A stretch of DNA of 53,112 bases, taken from IMG/VR virus record IMGVR_UViG_3300022602_003246, positions 1 to 53,112 of that record; one strand, given 5' to 3'. This document shows, one piece after another, positions 1 to 53,112 of the stretch (position 1 is its first letter; every line of letters starts with the position of its first letter). The translations under genes were made by a program, and so were the position numbers. This DNA is from a virus. Under the pieces are notes generated by a model. The model did not search any database and was not told the DNA's origin. It saw only the letters and a list, made by a program, of their open reading frames with translations.

Positions 1-1
1 A

Positions 2-364
2 TATCACGTTGCTATGGTGATTGGTGATAAGACTAATGATTATGTAAAGAGCGATTATTTCACGCTACCGTTAGATTGTATTGCAGTTAAGGGAAAGAAA
101 GAAGGCGTTAATATTCACACAGTATTAGAAATTCGAGGTAATGCATATCAATATGCTGCGGACAAAGTTCGTCATCTTAATATGATGGATGATTATCATT
201 CGCAAAAATTTAAGACTGCCGCCGCCGCGTGTAAAGCACTAATAGGTTCATTTGATGGTCAAATGGATGGATATTATGAAATGTGGATTGAACGTTGTGT
301 CGAGATGGCTGCAAATCCACCAGGCGAAGATTGGGACCAAATTTTTAGGACCAACACAAAATAA
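2..364 (+). CDS. Class III adenylate/guanylate cyclase-like protein, C-terminal end (5' partial)
   Basis: The frame is open from the left edge, so the start lies outside the window; 120 residues are visible. The segment IGDKTNDYVKSDYFTLPLD followed by CIAVKGKKEGVNIHTVLE resembles the last strands of class III nucleotide cyclase homology domains (pattern 'IGE-T-..v-..f..reLd.i.VKGk.epv.iyevl'). These enzymes make cAMP or cGMP from nucleoside triphosphates. The metal-binding aspartates and the rest of the catalytic domain are not visible, so activity cannot be judged. About 75 residues after the domain are unassigned. The stop overlaps the ATG of the next gene (TAATG), so the two are probably cotranslated. 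Phage-borne cyclase domains are unusual. The family call is an inference from the conserved tail only. Confidence 0.7.
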   Translation, partial: YHVAMVIGDKTNDYVKSDYFTLPLDCIAVKGKKEGVNIHTVLEIRGNAYQYAADKVRHLNMMDDYHSQKFKTAAAACKALIGSFDGQMDGYYEMWIERCVEMAANPPGEDWDQIFRTNTK

Positions 365-1434
365 TGGCAAATGATTTTTGTTTTTTATTGTCAAATGGAT
401 TGTTTATTAGTGACAAAGGGCATAGTAAAGAAAATATAAATTTTTCGCCTTGTTGCATTTATAAAGAGCAATCAACAAATATTGATAATAGTTGGCAAAA
501 TATTAATGCTTGGACACAGAATTGTGATAGATGTTTTATAAAAGAAAAAAGCAATAAACAAAGCAGACGCCAAGAAATTAACAAAGAATTTTCTTATGTA
601 AAAGATGCAGAACTTTCTTATCTTGAAATTGACCATAACAATGCTTGCAATGCAGCATGTGGAATGTGTAGTTCAATGAATAGTAGCAGTATTGCACAAA
701 TACTTCGTAAAGAAGGAAAAAACTTTGTTCCAGTTCCAACTGTAAAACAAAAAGAAGTATTTCAAGTCATTAATAACTTGGACTTAAGTAAAATAAAGGT
801 AATAAAATTTAGAGGTGGCGAACCTTTTTATTCTAATTTTCATCAAAAAGTTTTAGATAAAGTAGAATTTCCAAGTAACGCTACGTTAATGTATCAAACA
901 AATGGTTCAATTTATCCTAATGTTTCTTGGTGGGATAAAGCCAATAAATTTAAAGAAATACATATGTCTTTTAGCATAGACGGTGTTGGTGAAAAATATA
1001 ATTACATAAGAAGTAATTTAAATTTTGAAGCCATAAAAGAAAACATTATTAAAATTTTACAAAATAAACAAGTAAATTTTTCAGTAAGTATAGAATGCAC
1101 TTTAAATCCACTAAACGCATATTATTTTGACGATATTTTTAAGTTTACTCAAGAATTAAAAAAATATAACAAAAACATTACTTTAAATTGGCATCAATGT
1201 TGGGGCGAATGGGGTCTTGAAAATACACCACCAAATCTACGTGAACTTATTACAAAAAAGTATAAAAATATGAATTTATGTAAAGTAATTAATGATTTTG
1301 ATTTTGATGAAAGTAAATTTATTAGTTTTGTTTTATCGCTGCAACAACATGAGAAAAGATTTAATCTTGATACGATGAAAGCTTTCCCAGAAGTTTATCC
1401 ACTCATTATAGAATATTACAATAGTTTGACTTAA
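364..1434 (+). CDS. Radical SAM protein, twitch/SPASM-like (copy 1)
   Basis: This 356-residue protein carries the radical SAM signature CX3CX2C at C95, C99 and C102 (CNAACGMC), which binds a 4Fe-4S cluster, and the SAM-binding GGEP motif (FRGGEPFYSN). Before the core, cysteines around residues 30-31 and 54-57 look like the auxiliary-cluster ligands of 'twitch' or SPASM-type proteins, here placed N-terminally. Such enzymes generate a 5'-deoxyadenosyl radical; the substrate cannot be read. The start overlaps the preceding cyclase-like gene by one base. Two more proteins of this type occur in the window, together with an IscA-like Fe-S carrier. It ends convergently against a minus-strand gene, overlapping it by 4 bp. 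Confidence 0.88.
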   Translation: MANDFCFLLSNGLFISDKGHSKENINFSPCCIYKEQSTNIDNSWQNINAWTQNCDRCFIKEKSNKQSRRQEINKEFSYVKDAELSYLEIDHNNACNAACGMCSSMNSSSIAQILRKEGKNFVPVPTVKQKEVFQVINNLDLSKIKVIKFRGGEPFYSNFHQKVLDKVEFPSNATLMYQTNGSIYPNVSWWDKANKFKEIHMSFSIDGVGEKYNYIRSNLNFEAIKENIIKILQNKQVNFSVSIECTLNPLNAYYFDDIFKFTQELKKYNKNITLNWHQCWGEWGLENTPPNLRELITKKYKNMNLCKVINDFDFDESKFISFVLSLQQHEKRFNLDTMKAFPEVYPLIIEYYNSLT

Positions 1435-1802
1435 CCGTTACCGCCAGCGGCTTCGTGTTTATTAACTTCTTGTGCAGCTTTCTTAAGTGTTTTTTCTGCT
1501 TCAAGTTCTACTTTTTGTGCGGCAACTGCTGCTTTAGCATCATCAAGGTGACGTTGACTTTCAATTTCTTTACCGCGCAACATAAGCACAATGTTTAACT
1601 TTTGATTAAGACGAATAAGATCATTATCTAACATACGAATACGGTCAATAAGGGCAATCAATACAGTATTAGCTTCGCTTAAAACAGGCTTGACTTCTGT
1701 TGTAGCCCATTGCCAAGTAAAAAATATCATGTAGCCAACGCCGCCAGCGGCTATAATTGGAAAGCCATATTTGTTTATTGCATCTGCTAATCCAGTTTCC
1801 AT
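1431..1802 (-). CDS. Small membrane protein with coiled-coil tail, holin-like
   Basis: A 123-residue protein with one N-terminal hydrophobic helix (about residues 13-31) followed by a charged helical tail rich in Ala, Lys and Glu. It resembles the neighbouring 92-residue protein at 2132-2410: both have an N-terminal 'GFPI/A...GG.. ..F' membrane segment and then an amphipathic 'I.LID/ALDNR...ND/HD.IR' stretch, so they are probably paralogues. Holin or membrane-remodelling function is only a guess from size, membrane segment and the late-type promoter upstream of the cluster (2577-2582). A long inverted repeat separates it from the gene upstream. Confidence 0.6.
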   Translation of the reverse strand: METGLADAINKYGFPIIAAGGVGYMIFFTWQWATTEVKPVLSEANTVLIALIDRIRMLDNDLIRLNQKLNIVLMLRGKEIESQRHLDDAKAAVAAQKVELEAEKTLKKAAQEVNKHEAAGGNG

Positions 1803-1870
1803 TCATTGATCCCTATACCATTGTGCTTCTTTACTATTATATGTAATTAAAATTAAACGATTCGCAAAAT

Positions 1871-1934
1871 AAACAGAATAACTTTTGCGACCAGCAAAGG
1901 TTCTTCTTTCAAGGACTAAAAAGTTATTCTGTTT
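1871..1934. repeat. Perfect 16-bp inverted repeat with 32-nt spacer
   Basis: Arms at 1871-1886 (AAACAGAATAACTTTT) and 1919-1934 are exact reverse complements. The repeat sits in the 151-bp gap between two minus-strand genes. It would form a long RNA hairpin in the minus-strand transcript. The bases after it are only moderately U-rich, so it is not a clear terminator; RNA processing or stability, or a protein-binding site, are alternatives. Nothing else is recognised in this gap. Confidence 0.85.
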
Positions 1935-1953
1935 AGTAGACACTGTGCATTAA

Positions 1954-2118
1954 TTACTTCTTTTTCTTTTTTGCTTTTGCTTTTGCTTTATGAACGTGCA
2001 CTACACTCTTACAAGCCTTTGGATTCTTTACAGGATCACAGCCACCTGCAAATGCTGAACTTGCAAAACCAGTTGAAGCAAATGCCATAACTGTTGCGAT
2101 TAATAATACTTTCTTCAT
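1954..2118 (-). CDS. Small secreted lysine-rich protein with signal peptide
   Basis: The start is placed at 2118 (54 residues) because an AGGAAA ribosome site lies just upstream and the protein then begins with a clean signal peptide: MKK, a hydrophobic core and ASSAFA before GGCDP. The mature part is about 30 residues, has two cysteines (GGCDPVKNPKACKS) and ends in an Ala/Lys run. The product should be a tiny, very basic periplasmic peptide. Function unknown. Such a peptide could bind nucleic acid or the envelope, but nothing here decides this. Confidence 0.65.
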   Translation of the reverse strand: MKKVLLIATVMAFASTGFASSAFAGGCDPVKNPKACKSVVHVHKAKAKAKKKKK

Positions 2119-2131
2119 TTTACTTTTCCTT

Positions 2132-2410
2132 TTAGTCCCTACGTGCGTCATTTTTACCATCAGCACGAGCAATGCGGTCTAGGTCGGGACGAACACCCAA
2201 CGCATTACTCATGAGAGTATCAATTCTAATAACATCATGGTTCATAGTCTTAACACGATTATCAAGTGCCATAATGATACCTTTAATACCATTTACGCTA
2301 CTTGTAACGCCAGCAAGAATAAATTTTAGGGTTAAAAATACAAAATAACCGCCTGCACAGGCGGCTGCTATAGGGAATCCAACTTCACCAACAAGTTTTA
2401 AAAAGTCCAT
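2132..2410 (-). CDS. Small membrane protein, holin-like
   Basis: 92 residues with one hydrophobic N-terminal helix (about residues 11-33) and a polar C-terminal half containing ALDNRVKTMNHDVIRIDTL. It resembles the 123-residue product at 1431-1802. It starts two bases from the stop of the small upstream ORF at 2412-2552, so the genes form a minus-strand operon: 46-aa membrane protein, this gene, secreted peptide, larger paralogue. Single-helix holins or pinholin-like regulators have this size, but the window also encodes a better holin candidate at 46176-46856, so the role is open. Confidence 0.6.
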   Translation of the reverse strand: MDFLKLVGEVGFPIAAACAGGYFVFLTLKFILAGVTSSVNGIKGIIMALDNRVKTMNHDVIRIDTLMSNALGVRPDLDRIARADGKNDARRD

Positions 2411-2411
2411 T

Positions 2412-2552
2412 TCAATGACTCAAATAATTGATTATTACTTCCAACAACATGACACCAAGAACGGCACCAAAAATAACACCAGCATAAGTTTCATAACTGC
2501 TATAATAGCAATGCAGATGCTTTTTAAGATAACTCCACTCTTGCGTGGTCAT
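2412..2552 (-). CDS. Small membrane protein, 46 aa
   Basis: Begins MTTQEWSYLKKHLHCYYSSY, followed by a hydrophobic segment (GVIFGAVLGVMLLEVIINYL) at the C-terminus. A GGAG ribosome site lies 7 nt before the ATG and the stop is just before the next start at 2410. It is the first gene of the minus-strand late cluster, 24 bp after a late-type TAAATA box. A plus-strand frame through the same bases (2415-2597) looks like an antisense shadow. Function unknown; a C-terminally anchored membrane protein. Confidence 0.55.
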   Translation of the reverse strand: MTTQEWSYLKKHLHCYYSSYETYAGVIFGAVLGVMLLEVIINYLSH

Positions 2553-2576
2553 GTTGGCTCCAAAAATACCTGTACT

Positions 2577-2582
2577 TATTTA
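2577..2582 (-). promoter_or_regulatory. Late-type promoter box TAAATA
   Basis: On the minus strand the sequence reads GGTAAATAAGTAC, 24 bases before the ATG at 2552. It fits the T4-late-type box seen elsewhere in the window and would drive the membrane-protein cluster 2552-1431. Confidence 0.5.
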
Positions 2583-2602
2583 CCAATTATCGCATAAAAA
2601 TA

Positions 2603-2630
2603 TTGACTAATATAGGAAAAATGCTATAGT
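2603..2630 (+). promoter_or_regulatory. Sigma70-like promoter before the exonuclease gene
   Basis: TTGACT (2603-2608), 16-bp spacer, TATAGT (2625-2630). The -10 box ends only 6 bases before the ATG at 2637, so transcription should begin at or near the start codon (leaderless mRNA). Confidence 0.7.
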
Positions 2631-2636
2631 TAAACA

Positions 2637-3185
2637 ATGAAACATCGTGACATAATGATTGACATTGAAACACTTGGTAACACGCCAAAAGCAACAGTTT
2701 TGACTATTGCTGGCGTTACCTTTGACCGTTATGGCGATTATAGAACAATTGCTGACCCACGTGATATGGATTATTTTTACTGTCGTGTTGAAGTAGATAA
2801 TCAAAATCGTGAAATCAATGAAGAAACTGTTCAATGGTGGGGTGAACAGGATAAAGATACACGTGATGAAGCTTTTCATCCCGATAACCGTTTACCACTT
2901 CGCGATGCTATGCTTGCGTTGAATAGTTGGGCAAGCGGTGTAGATCGTTATTGGGCAAATGGTGCTGGTTTTGATTATGTTATTTTAGAAGATATAAATC
3001 GCGAACTTGGACTACAAAGTCCATGGAAATTTTGGCAAGTATTGGATGCCAGAACAATTTATAAAATGGTTCCAGAACATTTTATACCTGGCACAAGCAA
3101 GCATCACGCTTTATGGGATTGCCTTAATCAAGTTCAGCGTTTAACTGAATGTTTTGAAATAATGGGCAGATATCCCAATAAATAA
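2637..3185 (+). CDS. DnaQ-like 3'-5' exonuclease (DexA/Rv2179c type)
   Basis: 182 residues, the usual length for this phage family. The DEDD exonuclease motifs are visible: D8-x-E10 (MIDIETLG) in ExoI, a central WANGAGFDYVILED (ExoII) and SKHHALWDCLNQV (ExoIII, with the general-base histidine followed by the last Asp). The family removes nucleotides from 3' ends; T4 DexA acts on single-stranded DNA. The gene follows its own promoter with virtually no leader. Its last codons, AAT AAA TAA, also form a late-promoter-like AATAAATAA before the next gene. Confidence 0.85.
   Translation: MKHRDIMIDIETLGNTPKATVLTIAGVTFDRYGDYRTIADPRDMDYFYCRVEVDNQNREINEETVQWWGEQDKDTRDEAFHPDNRLPLRDAMLALNSWASGVDRYWANGAGFDYVILEDINRELGLQSPWKFWQVLDARTIYKMVPEHFIPGTSKHHALWDCLNQVQRLTECFEIMGRYPNK
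3178..3184 (+). promoter_or_regulatory. Possible late promoter ATAAATA overlapping a stop codon
   Basis: ATAAATA overlaps the end and TAA stop of the exonuclease gene and lies 4 bases before the ATG at 3189. It could give a leaderless late transcript of the radical SAM gene. Because it coincides with coding sequence the call is tentative. Confidence 0.4.
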
Positions 3186-3188
3186 TTT

Positions 3189-4247
3189 ATGCATGCTATA
3201 AAAAAATTACTAATGACCAATAAAACAGGATTAGTAAATTCATATTGCAAAATACCTTGGACAAACTTATTAATTAATGATTCAGGTTTTATGTTTGCAT
3301 GTTGGTGTGAAGGTAAAGTTAAAAAGCCAATAGGAAATATTTTAGATATAAAAAATTCTGATGAATTTTGGAATGTTTTGAATAATAATTTTATGCGTGA
3401 AAGCATTTTAAATAAATCGTATAAATTATGTCATGCATATAAATGTGAATTACTTCAAGATGCAATATTAAAAGAAAAACCATCTACAACTTTTTTTACT
3501 GATATAAAAGAAAATTTATCAAAACTTAAATTAAGATGGTTATATTTGCAAATAGACGAAAGTTGCAATTTACAATGTCCTTCATGTAGAAATGATATAA
3601 TCATACATAAAAATAATAACAAAACAAAAATTGTTAAAGACATACTTCAAAAAGTAGAAGAATATATTATAACACCAAATAATGACAGATTAACTATTAG
3701 ATTAGTTGGTAATGGTGAACTTTTTGCAAGTCATACATTAATGGCTTGGTTTTTTAATTTTGATTTTAAAAAATACGACAATGTAGATTTTTTTATTCAT
3801 ACTAATGCTACTTTACTATCAAAACATGAAGAATTTTTACTTAAAATTGCCGATAAATTAGAGGGTTTTGAAGTAAGTTTAGATGCCGCGACACCTGAAA
3901 CTTACAAAATAGTTCGCAAGGGTGGCAACTGGCAAGATGTGATCAATGGCTTACAAACAATTAAAAAACTTCGTAATATTAGTAAAAAAATAAATTTAAC
4001 AAATAGTTTTGTAGTAAGCAGTTTAAATTACAAAGATATGCCAGAGTTTATAAAATTTGCATCAGCAAATGATGCACGACTTGTTTTTTATAAAGTTCTT
4101 AGATGGCAAATAAGTGAGCAAAAATTTAAAAATTTAAATATATTTTCACCAACACATGAACTACATGAAGATTTTAATCAAATGTTAAAATCAATTAACT
4201 TTGATAATAATAAAATAGAACCAAATATTTTTAATGTAAAGATTTAA
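3189..4247 (+). CDS. Radical SAM protein, twitch/SPASM-like (copy 2)
   Basis: 352 residues. The radical SAM cluster ligands are C126, C130 and C133 (CNLQCPSC), inside LYLQIDESCNLQCPSCR. An N-terminal cysteine-rich segment (C20, C38, C40, C81, C86; 'KIPWTNL.IN..G....CWC') looks like an auxiliary Fe-S or SPASM-type region, which normally follows the core. A GNGE (VGNGELF) replaces the usual GGEP SAM-binding motif. Later 'EVSLDAATPETYKIVRKGGNW' fits the core strand of peptide- or sugar-modifying SPASM enzymes. Substrate unknown. The gene is very AT-rich, as is copy 1, suggesting a common origin different from its neighbours. Confidence 0.88.
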   Translation: MHAIKKLLMTNKTGLVNSYCKIPWTNLLINDSGFMFACWCEGKVKKPIGNILDIKNSDEFWNVLNNNFMRESILNKSYKLCHAYKCELLQDAILKEKPSTTFFTDIKENLSKLKLRWLYLQIDESCNLQCPSCRNDIIIHKNNNKTKIVKDILQKVEEYIITPNNDRLTIRLVGNGELFASHTLMAWFFNFDFKKYDNVDFFIHTNATLLSKHEEFLLKIADKLEGFEVSLDAATPETYKIVRKGGNWQDVINGLQTIKKLRNISKKINLTNSFVVSSLNYKDMPEFIKFASANDARLVFYKVLRWQISEQKFKNLNIFSPTHELHEDFNQMLKSINFDNNKIEPNIFNVKI

Positions 4248-4270
4248 TTGACAAAGACACAGATATAGTT

Positions 4271-4278
4271 TATAAATA
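4271..4278 (+). promoter_or_regulatory. Late promoter TATAAATA upstream of speD
   Basis: A perfect TATAAATA box, 35 bases before the ATG at 4313. Confidence 0.7.
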
Positions 4279-4312
4279 ATCTCTTAAATTGCTATCAACG
4301 AAGGAGACTGGC

Positions 4313-4675
4313 ATGAATAATACTTGGGGTTATCATTTGCTATTAGATTGCACAGCTGGTGATGTAAATCTTATTAGTTCAAAAGAAAATGTTTATAATT
4401 TTGTAAAAGAGTTAGTAGTTGCAATTGATATGGTTGCATTTGGTGAGCCATGGATTGAACGCTTTGCAACGCATGATCTTGGTAAGTCTGGTATTAGTTT
4501 CTGCCAAATGATTGAAACAAGTAATATCACTGGTCACTTTGTTGATGCTAATGGAAATTTCTATATTGACGTTTTCTCATGCAAACCTTTTGACAACGAT
4601 ACAGTAATCCAAACTGTTGACAAATATTTTAAACCTGAAAAGGTTCGCATGCATTACATTTCACGTGATGCTTAA
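4313..4675 (+). CDS. speD: S-adenosylmethionine decarboxylase proenzyme
   Basis: Makes decarboxylated SAM, the aminopropyl donor for spermidine. 120 residues, the size of the bacterial class 1b proenzyme. The three key residues keep the spacing of the Thermotoga enzyme (S63/H68/C83): S70 (pyruvoyl-forming serine, IETSNITGHF), H75 and C90 (YIDVFSCK). Start chosen at 4313 because of the GAAGGAGA ribosome site 6-9 bases upstream; an earlier TTG at 4289 is less likely. A late promoter precedes it. speD occurs in several marine T4-like phages; polyamines could neutralise packaged DNA. No other polyamine gene is seen here, so host spermidine synthase would be needed. Confidence 0.93.
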   Translation: MNNTWGYHLLLDCTAGDVNLISSKENVYNFVKELVVAIDMVAFGEPWIERFATHDLGKSGISFCQMIETSNITGHFVDANGNFYIDVFSCKPFDNDTVIQTVDKYFKPEKVRMHYISRDA

Positions 4676-4679
4676 TTAT

Positions 4680-6038
4680 TTAAGAGGCACCCTTACCAAT
4701 ATCAAAAGTAAAGTTGCCTTTTATACCCGTGCTAAGATAAGTTTTACTGGCTTTGATTAATGCTTTGCCAGTAAACTTAGGCGGATAAACAGTTTTAAAT
4801 CCTGTAATTTTAACATCGCCACCAACTACCTTAGCATCAGTATAAACTTGAATTATACTTGCTTGATTTAAAAATGCTTGTAATGCTTTTTGGAAATCAG
4901 CATCGTTGTTTAATTTTTCTGCCACACTCTTTGCACAATTTGCAAGCAAAACATATCCAATATTATAACCTGGACTATCTTCTTTACTGCCATAAGCAAC
5001 AAATAACTTCTTTGCTGCACGGCTCATAGTTTCAGGTTTATTAACTTTGCTGTCAATATGTTTTAAAATTTCATTTTTTAACTTTTCATCAATAACACCA
5101 AGTTCAACACCAAGATTGAGTGGACTCATTTTTTGTCCGCTTGTAACCATTGTGCTTAGCACTTTTACAGCACTTGAATATTTCTTTGCAAGTTTTTTAT
5201 TTTTATCGCTAACCATTACATCGTAAATGTTTCTAACACTTGCAGTTGCACCCTTATCACCTTTAGTGCTAATACCAAGTCTTTCACCATTTGGTGCGAT
5301 AAATTCGCTATCAATGAGACTATTGTTTTTATTTTGTGGAAACCAAAAACTACAATTGCTATAACTTGTTTTTAAAATATCATTTGCAGCGTTGGAACTA
5401 TTGGCATCACTGATAACACCGCTAATCAATGCCAGAGGCGAAATAATTTCACCCAAATGGTCACGAACACTAGTTAGCTTATCGCCAAGACCAGCGAACA
5501 CCGCATCTTTTTGACCACCAGCAACCATGCGTAGTCCTTCCATAATTTCAGGACTTGCACCATTGGATTGGATTTTATTCAATAAATCATCAGCACTTTC
5601 AAAAGTGCTATCTGTTGCAATTAAATCTTGTGGAGTCATACCACTTTTTTCTTTTTCAGAAGTCTTACTTGTAAAGACCCAACCTTGTGGCAATTCTTTA
5701 TTGCTCCAACTTCCAACCACATTTGCGGGAACTGTTTTATACCAACGACCCCACATGATAATATCGCCATCTTCTGTGTTTAAGAAAACGATAGCAAAAG
5801 CATTTGCAGTTGGTGATTCACGATTTACCCAAGTAATTTCTTTGCCAGTTTTTCTTTGTATTTGACCGATTGCTTTTAGCGTTTCAGCATGGTCTTTATA
5901 AGCATTGCCTGGTTTAGTGTCAGGATACATTTCAGCTTGTTTAAAAAATGCTTTTACACCATTATCATTGATATAAGGATCGCCTAGTCTGCGTCCAAAC
6001 ATTCCCTTTGCTTCGCTAATAAACTCTGTTGCTCTCAT
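4680..6038 (-). CDS. Putative packaged internal protein with capsid-targeting-like N-terminus; possible PD-(D/E)xK fold
   Basis: Starting at the ATG at 6038 (4-bp ATGA overlap with the gene upstream) gives 452 residues beginning MRATEFISEAKG. This closely matches the T4 capsid targeting sequence of internal proteins (MKTYQEFIAEA), including the FIxE-A junction cut by the prohead protease. An in-frame ATG five codons earlier is less likely. Further in, E197, D243 and K259 (HLGEIISP..., LIDSEFIAPNGERLGISTKG) weakly resemble a restriction-nuclease active site; this is inference. Cotranscribed with the nucleotidyltransferase-like gene from a late promoter. Suggested role: a protein packaged in the head and ejected with the DNA. 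Confidence 0.55.
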   Translation of the reverse strand: MRATEFISEAKGMFGRRLGDPYINDNGVKAFFKQAEMYPDTKPGNAYKDHAETLKAIGQIQRKTGKEITWVNRESPTANAFAIVFLNTEDGDIIMWGRWYKTVPANVVGSWSNKELPQGWVFTSKTSEKEKSGMTPQDLIATDSTFESADDLLNKIQSNGASPEIMEGLRMVAGGQKDAVFAGLGDKLTSVRDHLGEIISPLALISGVISDANSSNAANDILKTSYSNCSFWFPQNKNNSLIDSEFIAPNGERLGISTKGDKGATASVRNIYDVMVSDKNKKLAKKYSSAVKVLSTMVTSGQKMSPLNLGVELGVIDEKLKNEILKHIDSKVNKPETMSRAAKKLFVAYGSKEDSPGYNIGYVLLANCAKSVAEKLNNDADFQKALQAFLNQASIIQVYTDAKVVGGDVKITGFKTVYPPKFTGKALIKASKTYLSTGIKGNFTFDIGKGAS

Positions 6039-6748
6039 TTTGCTTCTTCCCAATTAGGATCAGCACGTAGATTAGTCATTAGATTATCAGCTTCTGTCTT
6101 GGGAAGTTTTCTAAGAATACTTTCTACACTACCTAAATCAGCAGCAGTTGCACCACTACCAAGTAAAACTTTGGCAACTGTTTCAATGTCATTAGTTACC
6201 ATTTCACCTTTTTTACCATCGGGTGTGCGCTTAAACAAACCTTGCCATGGACTAAACAAGTAACCTTTCATTTTTGCAAGCATAGCAATAGTTAATACTT
6301 TATTCTTGCCTTTATATGGACTGCCTTGCGGAATGGCGTGTGTATGAAATTTAGCAATAGCTTCTGCTTGTGGTGTAACCATAATGTCGGCTTGCACACC
6401 CATGCCATTTACTGGAACTAACACATGCACAATAATACCGCTTTGTGCAGTTTCAAATCCTAAGTTTCGCATATAATCAGCAAGTTTGCGACGTGCTTCT
6501 TTAGCATCATCTGTTTTAAAAAATGCTTTTACAGCATCTTCATCAGTCATAACATCAAAGTCGTTGCTGATTTTTCCTTTTACTGGATTTGCACCACTAC
6601 CAACTGGCGTTACCTTTAATCTTGCACCACTTAGTGCGTCATTTAATATCTTCAATACTTGTGGCACAACAGCCTGATCAAAGGATGTAGTGCCGATAAA
6701 CATATTGCCGCCTTCAAGAAGTATTGGTCTAAATTGTGTAAAACGCAT
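6035..6748 (-). CDS. Nucleotidyltransferase-like protein with capsid-targeting-like N-terminus
   Basis: 237 residues. Residues 50-65 (GSGANPVKGKISNDFDVM) followed by D121 (VQADIMVTP) fit the pol-beta/nucleotidyltransferase pattern GS...DxD...D that binds metal and NTP. The N-terminus MRFTQFRPILLEGG ends in ILLE-G, a prohead-protease type (I/L)xxE site, like its neighbour and like the GGCT-like gene at 19602. The ATG at 6748 comes one base after a 6-bp inverted repeat with the late box ATAAATA in the loop, so its mRNA should be leaderless. It could transfer a nucleotide to a protein or RNA in the newly infected cell; the target is unknown. Confidence 0.65.
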   Translation of the reverse strand: MRFTQFRPILLEGGNMFIGTTSFDQAVVPQVLKILNDALSGARLKVTPVGSGANPVKGKISNDFDVMTDEDAVKAFFKTDDAKEARRKLADYMRNLGFETAQSGIIVHVLVPVNGMGVQADIMVTPQAEAIAKFHTHAIPQGSPYKGKNKVLTIAMLAKMKGYLFSPWQGLFKRTPDGKKGEMVTNDIETVAKVLLGSGATAADLGSVESILRKLPKTEADNLMTNLRADPNWEEAK

Positions 6749-6749
6749 A

Positions 6750-6768
6750 CAGATATTTATTGTATCTG
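6750..6768 (-). promoter_or_regulatory. Late promoter in the loop of an inverted repeat
   Basis: CAGATA-CAATAAA-TATCTG on the minus strand: 6-bp arms with the late box in the loop, ending one base before the ATG at 6748. The box also contains the TAA stop of the methyltransferase gene (6757-6759). Confidence 0.65.
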
Positions 6769-7971
6769 GATGTTTGGAAAATATCTCACAAATACATCGC
6801 CGCTATTGTTGCGAACTGCTTTAAGACGATTCACAATTTCATCAAAGAAGTTCCAAGCAAGCGGAACAAAACAAATATCTTGCCCAACATAATTTTGTAG
6901 ATGTTCAATTGGCACAACAGGAATACTCATGCCAGGCGTATATTTGTTCTGCTTAAGAGGATTATCATCAATGATAAAATCCATAATGATATTGCCAAAG
7001 TTAAGCAGTGTATTGCCTTTAGCTGGCGCACCATATCCCACAATAACACGATTATGTGCTTTGCGTTGTGCATCTAATACAATGCTTAAATCATTGACAG
7101 TTTTCTTGGCACCACTTGCCCAACGCTGATATGTTGAGTAATCATAGAGTCCTTGTATGCGTTCCCAATCCATATAACTTTTAACACGTGCAGGACATTC
7201 GGCATCAATAGAGAATACAAAGATATTACTGCCGCCATGAATAGTTCCCTTGACTACATCAATGAGATGTAAGCCAATATTGCTGGCAAGGGTATTAAGG
7301 CTACTAACGCTAAAAAAACTTCTATGCTCATGGTAAATCGTATCAAACTCGTTGTTTTGTATCATATCGCTTTGCGAGTTCTGAATAAACAACAGCGTAT
7401 TGGGATTCATTACCTGTTTGCAAAGTTCTAGGAATTGTTGTGGATTGTCTTGATGCGCAAAAACATTTTGTGCGTATATAATATCAACAGGATGCTTAAC
7501 TTTATCAATAGCATCTTGTGTTAAAAAGTCACAAATGATATTATGATTTTTGGATGAAATTGGATAGATGTTTTCAGCGGGGTCAATGCCCCACGTTTCC
7601 AATCCATACTTCTTAAAATAGTTTAACTGTGTGCCATCATTGCAGCCGATTTCTAATACACGGCGTGGCGCAACATCTTGGAAATATTCCATAACATATG
7701 CCGCAAACCACTTAAAGTATTCTTGCATGGTAAGCGATGTGCCGCTAACATAAACATAATCCTTGAAAATAATATTGGCATCAACTGCGTGAGTAAGTTG
7801 CAGATGATGACAATGCGGACAATAGTTTACCGCAAGTGGATATGACTCTTCAGGTTCTGTTGTTGTTGCCTTAAAACTATTGGCAAGTGGTTGAGAACCT
7901 AAATCTAATGTTAGCTTGAGATCGCTGCTGCCACAACATAGGCAGCGTTTAAGTGGTTTGCAATTATTCAT
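6757..7971 (-). CDS. Zinc-binding class I SAM methyltransferase, sugar C-methyltransferase type
   Basis: 404 residues with the three-part layout of NovU/TylCIII-type C-methyltransferases. An N-terminal zinc site is formed by C10-L-C-C13 and CPHCHH near residue 51. A Rossmann methyltransferase core has VLEIGCNDGTQLNYF (motif I) and a central YHEHRSFFS, characteristic of the family's active site. The C-terminal domain contains VGYGAPAKGNTLLNF and FIIDDNPLKQ. These enzymes methylate NDP-deoxysugars; here a surface sugar of the host or a phage glycan is plausible. A glycosyltransferase and an SGNH hydrolase elsewhere in the window fit glycan modification. Confidence 0.85.
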   Translation of the reverse strand: MNNCKPLKRCLCCGSSDLKLTLDLGSQPLANSFKATTTEPEESYPLAVNYCPHCHHLQLTHAVDANIIFKDYVYVSGTSLTMQEYFKWFAAYVMEYFQDVAPRRVLEIGCNDGTQLNYFKKYGLETWGIDPAENIYPISSKNHNIICDFLTQDAIDKVKHPVDIIYAQNVFAHQDNPQQFLELCKQVMNPNTLLFIQNSQSDMIQNNEFDTIYHEHRSFFSVSSLNTLASNIGLHLIDVVKGTIHGGSNIFVFSIDAECPARVKSYMDWERIQGLYDYSTYQRWASGAKKTVNDLSIVLDAQRKAHNRVIVGYGAPAKGNTLLNFGNIIMDFIIDDNPLKQNKYTPGMSIPVVPIEHLQNYVGQDICFVPLAWNFFDEIVNRLKAVRNNSGDVFVRYFPNIQIQ

Positions 7972-7992
7972 ACATTTAATTATCTATGGATA

Positions 7993-8211
7993 TTATAGTC
8001 CAATCATTTTTGAGTCATACTTGAAACTGCCGCGAAAATCATTACGCAGCCAATCTTCAAGAATTTCAAAACGCAGTGCGGCATCGCTGTCGCCTTCGCG
8101 TTCAAGGTCGGTGCGAGCAGACTTGCAAAAGTTTACCAAATCCGTAAGACGAATTTTATCACCATCTTGCAATGTTGCATTATGGGTTTTACCAGCACGT
8201 TGATTACTCAC
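7993..8211 (-). CDS. Hypothetical protein, 72 aa
   Basis: Small, charged, probably helical protein starting at a GTG with an AGGAG site 7 nt upstream. No recognised domain. It follows the 37-aa membrane ORF on the same strand and is likely transcribed from the promoter at 8368-8395. Confidence 0.6.
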   Translation of the reverse strand: MSNQRAGKTHNATLQDGDKIRLTDLVNFCKSARTDLEREGDSDAALRFEILEDWLRNDFRGSFKYDSKMIGL

Positions 8212-8223
8212 GATAGTCTCCTA

Positions 8224-8337
8224 TTAAAACATATGCCCAAGATAGACGATTGCATCCCAAAATTTACCTGTGCTAATAGCATAGGTTAGGAAAATTAACC
8301 CAAAAAACAGAAAAGAATCCTCGTATGTAATACGCAC
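8224..8337 (-). CDS. Small membrane protein, 37 aa
   Basis: GTG start with an AAGGAG site 5 nt upstream. A short polar N-terminus, MRITYEDS, is followed by a hydrophobic helix (FLFFGLIFLTYAIST) and a short tail. First gene after the minus-strand sigma70-like promoter at 8368-8395. Function unknown. Confidence 0.55.
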   Translation of the reverse strand: MRITYEDSFLFFGLIFLTYAISTGKFWDAIVYLGHMF

Positions 8338-8367
8338 AACTGTCTCCTTTTAGGACTAATATAACTT

Positions 8368-8395
8368 ATAATAGCACATTTTAGGGCGATGTCAA
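8368..8395 (-). promoter_or_regulatory. Sigma70-like promoter, minus strand
   Basis: On the minus strand TTGACA (8395-8390), 16-bp spacer, TATTAT (8373-8368). Faces away from the promoter at 8410-8437. Confidence 0.7.
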
Positions 8396-8409
8396 GCGAA
8401 AAATAACCC

Positions 8410-8437
8410 TTGACACGGGTAAAATATGTGCTATATT
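8410..8437 (+). promoter_or_regulatory. Sigma70-like promoter for the HAD phosphatase gene
   Basis: TTGACA (8410-8415), 16-bp spacer, TATATT (8432-8437), about 22 bp before the ATG at 8459. Confidence 0.75.
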
Positions 8438-8458
8438 GGGTTATAGATGGAGGCAATT

Positions 8459-8926
8459 ATGAACAAAGTTATCGTTTTTGACATTGATGGCACGATTGCC
8501 AACACTGAACATCGTAAGCATTGGGTTTCAAGCAAGCCAAAGAATTGGGCGGCTTGGAACGCTGGTATGGCTAATGACACGCCACATGCGGATATCAAAT
8601 TTATTATGGATATGTTGCGGTTTGCTAATGTAAACCATCCAGACCACGAAGATGAAATTGCTATTATTTTGTGCAGTGGTCGTGGCGAGGAAACTCGTGA
8701 AGTTACTCGTCGTTGGTTGAACGATAATGGCTTTACATATGAGCAACTGTATATGCGAAGCGAGGGCGACTATCGCAAGGATAGCATCGTTAAGGTAGAA
8801 TTGCTTGAACAAATCCGTAAGGATTGGGGACCACCGTTTTTATGGTTCGACGATAGAGAGCAAGTGGTGCAGGCGATCAGAGCAGAAGGCGTTCGTGTTC
8901 TACAAGTTGCTGACGGTAAATTTTGA
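8459..8926 (+). CDS. HAD-family phosphatase, PNKP 3'-phosphatase type
   Basis: 155 residues. HAD motif I is VFDIDGTIANT with D8 and D10; a serine in LCSGRGEETREVTRRWL is motif II, and LWFDDREQV is the acidic motif IV. This matches the C-terminal 3'-phosphatase half of T4 polynucleotide kinase, which removes 2',3'-cyclic or 3' phosphates from cut tRNA. The kinase half is a separate gene at 9965-10426, with a GIY-YIG gene and two tiny ORFs in between. Start taken at 8459 (GGAGG 5 nt upstream). Overlaps the convergent GIY-YIG gene by 27 bp. Confidence 0.82.
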   Translation: MNKVIVFDIDGTIANTEHRKHWVSSKPKNWAAWNAGMANDTPHADIKFIMDMLRFANVNHPDHEDEIAIILCSGRGEETREVTRRWLNDNGFTYEQLYMRSEGDYRKDSIVKVELLEQIRKDWGPPFLWFDDREQVVQAIRAEGVRVLQVADGKF

Positions 8927-9535
8927 TTTACATTTATCGCCATGCCATCTAACAATATTTGATTTTATTGTTAGTATGCCACAATGTTCGCAATAAAATT
9001 TCGGCTGATTGTATGTTTTTCCTGTATGGGATTTAGATATTTTCAGCCGAACTTCATCTGTATGTGTTTTGCCATAAAATGGATTATTTTTTCCTGTTCT
9101 TTTTTCAGATAAATTTTTCTTAAACTTTTCGGTTCTTTTACAACCCATATTTCCTAATCTTGTTTTTTCTATACTTTCTTTTGTTCTTTTATGACCCATC
9201 AAAGTTTTTGATATCTTTTCTTTTGAATTTTGAGAAAAAATTCGACCACTTGTTCCATCACCGCCGTCAGTCATATTTCTTAAAATTCCAGTTCCTAAAT
9301 CAAGACGACCATACCAAGCAATCATACGACGCTCGATTGCTAACGCACCAATTTCTGTTAAATTGTGTTCAAGTATCATAATTTTATTTTTATTTTTTGG
9401 AACTTTTATGTTATGGTTTTTAGACCATGCTCTATCGGCTTTGCCTTTACCAATATAATATGGAGTGTTGTTTGATGCTCTTATATAAGCATATACATAA
9501 TATCCACTTGGTGGATTCGTTGGTGTAAATACCAT
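8900..9535 (-). CDS. GIY-YIG homing endonuclease (copy 1)
   Basis: 211 residues. The GIY-YIG core is at the N-terminus: [11 protein letters not shown]...PYYIGKGKADRAW, with the later E of [17 protein letters not shown] and an N in ILRNMTDGG. Repeated 'R...SKEKISKTLMGHKRTKESIEKTRLG' type segments are NUMOD3 DNA-binding modules, and the C-terminus (YCEHCGILTIKSNIVRWHG..C) is a Cys/His finger. It sits between the two halves of the split PNK system on the opposite strand, suggesting insertion by homing. Two paralogues (31504-32064 and 53077 onward) share the N-terminus and a structured 5' leader. Confidence 0.92.
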   Translation of the reverse strand: MVFTPTNPPSGYYVYAYIRASNNTPYYIGKGKADRAWSKNHNIKVPKNKNKIMILEHNLTEIGALAIERRMIAWYGRLDLGTGILRNMTDGGDGTSGRIFSQNSKEKISKTLMGHKRTKESIEKTRLGNMGCKRTEKFKKNLSEKRTGKNNPFYGKTHTDEVRLKISKSHTGKTYNQPKFYCEHCGILTIKSNIVRWHGDKCKSKFTVSNL

Positions 9536-9600
9536 TGCTGTTGTCCTTCACGACGATAGAGTAGGCAGGATTGCAGTCCGTGGCCTACACTATTATTTAT
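9536..9600 (-). promoter_or_regulatory. Late promoter and conserved structured leader of GIY-YIG copy 1
   Basis: The minus strand carries ATAAATA (9600-9594) and then a leader whose stem pairs 9561-9566 with 9583-9588 (GTAGGC with GCCTAC) around an inner GGA/TCC stem. The same leader with compensating base changes precedes both other GIY-YIG copies. Confidence 0.75.
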
Positions 9601-9630
9601 CACTGTGAATTCATTATATAATCTTTCTAC

Positions 9631-9658
9631 TTGACAACCCCATATTATATGCTATTAT
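9631..9658 (+). promoter_or_regulatory. Sigma70-like promoter
   Basis: TTGACA (9631-9636), 16-bp spacer, TATTAT (9653-9658), before the small membrane ORFs and the PNK kinase gene. Confidence 0.7.
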
Positions 9659-9684
9659 GATGTATAAGTTAATGAAGATTTCTA

Positions 9685-9804
9685 ATGTTAGGATTTGTTG
9701 CACTTTGGTTTGTCATTTGGATTATGTGGTGGCCAGAGGATGTTGGCGAAACTATTGCCAAAATTCGCAAAGGCTATGATAAGACAATGGGGGATATGTC
9801 ATGA
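9685..9804 (+). CDS. Small membrane protein, 39 aa
   Basis: MLGFVALWFVIWIMWW is a hydrophobic anchor, followed by a charged tail (PEDVGETIAKIRKGYDKTMG). It overlaps the next small ORF by ATGA, consistent with an operon with the PNK kinase. Function unknown. Confidence 0.5.
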   Translation: MLGFVALWFVIWIMWWPEDVGETIAKIRKGYDKTMGDMS

Positions 9805-9968
9805 ATTTCTGGACAAGTATATTAGCAGTATTTTTTGTAGATGCAGTATGTGCGGCTATGAAATATAATCAAGGGCAAACATTTGTAATTTTAATTGCAA
9901 CTACTGTTTTGTATTTTTTAACACAGTTTGCTTTTGGAGTTATTAAAGAATGGAAGAATTTGGGATGA
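9801..9968 (+). CDS. Small membrane protein, 55 aa
   Basis: Two hydrophobic stretches (WTSILAVFFVDAV and TFVILIATTVLYFLTQFAFGV), with a GGGGGA ribosome site 6 nt before the ATG. Its TGA overlaps the ATG of the kinase gene at 9965. Function unknown. Confidence 0.55.
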   Translation: MNFWTSILAVFFVDAVCAAMKYNQGQTFVILIATTVLYFLTQFAFGVIKEWKNLG

Positions 9969-10426
9969 CCACGCTTTATATGTTAGTTGGTGTGCCTGGT
10001 TCGGGCAAGTCAACTTGGATTAAGAACCAAGGTTTTAAAGATGTAATTATTGCATCAAGCGATGATTATATCGACCGTGTTGCGGCTGAAAGTGGCAAGA
10101 CTTATAACGAAATCTTTAGCCGTGCTATTGGTTATGCACAAAAGTTTTGTGATGCCCAAGTGCAGACTGCTATCAACCTTGACAAAACTCTTGTTTGGGA
10201 TCAGACTAACACAACTGCTAAGGGTCGCTGCGTCAAGTTACGTCGTATTCCTAACGATTGGCGCAAAATTTGTGTATTTTTTGAAACCCCTGAACCAGAG
10301 GAATTACAACGCCGTCTTGATAGTCGTGTAGGCAAGAGCATTCCAAAGGATGTTATGAAGTCTATGATTGATAACTTGGAAGTTCCTGATTTGAAAGAAG
10401 GTTGGGACGAGATAATTTGGGCTTGA
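9965..10426 (+). CDS. Polynucleotide 5'-kinase-type P-loop ATPase
   Basis: 153 residues. Walker A is G9-VPGSGKS, preceded by the hydrophobic strand TLYMLV; IIASSDDYI and LVWDQTNTTAKGR follow as in the kinase half of T4 PNK, and ETPEPEELQRRLDSR is the usual lid helix. It would phosphorylate 5'-OH ends of RNA or DNA. With the separate HAD phosphatase (8459-8926) and the Rnl1-type ligase (20382-21563) it forms a full RNA repair set. Start at 9965 chosen for its ATGA overlap; an ATG at 9950 is possible. Its TGA stop lies in the -35 box of the next promoter. Confidence 0.85.
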   Translation: MTTLYMLVGVPGSGKSTWIKNQGFKDVIIASSDDYIDRVAAESGKTYNEIFSRAIGYAQKFCDAQVQTAINLDKTLVWDQTNTTAKGRCVKLRRIPNDWRKICVFFETPEPEELQRRLDSRVGKSIPKDVMKSMIDNLEVPDLKEGWDEIIWA

Positions 10427-10450
10427 CAAAGCCCAAATTTATGCTATTCT
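10423..10450 (+). promoter_or_regulatory. Sigma70-like promoter overlapping a stop codon
   Basis: TTGACA (10423-10428), 16-bp spacer, TATTCT (10445-10450). The TGA of TTGACA is the stop codon of the kinase gene. Confidence 0.7.
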
Positions 10451-10473
10451 ATCATTGTAATTGGAGAACGGCT

Positions 10474-10902
10474 ATGTTTTTGACCATTACTGGCAAGTGT
10501 CCTTCTGTGGACCGCGCAACCCTTAAACGGGCTGTGGTTTTCTATGCAGAATATCTTAAGATTGCCAATTCAAAAGCCGATTTAGAATTAGAATTTGAGC
10601 GTAACCTGTGCAAAAATACAGGCGACGAAGGCTTTTGTGTAAACGAGGGTGATGGCAACTATAACATTACGCTTGATCCAAACTTCAGCAAAAGAAAAAT
10701 ATTAATTGCACTTGCACACGAAATGGTGCATGTTAAACAACACATCAAGCGTGAATTGTCTTGGAACGAACGCTATAAAATGCATCGTTTCAAGGGTCAA
10801 ATGTATCACGAGGATACAAACTATTGGGATTGTCCATGGGAAATTGAAGCCTTTGGTCGTGAACTTGGCTTGTATAAAATGTTTATGGAAAGCGAGAAAT
10901 AA
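10474..10902 (+). CDS. Zinc metallopeptidase-like protein (HExxH)
   Basis: 142 residues starting at 10474 behind TTGGAGAA. LIALAHEMVHVKQH contains the HExxH zinc motif of gluzincin/SprT-like peptidases, and the downstream WDCPWEIEAFGREL supplies a glutamate suitable as a third ligand. Length and arrangement fit small phage 'putative metallopeptidase' proteins. The substrate is unknown. It is 2 bp from the next gene and shares its promoter. Confidence 0.72.
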   Translation: MFLTITGKCPSVDRATLKRAVVFYAEYLKIANSKADLELEFERNLCKNTGDEGFCVNEGDGNYNITLDPNFSKRKILIALAHEMVHVKQHIKRELSWNERYKMHRFKGQMYHEDTNYWDCPWEIEAFGRELGLYKMFMESEK

Positions 10903-10904
10903 TA

Positions 10905-11597
10905 ATGACATCTTTGGCTAATGAAACACAAAATTTAGTTCACACCTTGAATGAAATGCGTAGGTTGCGTAGCCTTCTTACGCAACCTAAGATTCGTGAA
11001 TTATACAATGCATCATATGATGTCATGTATCCATGGTATCATATGATGCCGCCTAAACAAGCTGAAAAATTTATTGAAGGTTGGGTTGCTACACAGATTG
11101 GTGGACAAAAAATTACAAGCACACAGGTTCCCGAAAAATTTCGCACAAATGATAATGGCGATATCTGGGCTGGTGATGAACTTGTTATTGGAAAAAATAA
11201 TATTGAATTAAAGTGTATATTTAAAGATGGCGCAAACATTGGTGGCGGACAGTTTCGGTTTTATGAAAATGTTCCTTACTACATGTTTTTTAAAGCATGG
11301 AATGAAAATCATTACGAAGTTTTTTTGTTGACTAAGCAACAACTCGTTGATGAGATCGTTGAACGTGCATTGAATACAAACTATACTGCTTATGGAAGCA
11401 GTCAAGGCAGCGGAGTTATTAACAAACTCACCCGTGATGAAAAAATTGTGCGATTGCATGAAAACGTCAACGGTAAATATGCTGATAAGATCGGTTGGGG
11501 TTTTAATTCAGAAACAGAAATTGCATTATACCAAAAATTCTGCAATAATTATCAAGTAAAACTAAGTGATGTAAAAAGAATTGTTAATGAAGTTTGA
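10905..11597 (+). CDS. Putative PD-(D/E)xK endonuclease of a restriction-modification-like pair
   Basis: 230 residues. D91 followed by E101-L-K103 (GDELVIGKNNIELKCIF) on a predicted strand fits the PD-(D/E)xK nuclease core; GGGQFRFYENVPYYMFFKAW follows. Its last 11 bases overlap the start of a DNA methyltransferase gene, the usual arrangement of type II restriction and modification genes. The call rests mainly on this pairing and on the D...ExK spacing. If active, the phage DNA must be protected by the partner. Alternatives: a nicking enzyme, or a host-genome-degrading nuclease. Confidence 0.55.
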   Translation: MTSLANETQNLVHTLNEMRRLRSLLTQPKIRELYNASYDVMYPWYHMMPPKQAEKFIEGWVATQIGGQKITSTQVPEKFRTNDNGDIWAGDELVIGKNNIELKCIFKDGANIGGGQFRFYENVPYYMFFKAWNENHYEVFLLTKQQLVDEIVERALNTNYTAYGSSQGSGVINKLTRDEKIVRLHENVNGKYADKIGWGFNSETEIALYQKFCNNYQVKLSDVKRIVNEV

Positions 11598-12810
11598 TTA
11601 TTGTATCAGCAATCCTGCGTTCAATATCGCAGTTGTTGACAGCAACGATAAACCAACAAATATTGCTGGAACTGGTGGAAACACCACACTGTATCGCACG
11701 GCTACGCGACATGATTTTGATACACGATTAAAGGATGGTGGAACACTTATCAATATTACCCTTAAAGGCATTATTCCAGACTTAGTTTATGGTCATTTCT
11801 CTGCGCATCAGGTTGATTATATCAATCTAATGGATGATATAGAAGCATGGGCGTATAATACTTGTTTTTTTGCAGTCACAAAAAAACCACGTAGTTATAA
11901 AACACAATTTAATGGTGGATTAGCTGCAAAGATATACAGTCCATACAGTGAAGATTGTTTTCCATTTGTTTATAACAGTGGCAGCAACAATAGCATGAAC
12001 CGTTTGTTTAATAATGCTTTTTCAAATAGAGTAGTGCGACAATTGCCAGGAAAAAATCGCGACAACTTTGTCTATAATTACACAAACGCAAATATTCCAC
12101 ATGGTCCAAAGTTTGCGTTTTATGTTATGGAAAGTAAAAAGAGTTATACCGTAACTGAAGAACCGCTATATGGTGGAACTATTTGTTATATACCAACCCA
12201 AACAATTGAAGAAGCACAGAAATTACGATTGTTTGTTGAAAAAAACGCAGTATTTAAAGAATATGTACAGCGTATGAAATTACGAGGTCATGCTTTTAGT
12301 ATGCGCAATGTTCGTAAATTTGATATTAATCAAATAGTCACTGGATATGAAAATCCTGCTGAATGGAATATTGTTGAAAGTGATTTAGAACCACCTAAAA
12401 AAATTAATAATGAGATTAGTAAGGATCGTAATCGCATAAAGGCACTTGGTGAGGTGTTTACTCCAACTGATCTTGTTAACATAGTATTAGATGATATAAA
12501 AACACAAGATTTTAATGATCCTAAAAAAACATTTATTGATTCTATGTGTGGCGATGGTCAATTTTTAACGGAGATTTTGAAACGTAAATTAAAAAATGGC
12601 ATTGACCACGAAACAGCATTGCACACAATTTTTGGTATTGACATTATGTCAGACAACGTTAAAATGTGTCAGGATCGTTTACTGTATGGTCGTGAAGATT
12701 TGCGTCATATTGTAGAAAAAAATATTGTATGCGCTGATAGTTTAGAATACAATTATCTTTGTAATGAAGACGAATTTGGTCCAAACGGCATGTTTAGAGT
12801 AGGAGAGTAA
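11587..12810 (+). CDS. N6-adenine DNA methyltransferase with circularly permuted motif order
   Basis: 407 residues from the ATG at 11587. The catalytic motif IV (FDYCISNPAF, an NPPY/F variant) is at the very N-terminus, while motif X (GEVFTPTDLVNIVLDDI), motif I (FIDSMCGDGQFL) and motif II (FGIDIMSDN) are near the C-terminus. The order is IV...X-I-II, a permutation of the common gamma-class layout. NPAF instead of NPPF may alter activity. The central region with HAFSMRNVRKFD would be the target-recognition part. It may protect phage DNA from its neighbour's nuclease or from host enzymes. Confidence 0.78.
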   Translation: MKFDYCISNPAFNIAVVDSNDKPTNIAGTGGNTTLYRTATRHDFDTRLKDGGTLINITLKGIIPDLVYGHFSAHQVDYINLMDDIEAWAYNTCFFAVTKKPRSYKTQFNGGLAAKIYSPYSEDCFPFVYNSGSNNSMNRLFNNAFSNRVVRQLPGKNRDNFVYNYTNANIPHGPKFAFYVMESKKSYTVTEEPLYGGTICYIPTQTIEEAQKLRLFVEKNAVFKEYVQRMKLRGHAFSMRNVRKFDINQIVTGYENPAEWNIVESDLEPPKKINNEISKDRNRIKALGEVFTPTDLVNIVLDDIKTQDFNDPKKTFIDSMCGDGQFLTEILKRKLKNGIDHETALHTIFGIDIMSDNVKMCQDRLLYGREDLRHIVEKNIVCADSLEYNYLCNEDEFGPNGMFRVGE

Positions 12811-12812
12811 TT

Positions 12813-13031
12813 ATGGCAAGAATACATTATGCAGAGGTAGAATATGACATTGGTGAGTTTGATGATGACGAACTCATTGAAGAATTGAAATCACGCAATC
12901 TTAATTTTAAACCAGAAAAAGATGATCCGCTACTCTATGAATTGTACTTGGCTCGCGTTGAGGGAAATACTGTGCAATTTGAAAAAGCACTGCAAAAACT
13001 TTTCCTTGACAGATTAGATAAAAGAATATAA
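12813..13031 (+). CDS. Hypothetical acidic protein, 72 aa
   Basis: Starts 2 bp after the methyltransferase gene with a GGAG site. Acidic N-terminal half (YDIGEFDDDELIEELKSR) and helical C-terminus. No recognised domain. Its position suggests an accessory or control protein of the nuclease/methyltransferase pair, but this is only proximity. Confidence 0.6.
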   Translation: MARIHYAEVEYDIGEFDDDELIEELKSRNLNFKPEKDDPLLYELYLARVEGNTVQFEKALQKLFLDRLDKRI

Positions 13032-13045
13032 TATATATAGATAAT

Positions 13046-13121
13046 GGGCGGTTAGCTTAGCGACTAAAGCCGGTTCCTCATAAGAATTTGATCGGGGGTT
13101 TGAGTCCCTCACTGCCCACCA
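13046..13121 (+). tRNA. tRNA with CAT anticodon (tRNA-Met or tRNA-Ile2)
   Basis: A full cloverleaf can be drawn: acceptor GGGCGGT/ACTGCCC, D stem GCTT/AAGC, anticodon stem GGTTC/GAATT with loop CTCATAA, T arm GGGGG-TTTGAGT-CCCTC, discriminator A and an encoded CCA. CAT can be elongator Met or, if modified to lysidine, Ile for AUA. In this AT-rich genome AUA use makes Ile2 worth considering. Confidence 0.85.
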
Positions 13122-13139
13122 TTTTTTGAAAGGTAACAC

Positions 13140-13427
13140 ATGACAGCATATATTGAGTTTAACAACGAAGTTCAACCAAGCATTGATATGCTGCGTGATA
13201 TGTTGCGTGAGGGCGTATGCGAAGTAGCATTTACCAAAGTCAATGGCGATTTGCGCACAATGCCTTGCACTCTTAAACCTGAACTGTTGCCACCCCAAGT
13301 TGTAGCAGAAGGTGAAGAAAAACGTGAACGCAAAACGAGTGACAAATCACTTGCGGTTTTTGTAACTGATATCGGTGAATGGCGTTCTTTTAGACTTGAC
13401 AGCATACATAGTATTAGTGTAAAGTAA
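13140..13427 (+). CDS. DUF2693-like phage protein
   Basis: 95 residues. The segment CEVAFTKVNGDLRTMPCTL, the basic middle and the end FVTDIGEWRSFRLDSIHSI match the phage family DUF2693, a small beta-rich protein of unknown function. It lies between tRNA-Met and the interrupted tRNA-Leu. Confidence 0.65.
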   Translation: MTAYIEFNNEVQPSIDMLRDMLREGVCEVAFTKVNGDLRTMPCTLKPELLPPQVVAEGEEKRERKTSDKSLAVFVTDIGEWRSFRLDSIHSISVK

Positions 13428-13435
13428 AGAATAAT

Positions 13436-13568
13436 GCGCTCTTGGTGGAATAGGTAGACACAAGAGACTTCGGAGAAAGGGTAAACGCCCACTATGGTTC
13501 AAATCCAGAATCTCCGCCGTAAAATCTCTCGCTTCGGCGTACCAGTTCGATTCTGGTAGAGCGCACCA
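13436..13568 (+). tRNA. tRNA-Leu(UAA) interrupted in the anticodon loop by a 50-nt insertion
   Basis: Outer parts form a canonical class II tRNA: acceptor GCGCTCT (13436-13442) with AGAGCGC (13558-13564), then A and CCA; anticodon stem AGAGA (13463-13467) with TCTCT (13525-13529); variable arm CGC-TTCG-GCG; T arm ACCAG-TTCGATT-CTGGT. If 13471-13520 is removed the loop is CTTAAAA with anticodon TAA. The break is between bases 34 and 35 (or 33/34, since T470 and T520 are identical), the place where cyanobacterial and plastid tRNA-Leu(UAA) carry a group I intron. The insertion is far too short for a group I intron. It could be a novel small intron or an insertion that kills the gene. Confidence 0.8.
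13471..13520 (+). other. 50-nt insertion in tRNA-Leu with tRNA-like three-way fold
   Basis: Ends pair as CGGAGA (13471-13476) with TCTCCG (13511-13516). Inside are a GGGT-AAAC-GCCC hairpin and a T-arm-like GGTTCAAATCC (13497-13507 region). The 3' end CGCCG (13515-13519) can alternatively pair with CGGCG of the variable arm (13535-13539). It may be a degenerate mini-tRNA inserted in another tRNA, or a structured intron of a kind I do not recognise. Confidence 0.6.
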
Positions 13569-13596
13569 CCTATCACAATTTTAATTAAAATACATG

Positions 13597-13625
13597 TCTC
13601 CCTGTATAAATACTATACAGGGAGA
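13597..13625 (+). promoter_or_regulatory. Late promoter inside a 12-bp hairpin that masks the ribosome site
   Basis: Perfect 12-bp arms at 13597-13608 and 13614-13625 with loop AATAC. The late box TATAAATA covers 13605-13612, and the ribosome site AGGGAG lies in the 3' arm, 8 nt before the ATG at 13633. Read-through RNA would hide the ribosome site; a late transcript starting inside the 3' arm would not. Confidence 0.8.
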
Positions 13626-13632
13626 TTAAAAT

Positions 13633-14259
13633 ATGTTATGTGATTATGAGTGTGGCGAAGAAGCAAAATATAAATTAAAAAATGGAAAAAATTGCTGTCA
13701 ACAACATTATAGTTCATGCAGAAGTGTTAAAGAAAAAAATTCACTCGGATTAAAAAGTGCATATAAAAAAGGCACACGAAAATCAGCAAAGAACATCTAT
13801 AATGAATTGCCACAAGAAACAAAAGATAAAATGGCATGGGCAAGAGGAAAAACTTTTACCGAAAATGTAGATGTTTTTACAGATTATAGTATGCATGGTA
13901 ATATGTTTATTAAAAAAAGAATAATACAAGAAAATCTTATTGAATATAAATGCCATAGGTGCGACGTGACCGAATGGTTTGGTGAAAAAATCACCCTTGA
14001 TTTAGACCACATTAATGGAAATAATCGTGACAATAGATTAGAAAATTTAAGATTTTTATGCCCGAATTGTCACAGTTTAACATCAACATATAAAGGCAGA
14101 GGAAAAAATATTGGAACCGTAAAAGTATCTGACGAAGAATTAATTGCCGCATATAAATCCGAAGGAAATATTCGTAAAACATTATTGAAAGTAGGACTAT
14201 CCGCAAAGGGTGGAAATTATGCAAGAGTAAAACAATTAATTGCAAAGTTTAACATTTAA
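13633..14259 (+). CDS. HNH homing endonuclease with N-terminal Cys finger
   Basis: 208 residues. N-terminal CDYECGEEAKYKLKNGKNCC...C is a probable zinc finger shared almost word for word with the nuclease at 18332. The HNH core is CHRCDVTEWFG...LDLDHINGNNRDNRLENLRFLCPNCHS, with paired CxxC zinc ligands and the catalytic DH and N. A C-terminal helical part may contact DNA. It lies just after the interrupted tRNA-Leu, which makes it a candidate for having spread that insertion. Expression appears restricted to late times by the hairpin upstream. Confidence 0.9.
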   Translation: MLCDYECGEEAKYKLKNGKNCCQQHYSSCRSVKEKNSLGLKSAYKKGTRKSAKNIYNELPQETKDKMAWARGKTFTENVDVFTDYSMHGNMFIKKRIIQENLIEYKCHRCDVTEWFGEKITLDLDHINGNNRDNRLENLRFLCPNCHSLTSTYKGRGKNIGTVKVSDEELIAAYKSEGNIRKTLLKVGLSAKGGNYARVKQLIAKFNI

Positions 14260-14262
14260 TAC

Positions 14263-14291
14263 TTGACGTTATCTAACCATATTGGTATATT
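14263..14291 (+). promoter_or_regulatory. Sigma70-like promoter
   Basis: TTGACG (14263-14268), 17-bp spacer, TATATT (14286-14291); the -10 box ends 9 bp before the ATG at 14301, so the leader is 2-3 nt at most. Confidence 0.65.
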
Positions 14292-14300
14292 AAAGTAATC

Positions 14301-14552
14301 ATGGCAGAAACATTTGATATAGATATTACAATACCCGCTGTTCACTATTATGGAAAAGAGTGGTGGATTGATCAAATGGTTATTTGGTGCTTGCAAAATA
14401 GTATTGAGTATGCTATTAATCTATGGCCGTATGCTAATGAAACGCAAGATGGTTGGACTAGTCAATGGTCATTCAAACGTAGTGAAGATGCTGCGTTATT
14501 TGGATTGCGTTGGAAGCAAAATGATTGGGGCTTGCCACACTTTCCAGTTTAA
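14301..14552 (+). CDS. Small 'ED-F-RW' family protein
   Basis: 83 residues. The end WSFKRSEDAALFGLRWKQ is the shared C-terminal signature of at least four other small proteins in the window (21563-22569). Middle IDQMVIWCLQNS resembles their 'L.WC.en' segment. Function unknown. Has its own near-leaderless early promoter and converges with the Ntn-hydrolase gene, overlapping it by 4 bp. Confidence 0.65.
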   Translation: MAETFDIDITIPAVHYYGKEWWIDQMVIWCLQNSIEYAINLWPYANETQDGWTSQWSFKRSEDAALFGLRWKQNDWGLPHFPV

Positions 14553-15430
14553 TCTGTGATATGATCAAGATTTGTTGGAATATCGGGGTCTTCTTCACCC
14601 TTGCGTAACACACGATTGCTTAGCAGTTCAACCCATAGTTTGCTGTTATCGTTATTCAATTTCCAGAAATTAAAAGTAATATTACTTTGAATAGGACGCA
14701 CAAACATAGTGAGTTCTTTTGGCACTAACATAAGTTGTGCTGTAGTGCGCATCATTTTCTTTTCGTCTGTTAAACGCAGTGCATTAAGCTGCCAGTTGTC
14801 TACATATTTCTTAGTCAGTAAATCTATCAGTTGTGCTGGCGTTTCTGCACTATCTACAACATGTTGTGCAATGATTAAACGACTGCGGCTGCTAATAGCA
14901 CTTGCAGTTTCGTTATCATCGTGGGTGTATTGATAGCCAGCCCATTTTAGCCATACACCATGATTTGTGCGAGCAACTGTGGTATCATGTAGAATTTCTT
15001 CAATTTTATATTTGTATTCTTCATCTTCATAGCCGCCTGGTGCCCATGCACCTTCAAGCATATAACAAGTTTCACGATCAAATATAAGAGTGCAACCTGG
15101 TAGCTTTTGCTTAATCAAACTCATAGCAACTGCTTTTACATCAGTAAATTGCAGTGCTTTCTTAATTTTGATACCATCTTTACTTGGTGTTTTGGTGCGA
15201 ACTGTAATTTCTTTTTCATCGTCCAATACCATAAGACTTGCGCTTAACACGCAAACGCCGCTATCGTTCATGCCTTCGCAATATTGTGTTATATCATCCC
15301 AAAAGTATAGCACTTCTGTATTTTTATTTTTCTTTTTACGAAATGACAGATCAGGAACATAGTTGCGGTCACGATTCTTCACACCAACCCAACCAACATT
15401 ATCAAAATATTTTGCAACTACTACACACAT
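14549..15430 (-). CDS. Ntn-hydrolase (C45 peptidase/linear amide C-N hydrolase type)
   Basis: 293 residues. After Met removal the N-terminus is Cys2, the usual nucleophile. NRDRNY (N19, R20, D21), GMNDSGVCVLS (N55) and ARTNHG (R154-H157) fit the choloylglycine hydrolase/acyltransferase-like family that cleaves non-peptide amide bonds. Possible substrates are N-acyl compounds such as quorum signals or acylated envelope molecules; none can be read. Upstream is a perfect TATAAATA 5 nt before the ATG with no ribosome site, so the mRNA is late and probably leaderless. No signal peptide. Confidence 0.75.
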   Translation of the reverse strand: MCVVVAKYFDNVGWVGVKNRDRNYVPDLSFRKKKNKNTEVLYFWDDITQYCEGMNDSGVCVLSASLMVLDDEKEITVRTKTPSKDGIKIKKALQFTDVKAVAMSLIKQKLPGCTLIFDRETCYMLEGAWAPGGYEDEEYKYKIEEILHDTTVARTNHGVWLKWAGYQYTHDDNETASAISSRSRLIIAQHVVDSAETPAQLIDLLTKKYVDNWQLNALRLTDEKKMMRTTAQLMLVPKELTMFVRPIQSNITFNFWKLNNDNSKLWVELLSNRVLRKGEEDPDIPTNLDHITD

Positions 15431-15435
15431 AATGA

Positions 15436-15443
15436 TATTTATA
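15436..15443 (-). promoter_or_regulatory. Late promoter TATAAATA, leaderless
   Basis: TATAAATA on the minus strand, 5 nt before the ATG at 15430. Confidence 0.75.
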
Positions 15444-15460
15444 TGACTATTCTAATATGT

Positions 15461-15466
15461 TAAATA
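15461..15466 (+). promoter_or_regulatory. Late promoter TAAATA before endolysin
   Basis: TGTTAAATACTC, 29 bp before the ATG at 15496; a ribosome site AAAGGAAA follows. Confidence 0.65.
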
Positions 15467-15495
15467 CTCTTGTAACCCATAAAGGAAATCAAAAA

Positions 15496-16110
15496 ATGGC
15501 AAGTTTAGACCAACTAAAAGAAATTTTTCCACATGCCAAAGAAGAAAATTTAGAAAAATATTGTGATGCGCTTAATGAAGCAATGAACGAATTTCAGATT
15601 AATACAACAGGTCGTGAGGCAATGTTTCTTGCACAGTGCGCACATGAAAGTGGATTGTTTAGTGCAGTAAGTGAAAATCTAAACTATCGTGCAGAAACAC
15701 TCTCAAAAGTATTTCCAAAATACTTCCGTGATGTCAATCCAGAAGATTACGAGAAGCAACCAGAAAAGATTGCTAACCGTGTTTATGCTAACCGCATGGG
15801 TAATGGCGATGAAAACAGCGGCGACGGATATCGCTTTCGTGGTCGCGGTCTTATTCAATTGACTGGTCGTGACAACTATACAAAGTTTGGCAACGATATT
15901 GGTACTGATGTTACACAAAATGCCGATTATCTTTCAACACCAGAAGGTGCTGCTCGCAGTGCTGCATGGTTCTGGGATGAAAATGATCTTAACGATGTTG
16001 CAGACCAAAATGACATTGTTCTTTGCACCAAAAAAGTAAACGGCGGAACATTGGGGTTAGAAGAACGCACAGCTTTTTGGAAAAAAGCAGTAGAAGTTTT
16101 AGGTGGCTAA
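15496..16110 (+). CDS. GH19-type endolysin (chitinase-like muramidase)
   Basis: 204 residues from the ATG at 15496. AQCAHESGLFSAVSENLNY contains the family's catalytic HES (E51); YRFRGRGLIQLTGRDNY is the GH19 substrate-cleft signature, followed by AARSAAWFW and VNGG. These enzymes cut the glycan backbone of peptidoglycan. No signal peptide or extra binding domain, so a holin is needed for export: a 3TM holin is at 46176 and smaller holin-like proteins at 1431-2552. Late promoter upstream. The stop overlaps the next start (TAATG). Confidence 0.92.
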   Translation: MASLDQLKEIFPHAKEENLEKYCDALNEAMNEFQINTTGREAMFLAQCAHESGLFSAVSENLNYRAETLSKVFPKYFRDVNPEDYEKQPEKIANRVYANRMGNGDENSGDGYRFRGRGLIQLTGRDNYTKFGNDIGTDVTQNADYLSTPEGAARSAAWFWDENDLNDVADQNDIVLCTKKVNGGTLGLEERTAFWKKAVEVLGG

Positions 16111-16922
16111 TGCCCATACTAATAGCAGGCGGCGATAGTTTTACTTGGGGTAGTGAATTAGGTGATGATAAGTTTGATCACATAGAACATACCCCAAGTA
16201 AAAAAACATGGTCAGCACTTTTAGCAAAACATTTTGATTATGAATACAAATGTGTTGCTAAACCAGGCGGCGCAAACAATACAATTACTCGTCGCGTTGT
16301 GCAAGCAATTAATCAATATGCAGACCAAGAAATTTATGTTGCCGTTATGTGGACATTTACACATCGCAGTGAAATAAGATTGCGCAACATGCATCCATAT
16401 AACACAATTGTGCATGATCGGGTAACTGCCGCGCGTTATGATATTGATGATTATTGGATTAACTTCAATGCATGGCACGGGTTACCATTTGATGAAAAGA
16501 TGGAATTTTTTCCACGAGGCATGGATGAATCTTCTCGCAAATTTTTCCGCGAACAACATGATAAATTGTTTGAAATTGGTGTTGTGCAAGCAAGTGATGC
16601 TTACTACAAAGTAACAGGCGATTACAGTTTTCATAACTTTAATTCATTAAAAGAAATGATGTTTTTAGAAATGTATTGTAAGCAACGAAATATACCATAC
16701 TTTTTTTGTAGTGCAAGCGATGAATTGTTTAAACCGCAACCACCCGATTTATTAGAGAGTGGATTATATAATTTAGACTGGAATCATTGGTATAAGGACA
16801 ATGGTTTCAATATTTGGAGTGAATCATTGCCAAAAAGTGGTAATCATCCAGGTCCATTGGCGCACAGCGATTGGTTTAATTTGATATTGCCTAAAGTATC
16901 AGAGTGTTATAAAACTAAATGA
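16110..16922 (+). CDS. SGNH/GDSL-like hydrolase
   Basis: 270 residues from ATG 16110, overlapping the endolysin stop. ILIAGGDSFTWGSEL carries the GDS nucleophile (S10), KPGGANNTITRR supplies glycine and asparagine of the oxyanion hole, and SGNHPGPLAHSDW provides the histidine block. The family removes acetyl or other acyl groups from glycans and lipids. It is translationally coupled to the third radical SAM gene (ATGA overlap), suggesting a shared pathway. Phage proteins of this type are poorly characterised. Confidence 0.78.
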   Translation: MPILIAGGDSFTWGSELGDDKFDHIEHTPSKKTWSALLAKHFDYEYKCVAKPGGANNTITRRVVQAINQYADQEIYVAVMWTFTHRSEIRLRNMHPYNTIVHDRVTAARYDIDDYWINFNAWHGLPFDEKMEFFPRGMDESSRKFFREQHDKLFEIGVVQASDAYYKVTGDYSFHNFNSLKEMMFLEMYCKQRNIPYFFCSASDELFKPQPPDLLESGLYNLDWNHWYKDNGFNIWSESLPKSGNHPGPLAHSDWFNLILPKVSECYKTK

Positions 16923-18169
16923 CAGAATTTCCAATTAAAACACAAACTGCTTGTCAACTTAAGTGGTCATGGAGCACAATTTATTTAAGTCGTGGAACTA
17001 CTTCAAGTTGTCATCGCGTCAATCAAATACAATTCACACATGAAAATTTTAATGACTTTCATAATTTACCTAAAAAGATTGAAGACCGTCAACTAATGAT
17101 TGATGGCAAAAGACCAGTTGGTGGATGCGAATATTGTTATAAGATTGAAGACGCTGGTGGATTTAGTGACAGACAATATCAAATGCACGACCAAACTATA
17201 TTACCTAAAGAATTAAATGAAAATAATTTTGCTACACAAGTTACACCCACAATATTAGAAATATATTTTAGTAATATATGCAATTTAAGCTGCTTATATT
17301 GCGGTCCACATTATAGTTCAGTCTGGCAAAATGAATATAAAAAATTTGGTACAATTAAAAAAGATATTTTAGAATTAAATCGAGATGCTGAATATCGTTT
17401 GAATGAAAATTATGATGTTATGGTCGCTAAACTGTGGGAATGGATGCGTGAAAATAGTAAACATTTAAAAAGATTCCATATATTAGGCGGTGAACCATTT
17501 TTCCAAAGTGAATTCATAGATTGCTTAGACCATTTTGAAGAATATCCAAATCCAGATTGCGAATTTGTTATCATTACTAATCTTATGGTTGACGATAAAC
17601 GCATGGATTATTACATTGAACGGTTTAAAAAACTTGTAGGTAAACGCAAATTAAAAGGTTTACAAATTACTTGCAGTTTAGATTGTTGGGGACCACAAGC
17701 GCAATATATTCGCACTGGTTTAGACCTTGCTCAATGGCAACGAAACTTTGAAAAACTATTGCAAATAAAATGGATACGGCTACAAATAAATCATGCAGTA
17801 AATGTGTTAAGCATAAAGTATATGCCAGAATTATTACAAAAAATTGCAGAATGGAATACGTTTAGAAAAATTTATACCCAATATATGACTGTAATGAAAC
17901 CTGAATATATGAATCCTGATATTTTTGGTGGAGAATTATTTGCGCAAGATTTACAAAAAATTATAGAAATGATGCCGCAGAACACAGAATTTGATAATAA
18001 CATTCGTGAATATTTTATAGGCATTGGTAAACAAATCGGTGCAGCAGAACCAAATAGTTACCAAATTAATAATTTGAAAATATTCCTAACTGAAATTGAC
18101 CGCAGAAGAAACACAGATTACCGTAAATTATTTCCTTGGTTGGCGGAAATATTTGAAAATAATGCTTGA
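16919..18169 (+). CDS. Radical SAM protein, twitch/SPASM-like (copy 3)
   Basis: 416 residues. Radical SAM cysteines C121, C125 and C128 (CNLSCLYC) and FHILGGEPFFQSEF for SAM binding. An upstream segment (CQLKWSWSTIYLSRGTTSSCHR and GGCEYCYKIE) supplies extra cysteines, as in the other two copies. The first gene coupled to it is an SGNH hydrolase. Product unknown; a peptide or a sugar is plausible. The TGA stop is part of the -35 box for the tRNA-Val promoter. Confidence 0.9.
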   Translation: MTEFPIKTQTACQLKWSWSTIYLSRGTTSSCHRVNQIQFTHENFNDFHNLPKKIEDRQLMIDGKRPVGGCEYCYKIEDAGGFSDRQYQMHDQTILPKELNENNFATQVTPTILEIYFSNICNLSCLYCGPHYSSVWQNEYKKFGTIKKDILELNRDAEYRLNENYDVMVAKLWEWMRENSKHLKRFHILGGEPFFQSEFIDCLDHFEEYPNPDCEFVIITNLMVDDKRMDYYIERFKKLVGKRKLKGLQITCSLDCWGPQAQYIRTGLDLAQWQRNFEKLLQIKWIRLQINHAVNVLSIKYMPELLQKIAEWNTFRKIYTQYMTVMKPEYMNPDIFGGELFAQDLQKIIEMMPQNTEFDNNIREYFIGIGKQIGAAEPNSYQINNLKIFLTEIDRRRNTDYRKLFPWLAEIFENNA

Positions 18170-18194
18170 CAAAAGCGGATTATATAAGTATATT
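18166..18194 (+). promoter_or_regulatory. Sigma70-like promoter for tRNA-Val
   Basis: TTGACA (18166-18171), 17-bp spacer, TATATT (18189-18194), 15 bp before the tRNA. The TGA is the stop codon of the radical SAM gene. Confidence 0.75.
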
Positions 18195-18209
18195 AAGAAT
18201 ATAGACATT

Positions 18210-18283
18210 GGGCGATTAGTTTAATGGTAAAACTCCGCTTTTACACAGCGGCTACGGCAGTTCGATTCTGTCATTGCCTACCA
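18210..18283 (+). tRNA. tRNA-Val(UAC)
   Basis: Acceptor GGGCGAT/ATTGCCT, D stem GTTT/AAAC, anticodon stem CCGCT/AGCGG with loop TTTACAC, T arm GGCAG-TTCGATT-CTGTC, discriminator A and encoded CCA. Anticodon TAC at 18242-18244 reads GUA, common in AT-rich genomes. Confidence 0.9.
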
Positions 18284-18318
18284 ATTTAGAGGTTAAAAGC
18301 ACCTTTTTAATTATTTTG

Positions 18319-18326
18319 TATAAATA
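18319..18326 (+). promoter_or_regulatory. Late promoter TATAAATA, near leaderless
   Basis: TATAAATA ending 5 nt before the ATG at 18332; no ribosome site in between. Confidence 0.7.
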
Positions 18327-18331
18327 GTTAT

Positions 18332-19063
18332 ATGACAGATTTATGTGATTATGGTTGTGGAACAGAAGCAAAATATAAACTAAAAAATGGAAAGAATTGT
18401 TGCAGTAAATCTACAAGTTCTTGTGATGGAATGAAAGAAATAAATCGTTCCAAAATAAAAAATTTAAGAAAAGATTTAGGCAATAATTATTGGAAAAATG
18501 GACACCCCAAAGGTTCATCGAAGGGAACAAGTATTAAAGGAAAAACATATGATGAAATATTTGGCGAACAAGGTGCTTTAATTCAAAAAGAAAAGTTGCG
18601 AAATGCAAATTTGGGTAAATCATTTTGGAATACTTTAAGTGAAGAAAAACAACAAAAGTTTAGAGATAAACATCGTGAAATAATTTTGAAAAGATATGAA
18701 GACGGTTGGATGCCAAAAGCTGGCAGATGTAAAAAAATTAGGTATTTTAGTCCAATAGCAGGTGAAGTATTATTAGATGGAACTTGGGAATTAAAAGCAG
18801 CACAATATATGGATGCTAAAAAATGGAATTGGAAAAGAAATACTGAAAGATTTGCATACATTAACCTATCTGGTAAAATAAGCCATTATACACCAGATTT
18901 TTATGTAGAAGAACTTGGCGGATATCTTGAAGTAAAAGGTTATGAAACAGAATTAGATCGTTGCAAGTGGAAACAATTTAAAAATAACTTGACAATATGG
19001 AAAAAAGATACTATATATAATATAACGGAGTCTGGGCAGGACGGTAATGCAGCAGCCTGCTAA
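18332..19063 (+). CDS. PD-(D/E)xK homing endonuclease with N-terminal Cys finger
   Basis: 243 residues. The N-terminus CDYGCGTEAKYKLKNGKNCC is nearly identical to that of the HNH nuclease at 13633, but the catalytic part differs: DGTWELKAAQYMDAKKWNW, ISHYTPDFYVEELGGYLEVKGY with the PD...ExK triad (D of PDF, E and K of EVKGY). This is the type of nuclease seen in some phage homing genes. The reading frame runs 37 bp into the tRNA-Ser gene and stops at the TAA in its anticodon loop, so gene and tRNA overlap. It lies between two tRNA genes. Confidence 0.82.
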   Translation: MTDLCDYGCGTEAKYKLKNGKNCCSKSTSSCDGMKEINRSKIKNLRKDLGNNYWKNGHPKGSSKGTSIKGKTYDEIFGEQGALIQKEKLRNANLGKSFWNTLSEEKQQKFRDKHREIILKRYEDGWMPKAGRCKKIRYFSPIAGEVLLDGTWELKAAQYMDAKKWNWKRNTERFAYINLSGKISHYTPDFYVEELGGYLEVKGYETELDRCKWKQFKNNLTIWKKDTIYNITESGQDGNAAAC

Positions 19064-19114
19064 GCTGTACTACCCGCTTGGGTAGACTGGGTTCGACTCC
19101 CAGAGGCTCCGCCA
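19027..19114 (+). tRNA. tRNA-Ser(GCU)
   Basis: Acceptor GGAGTCT/AGGCTCC, anticodon stem GCAGC/GCTGT with loop CTGCTAA (anticodon GCT), long variable arm TACCC-GCTT-GGGTA typical of class II, T arm CTGGG-TTCGACT-CCCAG, discriminator G and encoded CCA. Its 5' part overlaps the coding end of the homing nuclease. Confidence 0.92.
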
Positions 19115-19133
19115 TTTATTTTTTGGGTGTTAT

Positions 19134-19523
19134 ATGAAAGTATTATTTCTCGTTGAAACACCGCAGTGTGTAAAATTATTAGACGAAATTACCGATATTA
19201 AAATTATAAGTGAAAGCGAACTTGTAGAAGACACGCCATGGCAACATGGATTTTTTCAAATCGGTTATAGTAATTATGTTGTAAGTCGTGCTTCTAACTT
19301 AAGCAAGATTTATAGATTTAGTAAACCACTTGCATTTGTGTTAGATCAGCGTCATCATAATGCAATTGATAAAATTCCACACGATATAAGTATTCGTGTT
19401 GTAAATGATTTTGTTGCAAAGCGTTTGAGTGATAGCGTGTTATATAAATGTGATAAAACATATCTTGCAAATGATTTGACGCTACAAGAATTGCGTAATA
19501 TATTAGGGGTAACGGTCTCGTAG
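19134..19523 (+). CDS. Hypothetical protein, 129 aa
   Basis: Mixed alpha/beta small protein starting MKVLFLVETPQCVKLLDEI. No recognised domain. It lies between tRNA-Ser and tRNA-Arg, and its last 10 bases, including the TAG stop, are inside the acceptor and D arm of tRNA-Arg. Confidence 0.6.
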   Translation: MKVLFLVETPQCVKLLDEITDIKIISESELVEDTPWQHGFFQIGYSNYVVSRASNLSKIYRFSKPLAFVLDQRHHNAIDKIPHDISIRVVNDFVAKRLSDSVLYKCDKTYLANDLTLQELRNILGVTVS

Positions 19524-19590
19524 TCTAACTGGACAAGGCATCAGCCTTCTAAGCTGTCATATGCAGGTTCGAGTCCTGCCGAGATCGCCA
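19514..19590 (+). tRNA. tRNA-Arg(UCU)
   Basis: Acceptor GGTCTCG/CGAGATC, anticodon loop CTTCTAA (anticodon TCT) closed by CAGC/GCTG, T arm GCAGG-TTCGAGT-CCTGC, discriminator G and encoded CCA. Reads AGA. Immediately followed by a late promoter. Confidence 0.88.
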
Positions 19591-19597
19591 ATAAATA
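19591..19597 (+). promoter_or_regulatory. Late promoter ATAAATA, leaderless
   Basis: ATAAATACCCT directly after the tRNA-Arg CCA and 4 nt before the ATG at 19602. No room for a ribosome site. Confidence 0.7.
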
Positions 19598-19601
19598 CCC
19601 T

Positions 19602-20072
19602 ATGCGAATTGTAGATATCATAAACGAAGCAGGTGGCGAACCAATATATTATTTTGCATATGGTATGCTGACCGATCCGTCTCATATGCGTGGTGCAAAG
19701 TTTGTTGATCGTGCTGCGTTACTTAATTATAAATTTGAATTTCGCAGGTATGCAAACGTAGTTGAAACTGCTGGTAATCAAGTTGACGGTGTACTATGGG
19801 AACTACCAACTGATATGATACGTGAATTAGATCAGGTTGAAGGTTATCCAAATCTGTATGGTCGCAAAACAGTTCCTGTCTATACAGAAGATGGTCAGCG
19901 TTATGAAGCATGGGTTTACTACATGACACCAGAAACAGTCAGTAGAACAAAACGCGACCGTATGCCAAGTAATAGTTATGTAACTACAATATTAAATGGC
20001 TATCGTCATGCTGGTATTGCGTCACAACAAGTAAATGATGCCTATTATGAATTGCTTGATAATAAGCCATAA
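19602..20072 (+). CDS. Gamma-glutamylcyclotransferase-like (AIG2) protein with capsid-targeting-like N-terminus
   Basis: 156 residues. YYFAYGML (17-23) is the GGCT/AIG2 substrate loop and E80 in LDQVEGYPNLYGR is placed like the catalytic glutamate. The family cleaves gamma-glutamyl peptides or amines to 5-oxoproline. In front of it are about 10 extra residues, MRIVDIINEAGG: the IINE-A junction resembles a prohead-protease site and the whole resembles T4 internal-protein targeting peptides, as in the 4680-6748 pair. With its late, leaderless promoter this suggests packaging in the head. A second family member without the extension is at 28387. Confidence 0.72.
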   Translation: MRIVDIINEAGGEPIYYFAYGMLTDPSHMRGAKFVDRAALLNYKFEFRRYANVVETAGNQVDGVLWELPTDMIRELDQVEGYPNLYGRKTVPVYTEDGQRYEAWVYYMTPETVSRTKRDRMPSNSYVTTILNGYRHAGIASQQVNDAYYELLDNKP

Positions 20073-20125
20073 ATTCCTATAAAAAAAACGGAAAAAATGT
20101 AGCAATTTCAATGCTAAAAAAACTC

Positions 20126-20153
20126 TTGACAACCCTAAAATCTGTGTTATATT
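20126..20153 (+). promoter_or_regulatory. Sigma70-like promoter of the 20-27 kb operon
   Basis: TTGACA (20126-20131), 16-bp spacer, TATATT (20148-20153). The leader is about 25 nt and holds a GGAG site. Confidence 0.78.
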
Positions 20154-20183
20154 AGATTATAAGCTGATATATGGAGAAATTAA

Positions 20184-20372
20184 GTGTTTAATTCGCTGCC
20201 AAAATATTCATATAGTGCTGTGTCAAAAAGCACGGATAAGTTGCGAGTTCTTACAGAATCGCTGCAAACAATTGATCCAGAAGTTCTTGCACGAGTTAAA
20301 GAATTTAAACTAACATGGAATTTTATTGATAATACAGCAGTTCCAGAAGTAACGGTAGTTTTCAAAGATTAA
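20184..20372 (+). CDS. Hypothetical protein, 62 aa
   Basis: GTG start with GGAG 8 nt upstream. First gene of the operon that continues with RNA ligase. Ends in a beta-like NFIDNTAVPEVTVVFKD. No recognised domain. Confidence 0.6.
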   Translation: MFNSLPKYSYSAVSKSTDKLRVLTESLQTIDPEVLARVKEFKLTWNFIDNTAVPEVTVVFKD

Positions 20373-20381
20373 GGATATACA

Positions 20382-21563
20382 ATGTTTTACGATTTTCCCC
20401 GTATCACCCACCTTGACCAGGTTCGTCCTGCTATTGAAGGTCGTGATGAATTTATCATTGCAGAGCGTGATTGGGGCTATGTAGTCAATTACATGGTCAG
20501 CATGTCTGATACCTTTCCGCCTGTTGAGTCAGAGATGGATGCAATTCGTCGTGAGTGTCGTGGTATGCTGTTCCACAAGGACGGCTCTATCATGGCTCGC
20601 CGCTTGCACAAGTTCTTCAACATTGGTGAGCGTGATGAAACGCAGTTTTCTGCGATTGACTTTTCACAGCCGCATGTTATCTTGGAGAAGTTAGACGGCA
20701 GCATGGTAACTGGCGTATTCACCGATGGTGGATTGCGACTTGGCACCAAAATGGGGATTACGGAAGTCTCTATGCAAGCAGAAGAGTTTGTAGCAACACG
20801 CCCACAGTATGAACAGTTCATTCGTTGGGCAGATCAATCATGTGGTTATACTCTTATATTTGAATGGTGTTCTCGTAAGCAACAGATTGTTATTGATTAC
20901 CCAGAAGACCGTCTTGTTTTAATCGCCGCTCGCCACAAGGAAAACGGTGCTTATGCAAGCCTGCAATGGTTGCAAGAGTATGGTGATATGTTTGAAGTAG
21001 AGGTTGTAAAGACCTATGCTGGTACCGCCAAGTCTATGGTTCATCTTATGGATGAAACTCGTGATGCCGAAGGCATTGAGGGTTATATCGTTCGCTTTGA
21101 TGATGGTCACATGCTAAAAATAAAGGCGGCTGATTATCTTCGTAAGCATAAGACAAAGGATGCTATCTCGTTAGAGAAGAACATTATCTCTTTGTTAGTA
21201 AATGAACAAATGGACGATGTAAAGGCATTTATGCTTCCAGACGACCGCAAGCGGGTGGAAGATTACGAAACCGATTTTTGGATCGGTGTAAATCAAGTAG
21301 TTCAGTCATATGACCGCTACTTTGATACTGTAATCGCTCACGGACTTGACCGCAAGCGTTTTGCTTTGGAATGGCTTCCTACAATTAAAGGTCAGGATGC
21401 TTTTGCTGGCAACATTGTTTTCGGCAAATTTGATCATCGTGATACGAGAACTATGGTATTAGATATCATCAAGCGTAGCACTGGAACCCAAACTAAAATT
21501 GACGAAGTTCGTCATCTTTGGGGTTCACATCGTTGGACTTATCACTTTGAGGCTGATGCTTAA
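20382..21563 (+). CDS. rnlA: T4 Rnl1-type RNA ligase
   Basis: 393 residues, close to T4 RnlA (374). The nucleotidyl-lysine is K103 in EKLDGS (motif I); RRECRGMLF and RRLHKFFNIGE precede it as in Rnl1, EWCSRKQQIVIDY is motif III-like, EGYIVRF is motif IV and HMLKIKAADY is motif V. It joins 3'-OH and 5'-phosphate RNA ends, classically to repair tRNA cut in the anticodon loop by host nucleases. Partners are the kinase at 9965 and the phosphatase at 8459. It is followed without gap by an operon of tiny genes. Confidence 0.92.
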   Translation: MFYDFPRITHLDQVRPAIEGRDEFIIAERDWGYVVNYMVSMSDTFPPVESEMDAIRRECRGMLFHKDGSIMARRLHKFFNIGERDETQFSAIDFSQPHVILEKLDGSMVTGVFTDGGLRLGTKMGITEVSMQAEEFVATRPQYEQFIRWADQSCGYTLIFEWCSRKQQIVIDYPEDRLVLIAARHKENGAYASLQWLQEYGDMFEVEVVKTYAGTAKSMVHLMDETRDAEGIEGYIVRFDDGHMLKIKAADYLRKHKTKDAISLEKNIISLLVNEQMDDVKAFMLPDDRKRVEDYETDFWIGVNQVVQSYDRYFDTVIAHGLDRKRFALEWLPTIKGQDAFAGNIVFGKFDHRDTRTMVLDIIKRSTGTQTKIDEVRHLWGSHRWTYHFEADA

Positions 21564-21973
21564 TGTTGGTAATTGAAATACCAGATTGGGTTGTCATAAC
21601 TGATGCAATCATGGTTGTATGCTACGGTGTATGTGCCATGATTGCAGTAGGATTTGATATTCATATGGGTAATTGGCGTGATAAACTTTTATCAGTTAAA
21701 CGCAATTATTTGTTGCTATATGGTAGAGTGGTTTATAGATATAAAACAGTTGGTAGTTATAAAGAGGGAACTGATAAGGATATCGTAAGTAAAGATTATC
21801 TTGAAAAATGCGCTTGGATAAATGAAAATGTCAAATCTGGCGATGCTTGGTATGAAAGTTTTGTTCTTGAATTAGTATCACCTCGTGTTTTGCAATTATG
21901 TAAAGATCACACTTATACTTTTAGATTTAAGCGAGCAGAAGATTTAACACACTATTTGATAAGGTGGGGTTGA
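21563..21973 (+). CDS. 'ED-F-RW' family protein with N-terminal membrane helix
   Basis: 136 residues. An N-terminal hydrophobic segment (WVVITDAIMVVCYGVCAMIAVGF, about residues 9-31) is fused to a soluble part ending FRFKRAEDLTHYLIRWG, the shared signature of the small tandem genes that follow. Start overlaps the ligase stop (TAATG). Function unknown. Confidence 0.65.
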   Translation: MLVIEIPDWVVITDAIMVVCYGVCAMIAVGFDIHMGNWRDKLLSVKRNYLLLYGRVVYRYKTVGSYKEGTDKDIVSKDYLEKCAWINENVKSGDAWYESFVLELVSPRVLQLCKDHTYTFRFKRAEDLTHYLIRWG

Positions 21974-21974
21974 T

Positions 21975-22181
21975 ATGATTGTTGATAGTGGTGTTAGGTT
22001 TGAGTTTGCAGGTAAAAAAGGTTTATATCATTATGTGCATCTTAACAAAAATTTAAGTGAAGCAGTGACTTGGTGCTTGGATAATTTTGGAGATAATAAT
22101 GATATTTGGTTTTATAGTAAAAATAAATTTATCTTTACAAAGCGTGAGGATATGACACTATTTTTAATGCGGTGGTCATGA
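21975..22181 (+). CDS. 'ED-F-RW' family small protein
   Basis: 68 residues, ending FIFTKREDMTLFLMRWS, with AVTWCLDNFGDNNDIWFY in the middle. Stop overlaps the next ATG (ATGA). Tandem paralogue of its neighbours; function unknown. Confidence 0.65.
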   Translation: MIVDSGVRFEFAGKKGLYHYVHLNKNLSEAVTWCLDNFGDNNDIWFYSKNKFIFTKREDMTLFLMRWS

Positions 22182-22357
22182 AAACAGATAATTTGCAATG
22201 GTATCAATGGCAGTATAATGGTATCGCTCCGTTCCGAGAGATACTAATATGGTGCACGGATACCCTTCCAAAAAATTCATTTGGTTATCGTGGTTGGGAA
22301 ACTATTGACTTTTTTGATGAGTCAGCGTATGTGTTATTTTTAATGCGGTGGTCATGA
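22178..22357 (+). CDS. 'ED-F-RW' family small protein
   Basis: 59 residues from the overlapping ATG at 22178. EILIWCTDTL and the end FFDESAYVLFLMRWS match the family. Its last 8 codons are nearly identical in sequence to those of the previous gene, showing duplication. Confidence 0.62.
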   Translation: MKTDNLQWYQWQYNGIAPFREILIWCTDTLPKNSFGYRGWETIDFFDESAYVLFLMRWS

Positions 22358-22569
22358 AACGAAAATGGGTTTATAATTCTTACATACAAACATTTTTTTG
22401 GGATCATCGACAATTTCAAAGTTTTAAGATCAAAGTGAGTGATGTGCTATCAACAGATATTGAATTATTAAAATGGTGTGCAGAAAATAATTGCAAAATA
22501 CAGCACAGTTGGGTAGAATGTCCTAATGACGAAACAGCAATGTTTTTTACAGTAAGGTGGGCAGTATGA
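22354..22569 (+). CDS. 'ED-F-RW' family small protein, divergent
   Basis: 71 residues from ATG 22354. ELLKWCAENN and the end CPNDETAMFFTVRWAV keep the family pattern with an ET in place of ED. Overlaps the next gene by ATGA. Confidence 0.6.
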   Translation: MKRKWVYNSYIQTFFWDHRQFQSFKIKVSDVLSTDIELLKWCAENNCKIQHSWVECPNDETAMFFTVRWAV

Positions 22570-22853
22570 TAGGATTTCATTTGAGAATAGGCAATCCATT
22601 TGCTAAAAATTGGGTATCAACTCGTAATGTTTTTTTACGAAATTATCGCATTACCAAACATAAAAACTTGGAATTACAAGTTTCATTTTGGAGCGGTTTA
22701 GATGAGTTTTTTAGCATAAATCTTGACACTTGGTGGTTTGGTAGTGACCACGCTGGCCCACAATTTGACTTGACAATTCTGTGGTTCTATGTTAGTATTA
22801 AAATGTATGATGAACGTCATTGGAACCATGCAAATGAGTGTTGGGAAGATTGA
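22566..22853 (+). CDS. Hypothetical protein, 95 aa
   Basis: Aromatic-rich protein (FWSGLDEFFSINLDTWWFGSD) with a C-terminal FDLTILWFYVSIKMYDERHWN. Similar small phage proteins of unknown function are common. A promoter-like TTGACA-17-TAGTAT lies inside the gene (22771-22799 region). Confidence 0.58.
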   Translation: MIGFHLRIGNPFAKNWVSTRNVFLRNYRITKHKNLELQVSFWSGLDEFFSINLDTWWFGSDHAGPQFDLTILWFYVSIKMYDERHWNHANECWED

Positions 22854-22857
22854 AACG

Positions 22858-23043
22858 ATGAACGAGCGAATTAAAGAACTATTGAAACAATCTACAATTG
22901 ACGGCATTCCGCAGCTTGATATTGAAGACAGCATTGATTATGAAAAGTTTGCTGAACTAATTGTGCGTGAATGTGCCAATTATGCCTTTTCCGATGACCA
23001 AGATCATAAAGCAATGCTAAAACATTTTGGTATTGAACAATGA
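22858..23043 (+). CDS. 'NERIKEL' family small protein (copy 1)
   Basis: 61 residues from ATG 22858. Begins MNERIKELLKQ, contains KFAELIVRECA and ends LKHFGIEQ. It shares two long identical DNA stretches with the next gene, so they are a recent tandem duplication. Function unknown, widespread in T4-like phages. Confidence 0.68.
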   Translation: MNERIKELLKQSTIDGIPQLDIEDSIDYEKFAELIVRECANYAFSDDQDHKAMLKHFGIEQ

Positions 23044-23270
23044 ACGAGCGAATTAAAGAACTTGCGTTAGATGCGGGACTATTGAACTATGTAGATCATG
23101 AAACACCTAGACGCTACTTCATTAGTGGCAATGCCGAACAAGAAGATGTTGTAAAGTTTGCTGAACTAATTGTGCGTGAATGTATGGAATGGTGTGATGC
23201 TCATGCTACGATTGATGGCACTGCTCAAAAGATTCGTGATGATATAAAGAAACATTTTGGAGTTGAATAA
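23040..23270 (+). CDS. 'NERIKEL' family small protein (copy 2)
   Basis: 76 residues. Same layout as copy 1: MNERIKELALDA, KFAELIVRECM and KKHFGVE, with a longer middle. Overlaps copy 1 by ATGA and the next gene by TAATG. Confidence 0.68.
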   Translation: MNERIKELALDAGLLNYVDHETPRRYFISGNAEQEDVVKFAELIVRECMEWCDAHATIDGTAQKIRDDIKKHFGVE

Positions 23271-23719
23271 TGAGATTAGGAACACCATTTGATGCACTGC
23301 ATGAAGCCGTAGCCGCTGCTGTGCATCGTGACTTGCCTGAAATTACTTACCAAGACCGAGACTGGGATGCTTATCGTTCTTTGAGCAAGGAACAACAAGG
23401 TGCGGCAATGAAGACCGACACTGTGCCAAAGGTTACCAAAACTCGTCGTGTTCAGGCAGATGAAGTAGAAGTAGTGATGTTCCCACAGATTTGGGGCAGC
23501 ACTGCGCTTGGTTATGGTGGCATTGGTGGCTCTGCAATGACACCTGCTTATACAGTAGTGGTCAGCTACGAAACCCACATATGCGTGTATTTTGGATATG
23601 GTCAATTGGCATACAAATTAGATTATGCTGAAATGAGTGCAGAAGGTCGTGATAACTTTCGCAAGGACTTGCATGGTCATACCTTAAAAGATATTGCTGG
23701 TTCAGGAGTGTATCGGTAA
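23270..23719 (+). CDS. Hypothetical protein, 149 aa
   Basis: Soluble protein with a glycine-rich middle (WGSTALGYGGIGGSA) and a beta-rich second half (YTVVVSYETHICVYFG). No recognised domain. Part of the overlapping early operon. Confidence 0.62.
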   Translation: MRLGTPFDALHEAVAAAVHRDLPEITYQDRDWDAYRSLSKEQQGAAMKTDTVPKVTKTRRVQADEVEVVMFPQIWGSTALGYGGIGGSAMTPAYTVVVSYETHICVYFGYGQLAYKLDYAEMSAEGRDNFRKDLHGHTLKDIAGSGVYR

Positions 23720-23943
23720 TGGATGCGGAAATTGCAGCAATCCGTGAAAAGATTGCCAAGTTAGAAAAGTATCGTGATTTGGTATGGTTCATTGCCAATG
23801 ATTGTATTGAATTGAGTTATGAAAAAGCACAGTCGCAGCGTGATTATTGGAGCAAACGCTGTCGCAAATTGCGAGATGAATTAGAACATGATACAGGGTT
23901 TACCAGTGAAGAACTTAACCATAGATTGAGCGATGATTTCTAA
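23719..23943 (+). CDS. Hypothetical coiled-coil protein, 74 aa
   Basis: Highly helical and charged throughout (EIAAIREKIAKLEKYRDLVW, later SKRCRKLRDELEHD). Overlaps both neighbours by one base. Function unknown. Confidence 0.6.
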   Translation: MDAEIAAIREKIAKLEKYRDLVWFIANDCIELSYEKAQSQRDYWSKRCRKLRDELEHDTGFTSEELNHRLSDDF

Positions 23944-24224
23944 TGGGATTGGACTCTTTTACAGTTAGAACATATTATTTGTCGCTTACTTGTGATGCGT
24001 GTGGTCATACACAAGAACACTCGCATGATATAAGCGACAAAGATAATCTTGCTGATGGTGTTGAACAGCGTAGTGAAAAACGCAAAGAAGAAATGCGTGG
24101 TTGGCATTATTCTTATTACAAGATAGAACCAGTATGGGATGCGTTTGCAAGATTTGAAAATCCAGAGACACAAGAAATGACACGCACTCTGTTGTGTCCA
24201 AAATGCAGTGAGGAGAATGTATAA
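23943..24224 (+). CDS. Zinc-ribbon-like protein, 93 aa
   Basis: Two CxxC pairs at the ends (LTCDACGHTQEH and LLCPKCSEEN) can form one zinc ribbon. The middle is charged. DNA, RNA or protein binding is possible but not shown. Confidence 0.62.
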   Translation: MGLDSFTVRTYYLSLTCDACGHTQEHSHDISDKDNLADGVEQRSEKRKEEMRGWHYSYYKIEPVWDAFARFENPETQEMTRTLLCPKCSEENV

Positions 24225-24376
24225 TGGAATATAAATGGTATTTTATTATGATGGCGGTTGTAATGTCCGCTATCATGATTGGTGCAGGCGTTGATAGTTG
24301 GCAGAAGAGCAGTTGTAAAGTAGAATATGCCAAGACCACACGCACAGTTGCAGAAATCAACGAGATTTGCAAGTGA
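24224..24376 (+). CDS. Small membrane protein, 50 aa
   Basis: N-terminal anchor (YFIMMAVVMSAIMIGAGV) and a soluble tail with two cysteines ending in CK. ATG overlaps the stop of the gene before (TAATG), and GTGA links it to the next. Confidence 0.55.
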   Translation: MEYKWYFIMMAVVMSAIMIGAGVDSWQKSSCKVEYAKTTRTVAEINEICK

Positions 24377-24600
24377 TCACGGCTGAAAAATCCGATACTG
24401 TTAGTGTAGGTCCAAATGATAGACAATTCAGGTTCGTTGATGGCTTTCGTCTTGTGCCTCGTGCTGAAATTAGAATACACAACGGTGTTCAAGAACATGA
24501 ACGCAAACTGATTGAAAAGTGGATTAAGTCTGGCCATATTCAAGCCTATGCTAATATGACCAGTGAAGAATATGTTTTGGCATCATTGAGGATGGGATAA
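24373..24600 (+). CDS. Hypothetical protein, 75 aa
   Basis: GTG start at 24373 in a GTGA overlap; an upstream TTG at 24367 is possible. Charged helical C-terminal half (VQEHERKLIEKWIKSGHIQ). No recognised domain. Confidence 0.55.
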   Translation: MITAEKSDTVSVGPNDRQFRFVDGFRLVPRAEIRIHNGVQEHERKLIEKWIKSGHIQAYANMTSEEYVLASLRMG

Positions 24601-24728
24601 TGAAATGCGATTACGATACTCGTAAAACTATTGTAGTAGTTGCGCTTATTGCTGGTGCCGCTTATGCTGCTGGCAATCATAGTATTGATTGCGGTTTGTT
24701 TTTGTTTTTAGCGTGGATAATTTGGTAA
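24600..24728 (+). CDS. Small membrane protein, 42 aa
   Basis: MKCDYDTRK followed by two short hydrophobic stretches (TIVVVALIAGAAYAAG and LFLFLAWIIW). Overlaps both neighbours by one base (TAATG). Function unknown. Confidence 0.55.
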   Translation: MKCDYDTRKTIVVVALIAGAAYAAGNHSIDCGLFLFLAWIIW

Positions 24729-25015
24729 TGGAAAGAGTAACGATTGAAGATATACTAACAACTTGGCAGTATATTCCACTGGCAGAATATGCTCGTGCTA
24801 TTGACTTGGCAAAAATTGGTGTTGATGCTAAACTTGTTACGAGTAAAAGTGAGTTTAATCGACTTGTAGATAGTGGCGGCATACGGCTAAACGGCACCAA
24901 AGTAAATGACCCTAATGCTTATATCTTCTTTCCACCAAATAGTGACTTGACAAATATTGGTGCAGGTGTTATTATGAGTATAGATCGTAAAAGAGCAGAG
25001 GCAGTAGGCATATGA
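24728..25015 (+). CDS. S4-like RNA-binding domain protein
   Basis: 95 residues from ATG 24728. TSKSEFNRLVDSGGIRLNG followed by TKVNDPN is the S4 fold signature found in ribosomal protein S4 and the C-terminus of tyrosyl-tRNA synthetase ('S...RLI..GGV.ING..V'). The lead-in AIDLAKIGVDAKL also fits the synthetase tail. It may bind structured RNA such as tRNA or rRNA. Fits an operon that opens with RNA ligase; target unknown. Confidence 0.68.
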   Translation: MERVTIEDILTTWQYIPLAEYARAIDLAKIGVDAKLVTSKSEFNRLVDSGGIRLNGTKVNDPNAYIFFPPNSDLTNIGAGVIMSIDRKRAEAVGI

Positions 25016-25371
25016 CCAAAATTGTATATAATGCGTGTCACGGCGAATTTGGATTGAGCCATGAGGCTACCATGCGGTATGGCGAACTTGCCAATCTTAA
25101 CATTCTGTATGTTGAGGGCGATCATAGATGGAATAGCCATTACTACAAGGATGGCATTGAAGACGATGACCATTATTTTTCTAGTCGTGATATTGAACGC
25201 ACTGATCCGCTACTAGTGCAGGTTGTAGAAGAATTAGGTGCAGCAGCAAACGGTGATTTTGCTCGGTTGGCTATCCGTGAATTGGCACCTGGTACGCAGT
25301 ATCGTATTGATGAATATGATGGTATGGAAAGCGTAATGACCATTGATGATTATGAGTGGAGCATTGCTTGA
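25012..25371 (+). CDS. Conserved phage protein, 119 aa
   Basis: Begins MTKIVYNACHGEFGLSHEA, a start I associate with a widely distributed phage family of unknown function. LNILYVEGDHRWNSHYY and an acidic end follow. ATGA overlap with the S4-like gene. Confidence 0.65.
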   Translation: MTKIVYNACHGEFGLSHEATMRYGELANLNILYVEGDHRWNSHYYKDGIEDDDHYFSSRDIERTDPLLVQVVEELGAAANGDFARLAIRELAPGTQYRIDEYDGMESVMTIDDYEWSIA

Positions 25372-25580
25372 TAAAGTGGGTTAAAGAATTATGTGAACGT
25401 GATGCGCCACCTATGTTATGGCCGCTTGGCACCATTATTATTTGTGCTGTCACTAATTTATTTTTCTTGACACTTTACGCAATCAGTGTTATGCTGTTTA
25501 CATACGTTATGGGATTATTGGCTGGCGCTGCTGTTATGTATATGGCTATGCGTCTTTATCGTGAGAAGGGTAAGTCGTGA
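25368..25580 (+). CDS. Small membrane protein, 70 aa (TTG start)
   Basis: A TTG start at 25368 overlaps the previous stop and has GGAG 6 nt upstream; a GTG at 25356 is the alternative. Two hydrophobic helices cover most of the chain (MLWPLGTIIICAVTNLFFL and MLFTYVMGLLAGAAVMYMA). Function unknown. Confidence 0.58.
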   Translation: MIKWVKELCERDAPPMLWPLGTIIICAVTNLFFLTLYAISVMLFTYVMGLLAGAAVMYMAMRLYREKGKS

Positions 25581-25816
25581 GAAAGTATTTTACCGTTTGG
25601 AATTTGTATATATTGCTTTGTGCTGCAATTTTTTGTTTGACATTTTATCAAATGGGGCTGCCTTATGAACCAAAAGATGACAGCGATGGTCTGCATGAAA
25701 ACAGTCACATGGAAGTTTATACTGATCATCTAACAGGTTGTCAGTATCTGTATCGTTGGTCGCTAACACCACGCATGGGTGCGGATGGCAAACAGATTTG
25801 TAAGAAAGTAAATTAA
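25577..25816 (+). CDS. Membrane-anchored small protein, 79 aa
   Basis: GTG start in a GTGA overlap. N-terminal anchor (WNLYILLCAAIFCLTFY), then a soluble domain ending LTGCQYLYRWSLTPRMGADG, similar to a small phage/bacterial family (DUF6440-like). Probably faces the periplasm. Confidence 0.58.
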   Translation: MRKYFTVWNLYILLCAAIFCLTFYQMGLPYEPKDDSDGLHENSHMEVYTDHLTGCQYLYRWSLTPRMGADGKQICKKVN

Positions 25817-25817
25817 G

Positions 25818-26144
25818 ATGAAAAAGATTATACTCGCAGCAGCATTGCTGTTTGCAACACCTGTGTTGGCAGAAAAACCAGCAACATTGGTATGCGCTTT
25901 CCAAGACGGGCAAACATTTACTGCTGTTGGCACTGGTAGCAGAACTGTTATTCAGTGGGGCGATGGTTCGTTTTATAATGCCACAAGTAGCTATGTTGAT
26001 CCTTGGTTGACTATTACAGAAGCAACTGATAATGGCAATGTGTTTAAGATGGCATTTAATGTGCGAACAAAAGATGCTTATGGTATTACCACATTCACAA
26101 ATGGAACACAACGCGGTGGTCCATTGTGGTGTGTATTCAAGTAA
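25818..26144 (+). CDS. Secreted protein, 108 aa
   Basis: Clear signal peptide: MKKIILAAALLFATPVLA before EKPA. The mature part is beta-rich with two cysteines (VCAFQDG and LWCVFK) that could form a disulfide. Periplasmic. Size and cysteine pattern recall small inhibitor-like domains, but I cannot assign a family. Confidence 0.65.
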   Translation: MKKIILAAALLFATPVLAEKPATLVCAFQDGQTFTAVGTGSRTVIQWGDGSFYNATSSYVDPWLTITEATDNGNVFKMAFNVRTKDAYGITTFTNGTQRGGPLWCVFK

Positions 26145-26180
26145 AGGAAAATTATTATGGCAAAATCAAAGGAGAAAGTA

Positions 26181-26369
26181 ATGAAGATTAGTGATAAACT
26201 TAGTAAAGTAAATGAAGATATTACTATTAGAATGTATGACAATGGTTATATGTTCGAAATTAGTGGGCGCAACGATGACGATGATTGGAAAAATGCTAAA
26301 ATCATTGTAAGCACAGTTGAAGAACTCGTTGAACTTATCAAAGAAGCAGCGGCAATGGATCGTGACTAA
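26181..26369 (+). CDS. Hypothetical protein, 62 aa
   Basis: Start placed at 26181 behind GGAG; an in-frame ATG at 26157 with AGGA would add 8 residues and is equally possible. Sequence begins MKISDKLSKVNEDITIRMYD and ends in a helix (VEELVELIKEAAAM). No recognised domain. Confidence 0.6.
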   Translation: MKISDKLSKVNEDITIRMYDNGYMFEISGRNDDDDWKNAKIIVSTVEELVELIKEAAAMDRD

Positions 26370-26583
26370 ACATAAATCTAACACTAGGGGCATACAGTTA
26401 CTTTCAAGAGAACTTGATACAATAAAAGAGTGGCTTGATCGTGAGTTACTAATGTGTGCCCATAGTGTTAGGATTATTGTTCGAGATGGTAGTGGTCTTG
26501 GTTCAAGCGTAGAAGCTATTGCCCTTGATGAAAAGGGTGAAGAAATCAAACGCTTAAACGCAACAGCCTATGAGGAATGGTAA
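26362..26583 (+). CDS. Hypothetical protein, 73 aa
   Basis: GTG start at 26362 overlapping the previous gene by 8 bp. LLSRELDTIKEWLDRELLM is helical, SVRIIVRDGSGLGSSVEAI beta-like. Function unknown. Confidence 0.5.
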   Translation: MTKHKSNTRGIQLLSRELDTIKEWLDRELLMCAHSVRIIVRDGSGLGSSVEAIALDEKGEEIKRLNATAYEEW

Positions 26584-26774
26584 TGTCAAAAGATGATAGC
26601 GGTTGGTCTTATTCATACTCTTTTAACCAAAGATATATTCACAGTGATTGGGTGCCACAACTCAATGAAGCAGAATTAGAAATGCTGTTTTTATCTGTAA
26701 TGTGTGATGAACTTACAGAAGAAGATTGCAGTGAAGCTGTTCAGATGTTGGAAGACATCGGTATCAAATGCTAA
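26583..26774 (+). CDS. Hypothetical acidic protein, 63 aa
   Basis: ATG at 26583 overlaps the previous stop (TAATG). Last gene of the operon; acidic C-terminal half (MCDELTEEDCSEAVQMLED). Function unknown. Confidence 0.58.
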   Translation: MSKDDSGWSYSYSFNQRYIHSDWVPQLNEAELEMLFLSVMCDELTEEDCSEAVQMLEDIGIKC

Positions 26775-26814
26775 ATAATATTAAGGTTAACCTATTAGGC
26801 ACCTTTTTTGTATA

Positions 26815-26858
26815 TAACTAGCTTATTGTAAACTTATATAACGTAATTAACTAGCTTA
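26815..26858. repeat. Two 11-bp direct repeats, 33 bp apart
   Basis: TAACTAGCTTA at 26815-26825 and 26848-26858 in an AT-rich non-coding gap between the early operon and the terminator. Spacing is about three helical turns. Possible protein-binding site. Confidence 0.6.
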
Positions 26859-26894
26859 ATTTAGATGTAAAAAAATAATATAATTCTAAAAAAT

Positions 26895-26927
26895 AGCACC
26901 AGTGGAGAAATCTGCTGGTGCTTTTTT
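26895..26927 (+). terminator. Rho-independent terminator
   Basis: AGCACCAG (26895-26902) pairs with CTGGTGCT (26915-26922), followed by T6. It closes the 20.1-26.8 kb operon and insulates the late nuclease gene. Confidence 0.88.
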
Positions 26928-26945
26928 ATATGGTAAATACCATAT
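26928..26945 (+). promoter_or_regulatory. Late promoter in a 7-bp inverted repeat
   Basis: ATATGGT-AAAT-ACCATAT; TAAATA at 26934-26939. It directly follows the terminator and precedes the nuclease gene, which has its own AAAGGAAA site. Confidence 0.72.
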
Positions 26946-26963
26946 CCAACAAAGGAAACTTCT

Positions 26964-27797
26964 ATGAAGAAAATTCTATTAATTATTGCCGCACTTATGG
27001 TTCCATCATTCGCTTATGCATGGAATCAGCGTCCAAATCAACCAGATGCTGTATGCACCGCTTTCATGCCATTTGGTAAAGTTACTGATACACAAAAGCA
27101 CGATACCACACCACTCTGCCGTCAAGGTTATTATGTTCAGCATGATAATGCTGCTAAAGAACCACTATGGGCAGCTTGGGAAATTACTCCACAACATGTA
27201 AACGGTTGCGTTCCACGCAGTAATGCTTTTACTGCTGATAATGCACTGTCTGCTGACAAGCGTTCAACACCACAAGATTATGTTGGTAGCGGATATGATC
27301 AAGGTCATATTGCTAATGATGCACATCAATCTTGGGACCAACAAGTTGAATATGAATCATTCCTAATGAGTAACATGTCACCACAGTTGCCAGGTCTAAA
27401 TCGTGGTATCTGGAAGTTGTTAGAAACTTCAACTGGTGCATGGACATTCTCACGCAATCACACTTTACTCATTTATGCTGGTAACATTTATACCGTTGGT
27501 AAAGATAAAACAATCGGTGCCGACAAAGTAACTGTTCCACATCAATTATGGAAGATTGTTATTGATACACAAACCAAAGAAGTTCTTGCGTTCTTGTTCC
27601 CACAAGCAGAAAATCAAGGCAATGACTTAACTAAGGTTCAGGTTAGCGTTGCTGATGTTGAAGCCGCAAGTGGTTTAGTATTTCCACTACCACCTGGTGC
27701 TGACAAAAAAGCAAAGCCTGCTCTTTGGCCAGTTGACTTTAAAGCAGTTGCTGCTGCAAAGAAGACTCTTTGCAAGGGCATGATTGATAACGACTAA
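26964..27797 (+). CDS. Secreted DNA/RNA non-specific endonuclease (NucA-like)
   Basis: 277 residues. Signal peptide of about 19 residues (MKKILLIIAALMVPSFAYA), then the beta-beta-alpha-metal nuclease domain: YDQGHIAND (D112-H115, the DRGH motif with Gln for Arg, H115 the general base) and SNMSPQ...N146 (metal ligand). Cysteines at 31, 52, 82 and 272 may form disulfides. It should act in the periplasm or outside the cell, degrading incoming or released nucleic acid. A late promoter precedes it. Confidence 0.88.
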   Translation: MKKILLIIAALMVPSFAYAWNQRPNQPDAVCTAFMPFGKVTDTQKHDTTPLCRQGYYVQHDNAAKEPLWAAWEITPQHVNGCVPRSNAFTADNALSADKRSTPQDYVGSGYDQGHIANDAHQSWDQQVEYESFLMSNMSPQLPGLNRGIWKLLETSTGAWTFSRNHTLLIYAGNIYTVGKDKTIGADKVTVPHQLWKIVIDTQTKEVLAFLFPQAENQGNDLTKVQVSVADVEAASGLVFPLPPGADKKAKPALWPVDFKAVAAAKKTLCKGMIDND

Positions 27798-28378
27798 TGA
27801 ATATTTTTCCTGTGGGCAATAGCAATAACTTGTATAGAGTTACTGATGTTTTCCCACAGGAAATTATAGATTTTTGTAATAGCGCAAATTGGAATTCTTA
27901 TCTTTGGACAACACAACAAGGTCAAGAAACACTTCCAAGACTACTTTTAAATTTAAATAGTTGTCCAGAACTCGCAATTCTAAAAAATATAAGTTATAAG
28001 ATTGCAATAGAATTGCAAGAAAAATTGCATTGGAATTTTGAAAATCCTAATAGAATTGTAACAAGTGTTTGGCGTGATACGCATGGTTATGCAGCACCTA
28101 TCCACAGAGATTTTAATGAAGATGAAGTAAAAGCAAAAGGTTATTTTAATATTCCAGTTAGTATGCAAATATATTTGAGCCAGAGTAGCAGCGACATAGG
28201 AACAAAATTTTATTATGATCGTGAAAAGTCTTTACCAAAATACTTTTTTCCATATGAGATAAACACAGGTTATCTACAAGTAAACGATTATGATCAGTGG
28301 CACGAAATGATTGGCAATATTGGCAAAGATGAAGATAGAATAAGTTGCCATCTAATTTTTTCTAATCTGTTAAAATAA
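27797..28378 (+). CDS. 2OG-Fe(II) oxygenase
   Basis: 193 residues. The iron triad is readable: H103-R-D105 (PIHRDF) and H169 (YDQWHEMIG); YLSQSSSDIGTKFYY lies between as in phage prolyl-hydroxylase-like enzymes. It would hydroxylate a protein or small molecule with 2-oxoglutarate. Start overlaps the nuclease stop by one base (TAATG). Confidence 0.82.
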   Translation: MNIFPVGNSNNLYRVTDVFPQEIIDFCNSANWNSYLWTTQQGQETLPRLLLNLNSCPELAILKNISYKIAIELQEKLHWNFENPNRIVTSVWRDTHGYAAPIHRDFNEDEVKAKGYFNIPVSMQIYLSQSSSDIGTKFYYDREKSLPKYFFPYEINTGYLQVNDYDQWHEMIGNIGKDEDRISCHLIFSNLLK

Positions 28379-28386
28379 GTAATAGT

Positions 28387-28824
28387 ATGACTGATAAAAT
28401 TCTATATTTTGCTTATGGGCATAATACCAATATACCTGAATTAAAAAATCGTATTCCAAAAGCAAAACGCATTGGAGTCGCTGTTGCACCAAATCAGCAA
28501 TTAGAAATAAATCATTATACTAATATCGTAGCAAAAGACGGCGCAAAAACCTATGGTGTGTTGTGGGCAGTAGATACCGATTCGCTTAAAGTTTTAGATT
28601 GGTATGAAGGCGACGGCAAAGATTATAGCCACGCTTTTATTGAAGTGCTATATAACGGTAATTTATATAAAGTTTTAACTTATGTAATGATCACAAGCAG
28701 AAGTGATATAAACCGCGAGCCGTCGCTAAAATATTTAAAACATGTATATGATGGGTATAAGATGAATGGAATACCCGAAGACCAATTAAGCATTGCAGTC
28801 AGAAATCGTCAAGAAAATTATTGA
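28387..28824 (+). CDS. Gamma-glutamylcyclotransferase-like (AIG2) protein
   Basis: 145 residues. LYFAYGHNTN (6-15) is the substrate loop and E74 in DWYEGDGKDY is placed as the catalytic acid/base. Unlike the family member at 19602 it has no targeting extension. The TGA stop is within the next -35 box. Confidence 0.75.
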   Translation: MTDKILYFAYGHNTNIPELKNRIPKAKRIGVAVAPNQQLEINHYTNIVAKDGAKTYGVLWAVDTDSLKVLDWYEGDGKDYSHAFIEVLYNGNLYKVLTYVMITSRSDINREPSLKYLKHVYDGYKMNGIPEDQLSIAVRNRQENY

Positions 28825-28849
28825 CACGTCTTAACTAATAACCTATATT
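28821..28849 (+). promoter_or_regulatory. Sigma70-like promoter, leaderless
   Basis: TTGACA (28821-28826), 17-bp spacer, TATATT (28844-28849), 6 nt before the ATG at 28856. Confidence 0.75.
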
Positions 28850-28855
28850 AGTTGT

Positions 28856-29047
28856 ATGAAGAAAATTGATCACTTACATATGACTCATAAATTGCTTGAC
28901 GACCAGATTGATGAATTGGAACGCAAGCACCAATTTCCCGATGCACAAGAAGAAAAGATGATTGCCGATTTAAAAAAGCGGCGATTGCAAATTCGTGATG
29001 ACATCAAAACATTGGAGAGCGAAGATGCCGTTCAAGCCAGACACTAG
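28856..29047 (+). CDS. DUF465/YdcH-like small protein
   Basis: 63 residues. HLHMTHKLLDDQIDELE and MIADLKKRRLQIRDDIKTLE fit the helical-hairpin YdcH family: 'H..Ld..I' at the start and 'LKK..L.lKD.I' at the end. Function unknown in bacteria as well. Confidence 0.72.
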   Translation: MKKIDHLHMTHKLLDDQIDELERKHQFPDAQEEKMIADLKKRRLQIRDDIKTLESEDAVQARH

Positions 29048-29297
29048 AGTTCTTAAAAAGTTTGCACAATATATGGTTTATGGAATTTTAATATTTGTCT
29101 TTGCATTTGGTTTGCTATTTGGACTTGAGATACTTTCATATTATTTGTTTGATAGTCCGCTACCATTTTTATTTTTTTTAATTTTTATGGGTCTTAGTGG
29201 AAGTGTTTATATGATGGCAAAAGAACGTGTGGAAAGTGAACGCTCTAATGAACAGCGTCTTGTTGATACTTTGCGACATAATAATGAAATGATATAA
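29025..29297 (+). CDS. Membrane protein, 90 aa
   Basis: ATG at 29025 with GGAG 7 nt upstream, inside the end of the previous gene. Two hydrophobic helices (YMVYGILIFVFAFGLLFGL and PLPFLFFLIFMGLSGSVYM) followed by a charged tail. Function unknown. Confidence 0.6.
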   Translation: MPFKPDTRVLKKFAQYMVYGILIFVFAFGLLFGLEILSYYLFDSPLPFLFFLIFMGLSGSVYMMAKERVESERSNEQRLVDTLRHNNEMI

Positions 29298-29320
29298 CAT
29301 AAATTTTACATAAAATGGGC

Positions 29321-29349
29321 TTGACAACGGTACAAAACTGTGATATACT
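29321..29349 (+). promoter_or_regulatory. Sigma70-like promoter
   Basis: TTGACA (29321-29326), 17-bp spacer, TATACT (29344-29349), 32 bp before the ATG at 29381. Confidence 0.75.
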
Positions 29350-29380
29350 GCTAGGCAGTTGTGAAATCAGGGGTATTCCT

Positions 29381-29776
29381 ATGACCATGCATCTACTACC
29401 AGCCTATTACACCAGCACTCGAACCGTCAAATCACAGTCTAAAACTGTCAAAAAATTGACACCCCATGATGAATGGCTTATGAAGCGCGGTTTGCACCCT
29501 TCACAAATTGCCGCTAAAAAGCTTGTGGTTGGAGAACATAAAAATGATTTACCAGATTATTCTGTGGACCGTAATAGCGGTAAACTTAGCAATGGCATCG
29601 GCAATGGTTTTGCAAGGGGCATCATGACCAACTTGCATAAGGAAAGCCCCGAAGTGCAAAAAGAAATTTTGGCAAAGGCAAGTCGCTGTATGCCACTTTT
29701 TAACAAGGGTGGCTATCAATATGCTTCGCCAGAAACAGATATGACTACAGTAGGAAGTAAGAGCAGACGAGGATGA
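29381..29776 (+). CDS. Conserved phage protein, 131 aa
   Basis: Start at 29381 (ATGACCATG) behind CAGGGG. Basic N-terminal half with MHLLPAYYTSTRTVKSQSKT and DEWLMKRGLHPSQIAAKK; resembles a common but uncharacterised T4-like phage family. Opens a run of small genes to infA. Confidence 0.62.
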   Translation: MTMHLLPAYYTSTRTVKSQSKTVKKLTPHDEWLMKRGLHPSQIAAKKLVVGEHKNDLPDYSVDRNSGKLSNGIGNGFARGIMTNLHKESPEVQKEILAKASRCMPLFNKGGYQYASPETDMTTVGSKSRRG

Positions 29777-30024
29777 ATAACCCACAAAGTGCAAACGGTA
29801 TAAGTGGCGTTCTGCTACCATCATTTTCTGGTGGTTTGTGGATATTCCGTGTTTATCATGAAGATGGTGAATTTACTGATTATGATATTTACCATAGCGA
29901 TCTGACAATTACAATCAATGATGCAGATGCTTATTTTTATAAAACAAAAGACGGAGCATTGCTTGACCATTCTCCGCAAACTTTAGGTCGTGTAGGAAGT
30001 GGTAATGACTACTTGGATTTATGA
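29773..30024 (+). CDS. Hypothetical protein, 83 aa
   Basis: ATGA overlap with the gene before. Beta-rich and acidic (FRVYHEDGEFTDYDIYHSD). No recognised domain. Confidence 0.6.
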   Translation: MNNPQSANGISGVLLPSFSGGLWIFRVYHEDGEFTDYDIYHSDLTITINDADAYFYKTKDGALLDHSPQTLGRVGSGNDYLDL

Positions 30025-30283
30025 AAGTCCAGATGGCGGGAAAACTGTGACTCGTCGTCCATTTGGAACCAACGATCCAAATGATAAAGAGATTCGTGTG
30101 CGTATCAATATGCTGCCACATAATGAACGTGAAGAAATTTGGACTACTAAAAATGCAGCAAATGATATTATAGAAAATGCTTTTATGGAAGCACTTATCC
30201 GTGAACAAAATCCAACTGTTATGGAAGCATGGGAACAATATCAAGTGTTACTAAATTTAGCAAGAGAACATCAAAAGGTATAA
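30005..30283 (+). CDS. Hypothetical protein, 92 aa
   Basis: ATG at 30005 behind GGAAG. TWIYESPDGGKTVTRRPFG then helices (EEIWTTKNAANDIIENAF). Overlaps the preceding gene by 20 bp. No recognised function. Confidence 0.6.
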   Translation: MTTWIYESPDGGKTVTRRPFGTNDPNDKEIRVRINMLPHNEREEIWTTKNAANDIIENAFMEALIREQNPTVMEAWEQYQVLLNLAREHQKV

Positions 30284-30291
30284 TTATTATC

Positions 30292-30861
30292 ATGCAAGAA
30301 ATTTTTGAAAATATAGCCGCAAACATTCATACTAACAGCCAGATGATACCATTCATTGAGTATTGTCGTCGTGTTAAAACAATTACAATAGTTGGATTTG
30401 GTGATGGATTAAGCACACTTTGTGCATTAGCCGCAAAACCAGACCGCATTACAGTATATGACCATGCTCAAGTTGACATCAGTGATTATCAGGATTTAGC
30501 TAACGAATATGGTATTCAGTTTGTATTCATCAATCAGCAAATTTTAGATGTTGAAACTATCCAAGAAACCGATATGCTATTCATTGATAGTTTCCAAGAA
30601 GGCAATTATGTGTTTACAGTATGCACTCGCTTTGCACAATTTGTAAATCGTTATATCTGTGCAAACAACTCTTACAATTTTGCTCATATGCCTAACCCAC
30701 AGGTTCAACTTGGTCAAGGCGCACAAGCAATTGGTATCGTATTTGGTCTTAATAGCTTCCTACAAAATAGTGATCCATGGCACATTGCTGAAAACATGTA
30801 TTGGGCACCAGGTTTAACTATTCTATATCGCAAAAAGGATTTGCTTGATGCTGGACACTAA
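30292..30861 (+). CDS. Class I SAM-methyltransferase-fold protein
   Basis: 189 residues from ATG 30292. TITIVGFGDGLSTLCALAAK is a glycine-rich first-strand loop like motif I, RITVYDHAQVD resembles the strand ending in the ribose-binding acid, and DMLFIDSFQEGNYVF fits motif IV. Similar to short methyltransferase-like proteins in phages; substrate unknown. Confidence 0.6.
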   Translation: MQEIFENIAANIHTNSQMIPFIEYCRRVKTITIVGFGDGLSTLCALAAKPDRITVYDHAQVDISDYQDLANEYGIQFVFINQQILDVETIQETDMLFIDSFQEGNYVFTVCTRFAQFVNRYICANNSYNFAHMPNPQVQLGQGAQAIGIVFGLNSFLQNSDPWHIAENMYWAPGLTILYRKKDLLDAGH

Positions 30862-31273
30862 TGTTTTAGATTTGTTAAAAGGTTTAGATGCAGTTTTAGT
30901 AAGCAGAGACCCAACTGTAATTGATGCGTTTACACAAGCACTTGTGCTAAGCAAGATTGCAGAACCAAATGGTTTGCATGGTCCGTTGCAAAAAATGTAT
31001 TATGAATTGTGTTCAATTCGCCGTGAATTATACCAGTTAAAATGGGATATGGAAGCACGGCAACAAATAAACGTGGATGGTGCTAAATGGGTTAGTCCAT
31101 ATCCTTCTTATACTACTACAACTGCTGATCTATCGGGTTATTGGCGTGAACCAAATATGTATTTTGGTGGTATTAAAGATACAACCGTAGAAGCAGCATC
31201 GCCATCTGATCCAGATGCTTTTATTCTAACCGACCCTGACACTGGCGATAGCATGAGTGTAAAATATAAGTAA
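30848..31273 (+). CDS. Hypothetical protein, 141 aa
   Basis: Start at 30848 overlapping the previous gene. Helical N-terminal half (ELCSIRRELYQLKWDME) and a proline/threonine-rich acidic tail. No recognised domain; four bases before infA. Confidence 0.58.
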   Translation: MLDTNVLDLLKGLDAVLVSRDPTVIDAFTQALVLSKIAEPNGLHGPLQKMYYELCSIRRELYQLKWDMEARQQINVDGAKWVSPYPSYTTTTADLSGYWREPNMYFGGIKDTTVEAASPSDPDAFILTDPDTGDSMSVKYK

Positions 31274-31276
31274 TCT

Positions 31277-31492
31277 ATGGCAAAAGAAGAACTAATTACA
31301 TTTGAAGGTAAAGTTGTGGAAGTTTTACCAAATGGTGTATTCAGGGTAGAAATAAACGAGCACATTGTTCTTGCTTACACAAGTGGCAATATTCGTAAAA
31401 ATAAGATTAAGATTATTCAAGATGATCGTGTAAGCGTTGAATTGAGTCCTTATGATTTAACTCGTGGTCGTATAACTTATCGTTTTAAATAA
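31277..31492 (+). CDS. infA: Translation initiation factor IF-1
   Basis: 71 residues, the exact size of bacterial IF-1. The whole chain aligns by eye: [20 protein letters not shown], then [19 protein letters not shown] (host form usually AHISGKMRKNRIRI) and [20 protein letters not shown]. It binds the ribosomal A site of the small subunit during initiation. A phage copy is rare and could favour translation of phage messages, many of which look leaderless here. Confidence 0.95.
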
Positions 31493-31503
31493 AAAAAAAA
31501 ATA

Positions 31504-32064
31504 TTAATTTTTTAATTTTTGAGAATACATTTTTTTCAAAGATTCTGATATTTTCATTTTAATTTCATCCGTCATTTTATATGTTGATTTTCCTTTTCTT
31601 ACAGCAGACATCCTCTGTTTTGTTTCTTGCGATAATTTTTTTCCAAGTTTAGAATTTTTTATTTTTTCTATGGTTTCTTGTGTTCTTGGTCCTCTCTTTT
31701 TTCCTTTAAAGTGTGACGGTCTTCCTTTGAGAGTGTTTGAAGTTTTATTTTTTGTTTCTTGACTTCTCTTATTTCCATTTGAACCTTCTCCTCCATCCGT
31801 GCGATTTAATAATATTCCAGTATTATTATCTTTACGACCATACCAAGCAATCATTCGGCGTTCTATTGCCAATGCACCGATTTCAGTTAAATTGTGTTCA
31901 AGTATAATAATTTTAGATTGATCTTTTGGTTTTGTTATATTATAATGCTTCGTATAGGCTCTTAGTTGATGCCCCTTACCAATATAATATGGAGTTAAAT
32001 CACTTGCTCTTATATAAGCATATACATAATATCCACTTGGTGGATTTTGTTTGGTAAATACCAT
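31504..32064 (-). CDS. GIY-YIG homing endonuclease (copy 2)
   Basis: 186 residues from the ATG at 32064. N-terminus [20 protein letters not shown] and [13 protein letters not shown], then [19 protein letters not shown] as in copy 1; the later part has several NUMOD3-like repeats ([46 protein letters not shown]) and no terminal finger. It lies between infA and the IscA-like gene on the opposite strand. Confidence 0.92.
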
Positions 32065-32131
32065 TGCTGTTGCCCTCCCAGGCGATAGAGTAGATAGGAC
32101 TGCGAATCCGTGATCTACACTATTATTTATA
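32065..32131 (-). promoter_or_regulatory. Late promoter and conserved structured leader of GIY-YIG copy 2
   Basis: Minus strand: TATAAATA (32131-32124), then a stem pairing 32090-32095 with 32113-32118 (GTAGAT/ATCTAC). Same fold as copies 1 and 3 with base changes on both sides of the stem. Confidence 0.75.
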
Positions 32132-32156
32132 TATTTTTTACATAGGTTTAAATAAA

Positions 32157-32504
32157 ATGCAAGCAGTAACACTTACAGAAGCAGCAAGAACACATATTCG
32201 TCGCACTCTTATTGATATTGATAAACCATATCTTGTATTTGGATTACAAGGTGGCGGTTGTGCTGGTTTTGAATATTTTTGGCAACCAGCAGATGATGAA
32301 CTTTATTCTGAAAAAGGTTCACCAGATATTGATGAAATGATTAGCGTGGGTGAAGGTAAAAGTCTTATTGTAGATGGAACTTCACTTGTTTACCTAATTG
32401 GCAGTGAAATAGATTATAAAAATGATTTTATTAGCAGCCAACTTGTGGTCAACAACCCAATAGCAAAGTCTAGTTGCGGTTGCGGAACATCAATTAGTGT
32501 GTAA
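32157..32504 (+). CDS. A-type iron-sulfur cluster carrier (IscA/ErpA-like)
   Basis: 115 residues. [11 protein letters not shown] carries C35 and SSCGCG carries C107 and C109, the three conserved cysteines of the family. It passes Fe-S clusters to apoproteins. In this genome the obvious clients are the three radical SAM enzymes. Seen in some marine phages; here it sits just before the tail-fibre genes. Confidence 0.92.
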
Positions 32505-32510
32505 AAATTA

Positions 32511-32541
32511 CTCCTGCTAAATATTGTGCAGGAGTTTTTTT
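32511..32541 (+). promoter_or_regulatory. Combined terminator hairpin, late promoter and ribosome site
   Basis: CTCCTGC (32511-32517) pairs with GCAGGAG (32528-32534), then T7 and the ATG at 32542. The loop holds TAAATA (32518-32523) and the 3' arm holds GGAG, 7 nt before the ATG. One element can stop read-through, hide the ribosome site, and start the late transcript. Confidence 0.82.
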
Positions 32542-34659
32542 ATGGCACAAGAGGTTATTAATGTTGGTGCATTTCCCAATGATGGCACTGGCGACCCGCT
32601 AAGAACAGCATTATTAAAAACAAATAACAATTTTAGTCGCTTGTTCAGCACAGTTGGTAGCGTTGATACGTATACCACAAATACTCCTGGCGCAAATTTA
32701 GTATTACAGCCCACTTTTAATGCAAACGTATTGATTGGCGTTGGTAGTGCACTTGTAGCCAATGCTACTTGGTTCACTGGTATGACTGCCAATAATGCTA
32801 CATTTTATGGTCAAATTACTACCAATGGTGTTTATCCAATCATTGGTAACTTGAGCGGAACTGCAAGCACTGCTACAGTTGCAACTACAGCACTTTATGC
32901 CGCTACTGCTGGAACTGCTATTAATGCACAGAATTTCACAGGTAACAACCTACCAAATGTTAATACTATTGGTAATTTGATTGCCGCAAACATTGCTATC
33001 GCAAACATTGGAACTCTTTATAGCAATAGTAACATTTATGCAAGCGGTAACCTAACTACAAGTGGATATGTTACTGGTAATGGTTATTATTTGAGTGGTC
33101 TAAATGGCATTACACCAAGTGCATATGGCAACACCAATGTTGCTGCTTACCTTACAACTTACAATGGTAAAGTCGTAGCAAGTAATGTTTATGGTTATCT
33201 TAATGGTGCCGTAGGTGCTAATGGTGCAAATAGCGGTTCATTCACAACTATTGTAACCACAGGTAATACAACAGTCGGTGGCAATCTTTATATTGGTAGT
33301 GCTTTATTATATACACCTGCTTATGCTAACCTACAATATGGTGGAAATGATAACAGCTTCTTCCAGTTTGTAGCACAAAACGCAAACAATGGCAGTCAAG
33401 CAACAACTGATTATGTTGCTGTAGCAAATAATGGTAGCGATACCGACACATTTATTGATTTTGGTATTACAAGCAGCGGATACAATCAGGCTGCATATAA
33501 TCTAACCAGTGCCAATGATGGTTATCTTTATGTTCAAGGCAACACTACAACTGGTGGTGGTAATCTTGTTCTTTCAACCTATACACTGAATGATATTGTA
33601 TTCTCACTTGCTGGTGGTGCAACTGCCAATGAAATTGGTCGTTTCCGTGCTAACACAAATAGCTTTGTAGTAAGCAGCACAACTGCTGCAACAAATCAAA
33701 CAACTGGTGCAGTAATTGTTAAGGGTGGTATGGGCGTTGCTGGCAATGTTTATGCAACATACTTTGTTGGCAATGGTGCCGCACTAACTGGTCTTTACAG
33801 CAATACACAAGCTGCAAGTTATCTGCTTGGAAATATTTCTTACGGTAACATTTCTGTAAATGGGGTGGCAGCAAGTGGAAATGTAAGCGCACTATATTAT
33901 ATTGGTAATGGTGCTGCACTAACTGGTTTATACAGTAATGTTCAAGCAAGTGCTTATCTTGGCACATACCTACCCACATATAGCGGTAATTTAACTGCTG
34001 GCAATCTTGTTGCAACTGGCAATGTTGGTGGCACATACTTTATCGGCAATGGTAGCCTATTGACTGGTATGTACGGCAATACACAAGTTGCATCTTATCT
34101 GCCAAGTTATAGTGGTAATATAAATGCAGGAAATGTTAATATAACTGGCAATGTTAGCGCAACATACTTTGTTGGTAGCGCACAATATCTAACTGGACTT
34201 TACAGCAATGCAAGTGTTGCAAATTATCTGCCAACTTATTATACAAATGCAAACATTGCAGCTAATGGCGTTAGTAGCACAAGCTATGTGTTAGGTTATA
34301 TTACTATTAACGGCTATGGATTTGCAAATCTTGCCAACACAACAAGCAATACAACAACACTTTATGGCAACGTGTCAACGCTGATTCTTGATAATACTGC
34401 TGGCGCAACAGTTGCTGTAGCAAACATTTATCTACCAGCAAATGCAAACTTAAGTGATGGAACAAGAATTACAATTGGTAGCAATATTACTGTAAGTAGC
34501 TTGCGCATTATTGCAAATGATAGTTCTGTAAGCGGTAATATATCAAGCATAACACCTACAACACCTGCAAGTTGGCATTATGTAAAATATGCTCCTTACA
34601 ATGGTAATCCTGTGCCACAACAATTGCCTGGCGGACCTCGTTGGATACGCATTGGTTAA
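32542..34659 (+). CDS. Tail fibre-like structural protein with repeats
   Basis: 705 residues from ATG 32542. The N-terminal NVGAFPNDGTGDPLRTAL and TNNNFSRLF is a head seen in T4-like fibre or baseplate-linked proteins. The rest is Gly/Asn/Thr-rich beta sequence with a repeated YFVGNGAALTGLYSN unit, typical of trimeric fibres. It likely forms part of an adsorption fibre. Late expression from the combined hairpin/promoter upstream. Codon-level repeats suggest growth by duplication. Confidence 0.82.
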   Translation: MAQEVINVGAFPNDGTGDPLRTALLKTNNNFSRLFSTVGSVDTYTTNTPGANLVLQPTFNANVLIGVGSALVANATWFTGMTANNATFYGQITTNGVYPIIGNLSGTASTATVATTALYAATAGTAINAQNFTGNNLPNVNTIGNLIAANIAIANIGTLYSNSNIYASGNLTTSGYVTGNGYYLSGLNGITPSAYGNTNVAAYLTTYNGKVVASNVYGYLNGAVGANGANSGSFTTIVTTGNTTVGGNLYIGSALLYTPAYANLQYGGNDNSFFQFVAQNANNGSQATTDYVAVANNGSDTDTFIDFGITSSGYNQAAYNLTSANDGYLYVQGNTTTGGGNLVLSTYTLNDIVFSLAGGATANEIGRFRANTNSFVVSSTTAATNQTTGAVIVKGGMGVAGNVYATYFVGNGAALTGLYSNTQAASYLLGNISYGNISVNGVAASGNVSALYYIGNGAALTGLYSNVQASAYLGTYLPTYSGNLTAGNLVATGNVGGTYFIGNGSLLTGMYGNTQVASYLPSYSGNINAGNVNITGNVSATYFVGSAQYLTGLYSNASVANYLPTYYTNANIAANGVSSTSYVLGYITINGYGFANLANTTSNTTTLYGNVSTLILDNTAGATVAVANIYLPANANLSDGTRITIGSNITVSSLRIIANDSSVSGNISSITPTTPASWHYVKYAPYNGNPVPQQLPGGPRWIRIG
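33760..34219 (+). repeat. Fibre repeat units in coding sequence
   Basis: Four copies of a unit reading YFVGNGAALTGLYSN or close to it start near 33760, 33896, 34036 and 34168, spaced 132-140 bp. The copies differ at many third positions, so the array is not very recent. Confidence 0.75.
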
Positions 34660-34662
34660 TCC

Positions 34663-34669
34663 ATAAATA
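34663..34669 (+). promoter_or_regulatory. Late promoter ATAAATA
   Basis: CCATAAATATCC just after the stop of the fibre gene and 22 bp before the ATG at 34691. Confidence 0.65.
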
Positions 34670-34690
34670 TCCTTGTGGAGCAGTTACGGT

Positions 34691-37600
34691 ATGTCAGTTT
34701 ATAATGGTTTAGCCACTAATTTTCAACTTGATCGTTTGATTAATGTTAGTGATAGCTGGACATTTTTAACTGGCGTTCCTATTAACAACACCATTGCAAA
34801 TACTGTAAATTTTACTGCTACGGGTATTCCTTATCATGGCTATGGCAGCATTTACCAACATATAACACCATTAGCGCAATATTATAATCGCAGTTGGGTT
34901 GATAATAGTGGTCAAAATTTAACTGCTAACCCCCAAACAACTGGTCAGCAATTGATTGGGTTTTGGCTTAATGGTATTGCAATTTATCCAGCAGCCATTG
35001 ATGCACTGCCACCGTTTGGATTTACAACGCCTGCTGGTTTTCACTTTGACCAAACATATGCAAATGGTATTCGTCAAGGACAAATTGACAATGGCGAACA
35101 CTGGTATCTGCAGGATTATGCTGGCGGTCGTGCAACCAGTGATGGTCGTTACTTTTACAATGATTATAGCTTTGCGCCAATTTGGACCAGTGGTCAAGGT
35201 GGTCGTCCTTATAGCAGCACAGTTCATGGTTTGCCAGAAATTGAAGTAATTTCTTATCTTAATGGTGGATTATTCCATAGTGATGGTCATAGTAAAATTC
35301 TTGGTTTTAGTTTAGATGGTTTTCCAATTTATGGTCCAAGCGGCTATGTAAATCCACTTGACAATACCAGTGGTGTTAAAAATATGGCAACTGGATATTC
35401 TCTCAAACCAAGTAGCTATCGTGCTGCAACAACTGCTTATGATTTAACAACATATCCAATGGGTATGTTTATTGAAGATTACCAATTCACTGGTGGCGGA
35501 GATTTAGACACTCACAACGGTCGTTACTGCGTTACACCAGATTATCCAAATGGAACTTATGCATATTTCTGCACTGTTGATAATAGCGGTTCACCTGTTT
35601 ATCCATATGTTATAGGCAATACGCTATTCCAACAAATAGATGTTATAACACAGGAATCTTCTCAAGGTTATGCATCGGATTATCCGCAATGGATTACTCC
35701 AAGTGGAAATTTAGGTAAAATTCAAGCATTACAATTTTTCCAATTAGGATTACAAGCAGTTGACCCAACTGGCAATCCAGATGGTTCCGATGTTAATTAC
35801 AGACTTATTGCTGGTAAATTGCCTGCTGGTTTGCAAGTTGATAGCAGCGGTCAAGTTAAAGGAAATCCAAAAGATACCTATAGTATTGATGGTGTTCCAG
35901 AAAGCGTTACACAAGACCGCACCAGCACATTTACTGTTCGTGCTATTGGTGCAAGTGGTAAAATTACCGACCGCAGTTTTACAATCACTGTTACAGGAAA
36001 CTATCCACCACAACTATTAACAAGTAATTATACCACTTTAGGCGAATTTATTGATGGCAGTGTCATTAGTATTCAATTAAGTGCTATTGATTTGAATAAT
36101 GATTCACTAACATTTTCATTATTAAACGGTCAACTGCCTAATGGTGTTACTCTTAGTAGTAATGGTTTAATAAGTGGACCGCTTATTCCAACATATATTC
36201 CACCAAGTGGTTGGGATATTGATTCTGTGCCATGGGATAGTTCTCCGTGGGACCAAAGCAATATTAATCTTCCTACTGGTCAATCATATGATAATATTGG
36301 TAAGATAACATATTACTTCACTGTTGAAGTAACCGATGGAAAGAGTTTTGATACTAAAGATTACAGTATTGTCGTTATTAACCACGATAGTATTACCGCC
36401 GATAACTCTCTTGTAACTGATGATGATACAAATGTAAGCAGTGATACTTCAAACTATCGTTTGCCACTATTGTTAACAACAAGTTTGGGCGATTATGCTA
36501 CATTTATTAGTGGAAATTATTTTGCTTTCAAATTTGAAGGCATTGATTACGATAATATATCAGTTGGATATAGTATTGTTGGTGTTGCTGGCACTGGATG
36601 GGATGCTGATGGAGTTCCGTGGGATGAAAGTCCATGGGATCAAAGTAACTTTAGTTTACCGCCAGGTTTAAGTTTAGATAGCAACACAGGTTGGTTAACT
36701 GGATTTGTTCCACCACAATCATATGTAAGTCAAACTTATACTTTTGGTGTTCAAGCCTATAGCACTATTGATAGCACAGTAGTAAGTCCTTATCAAGTAT
36801 TTTCAATCACAATATTGGGCGCAATCAGTCTTGGTGTAAATTGGATTACTCCCCCACTATTAGGTTCTTTCAATGCTGGTGAAGTTAGTCAGCTTACAGT
36901 TGAAGCAGTTGCAACAAGTGGTCGCAAACTTTACTACTCACTTGCAAGTGGTAGCAAAATACCACAAGGGTTGACGCTATTAAGTGATGGTTCAATCAGT
37001 GGTCGCGTTAGTTTCCAACAATTTGATTTAGATGAAGGCACAACAACTTTTGACGTGCAGAATAGCTTAAATGGTGTGACGTTGGCACCAACTACAATTG
37101 ACAGAACTTATCAATTAATTGTAGATGCAGCAGATTATAGTCAAACTATTAGTGGACAACAAACATTTACACTTACTGTTAATAACGTAACATATACTCC
37201 ATATGACAATCTATATTTGGTTTGCTTACCAAGTGTTGAAAAACGAACTATTCTTGATGCTATTTTAACAGACACTGATTATTTTGATTACAATGATATC
37301 TATCGTCCAAATGATCCATATTGGGGAGTGCAAAATGATATTAAAATTCTTGTTGGATATGGATTAACGCCAAGTCAGGCGAGTGATTATATTGCAGCAA
37401 TGCAGCGTTGGCATTATAATAAACGTTTTTACTTTGGTGACTATCATTATGCATCAGCTACAGACAGCAGCGGAAATGCTCTTTATGATGTAATATACGT
37501 TGACCTTATAGAAGATACAAAAACATATACTAAATCAGCAACTGGTATCTTAAATGGTAACACACCAAATAGTAGTTTTACTATTCCAAGTGGACAGACA

Positions 37601-38521
37601 TTATATCCAAATGATTTAAATCTTATGATTAATGATATTACCGTTGCTATTGGTGAGACTGATAGTAATACGCTTCCACAGTGGTTAACAAGTGTTCAAG
37701 CAGATGGCAATATTTTAGGATATCATACTGTTGCAGTGTTGGCTTACTTAAAACCCGGCACAGGCGAACGAGTGCTTTTTAATTTAACGAATACACCAAA
37801 GCAAGATATTAAACTTGTTCCATTTACAGCAGATCGTTATATCTTTGATAATAACATGGATATAAACTTTGATTTAAGCACTGGCAAATATGTTACCAAA
37901 TCTTATACTACATTTGATACTGGTTATGTTTTGAGTATTACACCAAGCGCAACCATTTCTTATGCAATTGACATACCATTTGATCAAGTAAACGGCCATA
38001 CAATAAATCAAATAAATGCTATAGGCGGACTTGATGGTGATGAAAGTGGTGATTGGGATGGCGCAACCATTGTGTTTAGCACACAAGAAAATTATAATCC
38101 TACGCTATTTCCAAATGAATATAATCAGGGTTGGAATTTAAATGGAGCAATTGTTCCTGGCTATGCAGAAGTTCAAAATGGCAGTGCAACTGTTAATGAA
38201 CGTGCGGGCGTTTGGACAGTTAGTATTGTAAACAGCACTGTATATCTAACATTTACACAACAAATTACAATCAATCAGGTTGTGCTGGTTCAAGAAGGCG
38301 CAAAAGCTGGCGAAACATGGCAATATACTGCTGCACATGTTGGAATTTCAAGTCAGACTGTTCCAAAATATGAACAAGTAAATATTCAAACTGTTACACT
38401 GAAATCACCAACTACTTTTGATAGTAATAAAACACAATTTATTAATAATGAGGACCAATATCAATTGCCATTTGCTAATGACAGTTATCTGAAATTTCCC
38501 CATACGACAATACTTGATTAA
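34691..38521 (+). CDS. Large virion adhesin with YHYH-type domain and Ig-like repeats
   Basis: 1276 residues from ATG 34691; a TTG at 34673 would add six. Residues about 90-310 resemble the YHYH domain: GFWLNGIAIY, FSLDGFPIYGPSGYVNP and HNGRYCVTPDYPNGTYAYF. Then come at least four cadherin/He_PIG-like Ig repeats marked by KLPAGLQVDSSGQVKG (about 375), QLPNGVTLSSNGLISG (480), LPPGLSLDSNTGWLTG (656) and IPQGLTLLSDGSISG (756). Two repeats carry the insert VPWDSSPWDQSN/VPWDESPWDQSN. Probably a tail or baseplate protein binding the host surface. No signal peptide. Confidence 0.78.
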   Translation: MSVYNGLATNFQLDRLINVSDSWTFLTGVPINNTIANTVNFTATGIPYHGYGSIYQHITPLAQYYNRSWVDNSGQNLTANPQTTGQQLIGFWLNGIAIYPAAIDALPPFGFTTPAGFHFDQTYANGIRQGQIDNGEHWYLQDYAGGRATSDGRYFYNDYSFAPIWTSGQGGRPYSSTVHGLPEIEVISYLNGGLFHSDGHSKILGFSLDGFPIYGPSGYVNPLDNTSGVKNMATGYSLKPSSYRAATTAYDLTTYPMGMFIEDYQFTGGGDLDTHNGRYCVTPDYPNGTYAYFCTVDNSGSPVYPYVIGNTLFQQIDVITQESSQGYASDYPQWITPSGNLGKIQALQFFQLGLQAVDPTGNPDGSDVNYRLIAGKLPAGLQVDSSGQVKGNPKDTYSIDGVPESVTQDRTSTFTVRAIGASGKITDRSFTITVTGNYPPQLLTSNYTTLGEFIDGSVISIQLSAIDLNNDSLTFSLLNGQLPNGVTLSSNGLISGPLIPTYIPPSGWDIDSVPWDSSPWDQSNINLPTGQSYDNIGKITYYFTVEVTDGKSFDTKDYSIVVINHDSITADNSLVTDDDTNVSSDTSNYRLPLLLTTSLGDYATFISGNYFAFKFEGIDYDNISVGYSIVGVAGTGWDADGVPWDESPWDQSNFSLPPGLSLDSNTGWLTGFVPPQSYVSQTYTFGVQAYSTIDSTVVSPYQVFSITILGAISLGVNWITPPLLGSFNAGEVSQLTVEAVATSGRKLYYSLASGSKIPQGLTLLSDGSISGRVSFQQFDLDEGTTTFDVQNSLNGVTLAPTTIDRTYQLIVDAADYSQTISGQQTFTLTVNNVTYTPYDNLYLVCLPSVEKRTILDAILTDTDYFDYNDIYRPNDPYWGVQNDIKILVGYGLTPSQASDYIAAMQRWHYNKRFYFGDYHYASATDSSGNALYDVIYVDLIEDTKTYTKSATGILNGNTPNSSFTIPSGQTLYPNDLNLMINDITVAIGETDSNTLPQWLTSVQADGNILGYHTVAVLAYLKPGTGERVLFNLTNTPKQDIKLVPFTADRYIFDNNMDINFDLSTGKYVTKSYTTFDTGYVLSITPSATISYAIDIPFDQVNGHTINQINAIGGLDGDESGDWDGATIVFSTQENYNPTLFPNEYNQGWNLNGAIVPGYAEVQNGSATVNERAGVWTVSIVNSTVYLTFTQQITINQVVLVQEGAKAGETWQYTAAHVGISSQTVPKYEQVNIQTVTLKSPTTFDSNKTQFINNEDQYQLPFANDSYLKFPHTTILD

Positions 38522-38545
38522 TTTAAAGACTGAATTTATCTGGCA

Positions 38546-38570
38546 ATAAATAACCTATAACAGCTAAATA
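38546..38570 (+). promoter_or_regulatory. Two late promoter boxes
   Basis: ATAAATA (38546-38552) and TAAATA (38565-38570) before the ATG at 38592. Confidence 0.6.
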
Positions 38571-38591
38571 TTTTAGACATGGAAATCATAA

Positions 38592-39500
38592 ATGAGTAAC
38601 GTAAACCCAAATAATATCAATGGTGCATATCCAGTAGCGGGCGTTGATAACGACAGCCAAGGATTTCGTGATAACTTTACGAACATTAAAAACAATTTCA
38701 CTTATACAGCAGCAGAACTTACTGACTTGCAGAATAAGGCAATTGTTAAAAGTGCGCTAACTGGAACTACTCTTAATAACAATATGGCTGGCACATTATT
38801 AAGTAGTGCACAAATCCAAGATTTCCGTGAAACAGAGTATGATAATGGTATTATTTCTACAAACGTGACACTTGACCATACTCGCGGTCACTATCAAAAA
38901 GTTCAAACAAACGGCACAATTACACTTGCATTTGCTAACTTCCCAGCAGCAGGCACAGTTGGACGTATTCGCCTAAAACTTAATGTTACTAATAGTGCAC
39001 ATACAGTTATTCTACCTGCAAGTGTAACAATTGCAACAGGCGCAACATATATTCAAGAATATAACCAACTTACAAATACTTTAAGCTTTAATGGCAGTGG
39101 TGTTGGTATATATTGGTTTGAATTTATAAGTGATGATGCTGGCAATACTGTTTATATCCAAGACTTAATTCGTCAGCGCAATAATACAGATTATGTTTAT
39201 GCAAATATTTCAAACGGAACAGTTGCATCACCAACTTATGTTAATGTTGCAACACAACGCACATTCATTGATAATGCTGGTAATGCAATTGCAAACATCA
39301 ATGTGTTATTGCCACAAAATCCAGTAGATGGCAGCGGTATCCAGATTGCAACACAGCCATCAATTGCTAACTTGTTCCTTATTGCTAACAGCACTGCTGG
39401 CACAACTATTAACGGTAATATTACAACACTATCCGCTAACAGTCATGCAGAGTGGACATATCTTGCTACACCTAATAAGTGGTTTAGAAGTTCGCTTTAA
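38592..39500 (+). CDS. Tail fibre/virion structural protein
   Basis: 302 residues. The N-terminus NPNNINGAYPVAGVDNDSQG and FRDNFTNIKNNF is a head common to structural proteins of marine T4-like phages, followed by beta-rich Asn/Thr sequence ending in a short WTYLATPNKWFRSSL. Third of three consecutive late structural genes. The exact place in the virion is unknown. Confidence 0.75.
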   Translation: MSNVNPNNINGAYPVAGVDNDSQGFRDNFTNIKNNFTYTAAELTDLQNKAIVKSALTGTTLNNNMAGTLLSSAQIQDFRETEYDNGIISTNVTLDHTRGHYQKVQTNGTITLAFANFPAAGTVGRIRLKLNVTNSAHTVILPASVTIATGATYIQEYNQLTNTLSFNGSGVGIYWFEFISDDAGNTVYIQDLIRQRNNTDYVYANISNGTVASPTYVNVATQRTFIDNAGNAIANINVLLPQNPVDGSGIQIATQPSIANLFLIANSTAGTTINGNITTLSANSHAEWTYLATPNKWFRSSL

Positions 39501-39502
39501 TA

Positions 39503-39531
39503 TTGACTAATTAACTCTTTGACGCTATATT
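39503..39531 (+). promoter_or_regulatory. Sigma70-like promoter
   Basis: TTGACT (39503-39508), 17-bp spacer, TATATT (39526-39531); TAGGAG follows before the ATG at 39548. Confidence 0.72.
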
Positions 39532-39547
39532 AGTGTAGGAGTAAATT

Positions 39548-39964
39548 ATGACAGACCTTAAACTGTATCAAGAATTTGTAAGTGCTGTAACAAGCGACCC
39601 AAGCAAGCATGAGTATGCTTTTAGCGAAAGATTTGACCAATTAAGCCAATATCAAGAAGATAAAACTAAGATTAATCCAGCATTACTTCTTACTGCTGGC
39701 ATGGGTTTAAGTGCTGAAAGTGGTGAATTTAATGAAATCATTAAGAAGATGTTTTTTCAAGGCAAGCCACTTAATGCTGAAAATGTATTTCATATGAAGC
39801 GTGAACTTGGTGACATTATGTGGTATTGGGTAAATGCTTGCACTGCTCTTGGTCTTGATCCAAATGATGTAATTAATGAAAATGTAAAGAAATTAGAATC
39901 ACGTTATCCAGGTGGAAAATTTGATGCTTGGCATAGTGAAAACCGTGTAAAAGGCGATTTATAA
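39548..39964 (+). CDS. MazG-like nucleotide pyrophosphohydrolase
   Basis: 138 residues. GLSAESGEFNEIIKK supplies the ExxE of the all-alpha NTP pyrophosphatase fold and KRELGDIMWYWVNA the second EL/GD pair. MazG-type enzymes remove non-canonical NTPs or lower alarmone levels; marine phages often carry one. Overlaps the next ATG (TAATG). Confidence 0.88.
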   Translation: MTDLKLYQEFVSAVTSDPSKHEYAFSERFDQLSQYQEDKTKINPALLLTAGMGLSAESGEFNEIIKKMFFQGKPLNAENVFHMKRELGDIMWYWVNACTALGLDPNDVINENVKKLESRYPGGKFDAWHSENRVKGDL

Positions 39965-40200
39965 TGTTTAATCCTATGATTGAAAACTTGTCTGAAAAAT
40001 CACTTGATGATTTATTAAAAGTAACCAACGATTTGAATAAAAAAATGAGTTGGGCAGCGCGAATGGGACACAATCATATGATACCACAGATGCGCAGCGT
40101 CGTATACACATATCAAGAAGAAATCAATAAACGCTATGCAGCAGAAGCGGAAGCAGCTAAAGAAAATCCAATTTTCAAGGATAGTTTGGATATCGGATGA
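39964..40200 (+). CDS. Conserved phage protein, 78 aa
   Basis: Helical throughout (NLSEKSLDDLLKVTNDLNKK, QMRSVVYTYQEEINKRY) with an acidic tail. Small proteins of this kind occur in other T4-like marine phages; role unknown. ATGA overlap with the next gene. Confidence 0.65.
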   Translation: MFNPMIENLSEKSLDDLLKVTNDLNKKMSWAARMGHNHMIPQMRSVVYTYQEEINKRYAAEAEAAKENPIFKDSLDIG

Positions 40201-40850
40201 GTGATGTTAGTTGGCAAGCAGAATTTACCGCTATAAATTGCTATAAAGATGTTCTTGAGCCTTGTAGTTACTCAATTAGCATTGACTTTAATGACCATTC
40301 ACAAGAGGAAGAAGACCCTTATACATGTTTTGGTCGTATTCGCAATTTAATCAAAGATTTATATCAAGATTCTATATTTGTATATGTTGGTAATCCACTA
40401 CTTCCTACATTACATAAAAAACTAAGTTCACGTATTATTACGCTGCCTTATGCTCCAAGCAACTTTGTAATTGGTGTTGTTACATGGTATAAAATTTTAA
40501 GCATTACACAAGGTCGTGTTAGTCTTGAACATATTGCGGTTTCATGTGATAAAAGCGACGACATGACACTGCATGTTGATGAAGATATTGCAACAAACGA
40601 TGAAGTAATGAATGATTTGGCTTTTAAGAATTGGGATAGACCAGCATGGTGGTTTAGAAACACACCAACTACGTGGGATATTCCAATTAAAAAAAATAAA
40701 GAAATCACTATGGACTATGACTATGCTGAATGGCCAGAATATTTGCAATGGGAAAAGAAACCTGTTACAATAGAAAAAAAGAAAGCAAAGAGCAATATCA
40801 TTCCACTCAAGAAATGGAAACCAGAGGTTATCAAAGGTGATAAAAACTGA
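40197..40850 (+). CDS. Hypothetical protein, 217 aa
   Basis: Beta-rich N-terminal two-thirds (CSYSISIDFNDHS, IRNLIKDLYQDSIFVYVG), an acidic patch, then a basic, lysine-rich tail (EKKKAKSNIIPLKKWKPE). No recognised domain. Confidence 0.6.
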   Translation: MSDVSWQAEFTAINCYKDVLEPCSYSISIDFNDHSQEEEDPYTCFGRIRNLIKDLYQDSIFVYVGNPLLPTLHKKLSSRIITLPYAPSNFVIGVVTWYKILSITQGRVSLEHIAVSCDKSDDMTLHVDEDIATNDEVMNDLAFKNWDRPAWWFRNTPTTWDIPIKKNKEITMDYDYAEWPEYLQWEKKPVTIEKKKAKSNIIPLKKWKPEVIKGDKN

Positions 40851-41352
40851 CGAGTATGGTCGTAGCGTAATCAGTGATAGTGAATTGGCTGAATTACTTT
40901 ATGTAAATCCACAGCTTTCTTTTGATGATATTGCTATTGTTGATCCAGAAAAATACAATTCTGCTATCAAAAGTTTGTATATTGATTATCACCCATTAAA
41001 AAAATTAGCAACACTTAATGGAACTGCACACGATTTTCATACCCAAAACCAACAAGAATGGTTTATGCCAGATGAATATAAAAACATGGATATTGCCAAG
41101 TGGGTGTTGGACCAGTGTGCAGACCAAAATGAATTGCAACGTGCTGGTCAAGAACTAATGGAATATGCTGAAAGAAACTTATTGCCACTATTACAATACT
41201 TAAAATATCTTGTTGACACGATGCGGCAGAATAATGTAGTATGGGGAGTAGGTCGTGGCAGTAGTGTAGCAAGTTTTGTGCTATACTTAATTGGTGTCCA
41301 CAGAATACACAGTCTAAAACAAAATTTAGACTTCGGGGAATTTATGCGGTAA
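40837..41352 (+). CDS. Stand-alone fragment resembling the DNA polymerase III alpha 'GRGS' region
   Basis: 171 residues, GTG start overlapping the previous gene by 14 bp. Near the C-terminus GVGRGSSVASFVLYLIG followed by HRIHSLKQNLDFGEFMR closely follows the bacterial replicative polymerase motif 'GpGRGSaagSlvaY.LgIt.iDPl..dLlFERFLN'. The helical lead-in before it also fits. PHP, palm catalytic Asp, fingers and tail are all absent, so it cannot be a polymerase. It may be a decoy or binding module. Gene ends inside a late promoter (CGGTAAATACCG). Confidence 0.6.
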   Translation: MIKTDEYGRSVISDSELAELLYVNPQLSFDDIAIVDPEKYNSAIKSLYIDYHPLKKLATLNGTAHDFHTQNQQEWFMPDEYKNMDIAKWVLDQCADQNELQRAGQELMEYAERNLLPLLQYLKYLVDTMRQNNVVWGVGRGSSVASFVLYLIGVHRIHSLKQNLDFGEFMR

Positions 41353-41360
41353 ATACCGTA
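41345..41360 (+). promoter_or_regulatory. Late promoter in an inverted repeat overlapping a stop codon
   Basis: TGCGGT-AAAT-ACCGTA: six pairs including one G-T. TAAATA (41350-41355) contains the TAA stop of the upstream gene, and TAGGAG, partly in the 3' arm, precedes the ATG at 41374. Confidence 0.68.
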
Positions 41361-41373
41361 GGAGTAATAATAA

Positions 41374-41790
41374 ATGCATCGGACTGCAAATGGTAAATTC
41401 TTAGATATGAACGCGCTAAGAATTAAAAGTGAAAGAACTATCGCTGTTGGTAACAGCAAACAAAATGCTCGTGGCGATATATTAGGACAAGGGGGTCAAA
41501 TTGTGAAGACTCGTGACCAAATTATGAATGAATATTATAACGCTCAAAAAGGTTCGCCACTGAGTGATAATACTGTATATAATAATACAGATGAAGTCAA
41601 TGCAGCAGCAGTTGCAGATATTTTTGCTGATCCTATGCCAAATGGTTTGGAAGATATTATTACTTCTCAACAAGATACAGTGTCAGTTGAACCGCTTACA
41701 CCAGTATCACAAACAGGTGGCATTGCAGATGCAACCGCTCGCAGTGAAGAATTAGCAGAACGTTTAAGAAGCCAGAGACGCAGAATATGA
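41374..41790 (+). CDS. Conserved structural-type protein, 138 aa
   Basis: MHRTANGKFLDMNALRIKSE, TIAVGNSKQNARGDILGQGG and TRDQIMNEYYN match, from memory, a conserved virion-associated protein of marine T4-like phages. The rest is low-complexity and ends in basic residues. Preceded by a late promoter, which fits a virion role. Confidence 0.65.
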   Translation: MHRTANGKFLDMNALRIKSERTIAVGNSKQNARGDILGQGGQIVKTRDQIMNEYYNAQKGSPLSDNTVYNNTDEVNAAAVADIFADPMPNGLEDIITSQQDTVSVEPLTPVSQTGGIADATARSEELAERLRSQRRRI

Positions 41791-42173
41791 TAGAACTCAA
41801 CAAAGCAAAAAGTAGCCTACATCACGTACACGAAGATTATCGTAAAATTACTCCAACCAAAAACAATGTTCTTGTAAAGGATATGGATTTTGGTGAACGC
41901 ATGACACTTGGTGGCATTATCATTATTGATGATGACAAGAAAGGTCAAGGTATTCGTCCTCGTTGGGCACAAGTTGTTGCTGTTGGACGACTACAAGAAG
42001 ATGTTAAGCCAGGTGAATATATTCTTGTTGCACATGGTCGTTGGACTCGTGGTCTTGATATGACAGATGAAAATGGTGAAACAACTACAGTTCGTCTCGT
42101 TGACCCTAAAGATATTCTATTATCCAGCGACGAGCCACCAAAGGAAGATTTGACCTTTGGCGATTATCTTTGA
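41787..42173 (+). CDS. GroES-like co-chaperonin (gp31 analogue)
   Basis: 128 residues. TPTKNNVLVKDMDFGERMTLGG and IIIIDD correspond to the GroES start and mobile loop region, and WAQVVAVGRLQEDVKPGEYILVAHG to the beta-barrel core. T4 gp31 replaces host GroES to fold the major capsid protein. Extra N-terminal 20 residues and an acidic tail are phage-specific. Its TGA lies in the -35 box of the gp44 promoter. Confidence 0.85.
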   Translation: MIELNKAKSSLHHVHEDYRKITPTKNNVLVKDMDFGERMTLGGIIIIDDDKKGQGIRPRWAQVVAVGRLQEDVKPGEYILVAHGRWTRGLDMTDENGETTTVRLVDPKDILLSSDEPPKEDLTFGDYL

Positions 42174-42198
42174 CATTCCCCTAATATTATGTTAGTAT
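42170..42198 (+). promoter_or_regulatory. Sigma70-like promoter, leaderless
   Basis: TTGACA (42170-42175), 17-bp spacer, TAGTAT (42193-42198), 6 nt before the ATG at 42205. Confidence 0.65.
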
Positions 42199-42204
42199 AA
42201 TAAT

Positions 42205-43134
42205 ATGATTACAAATTATCTTTGGACAGAAAAACACCGCCCACGCACGGTAAACGATTATGTTTGGCGTGATGAACAGCAAGAAACCCAAGTTCGTCAG
42301 TGGGTAAGTGAAAAGAATATTCCACATCTGCTATTCAGTGGCGGACCTGGAACAGGCAAAACCACGCTTGCTAAGGTTCTTATGAACGATCTTGGCATTG
42401 AAGATTATGATGTGATGCAAATCAATGCTTCCAGAGATAACGGCGTTGATTTTATTCGTGAACGCATTGAAGGATTTGTGTCTACGATGCCATTTGGTGA
42501 ATTTAAGGTAGTGCTGTTGGATGAGGCAGATTATCTGTCGCCTAACGCACAAGCAGTGTTGCGTGGGCTGATGGAGACCTACAGCAGCACTGCTCGTTTT
42601 ATTATGACATGCAATTATCCTAACAAGATTATTCCAGCGTTGCATAGTCGTTGTCAAGGTTTCCATATTGAAAAACTTGATAAAACAGAATTTACTGCAC
42701 GAGCAGCTACAATTCTTGTTGAAGAAAATATACTCTTTGAACTGGATGTTTTAGATACCTATGTTAGCGCACAGTATCCAGATTTGCGCAAGTGTATCAA
42801 TTCACTGCAGAGTGGCAGTAGTAATGGTGTTCTACAAACTATATCACAAGGTTCACAGAATAGCAGTGATTATAGATTGCAAGCAGTTGAATTGTTTAAG
42901 GCAAAGAAAATTCGTGAAGCACGTAAGCTAATTTGTAGTCAAGTTCGTCCCGATGAAATGGAAGAAGTATTTCGTTGGATGTATGATAATCTTGATTTAT
43001 TTGCAAGTAGTGACGAAGCGCAAGACCGTGCTATTATTATCATCCGCAATGGATTAGTAAATCATAGCATGGTTGCTGATGCTGAAATCAATTTAAGTGC
43101 TACATTTTGTGAGTTGGCAGAACTAAATGAGTAA
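42205..43134 (+). CDS. 44: Sliding clamp loader large subunit (gp44-like AAA+ ATPase)
   Basis: 309 residues (T4 gp44 is 319). Walker A SGGPGTGKTT (45-54), Walker B VVLLDEADYLS, sensor RFIMTCNYPNKI and the SRC motif LHSRCQ. It loads the ring clamp on primer-template DNA using ATP. The small subunit gp62 is not recognised here: the gene after it does not look like gp62. Confidence 0.93.
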   Translation: MITNYLWTEKHRPRTVNDYVWRDEQQETQVRQWVSEKNIPHLLFSGGPGTGKTTLAKVLMNDLGIEDYDVMQINASRDNGVDFIRERIEGFVSTMPFGEFKVVLLDEADYLSPNAQAVLRGLMETYSSTARFIMTCNYPNKIIPALHSRCQGFHIEKLDKTEFTARAATILVEENILFELDVLDTYVSAQYPDLRKCINSLQSGSSNGVLQTISQGSQNSSDYRLQAVELFKAKKIREARKLICSQVRPDEMEEVFRWMYDNLDLFASSDEAQDRAIIIIRNGLVNHSMVADAEINLSATFCELAELNE

Positions 43135-43495
43135 AGCCATGAGTCAAAAAGACCCAGAATCTTTTTTGCATTGGTTTTGGCAAAATCACAATCAAAAGCT
43201 TAGACGTCGAAAGTTTACAGATAGTGAAAAAGAATTACTGCGACCAATAGCCGAAGTCATGGCTATAATGGATGGTAACGCTTTCTTTGGAATGACTCGC
43301 AACGATCAAGGCGAAGATACTTGGTATGAGCAATATCTACCAGAAGCATGGGCAGTATACAATGCGCAAGGAAAAGACGGCGGCTGGATCAATGAAACAA
43401 GTTGGGCTAAAAACCTGCAACATGAAAACGTCGCCGTCAAAGATGCCTATGAACAATGGCGTTTGCTAAAATTACTCAGTCGTAAAATTATCTAA
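43127..43495 (+). CDS. Hypothetical protein, 122 aa
   Basis: Overlaps the end of gp44 by 8 bp. Basic, aromatic N-terminal part (FLHWFWQNHNQKLRRRKF) and DTWYEQYLPEAWAVYNAQG. By position it could be the clamp-loader small subunit, but the sequence and length (T4 gp62 is 187) do not support that. An internal ATG at 43139 is an alternative start. Confidence 0.62.
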   Translation: MSKAMSQKDPESFLHWFWQNHNQKLRRRKFTDSEKELLRPIAEVMAIMDGNAFFGMTRNDQGEDTWYEQYLPEAWAVYNAQGKDGGWINETSWAKNLQHENVAVKDAYEQWRLLKLLSRKII

Positions 43496-44246
43496 TATCA
43501 CCATATATTCGCAACACTTCTTCTACTGCTGGATGTCGTTCAATATCTTTTCCAGTAAATTCAATAGTTCCTACATGTTCACTATCGCGGAAACTATTGA
43601 TTAGTTTGCTAAAATCTAACAAACCATTTTCACCTTCTGTTCTATCAGTTTGACGAACGTCACCTGTTACAATAATGCGACTACCTTCGCCAATGCGCGT
43701 TAGCAACATCTTCATTTGATTAGGTGTAGCATTTTGCATTTCATCGGCAATGATAAGTGCATTTTTAAATGTGCGACCACGCATAAAAGCAAGTGGGCAA
43801 ATTTCAATAACACCGTTTTCAATCATAGAAAGAGTATCACGCGGTGTATAATATTCATGAAGAACATCAAATAGTGGTTTTGTCCATGGTTCCATCTTTT
43901 GAACTAAATCACCTGGTAAAAAGCCATGACGTTCACCTTCAACACCAACTGCTGGTCTTGTCATAACAATTTTATCAATTTCACGTTCTTTCAGAAATTT
44001 AATTGCTGCTTGCATAGCAAGTAGCGTTTTACCTGTGCCTGCTGGTCCGCTTGCAATAATAATACTCACAGCAGGGTCCATTAGCAGTGATAGGTAATTT
44101 TCTTGGTTTAAATTTCTTGGGATGATTTCTACAGTTCGTTTTTTCTGTGGAAGGAACTGTTCTATTTGTGTAACATTGTAATAATTTTTAGATTGTGATG
44201 CGTTGTTTGGGTTCATATGGTCTTTTAGTCTCTGTTTACGCTTCAT
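43488..44246 (-). CDS. phoH: PhoH-like ATPase
   Basis: 252 residues. Walker A is GPAGTGKT (67-74), followed by VMTRPAVGVEGERHGFLPGD, the PhoH signature, and ALIIADEMQNATPNQMKMLL as Walker B. PhoH is widespread in marine phages; it is an ATPase linked to RNA helicase/nuclease activity, real role unclear. GGAGAG precedes the ATG, with a late-type TAAATA box (44284-44289, minus) further upstream. Converges with the gene after gp44 (8-bp overlap). Confidence 0.92.
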   Translation of the reverse strand: MKRKQRLKDHMNPNNASQSKNYYNVTQIEQFLPQKKRTVEIIPRNLNQENYLSLLMDPAVSIIIASGPAGTGKTLLAMQAAIKFLKEREIDKIVMTRPAVGVEGERHGFLPGDLVQKMEPWTKPLFDVLHEYYTPRDTLSMIENGVIEICPLAFMRGRTFKNALIIADEMQNATPNQMKMLLTRIGEGSRIIVTGDVRQTDRTEGENGLLDFSKLINSFRDSEHVGTIEFTGKDIERHPAVEEVLRIYGDIR

Positions 44247-44283
44247 GAATTATTATCTCTCCGTGCTGGTTGTAGCACAAAAG

Positions 44284-44289
44284 TATTTA
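44284..44289 (-). promoter_or_regulatory. Late-type promoter box before phoH
   Basis: CTTAAATACTTTTG on the minus strand, 38 bp before the ATG at 44246; a small GTGCT/AGCAC hairpin (44263-44278) lies between. Confidence 0.5.
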
Positions 44290-44338
44290 AGATTGAGTAT
44301 ATGACATTATCATGTAATAGTTGTATGTGCCTTTTAGA

Positions 44339-44346
44339 TATAAATA
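44339..44346 (+). promoter_or_regulatory. Late promoter TATAAATA
   Basis: GATATAAATATC, 18 bp before the ATG at 44365, facing away from phoH. Confidence 0.7.
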
Positions 44347-44364
44347 TCATAGGATTGTCTCACA

Positions 44365-44910
44365 ATGGATATTAAACAGAATTTAAAAACTATCAAGCAG
44401 ATTTATATGAGCGATGCTTCTATAAGCATGCTTTGCGATTTTGAACGTGTGTTAGATAGTATGGACTTTTATACTTTTCCAAACTGGCGTATTGGTGAAT
44501 TGGTTGAAGGTCCAATCGTTAGTCGTTATTGGGTAAAGTGCACTTTTATGTGGCCACTTGATCGTATGCCAGATCCAGCCGCTGCAAAGCGACTGCTTCC
44601 ATATGGTGCGAAGATTGTTTATAAAAAAGATAAAGTTCAAATGCCAGTGAGTATCCGCAGTCCAGCAGATATTCGACCAGGCAGCCATAAAGGAAAGTTG
44701 GTTGATTTTCCAATTTGGTATGTAGAAATGTTGTTACCTAAAAAATTGCTTGGTGATATTAAGCAAGGCAGTGTGGATATTGCTGGTGAAGAAGTTGATT
44801 TAGCAGATTTACAAGCAAGCATTGAAAAAGGATTGACTGATCAATCATCTAAAGACAATGGTGCAGAAGAGCCAGAAACACAGGAACAAGAAAATGAACA
44901 AACAGCTTAA
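44365..44910 (+). CDS. Conserved T4-like phage protein, 181 aa
   Basis: DFERVLDSMDFYTFPNWRIG, VSRYWVKCTFMWPLDRMPDP and DFPIWYVEMLLPKKL recall a late-region protein shared by T4-like phages. Acidic Gln/Glu-rich tail. First gene of a late operon that continues into the lysis genes. Function unknown; a virion or assembly role is plausible. Confidence 0.65.
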   Translation: MDIKQNLKTIKQIYMSDASISMLCDFERVLDSMDFYTFPNWRIGELVEGPIVSRYWVKCTFMWPLDRMPDPAAAKRLLPYGAKIVYKKDKVQMPVSIRSPADIRPGSHKGKLVDFPIWYVEMLLPKKLLGDIKQGSVDIAGEEVDLADLQASIEKGLTDQSSKDNGAEEPETQEQENEQTA

Positions 44911-45415
44911 CGAAGGTTTACAAGCTGAAGACCTAAAGTATTTGGTAGCTGATACTATTCACATTGATGAATATAACAGCAAAATGGGTGAACCAAGTGA
45001 TGTTGTGACTTTAAGTTTTAAAGTTAAAGATTTAATGCCAGCGAATGATTTGGTAAGTTTTCTTGAAAATGGTTATGATTTTGTTTTAGATGCTGATGTA
45101 AGCAGTGGTGAAATTCGTGATAATGAACGTGTAGTATTCGTGGAAGTTCAACGTAGACCAGGCATTTACAAATATGTAAGCGAAATGTTAGATGACCTAA
45201 ATCACCTTACTGGTATTAAAAGAGATGATTGGAAATTTCGTTGGTATAAAAGCGACGATTATGTGCAGATGAATGAGGAAAACTTTGATAAGTTTGTACC
45301 ATTGACTGCTGAAAATTATGACAAAAGCATAGAATCCTTTAACAGTGTAAAATCAAATACCCAAAAACTAAATAGCGACATAGAGGCAATCAAAAAACTA
45401 AGCGGGATCATCTAA
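44894..45415 (+). CDS. Conserved phage protein, 173 aa
   Basis: ATG at 44894 inside the end of the preceding gene. LQAEDLKYLVADTIHIDEYN, RRPGIYKYVSEMLDDLNHLT and DWKFRWYKSDDY; ends in a helical tail. No recognised domain. Tightly packed between the 181-aa protein and the spanin gene. Confidence 0.6.
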   Translation: MNKQLNEGLQAEDLKYLVADTIHIDEYNSKMGEPSDVVTLSFKVKDLMPANDLVSFLENGYDFVLDADVSSGEIRDNERVVFVEVQRRPGIYKYVSEMLDDLNHLTGIKRDDWKFRWYKSDDYVQMNEENFDKFVPLTAENYDKSIESFNSVKSNTQKLNSDIEAIKKLSGII

Positions 45416-45813
45416 TGTTTGGATTTGCAATTTACAGAATATTCATTGTTGTAGCAGTCATAGGTGCGTTGGGTGGTTATTATTATTACACCCAAAACAA
45501 AATTGATGCGCTTAACCAACAAGTTGCCACAAAAGATTTTGCGCTAAAATCTGCAACTGCTACAATTGCCCAACAGCAAGCAGACATTGCAAAACAAGCA
45601 GAATTGTTAAACAAGGCAAATGCTGATTATCAGGCAGCACGTGACCAAGTTGCAGACTTACAAGATAAATTTAATAAAGATGGGCGTGATTTCAGCACCT
45701 TTGTTGCTGGCAACCCAGAAAAAGCTATTCAACATATCAACGATGCCAGTAAAAAAAGCTGGAGATGTATTGAAAATACAGTCAACAAGGAACAAAACGA
45801 TGGGAATTGCTAA
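45415..45813 (+). CDS. i-spanin-like inner membrane protein
   Basis: 132 residues. One N-terminal transmembrane helix (IYRIFIVVAVIGALGGYYYY) followed by a long coiled coil (IDALNQQVATKDFALKSA...) reaching into the periplasm, the build of Rz-type inner spanins. It overlaps a lipoprotein gene, as Rz and Rz1 do, and a holin gene follows. Together these would fuse inner and outer membranes in the last step of lysis. Confidence 0.72.
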   Translation: MFGFAIYRIFIVVAVIGALGGYYYYTQNKIDALNQQVATKDFALKSATATIAQQQADIAKQAELLNKANADYQAARDQVADLQDKFNKDGRDFSTFVAGNPEKAIQHINDASKKSWRCIENTVNKEQNDGNC

Positions 45814-46192
45814 ATTATCAGCAGTTGCTTTTTTAGGTTTAATGCTTGCAGCTTGCCAAACGGCACAACCAACCACCGCAGTAGTTACAGTAACTAAACC
45901 GCCTTTAATGATTCCAAGTGTTGATAACATTAAGATTCAGGATGTAGATTGGTATGTCATTAATAAAAATGCTAAAGCAGGTTCAGAGTCTAGCCCAGAT
46001 GCAGTCTTTGGAAAAACCCATAGTGATAGCTTACTTGCAATTACACCAAAAGGCTATGAAAGCATGGCCACTAATCAAGAAAACTTGGTCAAAGTCATCC
46101 GTCAATACCAAGCACAAGTTAAAGCGTACAAAGACTATTATAGTCAGCAGCCTATTATCAACAAGGAAGATGCAAATGGCAGTAGTAATTGA
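45800..46192 (+). CDS. o-spanin-like outer membrane lipoprotein
   Basis: 130 residues from ATG 45800 overlapping the i-spanin gene by 14 bp. Signal MGIAKLSAVAFLGLMLAAC with lipobox LAAC; the lipid anchor would be that cysteine (C19), and the +2 residue Gln favours the outer membrane. A proline/threonine/valine-rich stretch follows, then a helical C-terminus (NLVKVIRQYQAQVKAYKDYY). Longer than lambda Rz1 but of the same logic. Confidence 0.7.
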   Translation: MGIAKLSAVAFLGLMLAACQTAQPTTAVVTVTKPPLMIPSVDNIKIQDVDWYVINKNAKAGSESSPDAVFGKTHSDSLLAITPKGYESMATNQENLVKVIRQYQAQVKAYKDYYSQQPIINKEDANGSSN

Positions 46193-46856
46193 TGAAGAAG
46201 AACCAATTGGTCCTCGTCGTATATTAGATGATGAGCGTGATGGCGAAACCGTGCTACAACGCAAAGATAGAGCATCGGGCACTATTGCTCCTTTAGTACC
46301 AGCACCCACACCTGTAACTGCTCCTGTTGCCTCTCCTGTTGCCGTTCCTGTTGCACCTGTTGCTGCTCCTCAACCTACTCCTGTTGCACAACCTCCAGTT
46401 GCAGCCGCGCCAGTTGCCGCACCGCCTGTTACAGTTATTGATGTAAATGGCGGCAATAATGCTGGCAATGCTATTATGGCACAACAAACTGTGCAAATGC
46501 AAAGCATTCAAGCAACTGCGCAGGCACAAGCAAGTGTTGGTTTAGCACAAACTAATATTGATGATGAAGTTGTTAAAGAACAGTTAAAGAAAGAAGAAGA
46601 ACATTGGGTAAAAGCTTATTGGCGTCCAGCAATGGGTTGGCTGTATATGCTTATATGCCTATGTGATTTTATCATATTCCCTGTTGTTGCAATGTTCTTG
46701 CCAGTAATTTATAAAGGATTTGGTTTACAAGCAAACTATGTTGCTTGGCAAAGCTTAACGCTAAGCAATGGCGGTCTTATCCATCTTGCATTTGGTGCAA
46801 TTCTCGGTGTAAGTGCTTGGACTCGTGGTCAAGAAAAACTTGCAAAGATGAACTAA
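46176..46856 (+). CDS. Holin-like protein (3TM superfamily) with Pro/Ala-rich linker
   Basis: 226 residues from ATG 46176. An acidic head and a Pro/Ala/Val repeat (residues about 44-85, PVAxPVA type) are followed by a Gln-rich linker, then membrane segments GWLYMLICLCDFIIFPVVAMF, FLPVIYKGFG and GLIHLAFGAILGVSAW, close to the 'holin of 3TMs' family of gene-transfer agents. WRPAMGW before the first helix is typical. It would let the GH19 endolysin at 15496 through the membrane. Overlaps the spanin gene. Confidence 0.75.
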   Translation: MAVVIDEEEPIGPRRILDDERDGETVLQRKDRASGTIAPLVPAPTPVTAPVASPVAVPVAPVAAPQPTPVAQPPVAAAPVAAPPVTVIDVNGGNNAGNAIMAQQTVQMQSIQATAQAQASVGLAQTNIDDEVVKEQLKKEEEHWVKAYWRPAMGWLYMLICLCDFIIFPVVAMFLPVIYKGFGLQANYVAWQSLTLSNGGLIHLAFGAILGVSAWTRGQEKLAKMN

Positions 46857-46868
46857 TATGCTATAATT
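46841..46868 (+). promoter_or_regulatory. Sigma70-like promoter, leaderless
   Basis: TTGCAA (46841-46846), 16-bp spacer, TATAAT (46863-46868), 6 nt before the ATG at 46875. Confidence 0.65.
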
Positions 46869-46874
46869 ACTATT

Positions 46875-47753
46875 ATGGCAACCCATTATGAAACATTGGG
46901 CGTGGCAGAAAATGCCACCCCAGAAGAATTAAAGTCTGCATTTAGACGACTTGCTAAGCAACACCATCCAGATGTGGGTGGCGATGTTGCAAAATTTCAA
47001 CAGATAAATGAAGCATATAACACGCTAAGTGATTCAAACAGTCGTGCGCATTATGACCATACACTGCGTAATCCACAGCCACAATTTCACCAACAGCACC
47101 AAGCCTATCGCAATGCTGGCAATCCATTTGAATTTCATTTTAACTTTGGCGGTGGACCTGATCCAATGGCAGCGTTCCATGACCAATTTTTTAGCCAATT
47201 TGGATTTCATACTCGCCAACAACCACGAAACAGAAATTTGCGTATTCAAATAGATTTGCAATTTCTGGAAACACTTGACAAACTTAATAAAGTTATTGAA
47301 TTTAAAACATCAAATAATACAGAACACTTGAATATAGAAATACCCGCTGGCATTGAAGATGGTTATGTATTCACCGTGCCTGGTCGTGGTGATGACGCCA
47401 ATCCTGGTATTCCTCGTGGTAATTTAGAAGTTCAAATTCGTGTCCATCGTCATGAGCGTTTTATAAAAAATAATGAAAATATTATGGAAGATATTACAAT
47501 TGATGCCTTCCAAGCAATGACAGGCTGCAATATTCCAGTGCAGCTTCCCAGTGGCAAAACCATAGAATTGCATATTCCAGCAGGCACACAACATCAAAGC
47601 CAGTTCGGTATAACGGACGAAGGGTTTCCCAGACAGAACGGCAGTCGTGGCAAGTATATTGCTCGAATTAGCATAAAAATACCTACAATTTTGACCACAG
47701 AACAGCTAAATTTAATTAGAAAAATTCAAGAATTGCGACCTATAAATACTTGA
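46875..47753 (+). CDS. DnaJ/CbpA-like co-chaperone
   Basis: 292 residues. N-terminal J domain with H31-P-D33 (QHHPDVGGD), a Gly/Phe-rich stretch (FEFHFNFGGGPDP) and two DnaJ C-terminal beta domains (IEIPAGIEDGYVFTVPGRGD; PSGKTIELHIPAGTQ). The zinc-finger module is missing, so it is CbpA type. It stimulates host DnaK. Adjacent to the ClpA-like gene, suggesting a phage protein-quality module. TGA stop lies in the next -35 box. Confidence 0.9.
   Translation: MATHYETLGVAENATPEELKSAFRRLAKQHHPDVGGDVAKFQQINEAYNTLSDSNSRAHYDHTLRNPQPQFHQQHQAYRNAGNPFEFHFNFGGGPDPMAAFHDQFFSQFGFHTRQQPRNRNLRIQIDLQFLETLDKLNKVIEFKTSNNTEHLNIEIPAGIEDGYVFTVPGRGDDANPGIPRGNLEVQIRVHRHERFIKNNENIMEDITIDAFQAMTGCNIPVQLPSGKTIELHIPAGTQHQSQFGITDEGFPRQNGSRGKYIARISIKIPTILTTEQLNLIRKIQELRPINT
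47741..47748 (+). promoter_or_regulatory. Possible late promoter TATAAATA
   Basis: TATAAATA encodes the last residues of DnaJ and abuts the TTGACA at 47750; clpA could thus be read both early and late. Confidence 0.5.
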
Positions 47754-47777
47754 CAAGTCTGGAATCTGTGTTATATT
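47750..47777 (+). promoter_or_regulatory. Sigma70-like promoter for the ClpA-like gene, leaderless
   Basis: TTGACA (47750-47755), 16-bp spacer, TATATT (47772-47777), 6 nt before the ATG at 47784. Confidence 0.75.
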
Positions 47778-47783
47778 AGTATT

Positions 47784-50015
47784 ATGACAAATTTTAACAG
47801 CAACGGCGACCTTGAAAAAGTAGTTAAGATAGCAAAGCAGTTTGCTATTGATAACAATCACCAATATTATACAGTGGAACATCTGCTTGTCAGTATGCTC
47901 CATGAACGTGGATTTAGTCGTCTTCTTACACAAATAGGCATTGATGTTGAAAGCCTTGTGCAAGATTTGGAAAATTATATTTTTGATAATATTCCACAAG
48001 GCAAAGATTCAGTAGAACCTAAAAAGACACAAACACTTGAGCGTGTCTTTAACCGTGCTTTTACACAAGTTATACTACTTGGTCGTCAAACTATCAATAT
48101 TACTGATCTTTATCTTAGTATCAGTAAAGAAACACAAAGTCATGCTGCTTACTTCCTAAAGAAATATGGTGTTGAACCTGAAAAGGTAATGGAAGTATTT
48201 GCAAATGAGCGCAAGAAACACAGTGGCTTTAATACTGGCAGTGCGCTTGATGAATATTGTACTAATCTTAATGAATTAGTCGTTGATGGCAAGATTGATC
48301 CTGTTATTGGTCGTGCAACTGAAATTGCAGACATGACACAAATTCTTGCCCGTAAGAATAAATGCAATGTTATTCTTGTTGGTGATCCAGGCGTAGGTAA
48401 AACTGCAATTGCCGAAGGTCTTGCATATAACATTGTACATAATGAAGTTCCAAAGTTCTTGCGTGGTCACGATGTTTATAGCTTAAACATTGGTTCGCTG
48501 TTAGCAGGCACCAAGTATCGTGGTGATTTTGAAGAACGATTGCAAGAGATTATGAATGCAGCCACAGAGCGTGGTAATGTTATTCTGTTTATTGACGAAG
48601 CACATCAAATGAATGGTGCTGGCGCTGGTAGCCAAAGCAATGTTGATTTTGGCAACATGATTAAACCAGCATTGGCACGTGGCGATTTTAAAGTTATTGC
48701 TTCTACTACGTGGGAAGAGTACACCAAGCATTTTGAAAAAGACCGTGCGCTTATGCGCCGCTTTAACAAAGTAAATGTTGGCGAACCAAGTATTGAAGAT
48801 TGTAAAACAATTATGCTTGGTATCAAAACAAATTATGAAGCATTTCATAATGTTAAAATTACAGATGCTGCTGTTATTGAAGCAGTTATGTTGAGTCATC
48901 GTTATCAAGCAGATAAGAAGCTGCCAGATAAAGCAATTGATCTAATTGACAGTGCTGCTGCACTTCGCCGCACACAATCACGTGGTTCACGCACTATTGA
49001 CGTAAATCAAATCCGCCGTGAGTTGAGTCGTATTACTGGTATTCCAGAGTCACAGCTTGGTGCAGAGAATACACAGAAACTTATGCCAAATCTTGATAAA
49101 GACATTAAGGCAAAAGTTTATAACCAAGATGCCGCTGTTGATGCTGTTCTTGACCGTGTATGGGTAAGTCAAGCTGGCTTAAAGGCTGATAATAAACCCG
49201 TTGGTTCCTTCTTGTTCCTTGGACCAACTGGCACAGGTAAGACAGAACTTGCAAAGCAATTAAGTGAAAAACTTAGTATGAAGTTGTTGCGCTTTGATAT
49301 GAGTGAATATCAAGAACGGCATAGTATTTCACGGTTGATTGGTGCGCCTCCTGGCTATGTTGGATATGAAGATGCTAACCTTGCTGGCGGATTGCTTATT
49401 AGTGAAGTTGCTAAAAACCCACATTGTATCATTCTGTTTGACGAGATTGAAAAAGCACATCCAGATGTTGCACAAGTGTTGTTGCAAGTTATGGATGAAG
49501 GTTTCATCACTGGCACCAATGGTAAACGTGCTGACTGTCGCCAATCACTACTGATTATGACCAGTAATCTTGGTGCCGCTGACAGTGAACGTCTTGTTAT
49601 TGGTTTTGGTAATCAAGATCGTAGTGATGCGGTTGATGCTGCTGTTAAAGAGCATTTCCGTCCAGAGTTCCGCAATCGTGTAGATGCGATTGTTACATTC
49701 AACAAACTGGATAGCAAAACTATCCGTAAGATTGCTGAAAAGTTCATTGCCGAACTTCAAGCACAAATGTCAGGTAAAAACATCACACTTGATGTTACTG
49801 ACGCTGCTTATGATTGGCTTGTCAAGAAGGGTTATAGTCCGCTTCTTGGTGCAAGACCAATGAGCCGCACAATTCATGAACATATTAAGACTCCGCTTGC
49901 AAAGAAAATACTGTTTGACAAATCACAGAACAGTGTTACAATTAAGGTAGACTTGCTTGATGACAAGTTAGAATTGGTGGCAGAAAATGACAGTAACAGA
50001 ACAAACGCTGATTGA
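47784..50015 (+). CDS. clpA: ClpA-like AAA+ unfoldase
   Basis: 743 residues, the size of bacterial ClpA. N-domain 1-150, then two AAA+ modules with Walker A GDPGVGKT (200-207) and GPTGTGKT (480-487), Walker B VILFIDEAH and IILFDEIEKAHPD. IGFGNQD (606-612) stands where ClpA has its IGL loop for docking to ClpP, so it could drive the host protease against chosen targets. No ClpP or ClpS gene is seen in the window. Promoter is sigma70-like and leaderless. Confidence 0.93.
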   Translation: MTNFNSNGDLEKVVKIAKQFAIDNNHQYYTVEHLLVSMLHERGFSRLLTQIGIDVESLVQDLENYIFDNIPQGKDSVEPKKTQTLERVFNRAFTQVILLGRQTINITDLYLSISKETQSHAAYFLKKYGVEPEKVMEVFANERKKHSGFNTGSALDEYCTNLNELVVDGKIDPVIGRATEIADMTQILARKNKCNVILVGDPGVGKTAIAEGLAYNIVHNEVPKFLRGHDVYSLNIGSLLAGTKYRGDFEERLQEIMNAATERGNVILFIDEAHQMNGAGAGSQSNVDFGNMIKPALARGDFKVIASTTWEEYTKHFEKDRALMRRFNKVNVGEPSIEDCKTIMLGIKTNYEAFHNVKITDAAVIEAVMLSHRYQADKKLPDKAIDLIDSAAALRRTQSRGSRTIDVNQIRRELSRITGIPESQLGAENTQKLMPNLDKDIKAKVYNQDAAVDAVLDRVWVSQAGLKADNKPVGSFLFLGPTGTGKTELAKQLSEKLSMKLLRFDMSEYQERHSISRLIGAPPGYVGYEDANLAGGLLISEVAKNPHCIILFDEIEKAHPDVAQVLLQVMDEGFITGTNGKRADCRQSLLIMTSNLGAADSERLVIGFGNQDRSDAVDAAVKEHFRPEFRNRVDAIVTFNKLDSKTIRKIAEKFIAELQAQMSGKNITLDVTDAAYDWLVKKGYSPLLGARPMSRTIHEHIKTPLAKKILFDKSQNSVTIKVDLLDDKLELVAENDSNRTNAD

Positions 50016-50703
50016 ATATCAGGACAAGTTCAAAAACATAATTCCAGCTTGGCGTGTAAGCACCGAGGCCAAAACTTGGTATAAGCAAAAGTATAGATTC
50101 CGTTTGGAATTGGGTTGTAATGGTACTTGGCAACAAGTGCGCAGTTGGATGTGGTCTCATTCAAAGACTATTTTAGATAAAGTGCGTGACATTGATCCAC
50201 ATGCACGTGTGCGTCGAGAAGGTTATCTGCGTATTTTTACAAACAACACAGCATTGCTTGATGCGTTTCTTGACGACCCAGAAATGCGTGTTCATGTCTA
50301 CGGTTTAACAACAAGTAACACGCAGTATATTGACGAGTTGAATAATCTTGATAATATTGCGGTTGATGTAAAACTTATCCCTGAAAAGAAATATGATCCA
50401 GAAATCCAATATCAGGTTGATTTTAATACCTATTGGGGTTGGGTAGGTGGTGGACAAGGTAGTAGCAAACAATCACAAAGACAACACTTGCTTGAATTAC
50501 ATAAATTTGTAACTGATAATAACGATGATTTATTCATGCCATATCATTTGAACAATTGGTGCGAGAGTTTTAATACAAGTTATTACTATGGTGCTGTTCG
50601 TGTATTTTGTAAAAGCAGTGATAATATTCCGCTTATGTATATGATGTTCCAAAATGGCATCCACAAGATTTATAAACATGTTAAAAAGGAAAATAAAAAA
50701 TGA
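49987..50703 (+). CDS. Hypothetical protein, 238 aa
   Basis: Overlaps clpA by 29 bp. Contains RFRLELGCNGTWQQVRSWMW and an acidic middle; second half holds TYWGWVGGGQGSSKQSQRQH. Mixed alpha/beta. No recognised domain. ATGA overlap with the next gene. Confidence 0.6.
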   Translation: MTVTEQTLIEYQDKFKNIIPAWRVSTEAKTWYKQKYRFRLELGCNGTWQQVRSWMWSHSKTILDKVRDIDPHARVRREGYLRIFTNNTALLDAFLDDPEMRVHVYGLTTSNTQYIDELNNLDNIAVDVKLIPEKKYDPEIQYQVDFNTYWGWVGGGQGSSKQSQRQHLLELHKFVTDNNDDLFMPYHLNNWCESFNTSYYYGAVRVFCKSSDNIPLMYMMFQNGIHKIYKHVKKENKK

Positions 50704-51050
50704 ATAGCAATCTTGCAAAAGCACTTATTGATCGTGGTATTATAAATCGTAGAACACGAATACTTGCTAAATGTCCAGTTCAAGCATTTGGTGGTATGCC
50801 TACCGAAGAATTGATGTTTCTAAATGTTGACCGTGTTCATCATGAAGATGGCATTTATAAGTTCATTGCAAGTCACAGAAATGGTCGCAAATACAGCGTT
50901 CCCAATGATAAAATTATTGAAATTGATGGTATGGAGCCAGTTCGTCTTGGTCTGGCGTTTGATATTAAAGCTGATGGACTCAAGAAAGGTGCTGGCAAAA
51001 AGCGTGGACGTAAGCCACGAATAAATACATTGGAGAATATCAATGGCTAA
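50700..51050 (+). CDS. Hypothetical protein with basic AT-hook-like tail
   Basis: 116 residues. The last 25 residues include KKGAGKKRGRKPR, like an AT-hook core (RGRKP) that binds the minor groove of AT-rich DNA. The first 90 residues look beta-rich and are unassigned. A late promoter box (ATAAATA) lies inside its coding end. Confidence 0.6.
   Translation: MNSNLAKALIDRGIINRRTRILAKCPVQAFGGMPTEELMFLNVDRVHHEDGIYKFIASHRNGRKYSVPNDKIIEIDGMEPVRLGLAFDIKADGLKKGAGKKRGRKPRINTLENING
51021..51027 (+). promoter_or_regulatory. Late promoter ATAAATA within a coding region
   Basis: CGAATAAATACATTGG, 15 bp before the ATG at 51043, with TTGGAGA between. Confidence 0.6.
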
Positions 51051-51213
51051 AATCTACGAAGAAGTATTAGTTATCAAAGTAAGCAAACTTGTTGCTGATA
51101 AAAGTTCAAACAATTCCAGTATCATCCGCGATGATATTGTTGAAAGTATTGAAGCAGTTGTTCAGGAATTGGTTGGCGATAGCGTAATTGTTGAAATTGA
51201 AAAAGCGGAATAA
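51043..51213 (+). CDS. Small protein, 56 aa
   Basis: MAKIYEEVLVIKVSKLVADK, then SIEAVVQELVGDSVIVEIEK: a compact alpha/beta protein. Good ribosome site and late promoter. Overlaps the preceding gene by 8 bp; two bases before the next ATG. Function unknown. Confidence 0.62.
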   Translation: MAKIYEEVLVIKVSKLVADKSSNNSSIIRDDIVESIEAVVQELVGDSVIVEIEKAE

Positions 51214-51215
51214 TA

Positions 51216-51587
51216 ATGGGAACTATACCACAAGTTGTATTAAGTGAAATTGATCATGGTCAAGTATATCCACCATATGATGGTGTTAGCACTACTTGGA
51301 GCAGTAATCAATTTAAAGGCAACGGTTACTATGGTTATACCGATGGTTTGCACACTGTAAGTTATAAACTTACAAACTTTATTGGTATTATTAAATTTCA
51401 AGCAACGCTACTGCAAAATCCAACTGACAGTGATTGGTTTGATATACCTTCCACCACTGTTGGTGATGGTGTAAATGGATTTACTGGTAATTATTTCTTT
51501 AACTTTAGCGGTAATTTTGTATGGTGTCGCGCACACATTACTAATTTTACCAGTGGTCAAATCAATCAAGTTCTTTACAATACATAA
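51216..51587 (+). CDS. Virion structural-type protein, 123 aa
   Basis: Beta-rich, no charged helix: SYKLTNFIGIIKFQATLLQN, SDWFDIP and NFSGNFVWCRAHITNF resemble small structural proteins of T4-like marine phages. Late-type context. Exact location in the particle unknown. Confidence 0.6.
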   Translation: MGTIPQVVLSEIDHGQVYPPYDGVSTTWSSNQFKGNGYYGYTDGLHTVSYKLTNFIGIIKFQATLLQNPTDSDWFDIPSTTVGDGVNGFTGNYFFNFSGNFVWCRAHITNFTSGQINQVLYNT

Positions 51588-51611
51588 AAATTCTGTCATA
51601 GTGTTCTAAGC

Positions 51612-51633
51612 AGATATATATTAATATCTGCAG
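51612..51633. repeat. 8-bp inverted repeat between genes
   Basis: GCAGATAT and ATATCTGC separated by 6 AT-rich bases, between the structural gene and the glycosyltransferase gene. No T-run follows, so it is not a clear terminator; an RNA hairpin or operator is possible. Confidence 0.6.
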
Positions 51634-51648
51634 TTAATGGAAAGATCA

Positions 51649-52524
51649 ATGACAGAACAAATTAATCAACAACAACCACCTAATCAAGATACTTTTGGTT
51701 TGCCTCCAGAGGCATTAGATTTTCTACGTAAACAACATATTCATTTCTGTCTACCAATGTATGGTGGACTTTGTAATGAAGCAACCTTTATCGCAATGAT
51801 CAAGTTTGGTATTATTGCTGGCAAGATGGGACTCAACTATAGTATTGATACAATGGTTAATGAATCACTTATTACTCGTGGTCGTAATAACCTTGTTGCA
51901 AAGTTCTTGTTTAATCAAGCTGCAACTCATCTAATGTTTATTGACGTTGATCTTGGATTTGATCCAGAAGCAATCATTCGTCTTCTTCTCGCTAATCAGG
52001 ATGTCGTCGGTGGCGTATATCCAATGAAGCGTATTCCAATTCGTTATGTTATTAACACGGTTCCAAATCCAGTTACTATGGGCGATCTTGTTGAAGTTTC
52101 TACTTTGGGAACTGGTTTCATGATGGTAAAGCGTCATGTTATTGAACAGTTAATTTCACTGCACCCAGAACTAAAGTATCGTGATAATATTGGCATCGGT
52201 GCACAATATGAGCCACTTATGTATGGACTCTTTGATACTATGATTGATAAGGATGACAATTATCTTTCCGAAGATTGGACATTCTGTTATCTATGGCGCA
52301 TGGCTGGTGGTAAGATTTTTGCTGATACTGGCATTAAACTTGACCATACTGGTTATCACAAATATGAAGGTAACGTTGAAGAACTTAAAAAAGTTCTAAC
52401 AAATCAAGTTTCAAACGGTGGACCACATCATCTTGATCCACAACAGCCACAACCACAAGCTGCCCCACAGCCACAAGCTGTTCAACCAATTAAGCTAAAT
52501 CTTAAAAAGAAGGCAAATAAATGA
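51649..52524 (+). CDS. Glycosyltransferase-like protein (GT-A fold)
   Basis: 291 residues from ATG 51649. NESLITRGRNNLVAKFL and HLMFIDVDLGFDPEAIIRLL carry the DxD metal motif (DVD) of GT-A glycosyltransferases; VVGGVYPMKR and LGTGFMMVKRHV follow. A C-terminal part around SEDWTFCYLWRMAGGKIFAD supplies an acidic catalytic loop, and DHTGYHKYEG a histidine. The tail is Gln/Pro-rich. It would transfer a sugar to phage DNA, a virion protein or host glycan. Overlaps the next gene by ATGA. Confidence 0.72.
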   Translation: MTEQINQQQPPNQDTFGLPPEALDFLRKQHIHFCLPMYGGLCNEATFIAMIKFGIIAGKMGLNYSIDTMVNESLITRGRNNLVAKFLFNQAATHLMFIDVDLGFDPEAIIRLLLANQDVVGGVYPMKRIPIRYVINTVPNPVTMGDLVEVSTLGTGFMMVKRHVIEQLISLHPELKYRDNIGIGAQYEPLMYGLFDTMIDKDDNYLSEDWTFCYLWRMAGGKIFADTGIKLDHTGYHKYEGNVEELKKVLTNQVSNGGPHHLDPQQPQPQAAPQPQAVQPIKLNLKKKANK

Positions 52525-53000
52525 GTGAAAGCACCGAATCTGTAGAGTTTAAAGTAATATTAGATAGTGTTTGGCATAATGAACCGCCAAAATTTGAAGT
52601 ATTGCTTAATGATGAACTTATAGAATACGGTGTTGTCGCTGAAAAAGAAGAAAATAATGAAGAAAAAGTAATTGCTTTTACACGCGATTTAGAAGAAGGC
52701 GAATACACTTTAAAAATTCGCCTTCTTGAAAAAAAACCAAAACACACTGTAGTTGATGAAAGCGGAAATATTCTTGCTGACCAATTATTAAACATTAAAC
52801 AAATTGAAATTGATGAAATTGAACTTGATTACTTATTCTATGCTTTAAGCAAGTTTCACAAGCAAACAAAATCAGATTCAAAAAATCCACAATTTGATGA
52901 AACACCATTAACAGATAATTATGTAAATTTAGGTTGGAATGGCGAATGGCGTTTGACATTCTCTGTTCCTACCTATATTTGGTTTTTAGAAAATTTGTAA
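52521..53000 (+). CDS. Hypothetical protein, possibly carbohydrate-binding-like
   Basis: 159 residues, beta-rich and acidic: SVEFKVILDSVWHNEPPKFE, LEEGEYTLKIRLLEKKPK and WRLTFSVPTYIWFLENL. The strand pattern resembles small carbohydrate-binding or Ig-like modules, but I cannot assign a family. Coupled to the glycosyltransferase gene, which makes a glycan-related role plausible. Confidence 0.55.
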   Translation: MSESTESVEFKVILDSVWHNEPPKFEVLLNDELIEYGVVAEKEENNEEKVIAFTRDLEEGEYTLKIRLLEKKPKHTVVDESGNILADQLLNIKQIEIDEIELDYLFYALSKFHKQTKSDSKNPQFDETPLTDNYVNLGWNGEWRLTFSVPTYIWFLENL

Positions 53001-53011
53001 TATAATTAAAT

Positions 53012-53076
53012 TATAAATAATAGTGTAGGTCACGGGTTGCAGCCCTACCTACTCTATGTTTATAGGGAACACAGCA
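53012..53076 (+). promoter_or_regulatory. Late promoter and conserved structured leader of GIY-YIG copy 3
   Basis: TATAAATA (53012-53019), then a stem pairing 53025-53030 with 53047-53052 (GTAGGT/ACCTAC) around an inner GGG/CCC stem, then AGGGAA before the ATG. Confidence 0.75.
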
Positions 53077-53112
53077 ATGGTATTTACCAGCACTAATCCG
53101 CCAAGCGGATAT
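53077..53112 (+). CDS. GIY-YIG homing endonuclease (copy 3), 3' partial
   Basis: Only MVFTSTNPPSGY is inside the window, identical in plan to the starts of copies 1 and 2, and behind the same leader. The rest lies beyond the right edge. Confidence 0.85.
   Translation, partial: MVFTSTNPPSGY

Follow-up and report, generated by a model that had tools for sequence, protein, structure and literature searches.

The stretch of viral DNA analysed here (the window, 53,112 nucleotides in all) carries a tRNA-Leu(UAA) gene that is split inside its anticodon by a 50-nt element, and this raises the question of whether the element is an intron of a working gene and, if so, of what kind and by what route it would be removed. 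A preliminary description had offered three options: a new kind of miniature tRNA intron, a tRNA nested in a tRNA, or a knockout of the gene. We favour the first two together, as the element places an acceptor stem and T-arm at an intron position, and disfavour the knockout, as the exons are identical in five contigs. The element is very probably a real, intron-like insert in a functional tRNA; the fuller reading, in which a small intron built as a miniature tRNA is excised as a tRNA would be and the exons are ligated by the phage's own Rnl1, we consider evenly poised.

The interrupted gene and its parts

The gene and its insert comprise the following parts:

13436..13470, plus strand: 5′ exon of tRNA-Leu(UAA), with the acceptor 5′ strand, D-arm, anticodon stem 5′ strand and C32 U33 U34 (ARAGORN on the joined exons)
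13471..13520 (equally 13470-13519), plus strand: mini-tRNA insert, 50 nt, with the geometry of the upper half of a tRNA
13471..13477, plus strand: acceptor-like stem, 5′ strand CGGAGAA, six of seven bases paired with 13510-13516
13478..13492, plus strand: linker of 15 nt, AGGGTAAACGCCCAC, containing a GGG..GCCC hairpin and a GGUAA string
13493..13509, plus strand: T-arm-like hairpin TATGG-TTCAAAT-CCAGA (5+7+5, four of five pairs), its loop UUCAAAU fitting the T-loop consensus UUCRANN
13510..13516, plus strand: acceptor-like stem, 3′ strand ATCTCCG, pairing with 13471..13477
13517..13520, plus strand: 4-nt tail CCGT, in the place of NCCA (ACCA in the L022, L042, L058 and L059 inserts)
13521..13568, plus strand: 3′ exon of tRNA-Leu(UAA), A35 onward with CCA encoded (ARAGORN on the joined exons)

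When exons 13436-13470 and 13521-13568 are joined, ARAGORN accepts an 83-nt tRNA-Leu(UAA) in which all stems are paired and CCA is encoded in the gene, as the preliminary description had anticipated for the sequence without 13471-13520; its placing of the break between bases 34 and 35 was equally right, the anticodon being interrupted between U34 and A35. The borders of the insert are ambiguous by one base (13470-13519 or 13471-13520), with an identical spliced product.

Standard searches pass over the gene. ARAGORN makes no tRNA call on unspliced 13436-13568, the window-wide standard tRNA search does not list the gene, and in a whole-window Rfam scan the tRNA model has no match at 13436-13565; a local search of the region with that model does bridge the insert (13436-13565, 40.9 bits, E 1.3e-7). 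In its intron mode ARAGORN wrongly labels the gene Arg(UCG), because it picks another border. The codon UUA makes up 30% of Leu codons in 14 large ORFs of the window.

A miniature tRNA within a tRNA

The predicted fold of the insert has a 6-bp closing stem, a GGGU..GCCC hairpin and a weak T-arm-like hairpin (-13.3 kcal/mol), and so agrees with the end stem and T-arm-like part described earlier, the latter being weak. Against shuffled sequences the folding energy has z = -1.5, so that energy alone is no proof of structure. A geometry test was therefore preset from canonical tRNA (7-bp acceptor, 5+7+5 T-arm, 4-nt tail); the insert forms 10 of the 12 pairs, a score equalled by none of 4000 dinucleotide shuffles (p < 2.5e-4); the two that fail are the inner acceptor pair and one pair of the T-stem. 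With a 7-bp acceptor, 5/7/5 T-arm and 4-nt tail lying flush with the exon borders, it has the defining traits of a class of mini-tRNA inserts described below. The GGUAA string of its linker resembles the linker of the Asn-type inserts of that class, a likeness whose meaning, if any, would be inferred from sequence.

Conservation at the locus

The 50-mer recurs with one or two changes in four related contigs (L004, L005, L007 and L008), where the insert-bearing tRNA lies beside the same WYL_2-domain gene as in the window. Set against each relative in turn, the window differs by one base in the insert. The exons show no changes, the 5′ exon (13436..13470) being the same throughout, while the adjacent gene is 77-87% identical between the window and these relatives (13-23% nucleotide divergence) and differs at 21-33% of third positions in codons of unchanged amino acid. 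Judged by this comparison, both exons and insert are under strong constraint (purifying selection). Exons identical in five contigs with diverged flanks argue against a pseudogene; and as the five contigs, from different metagenomes, agree, assembly error was ruled out. Two close relatives, L002 and L003, have an uninterrupted tRNA-Leu(UAA) at the same locus, with a different tRNA body sequence.

A neighbouring gene could have suggested a homing-endonuclease origin of the insert:

13633..14259, plus strand: HNH endonuclease gene, neighbour of the tRNA

This gene adjoins the tRNA in the window and L005 only; it is missing downstream of the tRNA in L004, L007 and L008, which keep the insert. The HNH gene is thus not required, and a homing-endonuclease origin was rejected. 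Between tRNA and HNH gene the window has a strong hairpin at 13597-13625 (TCTCCCTGTATA..TATACAGGGAGA). At L006:475-800, the window's tRNA locus holds a tRNA-Leu scrap, TTGGTAGGCGCAAG, followed by another ORF, possibly a homing nuclease.

An exact search of viral contigs with 37 nt of the insert gave no match, single-base differences being enough to hide the relatives from it. Among named phages, BLAST with the window tRNA found intact exons only. A scan of cellular genome contigs gave, among the matches listed, chance matches only, and so speaks neither for nor against cellular copies.

Relatives in tRNA-Leu genes

Viral contigs were then searched with a pattern requiring the two Leu(UAA) exons at a spacing of 30-60 nt. 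It returned 88 stretches; true mini-inserts at the same site were found in 22 contigs, the remaining stretches being uninterrupted tRNAs, or genes with a long intron in which the second match arose by chance. Five types of Leu insert have mini-tRNA geometry in common (the window; L059/L091; L058/L063; L022/L101; L042), with almost no shared sequence. The four types other than that of the window end in ACCA (L022, L042, L058, L059), and they form 12 of 12 pairs in L059 and L058, 11 in L022 and 10 in L042. The inserts of L058 (7418-7467), L022 (minus strand) and L042 (14165-14211) have RGCAGCA in place of the T-loop and an invariant CCAGTG in their linkers, perhaps making a different elbow contact.

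A second class of inserts, 32-44 nt long and folding as plain hairpins or in no clear way (L026, L044, L053, L069, L035, L090, L064, L032 and L060), fails the tRNA geometry test and occupies the same sites as the mini-tRNA inserts. Those at U34/A35 of tRNA-Leu(UAA), in divergent phages, are 32-36 nt long, with YUAC and then a hairpin of about 10-13 bp and no T-arm:

L026, 6634: hairpin insert at U34/A35
L069, 685, minus strand: hairpin insert at U34/A35
L053, 11426: hairpin insert at U34/A35
L044, 10552: hairpin insert at U34/A35
L035: hairpin insert at U34/A35
L090, 7492: hairpin insert at U34/A35

BLAST of the L026 and L069 genes found no interrupted copy among isolates. Both kinds of insert occur together in L090 and in Agrobacterium phage Atu_ph07. 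The interrupted isoacceptor is usually the phage's sole copy: the contigs examined held no intact copy, except of Leu(UAA) in G004 and G009.

Relatives in tRNA-Asn, tRNA-Lys and isolate phages

The preliminary description had called for a search for relatives in other phage tRNA genes, and this was fruitful, giving inserts in three tRNA species: in all, some ten mini-tRNA inserts with no evident likeness to one another in sequence interrupt the anticodons of tRNA-Leu, -Asn and -Lys genes in the viral contigs. An intron-tolerant finder revealed mini-tRNA inserts at 35/36 in both the tRNA-Lys(UUU) and tRNA-Asn(GUU) of a 208-kb contig (G017). Scans and BLAST added Asn-type inserts in L379, L458, L457/L391/L456, L454, L332, Atu_ph07 and Salicola phage SCTP-2, and a Lys-type insert in Atu_ph07. 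In the Leu, Asn and Lys genes alike, a U stands immediately before the insert.

The Asn inserts form 9-11 of 12 pairs in the geometry test. In an alignment of eight, 96.6% of cells are paired and 10 of 11 pairs have changed on both sides; the covariation score is matched by none of 500 shuffles and collapses when the alignment is slid by one column. The alignment was fitted to a covariance model and is hence biased towards structure, but its verdict is shared by the slid controls and by the geometry test, which uses no alignment. The covariance model of the Asn-type inserts (R2) recovers these and does not have the window insert among its matches, so that common descent of the two is without covariance-model support.

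The published tRNA list of Atu_ph07 lacks asparagine and threonine (PMC6102473). We found a 46-nt mini-tRNA insert in its tRNA-Asn and one of 48 nt in its tRNA-Lys(UUU), which is uninterrupted in the related phage Phosso. A further Atu_ph07 gene (MF403008; L491:18305-18413, minus strand), with a 33-nt hairpin insert in the anticodon, can be read as tRNA-Thr(UGU) if one anticodon-stem mismatch is accepted. The Asn and Thr genes thus appear to be present and interrupted, which would account for their absence from the list. Atu_ph07 has in addition an unannotated tRNA-Leu(UAA) (L461:2008-2369, equal to L480 13890-14251, minus strand) with a 278-nt insertion at U34/A35 that looks like a group I intron. 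In L454 a Ser-like tRNA body with a long variable arm, anticodon GUU and an Asn-type mini-tRNA insert (1957-2091) lies about 110 nt after an interrupted tRNA-Asn; here the insert has possibly spread together with flanking anticodon bases.

RNA ligase and end-healing genes

The window encodes three proteins that bear on the rejoining of a broken tRNA:

8447..8926, plus strand: PNKP-type HAD phosphatase for RNA 3′-end healing (PF25109, E 6.7e-28; phrog_415)
9950..10426, plus strand: P-loop protein resembling the polynucleotide kinase half of T4 Pnkp (phrog_2071, E 1.2e-20; phrog_505 positions 1-141, E 7.2e-11)
20382..21563, plus strand: T4 Rnl1-like RNA ligase, the proposed exon joiner (PF09511, E 2.3e-25; T4_Rnl1_C, 3.5e-6; phrog_562, E 1.3e-68)

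Ligase, 3′-phosphatase and 5′-kinase genes of a Pnkp/Rnl1 repair set are thus all present, the kinase by profile similarity. Counting as an RNA ligase any PF09511 or PF09414 match over the cut-off, we found one in 10 of 15 Leu-insert contigs of at least 40 kb and in none of 15 controls (Fisher 1e-4); from 90 kb upwards the figures are 7 of 9 and 0 of 5 (p 0.01). Each of the six Asn-insert genomes larger than 280 kb has one too. One control (G028) had a near-cut-off PF09414 match, rejected as an RNA ligase because by sequence it is an NAD-type DNA ligase. Because large phages often carry RNA ligases as repair enzymes (PMC7824862), the association is confounded in part and counts as support, not proof. 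RtcB was found in none of 33 contigs and was rejected as the joining enzyme. No HAD_PNKP member was found in Atu_ph07, SCTP-2, G017, G043 or G044, all of which bear Rnl1; this would agree with exon ends that can be joined without healing.

A proposed route of excision and ligation

That the insert is removed from the RNA seems probable to us from the sequence evidence; that RNase P, RNase Z and a ligase remove it falls a little short of an even call. RNase P leaves an upstream 3′-OH and RNase Z a downstream 5′-phosphate, ends that T4 Rnl1-type ligases can join. From this end chemistry, the role of Rnl1 and the U preceding the inserts, we propose excision as a tRNA followed by resealing by the phage ligase. 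The pre-tRNA would fold with the mini-tRNA standing in its anticodon loop; host RNase P would cut 5′ of the mini-tRNA, leaving U34 with a 3′-OH; an RNase Z-like tRNA 3′-end endonuclease would cut behind the tail, leaving A35 with a 5′-phosphate; and the phage Rnl1-type ligase would seal U34 to A35, giving the mature tRNA. More tentatively still, large phages in general may have a separate tRNA-splicing route, in which mini-tRNA introns are cut by RNase P and a 3′ endonuclease and the exons (3′-OH/5′-phosphate) are sealed by phage RNA ligases.

In model RNAs an acceptor stem and T-arm suffice for canonical-site cleavage by RNase P (PMC11143913), RNase Z clamps the tRNA elbow (PMC4919913), and the known role and natural substrate of T4 Rnl1 is the rejoining of tRNA nicked in the anticodon loop (PMC3400036). 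At the level of sequence geometry the window insert has the coaxial acceptor/T-arm stack of an RNase P substrate; it does not have the 3′ RCC(A), its tail being CCGT. The least secure step is the 3′ cut, since CCA at the tail acts as an antideterminant on many RNase Z enzymes (PMC4919913); the CCGT tail in the window and the hairpin class lacking a T-arm are further weak points. Plain hairpins without a T-arm occur in L026, L053, L069, L064, L032, the Atu_ph07 Thr gene and the L090 Leu gene, so another endonuclease may serve both kinds of insert.

Alternative explanations

This last point leads to the rival that survives best, which we nevertheless think unlikely: the intron is protein-spliced, but the cutting is done by a specialised endonuclease of phage or host that reads a stem-loop formed in the anticodon loop, the resemblance to a T-arm being secondary. 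The PNKP-type phosphatase and kinase would then heal the resulting 2′,3′-cyclic phosphate and 5′-OH ends before Rnl1 seals them. This rival draws support from the plain hairpin inserts found at this position in similar phages, from the carriage of both insert types by Atu_ph07 and L090, and from the phosphatase, kinase-like protein and ligase all being encoded in the window. However, it leaves unaccounted for the repeated convergence on exact acceptor/T-arm dimensions, T-loop consensus and ACCA tails, and the five Rnl1-bearing phages in which HAD_PNKP was not found also count against it.

A second alternative, very improbable in our judgement, makes the mini-tRNA the actual product (a regulatory RNA, a primer or a decoy), for which the outer tRNA is a mere carrier. 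Conservation of the insert to one change would suit such a product, as would the CCA with which the Leu-type relatives end, like finished tRNAs; yet a carrier would have no need of perfect tRNA exons at the same anticodon position, and between phages it is the inserts that differ almost completely while the outer tRNA stays canonical. Slightly less credible again is a dead or remnant tRNA, knocked out by an inserted tRNA fragment. The escape of the unspliced gene from standard tRNA finders is what such a remnant would lead one to expect, but every exon stem is intact, five contigs have identical exons despite diverged flanking DNA, inserts occur at the same site in unrelated phages and in three tRNA species, and the phage usually has no other gene for the interrupted isoacceptor. 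Finally, a group I intron that has degenerated or been miniaturised and splices itself at the classic Leu(UAA) site can practically be dismissed: the insertion point is identical and Atu_ph07 has its 278-nt group I-like insertion there, but the core cannot fit in 50 nt, no Rfam intron matched at any threshold used, and the Asn and Lys inserts lie at 35/36.

Comparison with known systems

To our knowledge, group I introns and those of the Lak megaphages aside, bacteria and their phages are not known to splice tRNAs. What appears to be new here is the compact mini-tRNA class itself, its occurrence in several phage groups and in three tRNA species, its covariation and its link to RNA ligases; the splicing route, if demonstrated, would be new in kind. 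Phage RNA ligases might then have a constitutive job, in housekeeping splicing, besides repair. Phage tRNA sets are undercounted, as for Asn and Thr in Atu_ph07, and an excisable tRNA within a tRNA bears on the origin of introns and of split tRNAs.

The Lak tRNA introns are a near parallel, and our search for prior reports of phage tRNA introns, outside which lay subscription journals and preprints, yielded that paper only (Devoto et al. 2019, PMC6784885). Its accessible text calls the introns enigmatic, places them inside the anticodon, notes intron-free alleles and a Thr(UGU) intron that may itself encode a tRNA, and proposes no mechanism; the recurring nested mini-tRNA suggests a concrete one. 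In both systems a phage tRNA has its anticodon loop interrupted by a tRNA-like insert, and an intron-free relative is known (L002/L003 for the window, with a different tRNA body). The Lak-A1 inserts are longer, however (93 and 114 nt, with tRNA-like parts near full size), and show no obvious sequence likeness to that of the window when compared by eye. In Prevotella phage Lak-A1 the 93-nt insert lies in a tRNA-Ser(GCU) (L549:16004-16168, minus strand), a gene shared by Lak-C1 (L556), and its 3′ part looks like a tRNA, with acceptor CTACATAA..TTTATGTAG and T-loop TTCGAAT. Lak-A1 and Lak-C1 both have PF09414 matches.

The group I intron of cyanobacterial and plastid tRNA-Leu(UAA), to which the preliminary description had likened the site, has the exact insertion point U34/A35; the likeness ends with position, and there is no Rfam intron match. 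That description had also judged the element too short, rightly: at 50 nt it is without the catalytic core (P3-P8, roughly 200 nt or more), and it folds instead as acceptor plus T-arm. The AT1/acceptor-T-arm minihelix, a model substrate of RNase P (PMC11143913), has the same acceptor stem, T-stem and T-loop, whereas the window insert is natural, is embedded in a tRNA, replaces the D- and anticodon arms with a 15-nt linker and has the tail CCGT. Archaeal and eukaryotic protein-spliced introns (bulge-helix-bulge, EndA/SEN) are likewise short anticodon-loop introns needing a nuclease and a ligase, but the phage inserts lie at 34/35 or 35/36 and not 37/38, in the setting of a bacterial virus, and the predicted fold of the window insert contains no canonical 3-nt bulge/4-bp helix/3-nt bulge. 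With T4 tRNA repair (Pnkp and Rnl1 against PrrC) the window shares a phosphatase, a kinase-like protein, Rnl1 and a break in the anticodon loop; in T4 that break is made by a defence nuclease, whereas here it would be programmed by an intron encoded in the phage genome itself.
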